A stretch of 64,000 bases of DNA from Microbotryum silenes-acaulis. Lineage: Eukaryota; Basidiomycota; Microbotryomycetes; Microbotryales; Microbotryaceae. Below, piece after piece: positions 1-64,000 of this stretch (position 1 is the first letter of the stretch; every line of letters starts with the position of its first letter). The notes under the pieces are model-generated. The model made no database searches. It was not told the origin of the DNA and worked only from the letters and a program-made list of their open reading frames with translations. The translations under genes and the position numbers were made by a program. Where the stretch lies: contig QPFY01000004.1 in assembly GCA_003665825.1 (NCBI GenBank), forward strand, positions 1,860,001-1,924,000, read 5' to 3'.

Positions 1-1087
1 AGCGCCCGTCCTAAAAGCGGCTACAAGACACAGAAACGCCGACGTGGCGAGAAGAGTAGAAGGTTGGGAAGTGGGTGTAGGGATGAAGGCGAGGAAAGGT
101 CTTGAAGGTTGGCGTGCGGAGGGTTCGGCCGCTGGGCCTTGCATGATGTGGGCGCTCGGGGAAGACGGTTCCGAGATCGCGTAGAGGTGGAAATAGAGGA
201 GGATCAGGATGATCGAAGCGCTGTGAACAAATCTCTGTCAGTGTCGAGTGGTCAACAAGGGTACCAGAACATAGACCGACATGATTTCGACCAATAACAA
301 ACACTCGACCCTTTGCAGATACGATCGCTCAAGCAACTTCGAGGCTTTGTGGTGCCTCGAATTCCGCCGCGAGGCAAGACTGCCGCGAAACACACCCGCC
401 GCGGTCCCACCACCCGGACCGAGAAAGCCCATGCCCGGAGTTCCTGGAACGCCGAGGCTAAAGAGCGCACCTGGGGGTGCGTACATCGGTGGTGGGCTAT
501 AAGGGGTGACTGGGATCGTTGACCATCTTGGTGAACCGTAACCGATCGCTGGACTGGAGCTGAGTGCGGAGCTGGAGCCTGAGGCGCCGTCACCACCGCT
601 GATGATGCCATTGCCGACGCTGGGGAAAGGAAAGCCCGTTGTCAGGGGCGATCCCAAGACGGTCGAGATCGAAGGTGACAGATCGAGCGACGTCGATCGA
701 GTGTGAGCCATCCACGCTGTGTTCCTGGGTGATGGTGAGGACAACATCGCTTCTGAACTGGGATAGGTTTGGTAGGGATGGAAGAAAATGGAGAAGAAAC
801 GTAGCAGTTACGTCGACGAGGCTCCTGGTGGCTTTAGAGCAATTTCGACGCGGCTGGCAAGTCGCGGGCGCGTCGCTGCTGCCTTGGTGTCGCCGGCCGT
901 GCGACGCGCGCCACTCTTCGCCCAAAGCGGTGAAATGGCCAACGCGGGCATGGGGTTCCAGGCCCCTGCCTTTACAGGTATTAGGACCAAGCCCGTCTAA
1001 TGCTGCGGCCAAGGACTGAGACACCGAAATAGAGGCGGAGCCCAAATCAGGGTTTGGTTTCTTGACCAAATTTGGATCTGACCTCAT
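1..1087 (-). CDS. partial membrane protein of unknown function
   Basis: The gene runs leftward off the window edge, so the C-terminus is missing. I place the start at the ATG at 1087 (MRSDPNLVKK). A first exon continues to about 990. A second exon (about 752-310) is rich in Ser, Pro and Gly. A phase-0 intron (donor GTCGAG at 309, acceptor TGACAG ending at 235) joins it to a third exon, 234-1. This join puts a basic stretch (SRRNSRHHKASKLLERSY) directly before a hydrophobic segment (ASIILILLYFHLYAI) that looks like a membrane span, and a second hydrophobic stretch follows near the edge. The first intron is not settled; one in-frame option uses a weak GTCCTA donor. I do not recognise the family. 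The layout is a disordered cytosolic N-terminus followed by membrane segments. Confidence 0.5.
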
Positions 1088-1350
1088 TCTCCGTGGCTTT
1101 GGCGCAAGCACTCGTTGATGACAGGGGCTTTCACGCGCCTAACCCATGAAGTGTCCAGCCGTGCGCGAGAGGCGGCTGGCATCCTTTCTTTTCCGGGACC
1201 GCTCCAAAAGCAGTTAGCAACTCCTTGTCAAGGCGGTGCACGAATCTACAAAAGAATGCGAATGTCATTTCATTTATTTACAACAAGATCTAGCAAATCC
1301 AGAGAACTCAAAAACTGCAAAGCCCTTCTTACATTGCCCTCGCGGGTACT

Positions 1351-3995
1351 CTACTCGACTTTGGGTGGTGCGATCGTAGCCGCAGCGCGAGCGGACGTCG
1401 ACCCAAATGCTCCACCTCGACCAGCGAGACTCGCTTGACTACGTCCACCCAACTTGCACTGCAACGTCCCAGCCTTCTTGACGACCGTCGGCGAAGTCGT
1501 CTGCAACGAAGCGACGTTGGCTTTGACACTCGAGCCCAAGATCCTCGTCGAAGGAGGGAGCTGCTTCGATGATGAGGCCAAGGTCGGAGCGAACAAGCTC
1601 GATGAAATGGGCCGGGTCGTAGCCGCTGATTCGAGCTTGTGGGTTGACGGTTCAGACGTGGATAGTGGACCGAGTTTGGGGGTATAGCCTACGGGCTTGC
1701 GTTTGAGCGAGGCTTGGAGATCAAATTTGGGTCGGGTCGTTCCGATGCTAAGTGCAGCATGGGCTGGCTTGGGGCGGGAGAGGGAATTCGTCGAGGCTCG
1801 AAGATCGTTGGTTGTCGTCGAGCGAGCCAGAACGGAAGGTACGATGGGCACGGGAGGTGGTCTGGAAACGCTCGAGGGTATGGGCGGCACCTCATTTGTG
1901 GATGACTTGCTGCCGAACGTTGCGCGAAAGAGGGTCTTTGTCAAACTCCCGCTCGGCTTTGGAGTGGCTGAGGATGCACAACGAAAGATTCATTAGCTTT
2001 ACTCTTGATCAGAGTACCTGCATGGTGCAACTCACGACCCAACGAGACCCTCTTTTTCTTCATCCGCGATGCCTGTTGCGCCTGACTCTTCCTCCTCTGA
2101 TGCTTGAGCATCCCCAACCTTCTCTTGACCTCTTCCCTCTCCTCTGAGCTCTGTTCCTTCTTTCCGTTCTTCGACAAAGTTCCCAAAGACGATGCCCCGG
2201 ATGTGGTACCCAATCGATTTGCGCCGCTGACGCCCAACCAGCCTTGTTCCCTCAGCGCACTCGCAACTTTCTCCGGACTCTGCTTCATCGGGTTCGAACC
2301 GACCGTCGAAGACGCAGTGCCAAACAATCGTTTCGAGCTGATCGAATGGCTTAGCGCCGAACTCGCCAATTTGGGCTTCTTGTTACTCCTCGAGATATCG
2401 TCCTCGTCATCACCTTTGTGGAAGAGCGATTTCGAGGAGGTCGAGCGGAAGATCCCCGTCGAAGTTGATGTCGAAATGGTGTTGTGGTTCCTCGTCACTT
2501 CACGAGGTCTCTTCGCCGCGTAATGGGTATCGATCCCTTGCATCCTGTCGAACACTTTGCGATGCGAGGCATCAAACATCCTCTTGTTATTGCCTTTGGC
2601 GTCGGAGCCTGATGCGAGCCGATGGGTCGAGGTGGAATGGGATAGGGAGGTGATACTTTGGTTCAAGGTTGAAGATTGAGCGAGCGATTCGAGCGCTCGG
2701 CGATTCATCTCTTCCATTACGAGCTCGGTCGTAGATTTCGAGCGGACGACGCCTTCAGTTCCAGTTACAGTCGGGGAGGGTCCGGGTTTCATAATCGTGG
2801 CCGGAGCGAGCAAAGGTTCAATCGAAGGCCCGGGGGAGAGGCTGAAAGTAAAATCTGATTTGGCCTTGGGCAAAGGCGAGCCAAAGATGAAGCGAGCGTC
2901 GTTCGTCGATGGCTTGGACAGCTCGGGTGAGACGGGTGCCAGCGTGGTCACATGCGTGGTGCCTTGGGGGATAGACACAAAGCCGTAATCTCGTTCACAG
3001 TCAGAGCCGATCGAAGGCTCTGCGGTCTCTGCGGAAGGCATCGGAGTCGCCATGGGCAGAGGGAGAGTCGTAGTCGAGGCGGAGGCACCATAGTCCGTTG
3101 GTCGAGAAACGAGACGAATACCAGTTCCGAGTTGGAATGAGGAAGCATCCGAGGACGAGGTCATGGTGCTGAAAGTCGAAAAGGAAGAGTCCGGTTGATT
3201 ACTTTGGGTGTCGGGCGTCACTTCCGACATGACATGATCTCGCGCTCCGAGGGCGAAAGGCGAGTAGGAAGCGATCGATTGAGGTGTCAAGGATGGGTAG
3301 ATCTTGGGTGTCGAAGGTCGGAATGGGGATGTATGGGACGGTGGTTCAACCTCTGTCGGACCCGAGGGCGTTGCGAGTTTTGCCAGTGACGACTGGGAAG
3401 ACGACTTTTGGAGATTCGTCGTCGACTTGAGCTTGCGCAGGAGCGATCCGCCAACGGATCGGATCGTCGATGCCAGCGAGCTGTTCGAGGAAGAAGTGGG
3501 AATCGTCGACTTGTCACCTGCTAAGACGTTTAAAGGCGGGACGTCGAGCAATCAGCCAAAGTAGTCAAGGCAGGATTCACAATCGATGCTTGCGAGCTCA
3601 CATTCCGCTTCGACTCCAAACTCCTGCATACCCATTTCGACGTCCATTTCTTGATTCGAATTGGCGTTGGCCTTATTTCCGTGTTCATCAAGGACCATCC
3701 AGCTCGTCTCCTCCTCTGCCTCTTGATCGGGAGGAGTCGTCGAAGCTCGGGGTTTGCGCGCGAGCTCCTGTCCATGTTGCTTGAGTCGTTCGATCAATTC
3801 GACGTTCTGCTCAAGATCGGTTCAGTCAGGGATATACCAAAACTTTTCTCAATACAGTCGACATGTGCTCACCTTGCCACTGGCCTTTAAGCCAAACTCC
3901 TTTGCGAGCGCGACGAGCTGCGGTCGTTTGAGGGCATTGAGCGCGGGCGAATGGCACAGGATCGCTACTTCGGGGCGAGTCGGGGAGGAAGCCAT
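1351..3995 (-). CDS. NUSAP1-like SAP-domain protein
   Basis: Four exons read in frame (3995-3873, 3806-3581, 3517-2018, 1967-1351) and give about 821 residues. Exons 1-2 encode a SAP domain near residues 20-55 (LKRPQLVALAKEFGLKASGK, then NVELIERLKQH), a DNA-binding helix-turn-helix. The middle is Ser/Thr-rich and disordered. It contains FDASHRKVFDRMQGID, which recalls the NUSAP1 segment with a MESID core. A basic stretch (KHQRRKSQAQQASRMKKKR) follows. The C-terminal exon contains PKFDLQASLKRK, close to the FDLKASL motif of animal NUSAP1. The order SAP, MESID-like, FDLKASL-like is that of nucleolar and spindle-associated protein 1, which binds microtubules and chromatin in mitosis. The SAP domain is clear. 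The NUSAP assignment rests on motif order recalled from the family and is inference. Confidence 0.62.
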
Positions 3996-4719
3996 GTCAA
4001 TTAGTTCGATATGAGTAGCGCGATATGCGTGGAGATGGGAGAGTGGGGGCGTCCGTCGTGTTGGATGATGCGGACTGATGTTCCTCGTACTTGGAGCCGA
4101 GCTCGAGTTGAATGATGGATCGTCGAAGCAGACGCGGCGGAGGTCTGGATTCCTACAGCGAGGGGCCGGTCAGGTCTTGGATGGGACGAAGTGTATCTCA
4201 AGCAGATGATACCTTTCAGCTTGTGCTTGATGTGACGACACCGTATGTTGCCAGTCAGTGGGTGGGCAAGACGATGAGCGAAGCGGGAGCTGGAGCTGCG
4301 CCGAGTGCGCAATTAGTGATCGAAGTGCCATTAGTAGTGCATTAGTAGAGATTAGTAGTAGCAGTGCATGGCCAGCTGTCGCCGGCATTTCCCCGCGCGC
4401 ACGGACCGCCTGTCGCAACCCGACGCCTCCGCCTCCCCCTCCACACGCGCCACGATCGAGGCGATCGCCCGGAGCTCGATCAGCTCGGCGTCGAGCAGCC
4501 GCCACGAGCCAGCGCGAGGTCTCCTTTCGCATTGGCATCACCAAACTGCCTATTTGCTCCGCTACGAGTCAGTTCCTTTTGTTCTCCCTCAAGACGTCCT
4601 CAATACTGTACTCAACCACAGATCCATCGCTTCCTGCAGCCTCGTCCTCCGCTGCTCCGTGCCCTGCGTCGGCGACGTCATCGCGTCTGACCGGGCTCAT
4701 CGACCTCGACTACGAAGCG
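3996..4719. promoter_or_regulatory. divergent promoter region
   Basis: This stretch separates the start codons of the NUSAP-like gene (-) and the CUE2-type gene (+), so it must hold both promoters and leaders. A run of GGAG/TTAGTAG repeats lies near 4320-4360. The frames crossing it are low-complexity and I see no gene. Confidence 0.5.
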
Positions 4720-6635
4720 ATGGCCACAATACCAAGCGGTACAAGCGGTGAAACCGTCAGCGATCAACTCGTCGTCAGTCTGACCACGTTCCATCAAATC
4801 GATAACCCCAGCTGATGCTCCTTCCTTTCGCCCATCCGATGCAATCAGCGGCAATTTTGTCCTCCGCTCGATTCGGCGCTCGTACATGCTTTGCTGCTCG
4901 ACCTTCCCTCGACACCTTCCCAAGAGGAGATCAAGGCCATCATATCGACCTTGAGCTCACTGGCCAGCGATGCCGAGATACAATCCACACCTGATCACGA
5001 GGATAACGGCAGGGACGGGACAGGGGCCTCCACCACGACCACCACAACCACCACGACCACGACCTCCAACACGACATCAACCCTCGCCGAAGACTTGGAC
5101 CTAGGCAAGACCTTGGAAGTCTGGTCATTGAATGGGGACGAGTCGTCGACGACGCAAGGCACGACCCCTTCGAATCGAAGTGATTCCGAAAGATCTTCGT
5201 ACCGACCGGATGATCCCTTGGCGTTCCTATCGTCCGTCTTCCCCAACGAATCGATCGAGCTGTTGCAGCAACATCTTGAGTCGTCTTCCGGAGACGTTGA
5301 GATTGTCGTCGATGAGTTACTCTCCAGTGGGTTGCTTAAAGAAGCTCAGAGGGAAGAAACGCCGCTCCCCCCGCCGACATTGGACTCTCCCGTCGTATCG
5401 AAACAACAACGCAAGCGGATAAAGGCGGCTCAGAAAGCTTCTTCGACGCTGTCCCTTACTTCTCCCCCACATCTCGCACCGCATTCGCCCGCACTATCAG
5501 CGGCAAGCTACGGTTCCACTCCTTCTTCACCCATCATCGCGGCGCGGCCGATCGAAAACCGGTGGGCGTCCATCTCGTCCCACGCTTCCAACCTGGCAAC
5601 GTTGCTCCATGTTCCCGAATCAAGGATCGTATCGACCTACCACAAGTCGTCGTCTTCCCTGCCTCTCACGCTGGCGAGGTTATTGCACGCCTTGACGGCC
5701 GAACGCCCCTTCGACTCACTTTCAAACGAAGAGGAACAGGGTCCGATCGATCTGCGCGATTCATTAGGAGCGGTCTTGCCCCACCTTACAGAGGAAAGAT
5801 TGGAGATGCTGCTCTCCTCTACGGAGGGTGACGTAGCCGATGCGATGGATTTGGAAGCGACGATTCAGGAGATCGAAAACTCCGAAGGGAGATTGGTCTG
5901 GTCCGAGATCTTGCAGTTGGATTCGACTGAACCTCCTCAACTCACGATGACCGGTCCGACCTTCTCGTCGACGTTTTCGACAACAGCAGCCATCCCAATT
6001 GCCGTCGTACCGAATCCTAAGATTCAAGCTGTAGTGCAAAGGAAAGAACGCTACACCTTTAGCGAATGCTCGGCCCTCGAATTGGAATACCTTCACAAGC
6101 GAAACCTCGCTCTTAGGTCAGCAGCAACCCACTTCCAAAAAGGTGGAATAGGGGAACAAGGAGCTGCTTCTTACTGGGCCGAAGAATCAAGGAAACTGGA
6201 TGCCAAGAGGAAAGTTTGGACGGAGAGGAAGGCTGTGGCTTTGGTTAGGGAGAGGGCGTTGAAGGATGGGATGGGGGGTGGGAGGGGGTTAGATTTGCAT
6301 GGGTTGACGATGAATGAGGCCATGGCGGTGACGAGGGATAGCTTGGATGAGTGGTGGAGGGTGAATCATGGTGCGTTTGCTGGGGTGAAGGTGTCGTGGA
6401 GGTGCTTTGCTTGAGCTAACCTCATCCGTGCTGCACCTTTGGCTGCACAGGTGCTCTTTGCCCATCTCCATTACGCATCATCACCGGTGTCGGCAAGCAC
6501 TCGACGAATCAAGTCGCGATCCTGCTACCCGCGGTGATCAAGCTTCTAGACAGAGAAGGCTGGAGCTGGTCCTACGACAACAGTTTTGGAGGCGCTGGCG
6601 CCAGAGGTGCGGTTCTTGTGAAGGGGAGGAAATGA
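4720..6635 (+). CDS. CUE2: CUE / DUF1771 / Smr-domain endonuclease (Cue2-like)
   Basis: Three exons. Exon 1 starts at the ATG at 4720 and probably ends at 4773 (donor GTCAGT). Exon 2 is 4849-6370 (donor GTGCGT). Exon 3 is 6451-6635. After a Thr-rich tract there is a CUE-like helix bundle (DPLAFLSSVFPNESIELLQQ). Two further CUE/UBA-like stretches follow (around NRWASISSHASNLATLLHV and LGAVLPHLTEERLEMLLSS). DUF1771 follows (LALRSAATHFQKGGIGEQG). The Smr domain comes last: LDLHGLTMNEA carries the D-x-H of the active site, and the last exon gives PLRIITGVGKHS and a glycine-rich end. Yeast Cue2 cleaves mRNA at collided ribosomes in no-go decay; human N4BP2 is related. The domain order supports that role here. 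The first splice donor is the least certain part. Confidence 0.85.
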
Positions 6636-6915
6636 GGAGATGTGAGGGAGGAATGGCGAACCTTTTTGGGATCCTGGCTACCGTCGATACGGGAGGCGTA
6701 ATGTTGTTAGAAAGATGACATGATTGTATTCCTTGCAACTATAGAAACCCCATGGGGGGCCCCACCCAGTAATGGAAGACATGCGGTCTGAGAATATACC
6801 AAAAATTGACACGCCAAGAGGAAAGGAGTGGCTATGGGCCAAACCGATGGAAGAAAATCGAAAATCGAGACTATAAAAGAGAAGTAGAGGAGGTATCCCT
6901 ACGTTCGGGATGTTG

Positions 6916-7981
6916 TCATTTCGGCTGGTGAACATGATCGATTCGCAGCTGAGTCAGCTTACTGCCCTGCATTCCACCTGAACCAGGGTAGAAGAACTCA
7001 CCAATAGGAGAATACCTTCCCGGACCCGTATGAGGTTCTCCAGGATGAGCCACGGGGGTTGTAATAACGACCGCTTTGACCGGTGCCGTCGTGGTATGGA
7101 CACTCTTCTCAGTTGTCTTCGTAGACTTGGTAGAGGACTTGGGCTTGGAAGTGCTTGTTGGTGTGGGGGTCGGCGAGCGGCGAGGGGTGTACGAGGTCGG
7201 CTTAGCTGTGGACTTGATCTTGGTCTTCGAGGTTTTAGAGTGAGAGGTGGACCTGGCTTTCGTCGTGGGCTTCGTTGTAGGGTTCGTCGCTCTTGGGTTC
7301 GGGATGACAACGGGAGTTGACGAAGTGTGAGGAGTCGTCGCCGTCGCGGAGACAAGTTTGATGTTGTGGCTTGTCGACGCACCTGTTTGCAAATCAAAGA
7401 GGCGAAAATGAACTTCGGAGAGATCACCTCTGGAGCTAGGCATTTTGACTCACTGACAACGGCTCGGAGTCTTAGACTCGACCTGGGATGAACAGCCTCT
7501 TTCTCCAAAGTTGCTTTGTGATGGTGCTCTGTGGGTCAAATACAACTCAGTGTAAATCAAACCCAATCTTTTCTCAAATCTACACACTATACAACGTACT
7601 ATGTTTATGCGTAGTAGTAGGCTTCTCCATCCTCCTCTTCGTGCTCGTCTTCAAGGGCTTAGCGCCTTTCCCCTCCGCCGTCGATTGAGGCTGCACGATC
7701 GGGAACCTCGAGAGTTGGTGATTTATAGCGGACAACTTGCTCGCTAATGCCGAAGCTACGGGATCGAAATATTTCGTTTTTGAGGGTGTGGAGGGTAGAG
7801 TAGTGTGCTTGCGTGGCACGTCGTCGATCTTGGCGATCTGATCTGGGGTTTGAGTGGGGAGCGCGTGCGGCGCATGGGAATAGATCGAGGCAGTTTCGCG
7901 AGGGAGGGAGGCGATGGGTAGGCTAGACATGATGGAGAGGTGTACTAGGATGATGGCGGCGAGGAGGGTGGAAAGATGCAT
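6916..7981 (-). CDS. secreted Thr/Lys-rich protein
   Basis: The ATG at 7981 opens with a hydrophobic signal peptide (MHLSTLLAAIILVHLSIM), with a likely cut near SLPIASLPRE. A region holding a short helix (FDPVASALASKLSAINHQL) follows, then a Lys/Thr-rich stretch that runs to about 7590. One or more introns must lie between 7590 and 7390 (acceptor-like CAAACAG at about 7385). The second coding block, about 7385-6916, is again Ser/Thr/Lys/Pro-rich and ends with GRYSPIGEFFYPGSGGMQ before the stop. There are no cysteines in the mature part and no known domain. The intron structure is uncertain, and two separate genes cannot be ruled out. It could be a cell-wall or effector-like secreted protein; no function is assigned. 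Confidence 0.5.
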
Positions 7982-8795
7982 CTTTAAAACTCTGAGTCGA
8001 CGCGACGCGAGGACAGAACTCGTTCTTGCTGGGCGAGGATCTGGTCGGCGCGCGTTTGACTGAAGGAGAAGGGCGGCGCTGGGACAGGAGCGAGGTGACG
8101 ATGAGGCCGACAGTGAACTTGGCTGTTGTCGAGTAGGGTACAGGCGTTCTCTTCGAATGGACCAGTGTTGGGGTGAGGATGAAGGTCGAATTAGCCCATA
8201 GGATGGGTATGACTGCACCGCATCATCCTCTTTTATGCCACCTTTCGCTCCCCTCCCATACAACCGAGTCGGGGAGTCTCGACTGCGCCGCCTTGCCTCG
8301 CCGGAGGTTAGATGCGTGCCGAGCCCTGGGGTAAGACAATTCTTGGGACGCGACCAAGCAACCAGCCTTCAGAAAACAGCTTAAAACCCCATAGTCTAGA
8401 GCCCCCTGCCGTGGTCGACCCGAAGCCTATCGGAGGGCGGCGTCGCGAGCCTTTCGCCCTCTGCTGGCAATTATGTCCAAGTCGGCAAATGGCTTGCTCC
8501 GCCCGCAGGGGCTGGCGCGCCTCGACGGCCGCGCCACGCGCCGGTCGCGAAGAGCGCCCGAGACATACGCATCATCCGTTGTGCTCACCCACTACGGCAG
8601 TTTTACATCCCCTGTCCGCCGATTCGGAAGGGACAGCGAAACAGAAGTATAAATTATTATTTTTGCACGCGACGCTCGCGGACCGGCGCACTTCATTCGC
8701 TTTTCACCGAGTTAGTCGCCTCTCTTTTTCCGCGGACATTGCATCTGTTTGATTGGTCTCAATCCACTTGCAACAGCGACAACAACCACAACAAC
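7982..8795. other. intergenic, promoter-like
   Basis: No convincing gene. At about 8646-8660 there is a TATA-like AGTATAAATTATTATTTTT. Downstream, 8765-8795 is a CAAC-rich stretch of the kind seen in fungal 5' leaders, ending at the ATG at 8796. Confidence 0.35.
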
Positions 8796-8876
8796 ATGGA
8801 CAAGCACCAACACACCAGTTTGTCAGATCCGACACTCAAACAACCCGCGACGGCTCACTCCTGGGGTCCCTTGTAA
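8796..8876 (+). CDS. possible 26-codon ORF or first exon
   Basis: An ATG in good context (ACAACATGG), preceded by a CAAC-rich leader and a TATA-like box about 140 bases upstream, opens a 26-codon frame (MDKHQHTSLSDPTLKQPATA ...) that ends at TAA. It has no CaaX end, so it is not a typical basidiomycete pheromone precursor. It may be the first exon of a longer gene whose next exon I cannot find. Confidence 0.2.
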   Translation: MDKHQHTSLSDPTLKQPATAHSWGPL

Positions 8877-9065
8877 TGCACATCGACTTTGCCCGCCGGA
8901 GCCTACGTCAACCACCAACACAGCGCCGCGAGCAAGAATAGAACGACGGATATTGGCATCAGCGGCTGCACTTATCAACACCGTCACATCAAGCATCAGA
9001 GCAGCAGAAGGGAGGGTATCGTGTCGCTGTTGAAGGGGCGAGGAAGTGAGAAAACAGGCGCTCAC

Positions 9066-9251
9066 CGTCGATGGCGTCCTAGGTTTGGCCCCCGGTCCAC
9101 CCGGTTGGTCGCACTTGCACTGCTTGCCGTCGGGGATCTTGTCCATCACCGAGGCGATATGGCCTCCGCATCCCCTGTTGGTGTGCAATTGGATGGCGTT
9201 CGAGGAAGCGACATGCATATGGATGATGGGGCAAGCGTGTCCGATGATCAG
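9066..9251 (-). other. possible Cys-rich exon
   Basis: An open stretch of 62 codons is bounded by an acceptor-like GGTTAG and a donor GTGAGC. It encodes LIIGHACPIIHMHVASS, then NRGCGGHIASVMDKIPDG, then KQCKCDQPGG. The four cysteines and non-repetitive composition look more like real coding sequence than the opposite strand does. No flanking exon could be joined with confidence (8823-9062 stays open in the same frame). It could be an exon of a small Cys-rich protein or a decayed gene. Confidence 0.25.
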
Positions 9252-9514
9252 CTAACCGCGCCGGGAGCGCATGTAGGGCGAGACAATTCACCACCTATGC
9301 ACGTATCCAGGCCAACGATAAGGGAAATCGAGGCAATCGTAGGTGGTCAGTAAGCTTGCCCGCTTGGTGGAGCACGCCCTTTGTGGGGATGCGCCACTGC
9401 ATGAGGAGATGTGGGGCACGAGTCCGAGTCGCGTGACCCACCACGTCAATTGGTTGCAGCTGAGAAAAAAGGTGAGAAGCCTTGGTCAGCTCCGGCAGAT
9501 CTTGTTGAATTCCT

Positions 9515-9558
9515 GAGGGGTACTGACTTTTCACAAGAGGGGTACTGACTTTTCACAA
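9515..9558. repeat. tandem duplication, 2 x 22 bp
   Basis: The 22-bp unit GAGGGGTACTGACTTTTCAC(AA) occurs twice without spacer. It marks the left border of the transposon-rich stretch. 9260-10008 otherwise holds no gene I can support. Confidence 0.85.
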
Positions 9559-10008
9559 GTCGCTTCGAGGCACATGGTAATGTTAGCTGTTGTGAGTGGG
9601 AGAAAGAAAGCGGAATGCGGTGGGGAGCAGCGTCCCAGCGAGCTCCGGCCGACGAGTGACATTAGTAATCGAGCTCGGGGCCCCTTGACGGATGCCGAGC
9701 ACGGCGGCTGGGCCGAAAATGTCCGATGATCGCTGCAGAGTCACCCAGCAAGTAGATCCTCTGCATCCGACGCCCCACTCAGATTCTGATTATTGTGCAG
9801 CAGCGCTGTACCCTCACACTTGAGAAAGGGACGGCAACTGCCAACGGGTGCCAACATTGGAGTCGGGCGTTTGCAATTGGCCCATCGTCATTCTACATGG
9901 TTTATTACCAGTGGGGTATAGGGAATCAAGGAGTGCGGTCGACGCTGCATTCCCTCCGACTTTTCCAAAGGTTCTTAGGTATTAATATAATTATACTGTT
10001 ATTGAAAT

Positions 10009-10753
10009 CTATCAAATTAAGAGAAAGAAGAAAAAAAAGCGCGCAGCCCCGGCGATTCCGATTTTCCTAACGGGACAGCAATCGCTTGTACCTCAAGGAC
10101 ACACAAGGGTACAAGAGCTGGTCACAGCGTGCCTTTATCGATCTTCGAGCCGATGAATTATGGGATGTCGTCAATCAATCACTCGACTCCCTTATTGCGG
10201 ACTATCGGTCCACACTCGTCAACACGCCGTGCCTGCAATTTGCAAACAACCAATGCGGAAGCGGAGCCTCGAGGTTCTGAAAATCGGTCGTTGCGATCTT
10301 GACCTTGTTGACGAATTCTTTGAAAGGGGAATCCCCAGCGTAGGGTTGTGCCAGAGTATTGAGGAGGTCCATAGTACGACTAGTAGGGCGACCGTGAGAG
10401 TGGAGGCCTCCGAGTCGGAGGGTGTCCCACATCTCGTACGCCGAGGTGAGATGTATCAAGTGTGACATCTGCTCCTCAGAGATCGGATTGATGATGATGC
10501 ATGCCAACTGGCAGGGACGCAGGTGCATACGTGTTGACGAGTGTGGACCGATAGTCCGTAATAAGGGAGTCGAGTGATTGATTGACGACATCCCATAATT
10601 CATCGGCTCGAAGATTGATAAAGGCACGCTGTGACCGGCTCTTTCTCCTTGTGTGTCCTTGAGGTTAGGCACAAGCGATTGCCCGACCGGTTATTATAGG
10701 GAAGTCGGATTCGCCTGGGCTGCGCGCGTTTTTATTTTTATTTATTTGATAGA
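10009..10753. repeat. spaced palindrome 1 (copia-gag related)
   Basis: The left arm, about 10009-10226, is repeated inverted at about 10530-10753, with a 303-bp spacer. Shared blocks include GCCGATGAATTATGGGATGT and the CTCGTCAACACG inner edge. The arms differ at many positions (small indels near the AT-rich outer end), so this palindrome is older than the two to its right. The spacer continues the reading frame that begins in the right arm. Confidence 0.8.
10202..10672 (-). pseudogene. copia-type gag fragment
   Basis: The frame begins in the right palindrome arm, crosses the spacer and ends in the antisense of the left arm. The spacer part encodes a gag/UBN2-like segment (HLTSAYEMWDTLRLGG, then SPFKEFVNKVKIATTDFQNL), typical of Ty1/copia gag proteins. 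In the arm, the gag-like text (RADELWDVVNQSLDSLI) lies in another frame, so the gene is frameshifted as well as cut. The plus-strand copy in the left arm (10086-10280) reads YKSWSQRAFIDLRADELWDV before losing homology. No protease, integrase or RT is seen nearby. This is a dead fragment. Confidence 0.6.
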
Positions 10754-11721
10754 CTAGGGTTCGGGGGGCGCTCCGCGCCTCCCTGCGTAAATGAAGGTCG
10801 TTGCGAGCTCCGCCCGCACCTCCCGGAGCTGACCGACGGGCATCACTTCCCTGGTCAGCGAGTGACACGGACGCACCACGACCCAATGCATAGCGGGGAC
10901 GTACCCTTTGATCTTGCGGACCAGCTTGAACGAAGCACCAATCTCGGGACCAACAATGATCCCCGTTGCGCAGCGTGACGAAGCGACCTGGACGCAAGCT
11001 TGGCGTGGTTCCGAGTGCATTCGAAAAGACTATGATGAAGCGCGGCACACGCCCGGGTGGCGTCGATCTTCTCCTTGGTCGTCAAAGCAGTCTTCGCGTT
11101 GCCCAGAGCCATCCCACTATGCACGTGTCGATTGTCGACCTTGGAATCTTTCAAATCGTCCAGCCGTAGTTCGCGTCGAAAGTCGCTCCCTTCCTGCGAC
11201 GCGAAAGAATTGCGAAACAGAGGGGCCGGCGGTGGCCTTGCGTCCGTCAGCGGCTTCCCATCGGCCTCCCGCAGCGATGAAGACCAGGCGGTGTGCCTGG
11301 CTGTCTTGACGGGCAATGTCACGAGTGGGGGAGTGGCGGTTCGAATGCATGCAGTAGTCGCGAACGGTCTTGTTCGCTGACTCGGCGACGGACGAGTCGA
11401 ACATCCTCGGCAGACCGAACCGCCGAATCGCCTCCTCGAGGTGCAGCAGGTAGTGATATTTGACCTTGCTGACCACGTGGGAGGCGTTTCGCTGCAAGGA
11501 CAGTAGTACGAATCGAGTGGCGAGAACCTTGTACGTGTCGGCATAGGCTGCGAGGTCGTCGGTGTCAGTACGCATCGCATGTCGCGTGAGTTTGCCGAGG
11601 GCCATCCAGCACTCTGCTTCGGATTGGATGAGCCACATGCGTTGCTGAAGAAAGTAGGCGACCAGGGGGAAAATCTGAGCGATGACCCTATAGTCCTTGC
11701 CGACACAGGATGCCGAAGTCC

Positions 11722-12451
11722 GGACGTAAAGTTCGCCCTTGATTTGTTCGCCAAGGCCACAGCTCGATTGGGTCGCGAGCCAACTGATCAGCTCCTGCTT
11801 CTCGTCCGCACTTCGCTTCTTGGTAGTTGATACCCAAAGGTACTTGACCATTCCAAGGAACGGTATATGTAGAAGATCGGGTGGTGTTGCGAGGTGAGGA
11901 TCGTAGTCTGTGGGCGACGAAGTGCGAACGTCCCGACGTATGGGATTAGCGGCAGGGCAGGGAAACTCCTACCAAGCCGAGCAGCGCTGTTGGGCGCCAG
12001 ACGACGCACCCTCCCGAGCAGATCTCGGCAGAGGCCCGGGCTTACCGAGCAATGGCGCCGAAGCAACAAGCCCACGTCCGTCAAGAAAGCGACGAGAGGG
12101 GACGTATGGCCGTCGAGACATTGATCGTACAAATGGAGGAGGCCGACGAACCGATGCATGGCCCTTTTTTCGACGTGCCCGGTAAGCCCCGGGCGGCGTT
12201 GAACGAGTTTCCCTGCCCTGTCGCTAATCCCATACGTCGGGACGTTCGCACTTCGTCGCCCACAGACTACGATCCTCACCTCGCAACACCACCCGATCTT
12301 CTACATATACTGCTCCTTGGAATGGTCAAGTACCTTTGGGTATCAACTACCAAGAAGCGAAGTGCGGACGAGAAGCAGGAGCTGATCAGTTGGCTCGCGA
12401 CCCAATCGAGCTGTGGCCTTGGCGAATAAATCAAGGGCGAATTTTACGTCC
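11722..12451. repeat. spaced palindrome 2
   Basis: Arms 11722-11968 and 12205-12451 (247 bp each) are inverted copies with about five mismatches. The spacer is 11969-12204. The left arm reads in the sense of the transposon gene on the minus strand; the right arm reads the same segment on the plus strand. In the right copy one C-to-T change makes a TAA (GAACAA to GAATAA). Confidence 0.9.
12052..12426 (+). pseudogene. inverted transposon-gene segment
   Basis: A plus-strand frame starts in the spacer (VETLIVQMEEADEPMHGP), crosses a short stretch that may contain an intron (GTAAGC at 12182), enters the right arm (DYDPHLATPPDLLHILLLGM) and ends at a stop produced by a single transition. The spacer part is the natural N-terminal continuation of the arm-encoded protein. 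This piece is therefore in reversed orientation relative to the surrounding element. Confidence 0.55.
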
Positions 12452-13943
12452 AGGTCGACGTGAATGAGACGGTCGTTGTCGTCGTCGCCGTCCGAGGTCC
12501 GAGCGCGTGCGACAACGATCTTGACTTGCGTCCCATCCTGTATGAAGGACGTCACATACACTAGCTGTCCGCGCACGTGCTTCACGATTTCGTCGATGAA
12601 GACGTCAAAGGCGGCAAATCGTTGCATCGGGGTCCGAGCATTCGGCGACAGCTCCCAGAAAGCACGCGTGTCGGCGGCCGACTTGATTGACAAGGGGCGC
12701 AGAGTTGGTATGTGCGCCATGAGTTCGCGCAGTTCGGGAATAGCGAAGTGCTGATAAACAGAAGATGGCGGTCGGGAGGAGCTGAGGCTTCGTCAGCGAT
12801 CGTGACAGCGGTAACAGTGACGCGAGCCCGCCGACCGCGGGCCCGGCTTGGGCCGTACCGAGCGAATCATGTCGGCTGGCGTGATGACGTCGATCGTGTG
12901 CCCCTTGTAGGTGGTGGCTGGTCGAGGAACGAACAACGGGACCTCTTTCGCCAAGTTTTCCAACAACCGTCTTCGCCGCTGGCATTTGACCGTGTCCGAG
13001 AGCTTTGACGACGGAACGTGTGGATTGATATTGGGCCATGCCGACCCGTTTCGACGGCGATCGGAGATGTAAGGCAGCGACTAACATCTGTGGCCAAGGG
13101 GTTTGGGCGAATCAAAGTCAGCGAACCCCAACGTGAGGTGCTGACCATACGCTGCTGCCCCACCACCCCTCACCTTATGCGATGGAAAGGGAAAGTAGGG
13201 GGAATCCGGCTGGGAACGGCGGTCGACTTCGCCTTGCGACTGAGCCCGACTGTGTTCACAGGGCCTGCCGATGGCATGGAGGAGCACCCGCCCAATCAGC
13301 ACACGACAGGCAGAACAGAAATTTCCTCGCCACGGGCCACAAACAACTCCGGTTCGCGGGCTTACCAGCTGATGCGTCGAGCCGCTTGGGTCCATCAACC
13401 CAGGCGTCGCCAAAGTCGAAATCGGGTTCGAGGCCGCCCCAGCCTTCCGAAGCGCTGCCGGTCGAAAGGCGACGGGAATCATCATCAGACCCTTGGCTCG
13501 TCGAGTGGCGACTGAGGGTCTCGCCATGGTCTTGCTGAGGATCGCCCGAATCGCTAGCTGAATCGTCGAGGATCCGGTCCAGATCTGGGATCAGTGCAGA
13601 GGACTAAACGAGGCGAGGCAAAGTTTTAGCACGAGGGACAAGTCGACTAAATAAAGCCCCACCATTCCGACGTCAAGGGCGCCGCTGTTGCATCCGCCCA
13701 ACCCACACTTACGGATCTGGGATCACTGCAGTGCGCGTCAGCGAGGGTCGCACCGAGGGAGGAATATCAAGCCCGCTCGACCCCTTCGCCGACACAGGCG
13801 TAACCATGCGGTACGGAGACGACGGCAGCGTGCTCGCCGAGGCGGCTCGGTCGTCGCTGAATCTTGTCGCGAATTGTAAGTTCTTGTGGTGCGCGCCCGA
13901 GCTGAGGACGGTGTCGCTGGACCTGCGATTTACTCCAACGCCG

Positions 13944-14644
13944 CGTGCTTCACACGCCGATATTCTTCTACGATATGCCATGCCTGCATAGGCTGTTCAA
14001 AAGGGGGTTCCTCTTCTCCTCGCGCTTTTGTCTTCCTACCATCACGTCGCCTCGAACCTTCACAGACCACCGTGCTTAGTCCATGGCTACCCTCACAGCT
14101 TCCTCCGTATACCAAAGCACAGACGCACCACGTACACACCTCTCAATCCGACATCGATAAACTCCAACTAACATATCAGAACCAGCGTGTGACTCTGGCG
14201 TCGATTGGTTTGAACACTTCCATTATTAAACTGTCAGCGGGCCACTTCGGACAGACAGTGATCAGTAGAAATGGAACGGACCCTTTGGTCGTAACATTGT
14301 TCGGAAAAGTTGCGACGTTGGACCCCTCATTAGGAAAGCCACCAGTTTCGTGAGGTTTAATAATGGAAGTGTTCGAACCAATCGACGCCAGAGTCACACG
14401 CTGGTTCTGATATGTTAGTTGGAGTTTATCGATGTCGGATTGAGAGAGGTTTGTACGTGGTGCGTCTGTGCTTTGGTATACGGAGGAAGCTGTGAGGGTA
14501 GCCATGGACTAAGCACGGTGGTCTGTGAAGGTTCGAGGCGACGTGATGGTAGGAAGACAAAAGCGCGAGGAGAAGAGGAACCCCCTTTTGAACAGCCTAT
14601 GCAGGCATGGCATATCGTAGAAGAATATCGGCGTGTGAAGCACG
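13944..14644. repeat. spaced palindrome 3
   Basis: Arms 13944-14231 and 14355-14644 are inverted copies (288 and 290 bp). The spacer is 123 bp (14232-14354). The arms differ by a 2-bp indel (ACACCTC against AAACCTCTC) and by few substitutions, among them TTCGAAC in the right arm against TTTGAAC in the left. Sequence outside the two arms is unrelated. Confidence 0.93.
14176..14505 (-). pseudogene. transposon ORF start, broken
   Basis: An ATG at 14505 in the right arm opens MATLTASSVYQSTDAPRTNL, runs through the spacer (TGGFPNEGSNVATFPNNVTT) and then reads the antisense of the left arm. The left copy has lost two bases and shifts frame. The text resembles the start of a retroelement gag protein only loosely, and I assign no family. 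Confidence 0.35.
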
Positions 14645-15146
14645 AGTCGACTGGAGAACATGTAACTTCGGCGAACATCCGAATATCTCGTATGAAGTGC
14701 TGTTGATCTATGATGTTACCGTGTTTGCGAAAAATCATTTGTTACACAACCCAATTTTCTAACCGTGTGCCACACCAAGCCTGTTGAAAGTGCAAAGCGC
14801 GGCACCGTGGACCACTGTCGCGCAGGAATTTCCCCAAGCACGCTCCCGCCGCACTGGGTCAGTTCCGCACTGCCTGCTGTTGCCGTACCAGTATTCGCTG
14901 CGTACCTTTGCCACCTCCTGCCAAGGTTGGTTGCCGTCCTAGATCTCTGGGTGCGGCTACACTAGGTGTAGGGCAGAATGGCTGCATACAGGGTATGAAC
15001 AGTCAGTCAACAATCCAACAAGGAAGGTTGAGAGGAAGAGGCGTACACAGTGGGCAGCTGTCCGTCGTAGTCTGGCAGGGCAGAAGACTGGGAGGCAGTT
15101 GCGTGTTTGTATCGCGGGGGAGGTCCTGTGAGATGCTCGGAACCTG

Positions 15147-15220
15147 TCACCCGCGGTCGACTCTTTCGTAGAAGCGCGGTCCGGACCAGGAGTGTCTACG
15201 AAAGAGTCGACCGCGGGTGA
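15147..15220. repeat. perfect 26-bp inverted repeat with nested palindrome
   Basis: TCACCCGCGGTCGACTCTTT(CGTAGA) at 15147-15172 is matched exactly by its reverse complement at 15195-15220. The 22-base loop contains the 10-bp palindrome GGTCCGGACC. The unit can fold into a long GC-rich hairpin or cruciform. Confidence 0.95.
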
Positions 15221-15884
15221 GGCGGCACGGCTTGCCGACGGGCCAATTTGGCACCCCTTCAGACGTTTTGCTGTCAGAGTGCTTCATCAACTAATCGCAC
15301 AGAGAAAGGAGGTGCAATTGCGAAATTTTGGGAACTGCGCAGTCTACCCGCCCCGGTCCTCTTCTTTCGTCGCACACTTGCACACTCGCACTCTCACACT
15401 TCGCCGAACGACTATAATTGATAGTCTTTGCGGAAGCAGTATGGAGTCGGACCTCCCCACGGTTGAGGAGGAGCTTGTGAGTACGGAATACGCCATCGAG
15501 ACAAAGAGGCACAGACTTACTACTTTTGACTGAGAGCTGGCTCTGCAAATGATCTCTGGCAAGCTTGCTAGGTCAGCTGAGAAGATGTAAAAGTCAAAGA
15601 CGTCATGGCAGTCGTTCCAGCGGAGGTGGACATTTCGGACGACTCTGACGACACGGATTAGCACAACGATCGGCATCAATGCATTCTCCCGCTTGACTGA
15701 GCAATGATTCGTCTTCCCAGCACTTATCAATACAAGAGAATCAGAAAACAGTGAACAGAAAGCCAGCTTTGCCAGTTCATCCACATTTTGTGATACTTAA
15801 AATGTGGTTCTGGCCACCCAATGGCAGGCTCCTACGAGTCCCAATCGACCGCCTCCAATTCAAGCGAAGACATCTGGCATCTTA

Positions 15885-16045
15885 TCTCCTAAGATATCTG
15901 TCTATATCTCATCTTAACCTACTTAGATATCTATTAGATATCTAGGCATCTATCTAAGATATCTGACTAAGATGGGAGATAGATAGATAAGGGCCAGAGC
16001 CCAATTTTTTTAGATAGATATCTAATATCTGCGAGATTATCTTAT
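15885..16045. repeat. TATCT/AGATA-rich block
   Basis: A dense mix of AGATATCT, TATCTA and AGATAGAT words on both strands (for example TTAGATATCTATTAGATATC) in an otherwise GC-balanced region. It is a degenerate microsatellite with many small palindromes, not a gene. Confidence 0.8.
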
Positions 16046-16556
16046 CTAATGGGGAACCCTGCAACCATCTCCTCCGGGACCAGGTCGTTTGAAGGAGCGC
16101 GACATTGCAATCCACTTCAAGTTGGAATACTATCACACTTGTTTCTGGATTTGCCATTGGGCCAGAGAATTTATGTGAGTTCGCCGCCGTACGTGCCAAT
16201 CGCCGCATCTCGCGGATTGCGCATAGTGTGGTCACTCAGTTGTCCACATCCATGCATGAAGGACTTCTGCAAAATTGAGTGCCATGGGGAGCCCTCTGCT
16301 AACTTATGGTCCCTTCAGGTGCTACTACTATTCATCCCTGAATCGGACTTGCTCATGTCAACAAGTTGGGTCGCAACCCTTGCAGAACTCGAGGGGAGGG
16401 TTGCTGGATTTGGAGAGGTTGTCGCAACAATGCGTGGGACGACTAAACGAGGAACGCCATTCCGTCCCGCTTTAGATCATCGCAGTGCTGATCATCATCG
16501 AAGATCAGGTCCACCCTCGAAACAACCGATCGTCGTGTTCCGTATTATAATCCGCA

Positions 16557-18194
16557 CTACCTCCCCCGCGCCGAACCACTCCTCCACTCCAACTCAATAT
16601 CGCCAACCCAATTCTCCCTCTCCCACCTTTCTTCCTTCATCCTCACCCAAAGAACCCTCCTTTCATCTTCTTCTGTTATCAATTCCCCCATCGCCCCAAC
16701 TCTCTCGCCTTCAGCATCCACCTCCGCAGCTTCCTCGAAGCTCGCTCCCAATTCTTCCGCAGCGGCCTTGACCAAATCCGTCAATTCGCCGTGTTTGAAG
16801 AGGTGGTAATACCTCTGGAACGTCTGTTCCTTGATCTTTTCCGGGGTCTCATCCTCAATCACGTTTGCCGACTGTCCTTCCTCCTTCTTGACCGTCTCCT
16901 CATCCTGCGGCCCCTTCCCCTTCTTCCCAGCCTTCTCCCTCCTCGTTCCCTTCGCCTTCGCGATCCCCTCTTCCTTCCTCTGCAACTCCCAAGGCACAAA
17001 AACATCCCTCTCATCCTCCCTCCCAACCTTCCCCTCGTTGAACCCATCACCAACCCCTTCCTCCTTGCTTTCGTGCTCGAGGAATTCATCAACTCTAACA
17101 GCCCCACCTTTGACTTTACCTTTTTTCCTCGCTGACCCGAACCCGGACAGGGCAGGATCCTGTTCCAAAGCCCAAACGACGATGAGGAGTTTGTGCGAGG
17201 AGGTAAGGGTCGAAGTTGTTGAGGGTGTGATGACTTTGATGAGTTGCTAGTGGGGGAGAAAGGATGGATGGGTTCGGTTAGTACAGGGGTTTTTGGGGTT
17301 CTGGAGTGATTTTTTTGAGTTGGACTTGGGGGGGAAAGGGGTCGGTACTTGCTTTGACGGACTCGATTCGTCGAGCTTGGGTAGCGAAGTGGTGGATCGT
17401 TGCGATGGAGATGGCGTGGTCCTGAAATACCCCGAGAGCAAGCTCAACGAGTAATTAATCTCAACACCGCCTCTCAACCTCGACCGATAAAAGCAAAACC
17501 GATAGCCCCGGAACACAACTCACAAAAGCGCCTATCCTCCAACACCCCAGATCAAAGCAATCCCCTCTAACCACCTCGTGCCCTTTCTCCTTCGATGCAA
17601 TGGATAATAAACCCAATGACATATCGAGACCGATCGAAAGGATCGCCTTGTTCGATTTCGAGCTCGCGGAGGGGGGCGGATCGAGCGAAGAAGGGTCGAG
17701 GTCACGTGCTTCCGTCGTCGGCTCGAGCTCCGCAGGTTCCGAATCCGCTTTCGCCTGCGTAATCGTTCTCGAGGCCGCCACAGAATCCTCCGTCGAAGCC
17801 AACTGCTTTCCTTTCGGTTTAACTCCCTTGTTCTTGTGCACGACATGCGGTGGTATCGGTCCCGGTCGATCGCTGGAGGAGAGAACGGAATCGACGCCGA
17901 GGTATTTACCGTTACCACAGCCGGCGTCGAGGATGAGCGAGTTCTGTAGGAAATGACAAAGTAACTCGATGAGCAGGTTTCTTCGAAAGAGGTACTACCC
18001 TTCCACTCGACCTCTCTACGTAACGGCCCCATCTTCAGCCAAAAACCCACACCTCGACTGACCTCGTTCAATCGCTGCAACCACTGCTGCACAAAAGGCC
18101 AGGTCGAATACCTCGTCCTTGAAAAGTCGGAGGCGATGTGTTCGTACACGAGGTGCACGTGTTGCGCTTCAAAGGTCGCGGAATGGTCGGGCAT
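16557..18194 (-). CDS. TRM9: tRNA (carboxymethyluridine-34) methyltransferase
   Basis: Four exons (18194-18063, 17943-17524, 17421-17353, 17246-16557) keep frame and give about 436 residues. The N-terminus EAQHVHLVYEHIASDFSRTR matches the Trm9/ALKBH8 start. SAM-binding motif I is LILDAGCGNGKYLGVDS. AISIATIHHFATQARRIE is the post-motif segment, and VWALEQ follows. DVFVPWELQRK and RYYHLFKHGELTDLV are the signature C-terminal motifs. Trm9 with Trm112 methylates cm5U34 to mcm5U34 in tRNAs. A disordered insert of about 70 residues after motif I and a Lys/Glu-rich insert in the C-terminal half make it longer than the yeast enzyme. Exon 1 ends at GTCAGT. The third intron fits frame only with a GC donor (AAA|GCAAGT ... 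CTAG). Confidence 0.92.
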
Positions 18195-19166
18195 GTTTGC
18201 TGCTCTCGGTGGGAAGGTGGTGGGCTATGACGTGCGCTTTAGTTCGGAATGGGTCCCGTTCGTAATGCTGGAGAATGTTGGACTATGCTGGATTTAGGCG
18301 CGGCGGCCGACACGCGCACCGCTATTAGAACCGCCAGAGCCTGCCTCGGCTTGGCTGCTCAGATCTCAGACTCAAGCTCAAGAGCTCGTTGTGGCTCGTT
18401 ACCCCGGCTGAGGTGGTCAGCCAGCTTCGCTTGTCCAGAGCCTATAGGGAGGCTCTTCGTCCGTCGCCAGCTCCTACCCGTCTCTCGGCCTCCCTCTACC
18501 CCTCCCCCTTCCCCCTGACCCTCCCTTCCTGGTCGCCAGGCCTCTCTCAATTCGCTCGTCGTCGTCGTCGCGGGTCGTCGTCGTCGTCGTCGTCATCGTC
18601 GTCGTCGGTCGCACCAGCGCTGCTCGGGTCGTCGCCAATTGGACCTTCTATCACGCCTTGCACCATCTGCACCAGAATAGACCAGGTAAGCGTCCAGAAC
18701 ACGATATCTCCAAGCATAGTGTTCTCACTGGCACGACCACTCGGTGCCGAGGAGAGGCCCCGCTGCGCCCTAATACGTGCCTACGCACTACCCCGTGTTG
18801 GGCGGCCGTCGTCGCCACCAGCACCCCACCGCGCCCGAGCTTGCCTCCGCGTTTGCTGTGTCGGACCTTTGCCCAGCGCCCCAACTTGCCATCGGTATCC
18901 AAAGGTATCCAAAGGTGCTGATCAGCCTTCACTCTTGCTCACAGTTACCTCGACCGACTCCGACACCCGCTCGTAGGTGCTTCCATTGCGCTTCCGAGTG
19001 CACCCGCCTTTTCGTCGAGCCGACCGAGAACTCACCGCGACCCCGTGCGCTCACTAGAGTTCTACCCTCGCAACACTTGGAGCCTTGAATTGTCGACACG
19101 AGAAATATTCAATACGTAGCAGATTGAGCTCTGTTCTCGAAAGTCTTGCTGGCCTCGGGCCCCACG
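18195..19166. promoter_or_regulatory. divergent promoter, TRM9 and ZDS-type gene
   Basis: Between the two divergent start codons lies a region with pyrimidine-rich stretches and a GTC/GTCGTC microsatellite. A GTAAGC at 18686 could open an intron in the 5' leader of the right-hand gene. No protein-coding gene is supported. Confidence 0.45.
18558..18612. repeat. (GTC)n microsatellite
   Basis: About 17 GTC/CGT trinucleotides with two interruptions (CGCGGG and CAT). Confidence 0.9.
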
Positions 19167-22100
19167 ATGCCTTCTTCCGGCACGGCCCCGACCGCCTCCA
19201 CGTCCTCGCTCGCCCCTCCTCAACAACCACCCCCACCTCTCCCTCCAACAGCCTCTACCTCCACCTCCACCTCCACCTCCACCTCCACCTCCACTTCCAC
19301 CTCCACCTCGAACATGAACTCGATCCCATCCTCAACACCCCCAACCTCTCCCCCACCCGTCCCCACCAACCTAGGCCGTGCCCGCTCAGCAAGTCGTACC
19401 TTCTCCGAAGCCCAAGCCGACTTGGACCAACAACGCCAACAGGACTCTTTGAGAGCGAGAGCGATGGACCATTTGGACGAGATGCCCGGATTGCTGACAC
19501 GACCTGGCGTCGGGAAGGGAATCGATCAAGGTGCGGAGGGGATTACGCCGGGCGAGTTTAGGGCCGAGGTGAGTGGTGGGGCTGCTGCTAGCTTTGGCTT
19601 CGGCGGGAAACGTGGTCCTGGCCTAGCTGGCTGCAGGCTCGGAACCGGGTTCGGAAACCTGTTTCACGAGAAAGCTGACCATGCTATCGAAATTCGTAGA
19701 TGGAGACTCTACTACTGCTTCGAAGGCGGTCCCTTTCCCAGCCTGCGAACGTCGATCCAGATCTGCCCCCACCTACCTCGCCCACGGGTGCGAACCACCC
19801 TTATATGCATTCCCCCCCGGGGTCTCCAACATCCCCAACCTTTTCCTCCACCTCGAAACCTTCCCTCTCGATCCAAATTACCAAAGCCAACCAACTCGGG
19901 CCATCGGGGAATCCGGTCTCTCCGACAGCCCCCACCGCCGCAGAAACGGGGACGCTCGTGCGACGTCGATCTTCTGTCGCGGGCACACGTCCGATGCTTC
20001 CATTACCCAGCGATCATCCTCTACCACCTCCGATATCATCCGTATCGTCTTCGGGCACGCCTTCGATGTTGGCACCCCTCGCCGTCGGCATGCCTCCGTC
20101 CTCAGCGCCGACCTCGTCGTCCCCCCCACCTTCCCCGACGGCCCTCTACGACGGTCGGTCCGCCGCGCACGCCTCGCAAGAACTTTTCTGGCTACCCGCA
20201 TCCCTTCACCCCGAGCTCGCACCCCAGGAATTCAAAGCTTTCATTCGAGAACAAACGCGACCGGATAACCTCGCGAGACGTACGAGCCTCAGCAGCGCCG
20301 GAAGAGGGATTCGCACGGGTGCGAGAACGAGTTCGTTAGGTGCGACGTTGGGTGATTCGGTCGGTCGGTTGGATCGGAGGAAGAGCATGCTTCGAGGTGA
20401 ATATAAACCTCGTACCGACGACGGGGTAGGCGAGGAATCGAGTGAGGGTTCGACTATAGAGCCTAAGCGGCTTAGTAGGGGTAAATCCGAAGGCGCGTTC
20501 GGTAGTTCTCAAGGATCGAGAAGAACGTCGGGCAGGATTAACTTTGACGAGTTGACCATTAGCGACTTGCAGAGGTTGGAGGAGTTGGCGGCGAGGGCCG
20601 AGGCCGAAGCGGCGACCGAAGGGGAGGGAGAGGGAGAACGGCTCGGTAGGGTCTTGAGGAGGAGTTTGAGTCTTAATCCTTCGAACCTCGTCGCGCAGGC
20701 GTATGGCTCGGCCGTTCATTCGAGCACGGACGTCGACTTTGATGGTCTAGCTTCGTTGTCGTCTGCGGGTGGTGCCAGTGGAGTAACTGACGAACGATCA
20801 GCGAGCCCCGTACCGGGTCTCGACGACGACGCCTCCGCGGCCGACAGCCCTCTCCTCGTCCATTCCCCAGGTCAAATTTTGCGCCGAAGTGCTCGTACCA
20901 AGATTCGTAAAGCCGGTCTCATCGGCGACGGTAATGGTCATCGATTCGGACCTTCGCGCCGGCAAAGGGTCACTTCGAACGAGTGGGCGACGAATCCGAG
21001 TGATGATGCGCAGGGCGAGTTGAGCTTTGAGTCGAGTGAGAGTTTGGATGAGAAGGGCAGTGTGGAGTGGAGTGAGGCGACGAGTGGGGGGACGATGATG
21101 GGTGGGCCTTCGTTCGAGGGTAGTTTGGAAGTCGTTTCGTCGTCGGAGGGGCATCAGTCCGTCGTGTCGACGGTTTCGATTGCGGAACCGCAGTACATTG
21201 AAGATGGTGCTGGGTTGCCTGCCGTGCCAAGGCCGGCAGTCGAAGCAGTGGAACTTTCTGTCGCTTCGGTCACGTCCAAACCTCTCGATGCACCTCTACC
21301 ACCTACACCTCCGAAATCCGACGTCTCCCTCGCTCCGATAGCCTCGGGTGCAACAGCCGTTGACCCCAGCTCGGCCGACTTTGACTGGGCGACCCATGCC
21401 TCGAACCTACAACAAGCTAAACGACCGCCGCTGGTCGCTACCCCTTCGATCCAAGCACCTGGCATCCCTTCAATCGTCCGAACGGATACCTCTTCCCCAC
21501 AACAGCAGAGGTATTCCCAGCCCGCTGCGAAAGCTACACCACCCCCAACTGCGACGAAGGAGAAGAAGAGTGGTTGGGCACGACTGGGTCTGAGCGTTCG
21601 TTCGGGTGCTGCTACGATGTCGTCTTCTTTGGAAGAGAAGAAGCGGGGCAAAGGAGTTCAGCCGACGAACTCGGCACCTCAACAATCGCAACGAGAGGCG
21701 TTTCATGTTCAAGATGGGGCGAGTTTCGCTTCCCAACAACAGCAACAACAACAAGAGAAGGACTCGGGCTTCTTCGGCGGTCTTTTCGGCAAGAAGAAAC
21801 ACGATCACGAGACGGGCAATGGAGCCAATCCTGGCGTATCGGGTATGATGTCGAAGCCTTCCGGACCGCCGACACCGCCTTTGCAGTCCGAGGTGTCGAA
21901 TCGGATGGCTCCGCCTCCACCTCCACCGACGGCTACGGCGGTGCAATTGCCGACGGGCGAGTATGTCAATTTCTATCGGCTGCCGATTCATGTCGAGAGG
22001 GCTGTCTATCGATTGTAAGTGCGAACGGTGTTTGATGTGTGTGACTTGGGGGGCCAGAGGGCTGACCCGGTCGCGTTTTTCCCTGTTTTACAGGAGTCAT

Positions 22101-23237
22101 ATCAAGCTCGCCAACCCTCGACGACCTCTATACGAACAAGTTTTGATCAGCAACCTCATGTTTTGGTACCTGTCGATTATCAATCGTCCGACCCCACCGC
22201 CCGTTCCCGTCCCTGTGCCCGTACCTTTACCACCACCGGGTCCCGCACGAGGCGCTTCGGTCAATGGGGTTCATACGCCGGACGAATCGGATGGCTCTTC
22301 CACTTCCGGATCGGCGAATTCGTCGCCTTCTGCGTCTCCCGTCGTCCAAGCTTCCCCCGCACAACCTACCCCGAAACGAGGAACGCTGACCAAGAGTGGA
22401 GCAGGGAACCGATCGTCTCCAAGGGAGGTGGCGATCAAACCGGCGAGGTACGAGCAACAGAATCGCCAGATCGATCAAGAGTACCTCCAACAGCAGCATC
22501 AACAGCATCATCAGCAGCATCAGCAGCACGCCCCACCTCGTCAATCGCAAGCCCAGCCCGTGAGCTTTGCTCCCATCGTCGTCGATTCTTCCAAGGTCGA
22601 GAACTTTGGTTCATCGAACGACGGTCCACCCCGCTGTCCCCAGCGTTCTCCCGATCGTTCCTCAGCCCCAGTGGACATGTACTCCTTTTCAAACGGTACA
22701 GCGGCCGCCGCGGCCCAAACCGTCTCCTGGAGCTCTCACTCGGACGACCACAGTTCACAGGGCAACCCCGCTCGACGATCTTCTCCCCCCGTCTCTCCAT
22801 CCACGTCACCAAATCTTTCCTCTTCTTCTTCTTCAACAAGGACGTTTCCCAGTGCCTCGAACTCGCCTAAACCACCTAATTCGGGGTTCCAAGTTACTTC
22901 GCGAGTGCAGAAGTTGCAGAACCGGTCGAATTCGTCGGAGGAGATCGTCAAATTATCGTCCGGCTCCCACTTGGGTTTAGGGATGATGAAGACCCACGCT
23001 TGCAACCCCTCTAGCGCAGAAGGTAATCGTCGCACGTCCAATATCTCGGACAAGTCTTTTGACGAGGAGAGTTTGATCGATGCGTATGGAGTACCGTCGC
23101 CGGTGTTGGAAACGAAGGCTTCGGTGGGGACGGCGGGTTTGTTGGAGGGGGTTGTGGGGGGTGGGCAGAGGATGGATGTGGAGAGGTCAGAGTTGGCAGT
23201 GTTGGGGACGGGGGGAGCGAGGGGTACGGGTGTGTGA
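19167..23237 (+). CDS. ZDS1: ZDS1/ZDS2-family PP2A regulator
   Basis: Three exons (19167-19568, 19700-22014, 22094-23237) join in frame and encode about 1286 residues. The N-terminus has a (ST)n tract from a CCACCT repeat and a phospho-site-rich region. QELFWLPASLHPELAPQEF opens the conserved N-terminal motif of fungal Zds proteins. The diagnostic Zds_C domain spans the second splice site: YVNFYRLPIHVERAVYRL, then SHIKLANPRRPLYEQV, then LMFWYLSIIN. The tail is Gln/His- and Ser-rich. Yeast Zds1/Zds2 bind the PP2A subunit Cdc55 and control mitotic entry, polarity and silencing. The large Ser-rich middle and the long tail after Zds_C are not conserved. ATG 19167 is the first in-frame Met. Confidence 0.9.
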
Positions 23238-23611
23238 AGGGCGAGTCGTCTCGCGATGCGTAGAAAGTGGCTTTTATCCCTCCTTCCCTCGTCTTTCCTC
23301 TTTTGGTTTTCACCTTTACTTCCCCCCCACCCCCCCTCTGTCTTTTTGAGCTTGTGTACAGCTGTAGTCACCAATTTATGTTCTGTAACCCCCTGCTTGG
23401 CTCTTTCGTAATCATTAGGTTGTGCATGTCGATCGGCTGGGACAAGTTCAGGTGAGACGGGCCGTATTGCATAGTGTTGGCACGTCGCGTGAGCCTCAGA
23501 CGATCGATTGATTGCTGACGCGGGTGGCGCCCCGAGCGGGCGTCGCATCTGTTCCACCTCTGTCTCCCTCCACCTCGACGCACACACCCACATTACGATA
23601 CGACAACAATC
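23238..23611. other. intergenic, terminator/promoter
   Basis: 3' flank of the ZDS-type gene and short promoter of MMS2. C-rich and T-rich tracts are present at 23310-23350. No gene seen. Confidence 0.5.
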
Positions 23612-24652
23612 ATGGCAAAAGGTAGGCTTCACTAGAGCTGCTTTTGACTTTTGAATGAGATGACCATGCCACTGACTCGAGCCTGTACGCTCTCACCTCC
23701 TCCTCTTCCTACGACACGAACCACGCCACACGCTACACGCTGCACGCTCCTCCCCACCTCCTCCCACCACTTCCCACCCCCTAACTTGCACTCAACCCCC
23801 CACGGTCTACTCCTTCTACTAGTCCCCCGTTCGTTCCGTCTGCTTGAAGAGCTCGAAAAGGGTGAGAAGGGCATCGGCGACGGGACGTGTTCGTACGGTT
23901 TGGCCGATGGGGACGATTTGATGATGGAGAAGTGGAACGGGACGATCATTGGACCAGGGCATGTGAGTTCTTTTTGGTGCGTATTGGGTTGGGGGAGTGG
24001 GGCGGGGCGGGGGTGTTGGGGTTGGTGGTGGTGACGGGGGTGGGGGAGGGGGAGGGGCACTTTGGAGGAAGGTTGAAGGCATGGAGCTCACAAGTTGCTT
24101 CTCTCGCATATCGTTCACATTTCATTCATCTACAAATTCACTCTTCTCATCGAACCACCCACCCAACCCCACTCATCATCTCAGTCGGTGCACGAGAACC
24201 GCATCTACTCGCTCTCGATCGTCTGCGGCGCTTCCTACCCCGACCAACCCCCGGCCATCACCTTCCTCACCCGCATCAATCTCCCCTGTGTTCATCCTAC
24301 TTCCGGAAAGGTGCGTTCACCCTCCGTCGGAGGCAATCACTGGGCCAGACCGGGTAGGATGGAGCGATAGCTTTCGGGGGTGCTAATTCCTCGGACGAGG
24401 TTGGATTTTGTGCAACACAGGTCGACCCTTCGAAATTGAATGTGTTGGCGAGTTGGAAACACAATTACACGTTGGAAACGGTCTTGGTCGAATTGAGGAG
24501 GTGCGTTTTCAAAAAGTCGCCTCTTGACCTGCGTTGCTTTACGCGTCGAGTATTGACCTCTTTGATGATGAATGGGGAATGCCATGCATAGAGACATGGC
24601 TTCACCGACGAATCGAAAGTTACCGCAACCTGCCGAAGGGGCGACGTTCTGA
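23612..24652 (+). CDS. MMS2: Ubc13-associated ubiquitin E2 variant
   Basis: Five exons (23612-23621, 23823-23962, 24185-24310, 24421-24500, 24592-24652) keep frame and give 138 residues, the usual family length. The start [20 protein letters not shown] and [20 protein letters not shown] are nearly the yeast Mms2 text. The protein continues with [29 protein letters not shown] and ends in [18 protein letters not shown]. The active-site cysteine of true E2s is absent, as in all UEVs. Mms2 with Ubc13 builds Lys63-linked ubiquitin chains, for example on PCNA in error-free damage tolerance. The first coding exon is only ten bases. Confidence 0.96.
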
Positions 24653-25367
24653 AGTTGGTCGTGATGGGGTGGCCTTGTCGAGCGATTCGTTCGGCTGGTC
24701 TGCTGTGATCTTGATCTTGATCTTTTCCTTTTCTCTTTCCGTGCCGATCCTTTGTCTGTTCCCCTTCTGTCGAGTAGACCCTTTCACGAGCAATGCAAAC
24801 GAGTATCTCATCAAAAATGGTTACCTGTTCGCCCTGGGAGGTAGCATAACGCCTCGGGTGGGGAAAAGTCTTCTCGTCGGCCGAGCGGCGCGTGGGTTCG
24901 GATGACGTAATACGATACCCCCTGTCCGAATGGAACGCTTTCGGGTGTTATGCCCGGGCCGGCCAAAGTGGGGAAGAGAACGTTGGAAGATCTGGATCTT
25001 CACTGGGACAGCGCAGGTACATCGATTCGGAAGACTTTGTTCTCTCGCTTGGTAGTTTGACGATCGGCTTGATTTTGCAGGCATCAAAAACAAGTCTGGG
25101 AAGATCCGTACCCCCGTCCGAGTCAAATGAGCAGGGGGGGTGGGGGTCAACCGCCGTCGGGCGCTCCGTCCGTTTTGGTGCAAGACACGCGCGGACGAGC
25201 GGCGTTATCCGTCTCGGGTTGGGCCGTGCTCCGGCCGATGGCGGGAGGAAAGCGCGTGCTTGCTGGCCCACGGCCCACACGTATGGGTTTCCTTCCTCAC
25301 CCCTTCCCTCTCACCTTTCACCTTGCCTTCCTTCATCTTCCTCCCCTTGTCTTACGCTCCACACACC
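24653..25367. promoter_or_regulatory. intergenic, TRP5 promoter region
   Basis: Lies between MMS2 and TRP5, both rightward. A frame at 24950 (MPGPAKVGKRTLEDLDLHWD) followed by a possible intron stops after about 38 codons. It could be an upstream ORF of the TRP5 leader. TGACGTAA at 24903 resembles a bZIP/ATF-type site. No independent gene is supported. Confidence 0.4.
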
Positions 25368-28104
25368 ATGTCCCAACACTTGAAGCAAACGTTCTTGGAT
25401 CGCGAGGCGCAGGTCAGTCTCTCTGCGTGCACACCTTTAACGTTTTCTCGCTGGTCGTCTCCCCCCCTCCCCGGCCCCCACTCATCACTGACGCCACACG
25501 CCACACGCCACACGCCTTGCCGCTGCCTTCCCCTTTCCCCCACCCTCGGACCTCCCAAACCACTGCACCATGCCAAAAATATCCTACAGAACTCGCCCGC
25601 CTTCGTCACCTTCGTCACAGCCGGCTACCCGTCCATCTCGCAAACGGTGCCGATCATGCTCGCGCTCGAAGCGGGAGGAGCGGACGTGATCGAGCTCGGC
25701 GTTCCCTTCACCGATCCTTTGGCAGATGGCAAGGCGATTCAGATGGCTAATAATGCGAGTTTTAGATGCAGCTCGTTCGATCGAGGGACAGCGAAACTAA
25801 TTGATTCGGTTCGTGTTCTCGTGGTAACAGCGAGCGATCGAGCAAGACGTCGACTTCAAGATGTGCCTTTCGTTCGTCGAGCAGGCGCGTCAACAGGGGC
25901 TCAAGGCGCCTGTCATCCTCATGGGTGAGTGATTTCCACGTACCAGACACCGGTCACCCGTTGGGCTCTCCATGTTCGGGTATGCGAACATTCTGCTGAC
26001 CCCCTCTTCCCTACTCTTTCCTTGACCTGCCTTTCACCTTCCGACCCTCTGTCGCCCATCTCCCCCACCTCGACAGGCTACTACAACCCCCTCCTGGCTC
26101 ACAGCGAACAACGAGCGGTCCAAGACGCCAAGGCCGCCGGTGCGAACGGCTTCATCGTCGTCGACCTTCCCCCCGAAGAGGCCGTCGGCTTCCGTCAGCT
26201 GTGTACTCAGGCAGGGTCCGTCTCCGATCACGTGCTCTGACCTTTGACCCTTCTTTGATCGGGCTGATCAAGTTCTTCGACGTAATCGCGAAAGCACAGG
26301 CTGTCGTACGTGCCGCTGATTGCACCTTCGACGAGCGATGCGAGGATCAAGTTCCTGGCTTCCATCGCCGACAGCTTCATCTACGTGAGTGGAGAGGCGT
26401 CGATCACTTACCTTCTTGAGAGTGTCACTGACGCGTTCAGCACCACCTATAGGTCGTTTCCAAGATGGGCACGACCGGAGCCAGCGCGACCGTTTCAACC
26501 TCGCTATCGTCCTTCCTCGAACGCATCCGTTCTTTGCTCCCTTCCAAAATCCCTCTCGCCGTCGGTTTCGGTGTCTCGACCCAAGCCCATTTCCAAGAGG
26601 TTGGCCGCGACGCTGAAGGTGTCGTCATCGGTTCCCAACTCGTCGAAGTCATCGACAAGGGGCAAAAGACCTCGGACGAACAAGCCCTCAAGGACGTCGC
26701 CGCTTACTGCGCCGAGGTCTCGGGTAACCGCGTGCGTTCCAAGGCTTTGGCCGAATTCATCGCCAAAGTCGACGCGAACGAAGTCATCTCCGAACACAAA
26801 TCGACGGCCGCTCGGTTCGGGGGGTTCGGAGGGGCGTACGTCCCCGAAGCGTTGTACGATTGCTTGGAACAACTTTCGAATACCTACGACGAGGCGAGGA
26901 AGGACCCTGCGTTCTGGAAGGAGTGGGAGGGCGAGTTCGGATACATGAATCGACCGAGTCAGTTGTACGAAGCCAAGAGGTTGACCGAGCTTGCTGGAGG
27001 CGCGAAGATTTGGTTCAAGAGGGAGGATCTGAACCACACTGGATCTCATAAGGTGGGTTTGCAACGATGTCCTACACCGGCTTTCGGATTTTTTGGACTG
27101 ATGTTCAGGCTTTCGTGGCCAACCTACAGATCAACAACGCGATTGGGCAAGTCTTGCTCGCGCGACGACTCGGCAAGAACCGCATCATCGCCGAGACGGG
27201 TGCGGGTCAACACGGTGTCGCAACGGCGACCGTCTGCGCCAAGTTCGGCCTCGAGTGCATTGTCTACATGGGCGAGGAGGACGTGCGTCGTCAGGCGTTG
27301 AACGTGTTCCGCATGCGCATGCTCGGTGCCAAGGTCGTTGGCGTCGCTTCGGGGAGTCGAACACTCAAGGATGCCATCAACGAGGCGATGCGTGATTGGG
27401 TTACCAACCTCTCGTCGACGCACTACATCATCGGTTCGGCGATCGGTCCCCATCCCTTCCCCACGATCGTGCGCGACTTCCAATCCGTCATTGGTAGTGA
27501 AATCAAGTCCCAACTTGCTGGTCTAACGGGCAAGCTCCCCGATGCCGTCGTCGCTTGCGTCGGAGGTGGGTCCAACGCGATCGGTACCTTCCACCCGTTC
27601 ATCAACGACAAGTCCGTCCGTCTCATCGGTGTCGAAGCTGCCGGAGAAGGAGTCGACACCGCTTTCCACTCTGCGACTCTCTCAAAGGGAACCCACGGTG
27701 TCTTGCACGGTGTACGAACGTACATCCTCCAATCGAAGCAAGGCCAAATCATCAGTACCCACTCCATCTCCGCCGGTCTGGACTACCCCGGCGTCGGTCC
27801 CGAGCACAGTTGGTTGAAGGACTCGGGTCGAGCAGAATACGTTTCCGCGACGGACGAACAAGCCCTACGAGGATTCCGCATGTGCACTCAAAAAGAAGGC
27901 ATCATCCCCGCTCTGGAAACGGCCCATGCGGTGTGGGCTACGGTGGAGGAAGCGAAAAAGATGCCCAAGGCGGCGAACATTGTCATGTGTTTGAGTGGGA
28001 GGGGCGATAAGGACGTACAGGAGATTTCGGAGATCTTGCCAGGGAAATGGGCGGACAAGTTGGATTGGCATGTTGATGGACAGGCGAATCAGGTCATTGG
28101 GTAG
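25368..28104 (+). CDS. TRP5: tryptophan synthase, fused alpha-beta
   Basis: About seven exons. Exon 1 (25368-25412) encodes [15 protein letters not shown]. The alpha domain follows: [28 protein letters not shown] with the catalytic acid residues, [15 protein letters not shown], and [13 protein letters not shown]. After a linker the beta domain has [18 protein letters not shown], the PLP lysine in [38 protein letters not shown] and SGRGDKDVQ. It makes tryptophan from indole-3-glycerol phosphate and serine, with PLP on the beta part. The fusion is normal for fungi. Exons 6 (26453-27052) and 7 (27130-28104) were checked by frame. Inside the alpha part, introns use GTCAGT, GTTTTA and GTCCGT donors, and the GTTTTA one is the least certain. 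Confidence 0.95.
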
Positions 28105-29792
28105 AGCGCTCAGGATCCGGGGGTCGTTCGTACCCTCTTTTTCTTTAAGGCTTGTTTGTGTCGTCTTCGCAGTCCCTTCTGTTGGATTTTCTTCTCGGTT
28201 CTCTTCCACCTCGCATTTTACTCTTCCTTCCGTTTTGAGAAATTGAGCATCAACTCCGTTCTTACACAAGCGTCCCGTTTCCCCAAATTCATATCTAACC
28301 CCACCGCTTCTCGGTATCGTACACATGGGAAGTGACTGTGCCGTGCTTTCGGAAGGACTCCTATCGTAAGAAGGGAACCACCTCCAGCAGATTCGCTTAA
28401 TCCGGGTACCGAGGCATTCGTTGGGGAATTAAAACCCACTGGCAGCAGTATCTTTACGTGATTATACTCTGCTAAAGTCCCTTCATTGAGGACGCAAGTG
28501 CGCGTCGGGTTGGGTCAATTAGTGGCAGGATCTTGCCCTAGCCCCTTAATAAAGACCGAAAGCTGCCATGAAGTGGCTCGCATCCTTGGTTTCTCTTCGC
28601 TACTAAAACCCTCATTGATACTACAGTCAAAGGATACACCAAGCCCAAGAGCTTACGTATTTGCGTACTCCCAGTGACCACCCCCCATCGTCGGCATCGT
28701 CCCCGTCGGTCCATCGACCACCTGTTCTCCAGTCGATCCTACTTTCAGTTCAAGTGACTCGACAGTCCCGACCCCCTCACGAACAATATCTCGCTCCTTC
28801 TCCCTTCCCCTCCTAGTCGAGCCTCGGCACAACGCCTTCCCCAGACCAACTACTTACTACACCTTCCTAAACCTCCGCCTCCGCCGTCATAATGTCACAA
28901 TTTTGACACGAGATCACGCAAGCCCACTTCTTGTCCTCGATGGCGTGGTGGGTCTGCTGGCAGTGGTGCTTCGCGTTCGGGAATAAGAAGAAGATTCCAC
29001 CCGTAAGTCGAAACGAGGTGATGAGGGAGCACAGACTGGAGTGGGGTTTCGCCGTGTCTGTCTGATTCAGGAGGTCGGGACGTCGATGAGCGTCGCCGAG
29101 TTGGCAAGTTTGGGACGTGGCTGACCTCCTACAAGGGCTCACCTCGCCGATTTTGGCTCTCTTTATGGGGAAATGATTGATTTATTACTTGTTGGCAAAG
29201 GTGCAATTACATACAAAAGCATCTGACCAAAAATTCACGAAGGAGTAGAAGCGAGGATGAAAGACGAGGAAATGATGCGCTGAGTCGTCCGAGGAGTCGA
29301 AATTCCGCCTCGGCAACTCGGTGCGGGATGCTAATAATTCGGCAATTTGCCCTCCCGTAGATGCCTTTCGGACGCGTCCCCATTTTTCTCTGCCTGCAAT
29401 ACTTAGAACACTACCTTGTCACTTGCCTAGCGAGACTAGTACATACCTGCTTTTCGCGTTGTTGTGCTGCATCGTATCTCTAGTTGACTGGTTCATGGCA
29501 TATCCGAGTCCTTTGCATGAAAGATGGGAGTCGTCGGCCTGATCGCGAGTCTCTGGTTCTTGAAATGCAATTTTAATCAACAGCTCTTCACGCTTTCTCC
29601 TACTCACCCAAGAGCACTCGATGAAGATGATTATAACCATGCTGTCATTAATATGGCACTGGCATTGCACGTTCCCCACTGGCCTGGCGACCTGAGACAA
29701 TCCGAACGGGCATGAGTTTTCGCCAGGATTTATCCTACGCTTCCTGTGAAGCGATCTTCAACCAGATCTTCTCTTCGAGTAGACTCGCTCGA
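28105..29792. other. intergenic, convergent TRP5/RIB4 flanks
   Basis: The two flanking genes point toward each other, so only 3' ends are required here. Apart from the weak candidate exon at 28867-29142 I see no gene. TACTAAAAC and similar branch-point-like words occur, but no frame is sustained. Confidence 0.4.
28867..29142 (-). other. weak candidate exon with Cys/His spacing
   Basis: The last half of this minus-strand frame (GGIFFLFPNAKHHCQQTHHA, then KKWACVISCQNCD) has CxxC and HxxxxHH-like spacing and ordinary composition, ending at a stop. No matching upstream exon or start was found. It may be the end of a decayed zinc-binding protein gene or chance. Confidence 0.2.
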
Positions 29793-30474
29793 TTACCCCG
29801 ACTTCCACTTTCGGCACTTGCAAGCCAATTCGACCGCCGCCGCCCCCCAATCTTCACCATGATTATGCCCTTCATTCCCATCCTTGCCTCCGATACCAGC
29901 CCTTAACAAAGCCTGCTCGTCCGTCAAGCAGTTCAACACGCCGTATATGACCGGTACGCCCGAGTCGAGTTGGACGCGCATCAATCCTTGTGTTACGGCG
30001 GAGGAGATATATTCATAGTGCGAGGTGTGACCCTTGATGAGGCAGCCGATGGCGATCACGACCGAGATGGCAGGGGACGAGGCGATGAGGCTGCGACGTG
30101 TGACCAAGTAAGGTACGTTCGGAGTGGGCTCTATCAAAATTTCCGGAATAACAATGAACACTGTCATGCAGTCACTGACCTCGCGCAGGCCATGGGCAAC
30201 TCGTACGAGCCGGGAATGGTCTCGACCCTGATGTTCTCCTTCTTGACGCCCTGAGAGAGCAGCTTTTGCACCGTCCCGTCGACGAGTGACGAGATGATCG
30301 TATCGTTCCACCTACGCATGGTTCATAACGGTGTGAGCATGCCGTGGAAGATCGGTGTGGAAAGTAGGAGTGGAGCAGGGGTGCTTACCTCGCATGAACG
30401 ATCAAGACGGTCAATTCTGAGCCATCGAATGTCTCGGTAGAAGGCTGAAGTCCTTTAATGGTCGTGTCCGTCAT
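29793..30474 (-). CDS. RIB4: 6,7-dimethyl-8-ribityllumazine synthase
   Basis: Three exons (30474-30389, 30311-30180, 30090-29793) keep frame and give 171 residues, the normal length. The enzyme condenses 5-amino-6-ribitylaminouracil with dihydroxybutanone phosphate, the last-but-one step to riboflavin. Motifs: [16 protein letters not shown] at the start, [36 protein letters not shown] in the active site, [20 protein letters not shown], and [16 protein letters not shown] at the end. The second intron uses donor GTCAGT and, to keep the loop length of the family, the distal acceptor GTCGCAG. Two 21-bp tandem repeats abut the start codon. Confidence 0.96.
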
Positions 30475-30516
30475 AGCGAGAAGGTGCTTGGAAATAGCGA
30501 GAAGGTGCTTGGAAAT
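30475..30516. repeat. tandem 21-bp duplication in RIB4 leader
   Basis: AGCGAGAAGGTGCTTGGAAA(T) is present twice, exactly, at 30475-30495 and 30496-30516, directly upstream of the RIB4 ATG (minus strand). Confidence 0.95.
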
Positions 30517-33265
30517 CGGTGCGAAGCGTGGAGGGGAAGTCGGAAGTCGAGAAGCGCGCCGACCAACTTGAAGTGGGGCGACGGCACCGGTTCCGGCCCG
30601 GATCCGCGGGCAGTCGCGAACAAACGCCGCCAAGCCGGAAGATTCGGCTTACTAATTTCGAGTGGGAGAAAGCGCGCTACACGAGGGCGTGGCCATGTTA
30701 TATGTTATAATGGTACTTAAAAATGATAACATTGCAACCGCCAATTTCCAAAGCATTCCTGCACATTCCGATGATCCAACCCTCAAAACCGGGCCGTTCG
30801 TCCTGCATTTCGCTGCGTCAAGTTGAAGAGCATCCAGTGCCCTGCACGTCGCACACTTGTCTTCAATCTTCAGAGTTCAGGGGGAAGTCTTTGAAAAGAG
30901 TGAATGCGGCGAGGTAGACCTCAGCGCGTCAAGAAACTTCGAGGTGGCCGGGGGCGGGGGGGGGGGGGGGCAACTTCGTCGTGCCAATTGTCTCGTTAAA
31001 CCTCAGGTGAGTTTCCGGTTAAGGCTTGGATGGAGTCGTTGGACGACTCTTCTGACAGTAGAATGGAATATGCCACACCTCACACCACGGACAAGAGGAG
31101 CGCAGTCGGTTTCGTGAGCTGAAGCACCTCATCGAGTCGCCCCTAGGGCGAACGGTCGGCATGACTCCTTCGCCCTTCTCGAAGAAGGCGCAATACGTGG
31201 GGTACACCCCGTGAAAGTTCTGCTTGCACTTCCTTGCACGCCACTTCGAGTTAAGTTTGTGGGCTGGTGGGCTGGAGTGGACTCGAGTCCTTCTCGGCCG
31301 ACGATGTGCGATGCGACGGGGATCCGGTCAATGTCTTTCGCGGCGGGAGCCTCCCCGCTGATACCCTCGGAGAGAGAAAGAAGTGCGTTCCACGATCTGC
31401 AGAAAGACAATTATGGTAACATCAATGGATCGTTATGCGCACTCCAGTCGTTTATTGCCGAGGTCGCGGCACGGCGGGTCAAGCGAGCGTGCCAAAAGCG
31501 AGCGCGCTTGGCACGCTCGAGTTGCCGATCTCTGTCCCGTCGTCATGCACCCCTGATCTGGCAGCGAGACCGGTACCGAGGTCATCACGGCTGTTTGAAG
31601 TACACAAGCGGCAGTGGGTGAGACTTCCTTCGGTACCTGTGTAGGTAGCTACGTAGATATCTGTTGCCGCTTATTTCCCCACTGGGGAAGGGATGAGATC
31701 GATCCGGGATGACCTCATTCGTCTCCTAACTCGTTCGGTACCGAGAATCACCGAGAATCTCCGAGAATCAGGAGTGCCGGGGCAGCAGCTACCTCCCCTC
31801 GCACCGACGGTTTTGCGATGAGGTCATTGACATCGGGAATCCGTTTCCATTCCAACCTCATGACTCCGCGCCGAGAAATCCATGAGGAAGGCCCACTGTA
31901 GACCCAAAAAATGAAGACATGAATGCGCGAGACTAGCAACGGGGAGATGACAGACACTAAAGCAGGTAAGGCCCGGTCCACAGGTAAGAAAAAGGTGTTG
32001 GAATGGGTTGACGTAGCTGAAGTATCGCCGTCTCGTCACTCTTGTGCGATGCCGAGCCATGTGGCACGCCGAAAGGGGTGCTGTGAGCTCGGCACGATCT
32101 CGGAACCGGGCGCCTTGACGGTTGCTTGACTTGTCAGGCTCCGGAGGAGGGGTTCTCCGTCAGAGGTTCAGGGACCCTTCGACGTCCTCGTGCGTTGATT
32201 AGGTCTTATATGACTTAAAACTTCACACCGCGCCTCGATCGAGTCCACTCCGCGAGGTCGTCACGCGGGTCAACGCAAACCACCGCGTGTTTGACTTCCA
32301 GGTTCCGAGAGGGGAGGTGCTTGTGAGACCCTTTTTAGGACTTTGAGACAGCGGGCATTTTGGGTGATGATGATCGAGCACGTTGTGAGGGTCTGGGCCA
32401 TGTTTCAGCACTCGGAAGGAGTGGCTGGATGAATTTCGTCTCCCGGATGCGATAAAGAAGTGCGATCAATTTTGGAGCGAGTGACCCTGCCGAGCCATAG
32501 GCCGAACCGGAACGAGCGAGCGCACGAGTGCTTTCTCCGTTGTCCGACGGTTTCACCCCCTCGCATCTTCGGGATGTCTCGCCGATCTGCAACATGGTCC
32601 AGATCCTGGATGAAGTTCGAACATCGAGGGTGTCACTACAGTGAAGCCCTTGTTCGCGAAGGATGAGCTTGACGGACCCATCACTTGCGATCTTTGGGAG
32701 TCCTTGCTTTCAAATATATCCTGGCTGCTCGGGCGTTCGCTTTCCACGGCTTTCCGAGATCGTGTGTGGGGCTCAGATGGCCACGATAGAAGCTCATCGT
32801 GAACGATCGATGATGAAATGCCGACGGAGAAAGCTTGGGATACCACAAGCGGCGAACCGGTCCGAATGTCTCCCCCCGCCAGAATCCCGACCTCACCGGT
32901 CGGGCCGAATCTCTTCCGAGCTGCCCTTGAGAGCCTCCTATCCCAACGGTTGGAGGGCAGCGCGGTTCCCTGCGTCATTTATCCCACAAAGAATGACCGA
33001 GCTGTGCTAGCACCAGTATTTGACGAGCCATCACCACACGGTGAAGAGACTTTCCACCGCCCGAAAAAAGCGCGGGGGGGGGGGGGGGGGGTCCTCCCCG
33101 CTCTGCGCTTCGGGGGGGCTGATCGCTTGAAACCCGGTCATTCGTGGATCTCGTGGGGTTCATGCGAAGCATGATTTGGTATCCCTCACCCTCCCTTCAC
33201 TTCACTTCACCCCCAAACTCAACACCTTCCAAAACCCAATCCCACCCCTACATAAAACCTCAACT
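30517..33265. other. gene-poor stretch
   Basis: RIB4 promoter at the left, then about 2.5 kb with only short, composition-poor frames. The least bad is 31019-31207 (-), with the Cys-containing text RLRSSCPWCEVWHIPFYC, which lacks a start and partner exon. G-runs of 15 (30956-30970) and 18 (33074-33091) bases are present. A promoter for the secreted ORF at 33266 with leader TACATAAAACCTCAACT is likely at the right end. Confidence 0.4.
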
Positions 33266-33445
33266 ATGCATCGTCGCCTCAGCTCCCTTCCTGCCTTCGT
33301 TGCCTTCGTTCTCGCACTCGCCACGGCCGCCTCTATCGTTTCCGCCTCGCCGGTGCCGACGACCTCTCGCGACAAAAACGAGCAAGTTCACCTGAGCCCG
33401 AAAAAAAACAACTCGAAAGCGCTCCTCACCAACGCAAAGAACTAA
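33266..33445 (+). CDS. small secreted protein or first exon
   Basis: The ATG at 33266 opens a clear signal peptide (SSLPAFVAFVLALATAAS, IVSASP) followed by PVPTTSRDKNEQ and a Lys-rich end; the frame stops after 59 codons. The downstream sequence suggests more exons. A possible intron runs from GTTCAC at 33389 to ATATAG at 33480, with the branch-like word CTAAT inside. A Cys-rich text then follows (CGTTGACGIKCQIHFPNHDK), and a third block at about 33690 reads VENCISNCLAPYDIRIRY. The phases do not join cleanly with any donor I can see, so the short form is annotated. It may be a Cys-rich secreted protein of unknown role. Confidence 0.45.
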   Translation: MHRRLSSLPAFVAFVLALATAASIVSASPVPTTSRDKNEQVHLSPKKNNSKALLTNAKN

Positions 33446-33689
33446 TTCCATGTTTCATCCCTTCATCCATCTATATAGGTGCGGAACTACAGGGGCGTGT
33501 GGGATCAAGTGCCAAATCCACTTCCCGAACCATGACAAGTACGTCCCCCGTCGATGGGCTGAAATTGAAACCGGTCGGCACTTGGTTACAACACGACGAT
33601 TTTTCTGAGCTTGACGATCCCCCAGGTTCACTTATAGCTAACCGGAGTCCTTCACCTCGCCCTCCTATTGACACTCGTTAATCATAGAG

Positions 33690-34021
33690 TCGAAAACTGC
33701 ATCAGCAATTGTTTGGCACCTTATGATATTCGCATACGTTACGAACACCCCGACATGAACAGTACCCTTTGGCCTCCTGCTTACAACAAGTCGAGCCACG
33801 AGGTACCTCTCCTCAATGTAAGTTGTCGACTTTTACAGTCGCGGTATTCACTTCCGTCGAAAACACCGCAAATTTACACTCGTTTTGAATGGCTTCAAAA
33901 CAGCTTCCCTGCACCGAGTAAACTATGGCAGACCCTGCAACAACGAGGTTGGGAAAATGCGTCGAGGATGTTCGTCGTTTCCCGAAACTTGGGAGGGGAA
34001 ACGATGCGCTTTGGCGAGTGA
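33690..34021 (+). other. possible downstream exon of secreted gene
   Basis: The open frame encodes VENCISNCLAPYDIRIRYEH and PAYNKSSHEVPLLN, with two paired cysteines, after an ATAG acceptor-like site. From about 33820 the composition becomes ordinary. It is best read as a later exon of the gene starting at 33266, but the splicing is unproven. Confidence 0.3.
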
Positions 34022-35117
34022 GGGTGGGATGTGAATAACTCTGGATTGGAAGTAGGCGTTGCCTTAATTTACGGTTTGATCTCTGCTTAGAAGGACAATG
34101 GGTCCACATCTTTTAATTCAATGGAGTGATTTCGGTGCTTTGTCTTTGGGTAGCGACGAGCGACACACTTTTGCTCAACAGGGGTTGGGGTCATTCAAGC
34201 GAAAACTATGAGGCGGAAAAATGGTTTTGTTAAAGGGGGCGGCCCCTCCGGAAATGCACGGTCCACCTCCGAGAGGGGGTCCAACTGCTTTAGGTTTATC
34301 CCCCACATAGATCGCTCGAGTCATTCCGCGGTCCGAACATCACCTTCAAACATTCATGATACCGTCTATCTCAAGCACATTCTGACGCTTCGAAACTCCA
34401 AGAAGCGAGGCTTTGGACAAATTCAGTCCAATTGATCACGCGGGGTGGCGCCGCGTTTAACATCGCCTTCATGGATAAACCTGACCCCCTTTAGAAATGG
34501 AGTGGATCCAGAACGGTTCCGGTCGTTTGAATTCGATTCATAACACCTCATTCTAAAACCCGGAATCGAGGCAGCCGGTTCTGAACCGAATCCAACCTGA
34601 CTCGGATCTGAACTCCAAATCAATGACACCATTCTGAAACGATCCTTACGATCCTTAAACCCAGGGGGTAGGTTTTGCTACTAGGGCCCTGTCCACGTCT
34701 CGAGTTTTCCCCCCTTCGTCTCAGGAGTTGGGAACCGGCGGTCCCTATATCGTGGCCATGTAATCAGGTAGTAGGTCCTGGGTTCGGAGGGTGAGCCGGA
34801 GAGTTTCTCGGTTTCTTCCCGTTCTCTTCTCCTTGGAGAAAACCACATGTTATTGTTTTCAAGTGACGATTGTTAAAATCGGATTTCGAGACGTAAATCG
34901 AGTTGGATGCCATTCGTGCGCGTGCTGGGAACAAATTGAACATGCATTGGACAGGGAGGTTTGCATCCTGCAGACAAAGATTGAGCGGCCAGAAGGATGA
35001 AAATTTTAAACGTCTAAGAAAAAGAGAAAGCGATCCAAAAGTCGACTAGTGAAACAAAGCGCAAACCGTCGAACCCACAAACAAGTGATCAACCTCCCTC
35101 ACGGAACCTTGATGTCT
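34022..35117. other. intergenic, nothing recognised
   Basis: Only short frames with no family resemblance; no repeat longer than about 20 bp noticed. The right end is the 3' flank of BNA4. Confidence 0.4.
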
Positions 35118-37130
<2,013 letters not shown>

Positions 37131-37220
37131 GTTGGTCGAGAGCAGCGAGGTAGAGAAGGGGGAGAGAAGGAGAGTGAGAGAGGTGAGTGAGTCGGGTGAG
37201 CGTCCGTGTCAGAGTGGGTG

Positions 37221-37396
37221 GGGGTAAGGGGTAAGGGGTAAGGGGTAAGGGGCAGAGGGGCAGAGGGGCAGAGAGGGGCAGCGAAAGGTGTCGCACGCGC
37301 GCGTACGGGCAGACGAGCCGGGGTCACTTATTCCAACTTACTCCTACTTACTCCTACTTACTCCTACTTACTCCTACTGACTAATACTTACTCCTG
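37221..37396. repeat. short tandem repeats upstream of BNA4
   Basis: Four to five copies of GGGGTAA (37225-37252), three of GGGGCAGA (37250-37280), and five to six of the 10-mer TACTTACTCC (37334-37396, last copies degenerate). All lie in the BNA4 promoter/leader. Confidence 0.85.
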
Positions 37397-37789
37397 GCGC
37401 ACTCGGCCGACTCCCGACCGAGATGTCCCCTCCTAATTCGTGGTGATCTTTTCGAGTTCATAGTGTAGCGACTTTAGTTTTCCCTCTATTTTCTCCGACC
37501 CCCCTGAGCGGGATTAGGACGTCCAAGCTCAACAAACGGGCGGTGTCGTCATGTCGTCATCGGAGTCTGGCTGGAGCTGGCCGGAGCGTAAGCTCAACTA
37601 AGCCCTCCCTCTGGGAGGGGCTTACGAGTTATCGGCGCGCTTGGCCCAGTTGCCCTCCGAAATTTCAAGGCCATTTTGGGGTGGTTTTCTGTAACTTGGC
37701 AAGTAGGCGCATTCATGCAAAAGTGAGTTATACTATTTTTATTTATGCCTCAAAAATCATACCTCAAGTGGCGAAAGCTTTCATAAGCT

Positions 37790-38300
37790 GTGGGTGGAGC
37801 TGCAGCGATCCGAAGTCTGCGATTTCGGTCGATCGGGCCTCAGATGGTCCGAGCGCATCGTGTAATTGGCGCTCTCATCATCGGCGAGCCTGCTCCGTTC
37901 GGCTTGATCCCTTTGCGTACGCTTCGCTGTTCTCCTCTTTTCACGATGATCCGTCGGCCACGTCAAGCGCGACAATATCTAAAACCGAAAATGACCCGAA
38001 TAAGCAGACGCCATACCTCATCAACTCGCCAGAACAACCGCCGCGAGGCGGATCTATTCGCCGAATTTCGTAGCCGCGATCTCTCGCTATGTCAATACCT
38101 GTCGTGGTACTTCAGCCCATCCACACGATTTGAAGGCGTTCAAACACACCGACCAAAGCTGTTCAACAGCAACTGGCCTAGCCTCAAGCGTGTACTTGAT
38201 CTCATTCTACGACTTGCACGCGAGGATGGCGAAGAGTCACGCAGCCGAATGACTGGATCGCCGAGCAGGTGGGCAACACTTCGTACTTCTCGGATTGATT
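37790..38300 (+). other. candidate coding stretch inside TIR element
   Basis: The plus-strand frame contains READLFAEFRSRDLSLCQYL, SWYFSPSTRFEG and LFNSNWPSLKRVLDLILRLA, which read like a folded helical protein rather than noise. A possible donor (GAGCAG|GTGGGC) ends it near 38268. There is no start or partner exon. It may be part of a transposon protein; no family is assigned. Confidence 0.3.
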
Positions 38301-38576
38301 CTCCGGATTCAATAAAGCTACTGAATTCAACTTTGCCCAATCTGCATTGTTGATATGCATTTCAGGAGACTTGACACGCAGCAAACAGGAAGGAAAATCA
38401 ACACATGTGCACTTCACTTACACAGGTCAACCGGCACATACGATCAGAATGAAGGAGATCGTGTGATTGGGGTCGTCCAACTGCCTGTACAGCTCGCCGT
38501 CTCTCCAGGTCTCCTCCCGCTTTCTTTCCCTTTCGATTGAGATTGGCAGCCTGAAGGAAGCATGTGACTGCGGAAA

Positions 38577-39062
38577 TCAGCACGGATGTCGGTCCAGCAA
38601 GCCCAGTCGGCAGAAAAACTCACCTGATGATTGCTCAGTGCATTCCGTGGTGACGGCCCGGCGTCCATAAATGAGATACATTGCTTCGAAAATAACACTT
38701 TTGCCTGAACCTGTTGGCGCTGTGACGAACACAGCGTCATATCGATCCCGGTTCGCAAATTGATCGAGTTCGAAAAGTGCAGCAATGCCCTCGATCAGCA
38801 CAGGCCGGGGGGTAGAGTCCTCGCCAAGACTTTCGCCCATAATAACTTTGATCTTCTTGCGTAATTCGCTGGAATCTCGTCGGTCCTCGTGACTCAAACG
38901 TGGCCTCCAGTGACCGAGAACGGTTGTCGGATTGGTTAAATGATTCGGTGCTGGGGTCGTAGGACTGGCCCTTGAAGCTGATCGCAAGGGAGACGCCCTG
39001 AACTCAATTGATGGATGTCGACGGGGCGGTCCCCTAACCGGCCTCGGTGTTTGTACCAACAT
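38577..39062 (-). pseudogene. helicase-like N-terminal fragment
   Basis: The frame encodes a disordered start, then LRKKIKVIMGESLGEDS, a Q-motif-like region and a Walker A motif in AVFVTAPTGSGKSVIFEAMY. This resembles the first ATPase motif of RecQ-like/telomere-linked helicases. After a GTGAGT donor, the next plausible exon (38583-38400: FLQAANLNRKGKKAGGDLE) does not look like a helicase, and no motif II-VI follows. It appears to be a truncated helicase captured by the TIR element. A very distinct ATPase is possible. Confidence 0.4.
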
Positions 39063-39586
39063 GGCTCATCATGAGGGGAGGTGCGATGGTTGGGTGGAGG
39101 AGAGAGAGGATGCGTGAGGCGCGGCCGGGCTTAAGTGACCTGGATCTATGCAGCCTTCGACGCGGACTGGACTACGACTGGTCCGTGCGCCGACCTGCGT
39201 CTCGTTCGGAATCAGTTGATTCAAGCTGTTGTAGCGAGATGATCAAGCGTTCCTAGACTTCAAGCTTCGGTGAAACCTCATTAATAATGATGAAGTAAAG
39301 ACGTATCCCTCCAGTTTTCAGATAGCACCAATATGTGCCATGCTACAGCAAGGGGGCACTTTTCAGGGCCAAAATTTCGGAGGGCAACTGGGTGGGCCAA
39401 GCGCGCCGATAACTCGTAAGCCCCTCCCAAAGGGAGCTTAGCGGGAGCGTATTTCACGCGCATGGCCAGCAAGCAGCGCACCAGAAGGCTCCCTCTCTTC
39501 TCTGCCTCACCTCCTATCGCCACCCACATTGGACCGATATCGCCTTCAACCCACACCCTAACCCACATCCCAGTTCATCGACGACC

Positions 39587-40855
39587 ATGTCGATGCTCAA
39601 CAAGTTCTCTGAAGCGGCCAAGAAAGTCGGTACGCAGGCGACCGCGTTCGGTAACACCGTCGCGAGGGAGGTGCAAGAGGGCGGACAGAAGACCTTAACC
39701 GGGTTCAAGTTGGAGAATGAGGTCCGTTCAGGTCGGACAGGGGTACGGAGTGGGTCAAGTGTGGAGCTGATCACGGCGTACTGTTGTTGACGTGGCAAGT
39801 GCGCCAAGTCGGCCAAGATCCTCGCCAGCTTCCTCGCCGACCCCGAGAATCCTGAATCAGGTCAGTACCGGTCTTTGACAGCGTATCATTTCCCATCCGA
39901 TCCCTTAGCATTCTCCCCCACTCTTATCCAACAGCCCTCAACGCGATCCCCAAAGCCGTACTCAAGAATGCCAAGGGGTCAGTCGTCCTTATCCGTTCCT
40001 CTTCAAGGCCGAGCCCTCCCACCTTCCTCCACCTCACACCCCACTAATTTCGTCCCGCGTTCCCAACCCCCAGTCTGGCCATCTTCACCGTCCTCAAAGC
40101 CGGCTTCGTATGGTCCGGCAAGGCAGGATCCGGTGTCGTACTCGCTCGCCTGGAAGATGGCACCTGGTCCGCTCCGAGTTGTATCGCTACAGGTGGAGTC
40201 GGTTTCGGGCTGCAGATTGGTGCGGATTTGAGTGAAGTAAGTGCGAGTTTTTTCAAGTCAAACTTGTGCTCATTACGGTCCTTATCGAATCTGTTTTCGG
40301 CGTCTTTGGCTCGGCGCGCTTGGGCATGGAAAGAACTTTCTTAAGAGCCCCCTCCTTCCTGGGAAACTGATCACTCCCTCCTTTGAACCCAACCAGTTCG
40401 TCATCGTGCTCAATTCTACCGAGGCCGTCAACGCGTTCGCAAAAGGTGGTAACTTAACCCTAGGAGGTGCGCTCTCCGCCGCCGCCGGACCTATCGGTGT
40501 CGGAGGCGCAGTCAACACCGCTATCATCAACCCAGCCCCGATGTTCACTTATTCGAAATCGAAAGGTCTTTTCGCCGGTGCTTCGTTGGAAGGTACGATG
40601 TTGATCGAACGCAAGGACGCGAATAAAGATTTTTATGGACAACTCATCTCCGCCGTCGATTTGTTGGGAGGTAAGATCCCACCTCCCGAAGCGGCGAGTG
40701 CGATGTACGAAGCGATCGAAGCGGCCGAGGGGGTAGATGAGACTGGTTTACCCGATCAGGCTTATGTGGTACCGGAAGGTACGGTGGCGGAAACGACTCC
40801 GTTGGCCCATGGGGTTGGGTCCGGAATACCGATGTTTGATGCTTCCAAGCAGTAG
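39587..40855 (+). CDS. SYLF-domain (Ysc84-like) protein without SH3
   Basis: Five exons; the first is 39587-39721. The second starts at TGCGCCAAGTCGG. Donors GTCCGT, GTCAGT, GTCAGT and GTAAGT all keep frame. The SYLF domain is plain: NAIPKAVLKNAKGLAIFTVL, KAGFVWSGKAGSGVVLARL, TGGVGFGLQIGADLSE, FVIVLNSTEAVNAF, GGNLTLGGALSAAAGPIGVG and YSKSKGLFAGASLEG. SYLF proteins (yeast Ysc84/Lsb3, animal SH3YL1) bind phosphoinositides and actin at endocytic sites. Those have a C-terminal SH3 domain; here the protein ends about 60 residues after SYLF (GIPMFDASKQ) with no SH3, as in several other fungal paralogues. Confidence 0.88.
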
Positions 40856-41223
40856 GCCTAGTTCACGATCCGCTTTAGGCTCTTGGCTTGTTTTTTCTTT
40901 CTTTGTATCTAGTAAATACGATCTCCTGTTGGATCTGTTCATTCCGTTATAATGCTGCACACCCGTTCCAAAGCTTTGGCTGCGTCTGCGTCGAGAGGGG
41001 CCTGAATTGGCTGGCATGCGAGAAAAAGGCCCGAGTTGCCCCGACTAAAACGGACAGATCTCACAGCCTCAAATAAAAAGGGAAAAGAAAACGTTGGTAG
41101 AATTGACAACACGTACAAGAAAACGCCTCAAATTTCCGGGAGGCAAAAAAAGAAGACACCACACCACGAAAGCAGCTAAGAAGACTTTACGACTCGGAGG
41201 GACGGATTCCCCCCCGACCGACA
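40856..41223. terminator. convergent 3' region
   Basis: The SYLF gene (+) and the TBC gene (-) converge here. AT-rich words (AAATAAAAAG at 41071) could serve polyadenylation. No gene seen. Confidence 0.4.
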
Positions 41224-44200
41224 CCTATTCCCTCCGTTCTTCAGGGAAGATACCCAATTCCTGCTGCAAATCATTAACATGCTTCATCCTCAACGTCGAG
41301 ACTTCCCGATCCTTGATCACCGCTTTCAAGTCCTCGCAGGCGATCTATGCGAATACGGGCCACAATGGGGGACTGATTCGTCAGTTCCTCCCTCACCCAC
41401 CCCGAAATCGGGTGAAGAATTTCAGGAAGCAGACGCACTTTGAGCAATTTATCGACTTGGTATAAATGCGTCGTCATGGCTCTCATAAGCGCATAGAGAG
41501 TCGCGGCTGAATCACAAGAGAGGATTTCGGTTTCGTGCAATTTGAGGATGGCGACAGCGACGCGGAAGAGCATGACCGTGCCGAAGACGAAGATGAGGTC
41601 CCAAATCCGGAGGAGGGTCTGGTAGGAGGAAGAAGACTGAAGTTTAAATCTTTGAAAGAGAGCGCAGAAAAAGGGAAGGGGGGGACTCACTTGGATCGGT
41701 AAAGCATCCGTGAACAAACTCAAGAACCATCCGAACGTGATCGCTGGTAATTCGACACCTAGATCTTCGAGGTGGGCGGCGAGGTCGGGCATGAGACGAA
41801 CGACGAGAGTCTTGAGGACACGCTGGTCCGCTTGGGAGACGAGGAGGTGAGAGGTGTAGTAGTCAGATGGAAGGATTTTCTGTGGACAGTCCGAGGATTT
41901 GGGTCAGTTTAGAACCCGAACGACGATGCAACTCAGGCTGGCGAGAAGAACGCACCTCAATGATGCAAACCAAGACCCAAAACGCATCCTCTTCGGCAGG
42001 GTGAGTGAGCAAGAGGGTAGCAGTGAGATTGTTCATGCCTTGACAATAGCCGATGAGAGGGTTGTGTCGAGAGTAGGCAACGAGAACGTTGCGCAGTTTG
42101 GCGACGCCGGGCCCGGTGCCGGCGAAAAAGACGTTGGTGGGGAAAGTACGATGACCTACAGGAGTAGGAGGATCGAATATTAGTATCACAACCCTGTTCG
42201 GAAGTTCAACATTCGCAGAGCTCACAGTCCATATCGATCTGATTCAGGCACTGATTCTCTTCATTCTTGTGCGCCAACAAATCCTGATACACCCCCGGCT
42301 CACGCGCCTCGTTCGCTCCGGAGCATTCAGCCCAGATCCTGTGAGACAACGGAAATCACGCTGAGTTTCACGTTCACGCGGCACAGCGATTGAGTAGGAC
42401 TCACTTGGGTCGATAAGCGATCGGTACGCCTTTGCGAACAAGTTGTTTGAACTCGGCCCAATCCTCTTTCCCTGACTTGCCATCGACGCCCATCTGACTG
42501 ACGCCGACTAGATCTTCGCATCGCCAAGCTTGTTCATCCGCCGTTGCTCGACTTTTCGATTTATCGCCCTCGTCGTCAGAACTACTGGAAAATGCATTGA
42601 TCTGATCCGATTGCACGACGACGCTCCTCGAAGCTCGTTTCCGAGTCGCAGCGGAATGAGTCGAGTCCTTCCCATCATCAAGACCATTATAAAGATTCGT
42701 CGATCCATTCATCCCTGACGAACCTATCTTGGCGAGTTTGGTTTGACGTTTCGAGATGAAGGTGTCCCATTCGAGTTTACGTTTTTGGTCTTGTACGTCC
42801 GACATCTCGCGCAGTTGGGTGAGGAGGCGTTTCATGCTTTGTGGACCGGAGGTGGGGGCCGTGGGGCTGGTGATTGAAGCCGTCGTCGCGGGTCGATCCG
42901 ACGAAACTGAGCTAGTGAAATGAGGTGCATGAGGAGTCGTCGATGTGGTGGTACTTGTGGAAGGCGCAAGGCTAGGAATGGGCGAGCGAGGTCCAATTGG
43001 CGAGCGAACGGTGGTAGGCGAAGAAGCCCTTGACGACAAAGGTGGTGGAATGCCCAGAGCCTCGCGCAGCATTTCCAGTTCGGCATCAAGTTCGGCTTGA
43101 CTCTGCACGGCGTCGACAGCGGGGCCGGCATCCTTTGAACCCGGAACAGCGACGATCTGATCCTCCTCGTTGTCGTCGTCGTTGTCGTGTCCCATGTCCG
43201 TGAACACCCGCCTTGACCCTCCGTTCCTCATTGATCGTTCCTGCTTCTTCCTCGCTTCACGCAACAACTTCATCCCACTGCGCACGTCGTACACGAACCC
43301 ATAGCGATCGACCATAGGACCTTCCTCTCCCGCGCTGGCTGCCTGTCCAGAAGTCGGATTGTGCAAAGCCAATGTCGGAGGTGCAGCTTCACCAGAAATG
43401 ACACCGAGCTCCATCATCGTCGGTGGGATCGCAGCAGACGAAGAGATTGTCGGCGTCATCGGAATAGGCGGGGGACTCTTCACGCATGGAGCTGCATGCG
43501 CCGAAAGAGAAACGATCGTTGACGGCGTGGACAGAGCCGCAGGAGCAGCGGGCGAGTATTTGGAAAGTGTGGGTAGCTTGGGGAACAGAGTCAAGTTCGG
43601 TTCACCGTGCGTCGAAGAAGCACCGCTCGCACGTCGCATCCCTTCCGAAAGCGATCGCGCCATCTTTGGCGAAGAAGGAGTCGAACCGAACCCAAGTGCT
43701 CGACCGAAAGCACCTTTGGCCGAAGCCACATAGCCTGGGTTCGTAGCCGCACTCGCAGGCGGAGCTTCCTTGGCGGCGGGGGTCATGATCGCTTGGACGA
43801 GGGCCGGGGACTTGCGTTCTGACAAGTTCGCCGAAACGCGTCGCCGCGCCTTGATCGTTCGATCCGCATTCCATGATGCATCTGTGAGCGACTCGGGCGG
43901 TGTCGAGATGCTAGAAGCCGAAGGGTCAGCGTCCGCGGTGGTGTCGCCGTCTTCTTGCACGACTTTCAGGCCCTGGACTAGGGTGTCGATCGTCGTAACC
44001 GGCTCTTCGATGATCGCCGCCGATGTCGAAAGATCATCATGCACGGTCGACGAGGCTTGTCTCGAACTGCGGGAGCTCCGAAACGACGACGTCCTCGACA
44101 AACTTGCCCCACCCTCGGCCGCCGAAACCAAAGCGCTGTGAGCCTGTTGATGCGAGAGACTCGGTGCAGAAGGGATCCGAGGTCGGGTGAGGATCGGTGA

Positions 44201-45940
44201 TCCAGGGCCTTCCAAGGCGCGCGGTTTTCGATCGGGTGTCGCAGACGAAGCAGAGGAAGTGTCGGATTCCGTCGGTGAGACCAAACTGCTCGTCTCGTTG
44301 GCCGAAATGGCGGTGGCCGTCGTGATCGCGCTAAGTATCGAAGCAGACGGCGGCGACGCAGAAGTTACCGGTTCTTCTGGAGGAGAGACGGCCTCATCTG
44401 GACGAGGCTGCAGTGAACTACTGCCCTTCCTCGGTCGAGTCGGAGACGTTAATGCGAAAAAGTCGCTGATCCTATTCGGCTTGGGCATTGGCGTCGCCAG
44501 CTCGTCTTCATGCAAGGCCGTCGTCGCATCGACATCGATCGTCGGCGATTCGACTCGTTCTACTCCCGCTTCGTCTCGCCCACCTGAAGATCGGATCGAG
44601 CTGGTCGTCTCGGTCTCGAAAACGGACGAAGCGAGCGTGCTCTTCTTCTCCTTGGCCCTCCAATTCTTCCACCCAATCCAACCTTCGTAAGTACCCTTGT
44701 TGGCCGGTGATGTCGTCGGATCGTCAGACTTGACGCTGTCGTTGCAGACGATCGAAGAAGTCCCCGAGGCGATGCTTGAACTGCTTTGCGCGCTGTCGGA
44801 TCGCTTGTGGCGACCCTTTTTGATATCCTTCGCTGCGGTTAAAGAATTCGGGTCGGGCACGGGTTGTGGTGGGGGCGACGAAGATGTTCCTGCGAGGAGG
44901 ATGCTGCCAAAGAGACGAGAGGACAGCGAGGCGTGGCGTCCCCGGTTCCCCGTCTTGTCCTTGCTGATCGTCGACGAAGGGATAATGTCCACCGCTGGAG
45001 TAGCCGACTCGTTCGAAGTACCTTCATTAACGGTGTCGGTCCCCGCGTTCGGTACCTGGAAAGCATTCTCTCCCATTGCTTCGGCCAGATCATCGAGGTC
45101 GAGGTCGACTTGAGAGAGGTGCGTCGCTGATGCTGGCGGTTGCTCCGAGCTCGTCTCTAAGTCCGACGTCGTCGACGATGTCGGAGGCGCTTCAGGTGGC
45201 GGTAACAATGCGATCCTCCACCCTCTGCTTCGTATCGGTGTACTTCGACTCGGCCTCCTCCCCGCCGTCGTCGTTTGGGGTGTGTCCTCGCTCGGCACAA
45301 CTCGAGCCCGAACTTTTGCTCGATCGACTTCTCCCGGCCCGACGCCCGCATCCCTACAAATGGTCTCCAACGCTTCGCATTCCCGTTGACGTGTTTCAAG
45401 TTGGGCTATTATCGAGTCTCGATCTTTGGACAAGGCCATGACGAGGGCGACGAGTTGCTCGATCGGAAGCGCGGCGAGATTCGACGACGGCAAGAGGTGG
45501 GGCGCCATGGGAAGAGCGATGTGGCTAGGCAATGCATCTGGCGCTGGGGCCAATGAAGCCGCGATCGATGGAGCAGGGGAACCAGTAGGAGTGGCGTGAG
45601 GAATGTGGCTGTCGTGGTGTACGGACGAAGCAGAACGGAGCGAGAACGATTCGGCGGACGGGGCCGCGAGCAGGATCGAGCCCGAGTCGAGCTCGCGCAC
45701 CGACTTTGAACGCGATGTCCGTCTCTCCCTCGAAGATGCTCTTGATGGGTGCTCTGATCCCGTCGGAGCTGCTGAAGTGGATGCGATCGGACTCGGGGAG
45801 GTGTCTGGTGGGGAGGCCGGGAACAGAGGCGAAGTGGATCGGTTCGGCGGTGGCGCTAGAGGCGAAGGAAGCGAGGCCGCCGTCGACTCGGAAAAGAGCG
45901 GATACCGGGCTATAGTCATGCCAGAACGTGGGTTCATCAT
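41224..45940 (-). CDS. large TBC-domain Rab GTPase-activating protein
   Basis: The first in-frame Met pair is at 45940 (MMNPRSGMTIARYPLFSES). One exon of about 3.5 kb encodes a disordered Ser/Pro/Thr/Ala-rich region of about 1180 residues with a short coiled coil (LVALVMALSKDRDSIIAQLE). The TBC domain follows over several exons: KQLVRKGVPIAYRPKIWAEC, the arginine-finger motif IDMDCHRTFP (IxxDxxR), NPLIGYCQGMNNLTA (YxQ glutamine finger), DLGVELPAITFGWFLSLFTD and LLRIWDLIFVFG. Both catalytic fingers are present, so it should be an active RabGAP. The last exon ends at 41224 (LQQELGIFPEERRE), reached by an intron with donor GTGCGT. Its Rab target cannot be told. An upstream exon before 45940 is possible. 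Confidence 0.9.
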
Positions 45941-48900
45941 GTCATAGTACGTGGCGGGGCGAGGTGAACAGCCGAGACGAGCGGACGGTGTGGGGGAGGA
46001 CCGTGCAGAGTGGGGCGATAGGGTCAGTATGCGCTTCAACGGCAGCAATGTATCCGGTCACGGGATATTATCCTGGCTTGTATCATCCTTGATGGCGAAC
46101 ACTCGATTCAGACACGCCCTCGCCTCGTACGGGTGCGACGGACAGTCGGCTCTTGGGACAGAGACTGCGCTCATGAATGCCAAAACTCACCTCGACTTTC
46201 AGCCATACCGAATCAGCCTCAAATCCGGACTCGGTATTTAGAAGGTGGCCGCAAAATCTGGCCTCGCTCTGGGTCGTAGCGCCGCTCAGCGCTCGCGATT
46301 TCTCCCTCGTGGAGCCAGGAGCCGGGCTGGGCCAATCAATGTCTGACCAGTCGAGTCGCTGAACTTGATCCCGACGATGAGAGTGACGTAGGTGGGAGGT
46401 GCGCACGCAGTCGCACGTGCGATGCTGGCCGGTCCGATTCGCCGATGTCCCGCGATATGATGCAGGAGCCAAGCGCCGAGGTGCTGATTCAAGTTCGATT
46501 ACGAGACTACTAAGTGCTCAGCTAAGTGCTGAGAGCCGCTGAGACCCGGTGACGCGTTCGCGAGACACGCGCAAGCACGCCCACCGCAAGGCACAGCACT
46601 GGCACAGCACCCGCGCGTGAGGCCGTGAGGCGCTTGAATTCTCTTGAATTCGCGAAGCCCTTGAGGTGGAATCCAGACTGATCCCGATCCAGTTCTGATT
46701 ACCGCTTCACCTATACCAAACAGATCAAGGGTAACCGAGACTGTCTTTGAACAAGTCCTTTCAGACGGACAGGCCGGGCAGAGGGGCGGCCGTGAGCTGG
46801 ATCACAGCTGCCACCTTGAACTACGACAACGGCCCACTTGCAGTGTGCGGCCCCTGTCGCACTTCTCAATCTCGGTCTCAAAAGGGCGCTAAAGTGAAAA
46901 GAGTTGACTCTACTGAAGCAATCGTTTTATCGTTTTGTGTAGAGACATGTATTGGAACGCGGGGCAGTGCGGGTGATTGAGCGATTATTCGGATCATGTA
47001 GATTACGCGACACTCAGTGATGAGCACGTGTGGTCTTTTCCGGTGTGGTACGTCGAGTTGCTAAGCCGCCGAGTCCAGCGACGTCTCTTTCCTTTCTCCT
47101 CATCACTTCCCAGGCTCTCGCCCTACAGACATGAAGCTTTTGATCGTATCCTCCTTCTTGGCGGCCTTGTTGACCCTCGTCGTCGCTATTCCTCGCAACA
47201 AGCCTAACGCACATAGTAACCTTGAGTAGTAAGTAGTGACCCAAGTGGCACGCTCATGTCGCGGACGGTTAGTGTCAGAGTGTATATTGCTGTTTCATCC
47301 CACTTGTCTTCCTGATTATGATTAGTTACTAGTTGTTGATATTAGTCGCCTCGCGCGGCTCGTGCCTGCCTCGCGCGCGCTCCCTTAGCGCTTCTCTTCT
47401 TTCTCCAACTATCTTTACTCTCATCTTCGGCTCTCGTACTTACGTATCTCGTGCCTCGGCTTCAGCTTCCCAAAAGTTAGCGTCGGCAATCCCGCCCCCC
47501 CCCCCCCCCCTCTCTCCTCCCACATTCAATTGTTAAGCTGTACAGACGCTGAGGTCTTTTTATTTTCCAGTTGCCCGGCGGCTCATCAGTGCATATTGGA
47601 GCAACAATGCGACAAGCGCGCCTTGAACGAAGACCAGCAAGTACTTCACACCGTTTCAAGTTTGACGCCCTGTGCAAACACTCAAGACGCCCTCTTGTGA
47701 TCACAGGAAAGCAGGATGTTACCATATCTGCTTCGAAAATTTTTGCATGTAGGAAACCGGCCAATAGGGAGTAGACATAAATTCAACACGGCGACTTGCG
47801 GCGCTCGGAGCCTTTCTGACGTTCAGCCCTCCCTTGTCTCGTTGCGTCTGACCTTTCAGGCTCCAGCAACGTTCAAGCTCGTCTTCTAAAGCGCTCACAA
47901 GTACGGAACGTGGTGCAAGCGAACTTTGGAAACTGTGGAAAATCGCTAGGAAGCGATACGCAGGGGAATTGCTTTTGTTTGGGGGCAGGGTCCTTTCCTT
48001 CCGTTTGGAATGTGATTCATCATGATGATCTTCGAGGGACCGTGACCCCGCCTTCGTCGCAACGAGGGCTGAATAGCTTGCTACGAGACCAGAGCAAAGC
48101 AAAACTCGCGACGCAGCTGAAAGTGAGGTGTTGGTGCACGTGCGCCGACTACGCTTTTGGATCCTTGCAGCGAAAAGACCTCCTAACTTCGACATTGGAG
48201 ACGAGGTCCGACGCGACCTATCTACCGCGCGCCCCGGCCCGAGCCCTTTGACCCAGAGCTGACGGCGGCGACGACGACGACGAGATGAAGGCAACGACCC
48301 TCGCCCGTAATGACGAGTAGCGACAACCTCTTCGGCAGCAAAAAGTGTCGAAATACACCTTGTCTGGCCATGGGGTACAGGGCTGGTTCGACATCGGCCT
48401 CAAAGTGCGATTGAGCCTCCACCCCGGATCCAGATCTTGGAGTCGCCCGTAGCCGAGAGTCGGTGGATGACGAATCGTGCAACCAGTTTCGCTCTGAACA
48501 AGTTTGCAAGCGGTTTGGTATCAAACTCAACTACACCACATTGTAGCCGCGATCCCACGTTCACGGATTCTCGACGAACCCCGATCTAACTCGATCGACG
48601 CTAGATAGTACCGGAGGAAGCTCCTATTGGGTGATGCTCTCAATTTCGGGCCAGTTTTTTTCATGTTCTGCCACATAATTCGCAGTGGTTTTGAGAGACG
48701 AACATGATTACACGATGCGATGCTCGAGCGCGATGGTCGGCCCAGTTGCAATCACTGAATTGTATGTCTCGCATGATCCCTGGTACTTCCTGCGCTTGCG
48801 AGGCAGGTTAGGCTGGGTCCTCCCTACGAGCCCGAACCGCCACCACATTTTGGCCACCACCTCCACCCACTGGACCCTGCAAGTCTTGAAGCTTCTTTGA

Positions 48901-49685
48901 CAGATAAGGACTAAGAGGTACTCCACGACTCAGCTCCGAGATACACGAGTGAGATGATGAGAATAGCGTGGAGAAGAAGACCAGAAAGAAAAAAAGACGC
49001 CAAGACAGAGATAGGCGCGCACGCAGAATAAAGAATTAACAAGGCTAATAGAAAAGAGTTAGGCTCTCAGACCCCACTTCTAACAGCTTCATATTGTCAA
49101 CTGTCTCGCCGCCTTGTCGACCGTCGTCGTCACTCAAGCTGGTCAAGTTCTAGGCAGTGCAGGGAGAATGGTATAGCAAAAGCGTTCGATCAAAGATGAT
49201 AAAATATGAGAGATAAGGTGTGACCGAGAACTCATAAGAGACCCAAGACGAGAGAAGCGAGAGAGCGACCGGAACGGCCGAGAGACAGGGGTACGTAAGC
49301 CGAGAGACGAGACTGAGGCGCTGAGACTTGAGACCGGAGAACAATGCCGAATGAGACTTTAAGAAACCCAGAAAGTGAGAACCAGGTAAGATGCTGTGTT
49401 GAATCCTAGAAGTGGTCTACCTTACCTGAGAACAAGAAGCAAACTCCTCCAAAACATCCTAGTCATTCGAACCGCTCCGCTGCCTTCATTCCCTTTCACT
49501 GCCTCATCCGCTCACTTAGCCGCTCCTCCCATTTCTCCTCCGTCCGGCCCGGTCCCCCGTGTGCATTTCCGCCGCATGCTTTGTCATTGATAGATGATCC
49601 TCGAGCCATCGAAGTACTGAGTTTACCCGGGAGCACTTTATCAATGAGTGTTGAAGGTGTTAGTAGACCTTGCACTAACATCGGG
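45941..49685. other. gene-poor accessory stretch
   Basis: Holds the TBC-gene promoter at the left and the small ORF at 47131. Otherwise only frames of poor composition occur, including 47719-48294 (-), which is Arg/Ser-rich and without motif. A run of 16 C (47495-47510) is present. 49020-49640 is rich in GAGA-type purine words and may be LTR or decayed repeat sequence. Confidence 0.4.
47131..47229 (+). CDS. 32-residue secreted peptide ORF
   Basis: ATG at 47131 encodes MKLLIVSSFLAALLTLVVA, a textbook signal peptide, followed by only 13 residues (IPRNKPNAHSNLE) before TAG. The start follows a pyrimidine-rich leader (CTTTCTCCTCATCACTTCCC). It may be a true micro-secreted peptide or the first exon of a longer gene: GTAACC at 47215 and GTAAGT near 47229 are possible donors. 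There is no CaaX box, so it is not a lipopeptide pheromone. Function unknown. Confidence 0.4.
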   Translation: MKLLIVSSFLAALLTLVVAIPRNKPNAHSNLE

Positions 49686-49756
49686 GGCCGGATAGCTTAG
49701 AGGTCAAAGCTTTTCCGATTAATGGAAGCGACCCAGGTTCGACTCCTGGTCCAGCC
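49686..49756 (+). tRNA. tRNA-like Pol III unit, UUA-type loop (tRNA or SINE head)
   Basis: The 71-base segment folds as a cloverleaf. Acceptor GGCCGGA/TCCAGCC pairs with one C-A mismatch. The D stem is GCTT/AAGC. The anticodon stem is TTTCC/GGAAG around loop GATTAAT. The T stem CCAGG/CCTGG encloses TTCGACT. A-box (TAGCTTAGAGG) and B-box (GGTTCGACTCC) promoters are intact, and a TTTT terminator follows at 49764. The loop would place TTA at the anticodon, which would read UAA stop codons, but position 33 is A instead of U. It is therefore more likely a tRNA-derived repeat or pseudogene than a working tRNA. A diverged inverted copy of its 5' half lies at about 51557-51600. Confidence 0.5.
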
Positions 49757-50696
49757 GTTCTTCTTCTTTTGTTGATTATTTCGGGATCATCGTTGATTCC
49801 AACAATGAGAAATCTGCCGAAACCGGTGTTGACCCTGCCCAAACCGGTGTTGACCTTGACAGTTTGAAGCGACTCCGGAAATGACTCCTGAACTCGGCCC
49901 TCAGCTACAACCAAAACTCGGCCCCGCTACAACCGAAAAGACTCCTGAACTCTTGACAAATTGAAATGACGATTCCGACGGCACAGGGACCCCTCCCAAG
50001 TACCAGTGAGTCCGATGTCCAATTGGGGAAACAGGAGGTATCGACGTTAAGCATCACGTCAATGGGTCTAAACAGTGGAGTCCTTTCCGTTCAGTGTCGT
50101 GCCACTTAACTGAGGGCGCATTCCCTTAAGCAGAGGAGCTGATACGAGGTTTCAATCGCCTCCTGTAAGCATCTTCAAACTCGTACAAGCGCCGAAGCGC
50201 GAGGTGCGAGGTGCTTTCGCGACAACTGTTGGAAGGGACTGCGCGAGCAGTAATGGCTAGGAGCGTCTTTGGGGTTTTGGGTAGTTTTAGCCATTTTGGC
50301 CAGGGAGGCGCGGACTGCGTCAGCGGCGGTGCGGAGTCCGTCCTCTTGATTGGTTCCTCACCAACCATTGACTCTGCTATCGACCGTTGACTGAAGTTTG
50401 TGTTCTCGTCTCCCTGGACCAAAGATCGCGAAGCACCAAATTTAACTTCAAGGTAGCGTCTGATCAGTTCAACCGTGAACTCAAATTGTGGTGCACGATC
50501 ATCGACAACACATGTCCAGGAAGGCTGAGTCTCTCGAGACCATAGGTCTTCTCACCCGCATCAACTGGCCGGCATCGGCGCCTGCGATGCGTCTTGCGCT
50601 ACAGTCAATCAGCGCATTCCGCGTCGCGAACGGCGAGCCAAAGAAACCGCCCGCCTCGAGGCCGCTCAACCAGTCGCTCAAGGACTAAACGTCTTT

Positions 50697-51275
50697 ATGC
50701 AACGACTACGACGCGAAGGGCGCAAAAGGGAGGACTTTGATCAGGTCTGGCGTCGACGAAAACACATGGTTCAAGCTGAAGGGAGCTGCTGTCGACGCAA
50801 ACCTACACCAAGTCTGCAGTGGACCGCACTCGTACGAGCTTACGAGACGAACACCGTCCCATTCGTGGGAACCAAGACGTTGAGGGCGTACTGGAACCTA
50901 CGGTACGAGCCAGGCACGAGCGTCACGTCGTTCATGACCGAGGTGGAACGACTTGGGGAACTCTGCAACCGCCAAAAACTGGCGTTCTGGAAGCAGCAGC
51001 TCGGCATCGGCCCCGAAGAGCTACAGGGGTTCTACGCTCAGATCGTCGATGTCCTTGGAGAGGAACGTGGAAAAGCTCTTTCGTCAATGGTTCTACACAT
51101 CGACGACTTCGCCATCAAAACCGTTCTCATGGAGCAACTTCCCGAAAAGTACACGTTCGCATTCCGTGAAGAAAAGGACGTCGACTTATTACTCGAGAAG
51201 GTTCGAACCGCCTACGACGAAGACGTCATCATGAACGGTGTCAATCACAAGGAGCACACGGGATCGACGATCTGA
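50697..51275 (+). pseudogene. copia-type gag fragment
   Basis: The plus-strand frame runs through the left palindrome arm (TKTLRAYWNLRYEPGTSVTS, FMTEVERLGELCNRQ) into the spacer (FAIKTVLMEQLPEKYTFAFR, then VDLLLEKVRTAYDEDV) and ends in the inverted arm. This is the helical gag/UBN2-type region of copia elements with the LP-x-Y motif near its end. No zinc knuckle, protease, integrase or RT follows, so it is an isolated fragment. Confidence 0.55.
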
Positions 51276-51556
51276 GCGTAGAACCCCTGTAGCTCTTCGG
51301 GGCCGATGCCGAGCTGCTGCTTCCAGAACGCCAGTTTTTGGCAGTTGCAGAGTTCCCCAAGTCGTTCCACCTCGGTCATGAACGACGTGACGCTCGTGCC
51401 TGGCTCGTACCGTAGGTTCCAGTACGCCCTCAACGTCTTGGTTCCCACGAATGGGACGGTGTTCGTCTCGTAAGCTCGTACGAGTGCGGTCCACTGCAGA
51501 CTTGGTGTAGGTTTGCGTCGACAGCAGCTCCCTTCAGCTTGAACCATGTGTTTTCG
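50758..51556. repeat. spaced palindrome 4 (copia-gag related)
   Basis: Arms about 50758-51050 and 51263-51556 (about 293 bp) are inverted copies; I see a single substitution (AACCGCC against AACTGCC). The spacer is 212 bp. The inner edge is GATCGTCGAT and the outer edge is CGAAAACACATGG. The right arm is followed at once by the inverted, truncated tRNA-like sequence, while the complete one lies at 49686, so the palindrome sits between two inverted members of that repeat. Confidence 0.93.
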
Positions 51557-52444
51557 ATTAATTGGAAAAGCTTTGACCTACTAAGCTATCCGGCCCCCGA
51601 TATCAGTGCAAGGTCTACTAACGCCTGCAACACTTCCCCTTAGACCTTTGCACTGCTGCCAGGCTATTGCAATGCGTCGACTCTAAGTCCCACTGATTGG
51701 ACACTGTGTCAAGCTTCTGCGGCAGCTCCGGCAGCTATGTGCGGCCTCATTGGAAAGATTTACAAGAAAGGTTCTATAATAGATCCTCACAACAACTACG
51801 TCCCAGAAGCTGGGTGACATCGATTCGAATTTGGGTCCGCGTGACGGAGGATTCGAAATAGTACTAGTAGCCCCTCTGCACCAGAAGCTTTCTTTTGGAG
51901 TTCACTTCTCATTCGAGATTGACATGATACACCAGCACGACGGGATAACCCAGACTAATGCTCATTTATTGCCGTTCCCCAGCTCGTCGATTACTAGCGA
52001 CGATTCGGCCTTATCCCCGACGAAGCGCAGCGCGAACGAGCCCGAGAGCTCGACGGCAAAAAGGTTGATCCCTCCGCTGGTCGCAAGTCGTACCTCCCTT
52101 TGTGGGTCAGGACCCGAAAAGTGACCTTTTCCAAAGTTTTGGCTTGTAAACGGCCAAAGATCAGGATCCAGGAGAAAAGAACTAGCGCTTTCGGTGATAC
52201 TAAAGGCGGGGAATAGATTTCCCGGCCCCCAGGTGCCAAGTCCGTGCGAGGTTGGTTGATCACATGTTGGGCCCCGCATTTCGGTGCTCGTTGCTTCCCC
52301 GCGACGGCGGGTTTCGAGAATTCCTAGGGGCCGGACGGGCTCTGTTGTGATTCGTTCACACGCTCCTACTCCCACGACTCGTCCAACGCTTTTCGTCTCC
52401 TCCTCCTGTCCCTTCACCTCTCGAACCATCGATCCTGAAGCAAG
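51557..52444. other. repeat remnant and ADH promoter
   Basis: 51557-51640 matches, inverted, the stretch around the tRNA-like unit at 49645-49720 (shared GTTAGTAGACCTTGCACT and GGGGGCCGGATAGCTTAG). The rest is unique sequence leading to the ADH start. No gene recognised. Confidence 0.5.
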
Positions 52445-53996
52445 ATGCCTACGACATCGAAAGCGCTCATCCTATCCGAAGTCAATGCCCCTTTCGAACT
52501 GCGCGAAGTCGTCGTTGATGATCCGAGACGAGGAGAAGTGCTCGTCAAGATGATCGCGTGTGGGATTTGTCACTCTGATTTATCCGTGCAGTCCGGGATT
52601 CTACAAGCACAATTTCCTTCTTGTGTTGGGCACGAAGGCGCTGGAATGTACGTGCAATGACTTGCAGTCGACCCCGCCTCAGCTGGTGGCTCCGCTGACA
52701 CGAGGTCACGTGCCTATCGCGGAGCAGTGTCGAAAGCGTTGGCCCAGACGTGACCGGTCTCGAGAAGGGTGATTCGGTCCTTCTCAGCTTCAACTATTGC
52801 TCCGACTGTCGTTCGTGCCACGCCAACAAGACCTCGCAGTGCAAGGCCTGGCTTCCGCTCAACTTTGGCCTCGCGCGAGGTGGGGAGGGCAAGCCACATT
52901 TCGCCGAAGATTCGGAGACCGGGCAGCCTATCGCGGGGTTGTTCTTCGGGCAGTCTTCTTTTTCAGAGTATACTTTGGCGGCAGAGAATAGTGTGAGTAG
53001 AGGGCACACTCTTGCGTCAGTTATCCTGAACTTACACGCCATAGGCGTCGATGCTCCCCAGTGCGTAAAAATTCCTGCTTCCTCCGAGCTTGCACTCTTG
53101 GCACCTTTGGGCTGTGGCATTCAAACTGGGTCAGTGGGATATATGAGCACCGTTGAGTCAAGAACTTGTTTTGACGTCGTTATGTCCTCCTTGTAGAGCC
53201 GGCTCTGTCCTGAACGTCCTCAAACCCGCTCCGGAGTCCTTCGTCGGTGTCTGGGGTCTCGGAGGTGTCGGAGTCGCTGCGATTTGTGCCGCCGCGTACC
53301 TTGGCGTCAAGACCATCATCGCTATCGACATCATCCCCAGTCGCTTGGAGCTAGCTCGAGAGTGTGGTGCAACGTATTGCATCAATGGAAAGACGGAGGA
53401 CGTCGAAGCGAGAATCAAGGAAATCACCGGGGGCGAAATGCTTGATTTTGCGATTGAGGCTTCGGGTGTCAAAGCGTGCATGTACGCCGCTTGGGGGCTG
53501 TTGGGTAACGGAGGGAAGCTGTGCCAGCTCGGAGTATTCTCTCAAGGAACTGAAATGTCATTGGATGTGAGCATTCTTTCGGTCGCCATTCGCCATGACT
53601 CGGGGAACAGCAAATACTGACTTTTCTTTCGCATGTTCAGATCAACGGCACGCAAGTTCGACACTTGTCCTTTGTTGGCAACTGTCAGTCTCTTATGCTG
53701 TTCACGTCTCCGTAGAATAATCGCGCTGACGAAGTCATTCGGCACCACAGTGGAAGGAGCCTCGCATCCCCCTGCGCTTATCCCTCAGCTGCTCGAGATG
53801 CGCAGGGCCGGCTTCTTGCCTCTCGAGAAGTTCACCACTCAATACCCCATCACCGAGTTCGAAGCGGCCATAACAGCAATGAAAGATGGTTCGGTACGTT
53901 TTTTCTTTTTCCTTTCTGGCGCACTCTTCTATCGGGTTGCTCAAAATTGTACGGTGGTTCCGTTGACAGGTGATCAAGCCGATCCTCTGCTTCTGA
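52445..53996 (+). CDS. zinc-dependent alcohol dehydrogenase (aryl-alcohol type)
   Basis: Start MPTTSKALILSEVNAPFELR. Catalytic zinc ligands are Cys in IACGICHSDLS, His/Glu in VGHEGAG and Cys in APLGCGIQTGAGSVLN. The structural zinc lobe has four Cys in NYCSDCRSCHANKTSQC. The nucleotide-binding Rossmann motif is VWGLGGVGVAAICAA, with an Asp in IIAIDIIPSRLELA favouring NAD. The C-terminal exons give LLEMRRAGFLPLEKF and end VIKPILCF at 53996. The intron before the penultimate exon fits only with a GTCAGT donor. The family includes benzyl/aryl-alcohol dehydrogenases of soil fungi and bacteria. The aldehyde dehydrogenase downstream on the same strand fits the oxidation alcohol to aldehyde to acid. 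The exact substrate is not visible. Confidence 0.9.
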
Positions 53997-54739
53997 AGCG
54001 GGAGATCCCTCAGCAGCCTCTGGTTTACTTCGCGATTGTAGTTCTTCAGCTTATGTGACCGCAGTATTGTCATTATGAACATAGCTGCACATAGCCGGTC
54101 CGTTTCCGCTCGAGGATCAGCGAAGCCCGATTTGTCATCGTAACAATCGAGGCTGCTCCTCCCGGCGAATCTTGCACCGTCAGGGGACGGGCCCGCTGTT
54201 ATCGCGGATGGTTAAGACTGATCTGTTATTGAGATCGAAGGTAATAAGGGTTTTCGTCAACAGGGGCTTTGATCCGGCCGATTTAGTGACCACACCGAAG
54301 TCGAGGCCGCAGCCCGGGCGAGATCGCTCTGGCGACAATTAACTCTCAGGCTTGATCTTGTGGCTAGTAGTGGTAATACCGAAAACACGCCATTGGGAAT
54401 TCTTGTGGTGCCCACCATTTTTTTCTTCTTGTTCTTCCAGACCCACGTCATGGCCCTGGGCCGTGCTTCAAGGTTTTGCCACGTTTGGTCGAGCGAAGCA
54501 TAAATGGATCTGCCGAACTCGAGCTCGGGCAATCTCCGCGCCAATCACCGACGGCTCGGCCTCCGCGGAGGCGGAGACATCGAAGTCTGCAGGCGTGGGA
54601 AGTGGGTGGCATGTGGGGAAACCCAGGAACGAGTTAATGAATCGACTGTCGCTTTGCTTTTGTTTTGTGATCCTTACGCTCTGCCACCTCCTTGCGCACA
54701 CTCTCCGAGTTGATCAACCAGTCAAAAGCCTCAAATACC
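53997..54739. promoter_or_regulatory. spacer between ADH and ALDH
   Basis: Holds the ADH 3' flank and the ALDH promoter. No gene is seen. Confidence 0.4.
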
Positions 54740-57302
54740 ATGTCATCTTCGCTCGACTTGCTGAGCTCCAAGTCCCAGATCGTCCCTTGCTATGTCGACG
54801 GGAAGCTCTTCCACGGATCGTCCCAGTACGAGGTTTTGGACTCTCACGACAACTCCAAGGTCTTGCACCAAGTCTCGTCCATCACGGTCGATGACGTGCC
54901 CAAGATCCTCGAGACATCGGCTCGCGCTTTCAAAACGTGGAAGAAGGTGAGCAGCATCATAGATGCAGCCCGAAAGCCGACCGGAGATCATATCGTCTTC
55001 GCAGAGGTGTCTGGTTACTAATCAAGCAAGTTATCATCTGTATCGCTTTTCACGAATCCACATCTCTCTACGCGATTAGACTTCCGTGATTGAGCGACGC
55101 AACATCTTTCTCAAGGCCGCGGCTCTGCTGAAGGAACGTCAGGGTGACTATGCCGCGGTTGAAGTCGCCGAGACGACCTCCGGTCCGGGATGGGCCGGCT
55201 TCGAGGTCTTTATGGGCATCGACAGGTGGGTCTCAGAGGGTACGGCTGAATGACCAAAAAAATAAGTTTGCTGAAACTTGTGTTATCAAATTTGCAGCAT
55301 CGAAGAAGCAGCCGCCAGTGCCACTCTTGCACTCCGAGGCGAGATCGCAACGACCGATGCCGGGAAACGAGCCTGTAAGCTTCGGGTCGGTCCAGAGTCT
55401 CAGAAGGATACGACTTTTCGTTTCGCTGACAAGATTATCTCCGGTTAATTTCAGACATCTCGAGGTGTCCATACGGCGTGGTGTTCGCGATGGCTCCTTG
55501 GAACGCCCCTTTCGTGCTGAGTCAGCGAGCAGCACTCAACCCGGTGAGTTTTCACGTCGGCGATTTTGTGGCGAGCAGGAATTGGATCATTTCCATCGGC
55601 ATCAAATTCTTACTGACCAAGCTTCGTTTCACGTCTGTCATCTGCAATCAGATCATTGGCGGAAACACTTGCATCCTCAAAACGTCAGAGATGTCACCGA
55701 AAACGCAGTTGACGCTCGCGCAACTCATGCACGACGCCGGTCTTCCGGCCGGTGGTGAGAAGTTCTCCCAGTTTAAAAGAGGAGCGTATCTGTGCTTAAT
55801 CTGACTGGATGTCCATTCGCGTTCGTCTCAGTCTTGAATGTCGTTCACGTCGCTCCCAAGGATGCTCCCGCCGTCTGTGAAGCTATCATCGCGCATGACG
55901 CCGTCGGCAAAATCAAGTAAGCCGAATCCCCGACGGGGACTGCTTCTACGGTGCGACTGAATCAAGGATTTCTTCCCAGCTTCACCGGTTCGACTCGCGT
56001 GGGCTCCATCATCGCCTCTATCGCTGGAAAGCATATCAAGGTACGCCGTTGGCCGCGCTCCAGCGTGCATCTTTTTGTGCTCCTGTAAATAACGTTTGCT
56101 CGTCTTTTCGAACTTAAGCCTCTTGTCCTCGAGTTGGGTGGCAAGGCTCCTGCTATCGTCTGCCACGATGCCGATCTCAGCAAGTGAGCAGCCAATTTGA
56201 CTGATTTCGGTTCATCGTGATCTCAACGTTGACACCTTGCGCTTCTTGACCTCTCAGCGCTTGCCAAGCCATCGCATTCGGCGGGTGGCTGAACTCGTGA
56301 GTGCATATGTAACTAAACGGTGACCGTGCACTAGAAGCTCAATATTCACGTCTTGCGTTGGAAATGTCACAAAGCGGTCAAGTATGCATGGCGACGCAAA
56401 CCGTCATCGCACACGAATCGATCGCCGACAAGCTTGTCGGTCTCCTCAACGCGCACGCCAAAAAAGTTCCCGCCGCCAGCAAAGGAGCCCCTCTTCGTGG
56501 CTTGTTCACCCAAGCTTCGGCCGAACGAGCGAAGGGTATCGTCGATGATGCGCTCGGTAAGGGAGCGAAAGTCGCTGCGGGCGAGTGGAAGGTCGAGGGC
56601 AATTTGGTGCAGCCGATCTTGTTGCAGGGTGTGACGCCCACGATGCGTGAGTGGGAGATTGGAATATACTCGATCGATCTTCGGCTGGCTGATCGTTGGT
56701 TCTCCGAAATTGGAATCCTGATATCGCAGAAATTTACAAAACCGAGATGTTCGCACCTGTCTTCTCGATCGTCACAGTAAGTGTCATTCGTGCTTCTTCA
56801 CCATCAAGCGAATTTCGTAAAAGAAATTGATCTAGCAATGCACACAGTTCAAGGACGAGGAGGACGCGATCCGTATCGCCAATGACCACGAGTATGGATT
56901 GTCCGCTTCGGTATTCACGACCGATGTCGCACGAGGAATGAAGTTGGCCGAAGAAATTGATTCGGGTGCTGTGCACATCAATGGCGCTTCGGTGAGTACT
57001 ACTGACAGGCCGGACAGCGGACCGAGCGAGGCGGTGGGAGGTGCGACACCGATCGCTGACGGGTTTGGTTCGGTATGACAGGTGCATGATTCGGCAGCGC
57101 ATCCCCATGGTGGGTGGAAGAAGAGTGGTTACGGACGGTGAGTTAACGAAATCAGTTCAAAAGAGTAGATCAATGAACTTTCGTGTTGATCCACGCGAGT
57201 TCGGTCCTCTCGTCTCCTAGATTCAATGGCATAGAAGGCATCCGCGAGTTCATGCAGTTCAAGACCATCACCGTCAACGAACCGCACTCTTATCCTATCT
57301 AA
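54740..57302 (+). CDS. NAD(P)-dependent aldehyde dehydrogenase (vanillin/salicylaldehyde type)
   Basis: About ten exons, starting MSSSLDLLSSKSQIVPCYVD at 54740. Segments in order: AFKTWKK, ERRNIFLKAAALLKER, YGVVFAMAPWNAPFVLSQRA (cofactor/substrate tunnel), IIGGNTCILKTSEMSPKTQ with the cofactor lysine, INFTGSTRVGSIIASIAGKH, VLELGGKAPAIVCHDADL with the general-base Glu, NSGQVCMATQTVIAHES with the catalytic Cys, EMFAPVFSIVT, HEYGLSASVFTTDVARGMKL, GWKKSGYGRFNGIEGIREFM and the end VNEPHSYPI. Length is about 480 residues, normal. The GWKKSGYGR end is typical of the vanillin/salicylaldehyde group. With the ADH 740 bp upstream, it probably takes the aldehyde made there to the acid. Confidence 0.92.
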
Positions 57303-57610
57303 GTATCGCCGGGGCATTCTTTTTTTAAATGTTAATTCAAGCTATGTGTAGGGCGAATGAAACATGTCGCTGTGTATGGTAAGCTCGCAATGCGATTGTA
57401 CCCTCAGATCGCACTCCCAGACGAGCAACTTCTCTCCCTTTTCCCGCCTTTTCCTTTCGAACTTGAGGCTGGCGCTGCAGCAATTTCTGACGCATCAACA
57501 TCCTCAGTTCCATCTGGATTGAAATCCGATTCCACAATTGGAATTGTGGACCACAATTCCAATCACCTTGGGCAAACATAAAAAGTACGCCTCAACAGGC
57601 GCGCGCGCAG

Positions 57611-57642
<32 letters not shown>

Positions 57643-58097
57643 CACATGCCTTCCAAGCCACAATCCCGGCGGGTTGCAACCTTGCTACCCCAGGTAGCAG
57701 ATTTGGCCCAGGTTACGCCCCACTCTCTGCTTCGAGTCGATTCTGTGTACACACAACACTCTCACAGCTGCTAGATTGATAAGGAAAGTGCGTAGTAGAT
57801 GCATTCCTTCCTTCATCTTTTTCTCGCATCTTTCGGGTGCCGTCAGAGTCACATGTCCGAAGCGGTCGCGCGGGATTTCGGTCCCGAGATCGAAGGGTCC
57901 GAGCACACGCGTTGGCTGCAGTCGGCCACGCGCGCCGAGGCCTAGCGCAACACGCGAGGGACCTTCCACTTGACTTGTCGCCTCACCTCGTTGCTCCCGC
58001 TACAGCTCATTGTAGCGTCGCTATCGACCGCACAGGACCCACGGCTCGCGTTCGTCCTCTCGCTCCCTCTCGCTCATGCACTTGACTCGGCGTCGCC
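57303..58097. other. intergenic with 28-C homopolymer
   Basis: Contains a small palindrome cluster (CCACAATTGGAATTGTGG at about 57533) and an uninterrupted run of 28 C at 57616-57643. No gene. Confidence 0.6.
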
Positions 58098-59782
58098 ATG
58101 CCGCCGAAGAGAAGATATCGCTCTGTATTCAACGTTCGCCTGCCCAAGTCCAAACCGTCGGACCACCCCGACCACCCCGACTTCGACGAGCAGGATGCCT
58201 TTCTGCCTATCAACTACTCAACCCCCTACAGAACCTTCGTCGATAAAGGTGGTCGTAAAAGGAAAAAGAAAGAGCCACCCAATGCGAGCTCGTCAACAGC
58301 ACCCACGCCCACGTCCAGCTCCACGTCGGCCACATTGCCCCCCCCCCACAACACGAACTCATCCCAGGCGCTTCGGCCTCACATCACACTCATGGAAGCG
58401 ACATCACCCAACAAGATCGGGACGACTTTGGACAGGAAGGAGTGCGGGTGGATGAGAAGAGGACTTGGGTGGGATCGACCTTGCGTCGGAAAACGCGCTG
58501 GAATCGACTGTTTACACGCGTGTCGACTACTCCAACTCACCCCCACACCCCACCAACCGACAACTCTACGAGTCTGCGCGCCCTGCGCAACCCGCGCTCA
58601 CTCCGCCCAACACTGCCAGACGAGAAGGCTATCTCAAGTACATCACGCTTGACGCTGAGCTTCGGAAATCGCTCCGTGCCAAGCTGTTTGGGCGCTTCCT
58701 CGAGTTTCGCCACGACAGCAAGCTCCATCTACGACCGCTCGTATCGGAAGACGATCTCGATGATAACGATGCTCCGCCGCCGTGTGCGGGCAATTGCAGA
58801 CTCACTCGCGAGATCATCTTGTACGATGTGACGGCATGTACGTGAAAAGGCAGCTCAGCTTCACTGTCGCTGAGTTTCAGTCACGAACCGAGCACTGATG
58901 CGCGTCTCTCTCTTTACCTGTGCCTTCAGTCTACAAATTGCAGGTCACCTTCTGTGCCTCCGAGTCGCGGTGTGCTACGGACGTGGAACGCTTGGCCCAA
59001 CTAGGGTTCATCTCTTCGACCGCTTCAATGCCGATGACCGCCTTCTCATTTCGACTCGTCGAGCAGGCCCACGCGAGCTGGAAGGTCAGCCCCTGCGCTC
59101 TCACCGGCTATGCGGACTCCCTCAAAGAGTCTCCCGTTGTGGGTGGGGTCGAGGTCACTACACGGGACATCCTTGGGTGAGTTTGGACGGCGCCATCATT
59201 TCAGGGGCATATGCTTAAAGCCTGCCTTCCCGCGCATGCAGGACAAAGACCTTCGGAAGCAACTGCAAAGGGCGATCGACGAGTACCGCGCTCTCGAAAC
59301 ATGCGAGAGGGACAGCGGCGACCTTCTCGTAGGCACCGTCGATTCGTATTCCGACAAGTGTCCCGCGTGCTTCGGGTCAACGTGACTTAATCAACCTTGT
59401 CACGACGTCACATTGGATTGCGTGCTTGCATACGACGGCAACATCAGCAAGCGCATGAGAAAAACTCGAAGCACGACGTCCAAGGAATCGTTCCGGACAT
59501 TTTCTTGGGTGAGGAACAAGTTCGGGCGATGAAGGCAGAGGTTGAAACTTTGGTGCGGCCGACCAAAAAGGTGAGTAATGCCGCTCTTTGCATTTGCCTT
59601 AATGGGATCGCTTACCTCTGCACCCACCCACCGTCATAGGCGTGCACAGAGTCGTGGAAGGCTGCCGATGACGGAGCTGGCTCAACCTCGTCACGAGTAG
59701 TCGACACCGGACTCGTTGCCTGCGTATGCCGTCATGATGTAAACCTGAAGATGGTCAATCTTGAGAGGTCTGGTGAAAAGTG
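58098..59782 (+). pseudogene. KDZ transposase, N-terminal remnant
   Basis: Starts with a basic region (MPPKRRYRSVFNVRLPK). The coding blocks that follow match the Cys-cluster-associated KDZ transposases of basidiomycetes: APPPCAGNCRLTREIILYDV, LQVTFCASESRCATDVERLA, LGFISSTASMPMTAFSFRLV, KCPACFGST, then CVLAYDGNISKRMRK with the first predicted catalytic Asp, and VVDTGLVACVCRHDVNLKMV with the conserved DTGL and CRHD words. Several introns separate these, and a frame change near 58440 is not explained by an obvious intron. The core and C-terminal catalytic residues are missing: after ERSGEK the sequence turns into the MEU1 promoter. It is a 5' fragment, unlikely to be active. Confidence 0.75.
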
Positions 59783-60210
59783 AGCGCGGAGCTGTCTGGC
59801 AGGACTTGGTCGTTCCGCTTTCCTCTCTTCTCAACTCGGTCGGCCGATCATTTTTTTCGGCGCCGGAGGGGATGGAGGAAGGGGGCTTGAGGGATTGTGT
59901 TTCTTTCTTTCAAATTGGAAGGATTCCGTTGCCTTATTTATGCAATCTAGACTCTTGATGGTACATGGGGTCGCTCCGCTGTGAAAGGCGCTGACAGCTC
60001 CCGACTCATGGACCCCTATCTGCGCGAGTGTAGTTGTCGTGCGATAATGTCATTCGTCTTGCGCCGGCGCGCTCGCGATTTCCTTGAGAGCGGAAACAGA
60101 AAACGTGCGCGCGGCCCGGGCTGCTCTCCGCCTTCCTTCTCTCGTGAATGCGACTCGCTCGTCGTCCACTCCTTCCCTCCAGCCTCTTCCGTTGCTCCTT
60201 CTCGCCCCAC
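59783..60210. promoter_or_regulatory. MEU1 upstream region
   Basis: Lies between the KDZ relic and the MEU1 ATG. Pyrimidine-rich near the start (CTCGTCGTCCACTCCTTCCC). No further transposase sequence recognised. Confidence 0.4.
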
Positions 60211-61590
60211 ATGGTCTACGCCAACTACCCCAAGTTGATGGAGAACCCGCCTTTGGTTGGTCCGTAGCCGAATCCTGGGCGGAGACGGCTTGCGAAACTC
60301 AGAACACTGATTCGGTTAAAGTTCTTGGATCCCGGCAGGTGTTATCGGTGGATCGGGCTTGTACAAGCTTGATAACTTTACGATCCAGCAGACGATCGAT
60401 GTTGATACTGTGCGTTGCAGCTCACTAGACCGTGGAACCCATGATTGCTGAATGAGAGCTGACGCTCGTCTGCTCCCTCCCGTAACAGCCGTGGGGCAAG
60501 CCATCGTCCCCCATCACCATCGCGACCCTCTCGCGGCCCGATCAACCTGGCCAGGACGTCTCGGTCGCCTTCATCGCTCGTCATTCGCCCACCCATTCCA
60601 TCATGCCTAGTCACGTCCCTGCGAGGGCCAACATTGCCGCGTTGAAGCATTTGGGCGTGCAGGCCATCGTCGCTTTCTCTGCTGTCGGGAGCTTGAGGGA
60701 GGAGCTCAGGCCGTGAGTCTGTTTGTAGGGTCGGGAGGATGGTCGACCCGCGTTTCGGAATGCTGACGATCTCGCTCTGGTTGGGTTGGATTCCCCAGTG
60801 GAGATTTGGTCGTGCCCGATCAGATCATCGATCGAACCAAGGTCCGGTTCTCGCTCTCGCCCTTCGTTGACTACTTCATCTAACTCTTTCCTCCCTTCCA
60901 CATCCCTTCAGGGAATCCGTCCCTCAACCTTCTTCGACTCGTCCCTAGTCGGCCACGCCATGTTCGGCGAACCCTTCTCCGTGCCTCTGTCCCAATTCCT
61001 CCTCCCCCATATCCAAACCGCGCTCGACTCGTTCTCTTCCAACGTTCAAGACGGTGATTCGAAACCACGTCTACACTCGGAAAAGACGTTGATCGTGATG
61101 GAAGGCCCACAGTTCTCTACTAGGGCAGAGAGTAACGTTTATCGCATGTGGGGTGGGGATATCATCAACATGTCGACGATCCCCGAGGCGAAATTGGCGA
61201 GGGAGGCAGAGTTGAAGTGAGTGATTGAGGATGTGGTTTTGTGTGGAACTTCAAGTGGGTGAAGCGCTCATTGATCCTTGTCTTTCTCATAGCTACGCGC
61301 TCGTTTGTACTTCGACGGATTATGACGCCTGGCGAGTTGGCCACGCACCCGTCACCGTTGAAGAAGTGATGAAAACACTTTCGAACAACGCTTCGTTGAG
61401 CAAGCATATTACCGCGGAAATTTTGGGAAAGGTTCATGATGCTCTTAGTAAAGGGGAAATTGAGAGTGCTAGGGGAGGGATGAAGTGGAGTTTGATGACG
61501 AGGCATGAGTTCGTCAAGCAGGAGGATTTGGATAAGTATAGGTATATCTTGCCGGAGTATTTTGGAGGGGAGGGGGAGGGGAAGAATTAG
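60211..61590 (+). CDS. MEU1: S-methyl-5'-thioadenosine phosphorylase
   Basis: Starts [16 protein letters not shown] at 60211; the first intron uses donor GTCCGT, and the frame resumes as [14 protein letters not shown]. The MTAP/PNP family motifs are all present: phosphate-binding [95 protein letters not shown] and STDYDAWR with the adenine-binding Asp. It splits methylthioadenosine from polyamine synthesis into adenine and methylthioribose-1-phosphate for methionine salvage. About six exons; the end is [13 protein letters not shown] at 61590. Confidence 0.95.
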
Positions 61591-61832
61591 AGGGAGGTCG
61601 ATGGGTGTGGGATGAGGTATTTTGGTAGGGGGTAATTTTGGTCTGCAATTTCTGATCAGCTTTTCGGTCTTGAACTGAAAGGCTTGCGCGAGAGGGGTCG
61701 GTATAGGGCCCATCTTTGGGTTACTGGCCTTTACTATGCTTGCTATTACATGTACATACATGCACTGCCATACACCTTACGAACCTACACCGAACGTTTC
61801 TACTCCCTTCCAGGATGCGTACCTTGCCTCGC

Positions 61833-62767
61833 TCACTCCAACTTGTCCAGATAATCCAACCGCTCCAAAATGACGGCCTTACTCGTCTCCTCCACTTCTC
61901 CAGCCAGGAAGATCTCGTCCAAGATGGCGTAGACTTTGTAAAAGTGGAAGACGAGGTCGAGTTCACAGACGTTGCCGAAAAAGGCGTCTGGTTCGGACGT
62001 CGGGTGAATCAGAGGAAGGGGAAGGGTTAGTTATACGCCTTGGGGAAAGATATCTCGATCAAAGGGGAGGGCGTACCTAGTACTTCGACGAAGAGATGAA
62101 TCGCCTCGAGCCATACGAGTTCGTTATCGTTCGCGTCGACGCAGAAGGTGAAAAAGAGACCCGCGTAGCGACGGTACACGATCTTGTGGTTCCGGAACTA
62201 CGAGTCGGAATGAAAAGGGAAAAGAGTGGAGAGGTCAGTAGAAAAAATGGAACGTTGGGGGGGGGGGGGGGGGAGTAGAAGGTGGATTGGGTCTTACTTC
62301 GGCAAAATTGGATTGGTACTTTTGGTCCCTCGGCGCGATCAGACGGTGGATCTCGCCGCGCATCGATTGTTTCTCTTGGTCGTCCAGGGGAACATCTGAC
62401 AGATTAGTTGGTGGTCAGCTTTATTTCAGGATGAAGAGATCACGCAGACTCCATCCTCGCGGTCACAGGGGCTCCGAGATTGAAGGTCGTACACGAGCTG
62501 AGGTGGGGGGAAAGGAGACCACGGGACTCGGGATAGAGTGTGACCACTGCTTACACCACTTTGATAACCGTGTCTTTCCGTGCCGGTTCTGGATGGAGTG
62601 TTTGCGTCGGTAGTACCAAGTGGAGAATAGGAGGTCAGTAGGTCGTACGACGGAGTGGCCGATGATGACGATGAGATGGGCGGGCGAAGCAGCTTCAGCT
62701 GTCGACTGACGTGCCAGGGAACGTGAGGGTATGCTCGACTGACCTGAACGAGAATAAAGCGGATCAT
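61833..62767 (-). CDS. APS2: AP-2 complex sigma subunit
   Basis: Five exons from ATG 62767. They encode MIRFILVQ (donor GTCAGT), [31 protein letters not shown] then [31 protein letters not shown] then [10 protein letters not shown], and finally [20 protein letters not shown] followed by the stop at 61833. The [20 protein letters not shown] and [15 protein letters not shown] motifs are those of AP-2 sigma, the small subunit that reads dileucine signals in clathrin-mediated endocytosis. Length about 145 residues, normal. A 17-G run (62257-62273) lies in the third intron. Confidence 0.94.
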
Positions 62768-62991
62768 ATTGAGGTAGGTCGTACGACGTCGTACCAGTGG
62801 GGAGCCCGAGGTGGGGAAAGGAGGTGACAAAAGCGTGGCTGAGCGTGGCTGAGCGAGCCAAGGCGCGTCATTCGTGCGGTCACCGAACGTGGCCAAACTT
62901 AACCAAACGTCGTACAAGAAGCGCGTCGCAGGCTGGCTCTTCGCGCTCCCTCTTGCCGTCCACCGCGCTGCACATCAACCGGCTGACGACC

Positions 62992-64000
62992 ATGACCTCC
63001 CCGCGAGTACAACTCCAACCTCCGGCGCCGGCGCACACGACCTTGCAATCGGCATGGAACCCGCTCTCGCCGAACCAACTCGTGCTCGTGCCCACGCCCA
63101 AGAGTGGTGCGACCCCCACCGCCAGCACTCCGCAGCAACAGCTCCTCTACTATGCTTCCCAAGGAGCCTCGACCTCGGCTGGGCAGACGGTATCGTCATC
63201 ATCGAAAGATTCGTACAGTAGGAACTTCGTCGTCAGCACATGGACGCTCTTCGCTTCGTTGCAAAAGATCGCGACGCAGGAACATCAGAACCAGCTCGCG
63301 ATCAGGCGCACCAGCAGTCGTTTGGCAGGCGATGAACCCAGTCGATCGAAGGAGACGATAAAGTACTACAATCGCATCTCCAAGCTGTACAGAGGCGCCG
63401 TTGTGAACGAGTGGAACACGATACAGGTAGGGAGGCACATCGGCTTCGATCGAGCGCGTGCAGCGCCACAAGCTCATGATCATGCCACTCTCTTTCTACA
63501 GGACGGATCCACTTCAACGTCGATCCAGCCGCACGAACTTGCGCTTTTACATTCGACCCTGTCCCTGACCGAGATCCTCTATCTCCCTCAAGACGGCCAC
63601 GGTCAAGGCGTCGTCGGCGAAGAGCTACTCGATTGGCTCAACACCCTCGACCCTAGTCCTTCCAAGGAACAGGGCGAGGCCTTGGCGGATCTCGCAAGAC
63701 CTTGGGAGACGGACGACCAGTTTTGGGATTATCTCTACAAGTCAGTCCTGTCTCGGCTTTCAGCCAAGCCGATGATGAGAGCCACGTTCTGAATCACCTC
63801 GACTGCCACCCCAGGTCCATCCTTCGTGCCCACCTCGTTTCGGCACAAGCTCTACTCAACCTCTTGGCGTCTCACCACCCTTCGGCATGGGTCCAACGAA
63901 CGGCGACTCGGGCGATCGACCTCGTCGCTTCTTTCCCTCGATCGACCCAACACGAGTCCGAGATGGGCTTCGAAAATGCGTTTCGCAACTGGAGGGCGAA
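62992..64000 (+). CDS. NUP85: nucleoporin Nup85, 5' part
   Basis: Starts MTSPRVQLQPPAPAHTTLQS at 62992 and runs off the window. Introns at GTAGGG (resuming at GACGGATCC, 63502) and GTCAGT (63741, resuming at GTCCATCC, 63815) keep frame. The helical text DDQFWDYLYKSILRAHLVSA and LLNLLASHHPSAW matches the region of Nup85 where the W..L..LLRGHL..A..LL pattern lies. Nup85 is a scaffold subunit of the Y-complex (Nup84/Nup107-160) of the nuclear pore. The assignment rests on this pattern and on the upstream YYNRISKLYRGAVVNEWNTI segment. The divergent neighbour is APS2, with 224 bp between the start codons. Confidence 0.7.

Follow-up and report, generated by a model that had tools for sequence, protein, structure and literature searches.

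What kind of event would leave a long inverted repeat at four places in one stretch of fungal DNA? The question is raised by the 64,000-nucleotide stretch of Microbotryum silenes-acaulis analysed here (the window), in which the initial annotation had described four spaced palindromes. All four were recovered. Arms and spacers measure ~219 and 303 bp in P1, 247 and 236 bp in P2 (compared with an unrearranged copy on contig C6), ~289 and 123 bp in P3, and 294 and 212 bp in P4; the features are collected in Table 1. The P1 arms are 85.7% identical over 230 columns, rising to 97% across the inner 114 bp. Self-alignment of P2 gives arms at 11722-11979 and 12194-12451 with 96.5% identity, and five arm differences in the comparison with C6. 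Identity is 98.6% in P3, and the P4 arms have one mismatch in 294. None of 40 first-order Markov shuffles of the window gave a pair of this class. The four palindromes are genuine and non-random, and as single loci they are ordinary decay products. RIP-like decay of TCG was rejected as their cause, since the ratio of TTG+CAA to TCG+CGA (P1 0.89, P2 0.62, P3 0.62, P4 0.42) falls both above and below the window mean of 0.63.

Table 1. Features of the four palindromic loci, in window coordinates
Feature	Position	Strand	Remarks
P1 left arm	10008..10226	+	5' part of copia gag, sense on +; outer end overlaps dispersed repeat
P1 spacer	10227..10529	-	copia gag running on from right arm; ~150 bp absent inside relative to intact copies
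P1 right arm	10530..10753	-	contiguous with spacer
P2 element, downstream coding part	10816..11968	-	includes left arm 11722-11968; 96% to C6 copies
P2 spacer	11968..12193	+	inverted relative to C6 copies; contiguous with right arm
P2 right arm	12194..12451	+	inverted copy of left arm
P2 element, resumed	12451..13945	-	~1.5 kb further along C6 copy, the far deletion edge
P3 left arm	13944..14231	+	one frame with spacer at inner end of arm
P3 spacer	14232..14354	+	reading frame common with inner left arm
P3 right arm	14355..14644	-	inverted arm match
Truncated copia copy	50226..51261	+	5' LTR ~50227-50447, gag region (by position), left arm 50757-51050, spacer; 87% to C13 copy L030
P4 right arm	51263..51556	-	inverted copy, 1 difference from left arm
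tRNA-like repeat, 5' half and 5' flank	51557..51634	-	cut at palindrome edge
tRNA-like repeat, whole copy	49686..49757	+	Rfam tRNA 47.3 bits; ARAGORN anticodon TTA

The structure of P4 can be read against the copia copy L030 on contig C13. The sequence is retained to L030 position 5341, continues with 5129 to 4838 in inverted orientation, and then passes into the tRNA-like flank. The inverted piece of 292 bp bridges the truncated copia copy and the broken tRNA-like repeat, with homology of 0-1 nt at one junction and 0 nt at the other. Both arms share 49 differences from L030 and only one is private, so the template of one arm would have been either the opposite arm or a near-identical copy; the same counts rule out L030 as a dispersed source of the second arm. 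The relatives of P1 and P4 are Ty1/copia LTR retrotransposons. L036 has gag_2, rve, RVT_2 and Pol_BBD matches with direct repeats, and L030 has RVT_2, Pol_BBD and gag_pre-integrs with direct repeats; gag and rve matches were absent from L030 in the two frames tested.

P2 lies in a low-copy ORF. Compared with the C6 copy L033 it is retained to 4762, then carries the 483 adjacent bases from 4998 to 4516 inverted, and resumes at 6270, with an overlap of 1 nt at each of the two junctions. Over 247 bp the arms have five common differences from C6, four that are left-only and one that is right-only, which makes the C6 copies an unlikely source of the second arm. Judged from these comparisons, a local template, or else a near-identical copy or cDNA, is indicated for P4, and less strongly for P2.

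P1, like P4, is located in the 5' part of a Ty1/copia copy, and its arms have 21 shared differences, with nine and six private. The left arm is probably the inverted copy; it had at first been read as the template, a reading that was dropped. Neither P1 nor P3 has a parent near enough to resolve the junctions, and the geometry of P3 is assumed. The P3 open frame has weak protein matches (31-42%), a 'gag' label for it was dropped for want of a supporting family match, and a single occurrence of the complete P3 arm-spacer-arm was found.

These comparisons alter several features of the original description. Arm plus spacer had been taken as continuous transposon coding sequence. The continuity holds, through relatives for P1, P2 and P4 and through the open frame for P3, but only P1 and P4 are recognizable as transposon sequence. 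No Pfam domain, RVT_2 and gag included, was found for the P2 family in the window ORFs, P0001 or P0003, and ten window ORFs searched against Pfam yielded no match at E 0.01. The second arm's far flank, described as unrelated, is not so in P2, where both outer flanks come from one element ~1.5 kb apart. In P4 it is the truncated tRNA-like repeat, and in P1 a dispersed repeat that is found elsewhere near an LTR or the tRNA-like repeat of P4. A common architecture had been proposed too. All four are indeed arm-spacer-arm units, but they are not uniform, since two distinct geometries occur.

Further events at loci on contigs C2, C3, C8 and C23 support the suggestion of a repeated snap-back or inverted-duplication process. 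In the C2 copy L031 an inverted 6403 to 6226 is followed by the 3' LTR, with loss of 3.1 kb and junctions of 4 and 1 nt. In the C3 copy L038 an inverted 5485 to 5226 is placed after 5224 and the sequence resumes at 5197 without deletion; its junctions have 3 nt and 8 nt (imperfect 14) and lie at a natural CTTGTACC/GGTACAAG hairpin. This copy carries a pair of LTRs that differ at 2 of 191 positions; CCAAC lies on each side, the palindrome is internal, and the arms have three mismatches in 262 columns. The C8 copy L034 has undergone two events. In the first ~278 bp is inverted and ~1.3 kb lost, values that are approximate at an alignment identity of 67-78%. The second ends beside a truncated LTR, and its relatives on C1 and C9 have the arm and spacer with the second arm absent. 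The event on C23 is of the forward-jump type.

Set against unrearranged relatives, six events are resolved (P2, P4, L031, L034 twice, and L038), and each is a copy of adjacent sequence inverted between two junctions. As read from the alignments, an inverted local piece appears together with deletion or truncation on the far side, the latter in five of the six. Homology is 0-4 nt at eight of nine readable junctions; at the turn it is 4 nt in L031, 3 in L038, 1 in P2, 0-1 in P4 and 0 in the second L034 event. Short junction homologies and recurrence at other loci are thus observed directly. Resolved fillers measure 178-483 bp and spacers ~0-450 bp, and the expected shared class of arm length was not found. 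Forward jumps make up five of nine event geometries (P2 and the loci on C2, C3, C8 and C23). P2, P3, the second C8 event and that on C23 lie outside sequence recognized as retroelement.

Among copies fetched by homology with >300 bp matched, an inverted local piece was present in three of four rearranged or truncated copies (L031, L034, L035 and L038) and in none of five unrearranged copies (L030, L032, L033, L036 and L037, of which L032 and L033 are near-identical); since homology to palindromic sequence guided the choice of comparison loci, these figures are not an unbiased rate. Six 10-kb stretches chosen without homology (L043-L048, two adjoining the window) contained no inverted pair of at least 100 bp with >80% identity and spacing <1 kb. 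L047 has one 154-bp palindrome at 78%, and L043 a 166-bp pair at 71% spaced by 4.6 kb. By eye, no opposite-strand pairs <1 kb apart were seen for RVT_2 among the 150 matches scored out of 677 candidates, or for protein kinases among the matches listed, a weak control because the scoring favours intact copies and the arms may fall outside these domains. Two opposite-strand match pairs <1 kb apart, judged from coordinates, did emerge from other searches, at C4:323282-324204 and C9:422874-423380. Direct tandem duplications occur at L037 and L046, so local duplication is also found in non-inverted form.

We consider it likely that the palindromes are scars left when chromosomal DNA was repaired by fold-back or template switching. 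The event would begin at an end, broken or stalled, within an already inserted element. This end would use a neighbouring part of the same locus as its template on the opposite strand, either through a fold-back on itself or through a strand switch at a replication fork, and the new strand would then be attached to a distal end that shares few bases or none with it. The outcome would be an inverted filler a few hundred bases long, with the sequence past the break usually lost. What is inferred here is the initiating lesion, be it a break or a stalled fork, which polymerase acted, how the ends were joined, and that the DNA was chromosomal. The forward jumps, which count against this reading, would go beyond simple hairpin snap-back, requiring inter-strand switching, or else the later loss of the center from a near-perfect palindrome.

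Alternatively, a retrotransposon reverse transcriptase could have made palindromic cDNA by template switching or self-priming, and this cDNA would later have entered the genome by integration or by capture at a break. Copia copies contain four of the six resolved events, some close to the start of gag, and the C3 copy, with its paired LTRs, flanking CCAAC, internal palindrome and switch points on a natural hairpin, fits this origin. The divergence of its arms is close to that of its LTRs, and gives no order of insertion and palindrome formation. However, the P2 family lacks Pfam domains in the ORFs searched, the P4 junction also takes away half of the tRNA-like repeat beside it, and the LTR in which the second C8 event ends belongs to another element. 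We regard this origin as unlikely, although it could account for the copia cases. A chimera of assembly or amplification, a concern raised in the initial annotation, is very unlikely. The P4 arms are one base apart and chimeric molecules yield such structures, yet the arms of P1-P3 are ~1-15% diverged, each arm of P1 and P2 has changes of its own, and unrearranged relatives exist. Moreover the fillers are a few hundred bases long with unlike flanks, and the far side of P2 is a deletion edge within the same element. Published assemblies of four Microbotryum species were made from PacBio reads of haploid genomes (PMC5962589). The M. silenes-dioicae protein P0002 (BQ5605_C021g09268) has a P2-type ORF followed by a P1-type gag, in the order and strand of the window, which backs the locus and not the palindrome.

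Might the palindromes be retained because their hairpin RNA silences copia elements? Arms of 200-300 bp could pair as RNA, and P1 and P4 contain copia sequence. Yet the outer arms of P1 would pair poorly, P2 and P3 lie outside recognized transposon sequence, and the intact copies L036 and L037 diverge by >20% from P1 over the P1 region, making such selection highly improbable. The arm-spacer-arm anatomy also recalls fold-back or MITE-like transposons with long terminal inverted repeats, the hairpin elements suggested initially. But the sequence is different in each palindrome and the parents differ, relatives carry one arm and the spacer without the second arm, and no whole-unit copies were present among the best candidates scored; we take this origin to be extremely improbable.

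Repair by fold-back or template switching would make the palindromes most likely a known type of DNA-repair scar that is locally frequent, with no new kind of element implied. Should such events prove as frequent across the genome as they are locally, inverted template-switch repair would be on record in a natural fungal genome at ~180-480 bp, exceeding the short events of yeast and apes. Filler length, loop and junction homology could then be measured in the wild, and there would be a concrete path from dead transposons to hairpins. A broader proposal is that Microbotryum, when repairing breaks in silent, repeat-rich DNA, strongly favours long local fillers in inverted orientation, as yeast does when RPA or Mre11 is impaired. 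Transposons would then be routinely dismantled genome-wide into hairpin-forming palindromes that could secondarily seed RNA silencing or further instability. We think this quite unlikely.

The mechanism itself is already known, and what stands out is the length of the fillers and their local recurrence. Foldback inversions and inverted duplications in yeast, primed by a hairpin at a break, have reportedly been described as gross chromosome rearrangements (PMC10622511, PMC7467729). Both involve inverted duplication, but here the fillers are local, and the flanks are collinear in P2 and L031.

The closer likeness is to the local foldback inversions and inverted templated insertions of yeast (PMC11724301), which have an inverted local copy at the break, a loop between the inverted parts, and another junction with 0-5 bp homology that resembles end joining. 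Microhomology-primed foldback there has a genetic requirement for Pol delta and end joining. The yeast fillers are 2 to ~150 bp, most <14 bp, with a 41-nt loop and an imperfect inverted seed of 10 bp, whereas those here are 178-483 bp where resolved, with loops of 120-300 bp in the backward type. Distant inverted insertions in yeast have a median of 6 bp (range 2-11) of homology between the inverted pieces (PMC11724301). By contrast the turn homology here is 0-4 nt in all five readable events, which counts against the reading that we favour, as does the greater length of the fillers. A similar likeness exists to the four-point short-range template switch, in which sequence is kept to point 1, inverted between 2 and 3 and resumed at 4, in several geometries (PMC7954356). 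In great apes such events have a median of 12 and a maximum of 128 bp, and 65% lengthen the sequence. The present fillers exceed these lengths, and deletion or truncation accompanies five of the six resolved events, amounting to 1.3-3.1 kb where measured.

The window comprises bases 1,860,001-1,924,000 of contig C4 (1,943,288 bases), in an assembly of 29.85 Mb and 88 contigs. All four spaced palindromes claimed in the initial annotation were found, with sizes close to those claimed, and none arose in 40 Markov shuffles of the window when pairs were required to have arms ≥100 bp long, ≥75% identity and a spacer <1 kb. A minus-strand open frame of 1215 codons in the window has no Pfam match at E 0.01. 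The final 1000 bases of C4 lack the TTAGGG repeat and terminate in a GTGCACGGTC-type repeat; the contig thus stops short of the telomere.

Coordinates of the palindromes and associated features (L, compared genome stretches with their own coordinates; C, contigs)
Feature	Sequence	Position
P1 arms	window	10008-10226, 10530-10753
P2 arms	window	11722-11979, 12194-12451
P3 arms	window	13944-14231, 14355-14644
P4 arms	window	50757-51050, 51263-51556
Minus-strand open frame	window	42401-46048
Apparent solo LTR	window	48895-49085
tRNA-like repeat, entire	window	49686-49757
tRNA-like repeat, 5' half, minus orientation	window	51557-51634
tRNA-like repeat	L038	604-730
Older palindrome	L038	7136-8282
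Stretch with P2-type copy (L033)	C6	780001-790000
Stretch with P2-type copy (L032)	C6	838001-848000
Opposite-strand repeat matches	C9	422874-423141, 423146-423380
Opposite-strand P3-type matches	C4	323282-323410, 324028-324204
Direct pair, 351 bp	L037	2006-2707
Direct pair, 256 bp	L046	4928-5439
Contig end (L053)	C4	1942289-1943288

Outside the window the only long matches to the P2 family, among the best 40 of 85 candidates scored, are two C6 copies; short fragments occur on C8 and C23. The C6 copies carry the P2-type ORF and are a 6.9-kb direct duplication, 99.94% identical and ~58 kb apart. Window 10822-11968 is collinear with L033, 11968-12451 is the reverse complement of L033 4998 to 4516, and over 12451-13945 collinearity is regained from L033 6270. 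Compared with the C6 copies ~1.5 kb is missing, including a ~280-bp dispersed repeat that they hold, and each junction has a 1-nt overlap. The 247-bp arms share five differences from C6, with four found only in the left arm and one only in the right. On this sequence pattern a local copy is favored as the template of the inverted piece, and there has been drift after the event. In a search of 5.8 billion proteins the P2-type ORF matched just three, from Microbotryum intermedium and M. silenes-dioicae, which makes a Microbotryum genome very probable; Pfam searches found no domain in the window ORFs or in two of these proteins (P0001 and P0003).

LTR-like direct repeats are present in the relatives of P1 (L036 and L037) and of P4 (L030). 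The domains found in L036 are copia gag, integrase and RVT_2; those in L030 are RVT_2, Pol_BBD and gag_pre-integrs. Gag and integrase-core domains were not found in two frames of L030, and the gag region of P4 is therefore named by position. The 5' LTR and next region of P4 are collinear with L030 up to 5341, followed by L030 5129 to 4838 in inverted order, and then by half of a tRNA-like repeat. The arms have 49 differences from L030 in common and one that separates them. The simplest reading is a single event, in which the remainder of the element and half the tRNA-like repeat would have been lost, leaving a 292-bp inverted filler. The dispersed tRNA-like repeat has anticodon TTA (UAA) and, by eye, A at position 33, and is thus probably tRNA-derived. 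In L038 a copia LTR starts immediately after it. The apparent solo LTR in the window belongs to the P1 copia family, and is 97-99% identical to the LTRs of the C3 and C16 copies.

The right arm and spacer of P1 are collinear with gag except for a ~150-bp internal gap. In the M. silenes-dioicae protein P0002, P1-type gag comes after a P2-type ORF; residues 1-295 match window 11851-10902 and residues 445-513 match 10718-10500, with order and strand conserved. The arrangement is therefore common to another species, and the inverted copy is probably the P1 left arm, the outer end of which lies inside a dispersed repeat. At positions where L035 and L037 are alike, 21 differences from them occur in both P1 arms, nine in the left arm alone and six in the right alone; divergence is the highest of the four palindromes. 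The inner left arm and spacer of P3 form a single reading frame, a putative ORF, and the DNA was found at no second site in the genome. Nine weak matches to the ORF (31-42% identity) lie elsewhere in the genome, including the opposite-strand pair on C4, ~0.6 kb apart, possibly a further inverted duplication.

Related events were found at other loci. On C2 (L031) 178 bp is inverted and followed by the 3' LTR, with 3.1 kb lost and junction homologies of 4 and 1 nt. On C3 (L038) an inverted 260-bp copy lies at the start of gag with no deletion; the element has CCAAC at each side, and the switch point is a natural CTTGTACC/GGTACAAG hairpin. In the first C8 (L034) event approximately 278 bp is inverted and ~1.3 kb lost, from an alignment of 67-78% identity. 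The second C8 palindrome stops 5 bp short of a truncated LTR, and its C1 and C9 relatives have the arm and spacer without the second arm. This layout recurs on C23 (L039), compared with a C20 relative that lacks the inverted repeat (79-84% identity). The third C8 palindrome (80% identity) and that at L038 7136-8282 (81%) are older. The repeat adjoining the second C8 palindrome has opposite-strand matches <1 kb apart on C9, possibly another inverted duplication.

Inverted polarity and an adjacent source are consistent features of the events. In five of the six resolved events sequence is lost or truncated past one junction, and eight of the nine junctions read show homology of 0-4 nt. Together these features are the signature of synthesis from a broken or stalled end, then end joining. 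Such an end would extend on a nearby opposite-strand template, and the new end would then be sealed by end joining; which enzymes act we can only infer. In their geometry P1, P4 and the second C8 event correspond to a hairpin with a 120-300-base loop, as P3 does by assumption. P2, L031, the first L034 event, L038 and L039 begin with a forward jump, a geometry that would need strand-to-strand switching, or a palindrome that later lost its center.

The 254 kb examined (the window plus 19 stretches, 13 picked by homology and six not) contain 12 inverted pairs (four in the window, three in L034, two each in L038 and L039, one in L047) and two direct pairs. One L039 pair is a repeat-like stretch of 75% identity, and the L047 pair is 78%. 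The direct pairs are tandem with 1-bp spacing and 95-96% identical. Four rearranged or truncated copies were obtained by homology, and three have an inverted local piece. None of five unrearranged copies has one, and two of those five are near-identical. Because the sample is small and was selected, these counts offer a lead and do not give a rate.

A study of Microbotryum transposons (PMC10502011) describes their RIP-like decay and the content of copia, Ty3 and Helitron elements; its main text has no word starting 'palindrom'. A limited search of the literature on Microbotryum transposable elements and inverted repeats found no account of such palindromes, which is not proof of absence. Foldback inversions in yeast extend up to ~150 bp, the majority being <14 bp, and their other junction carries 0-5 bp homology (PMC11724301); template switches in great apes have a median of 12 and a maximum of 128 bp (PMC7954356). 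The fillers described here are longer than either.
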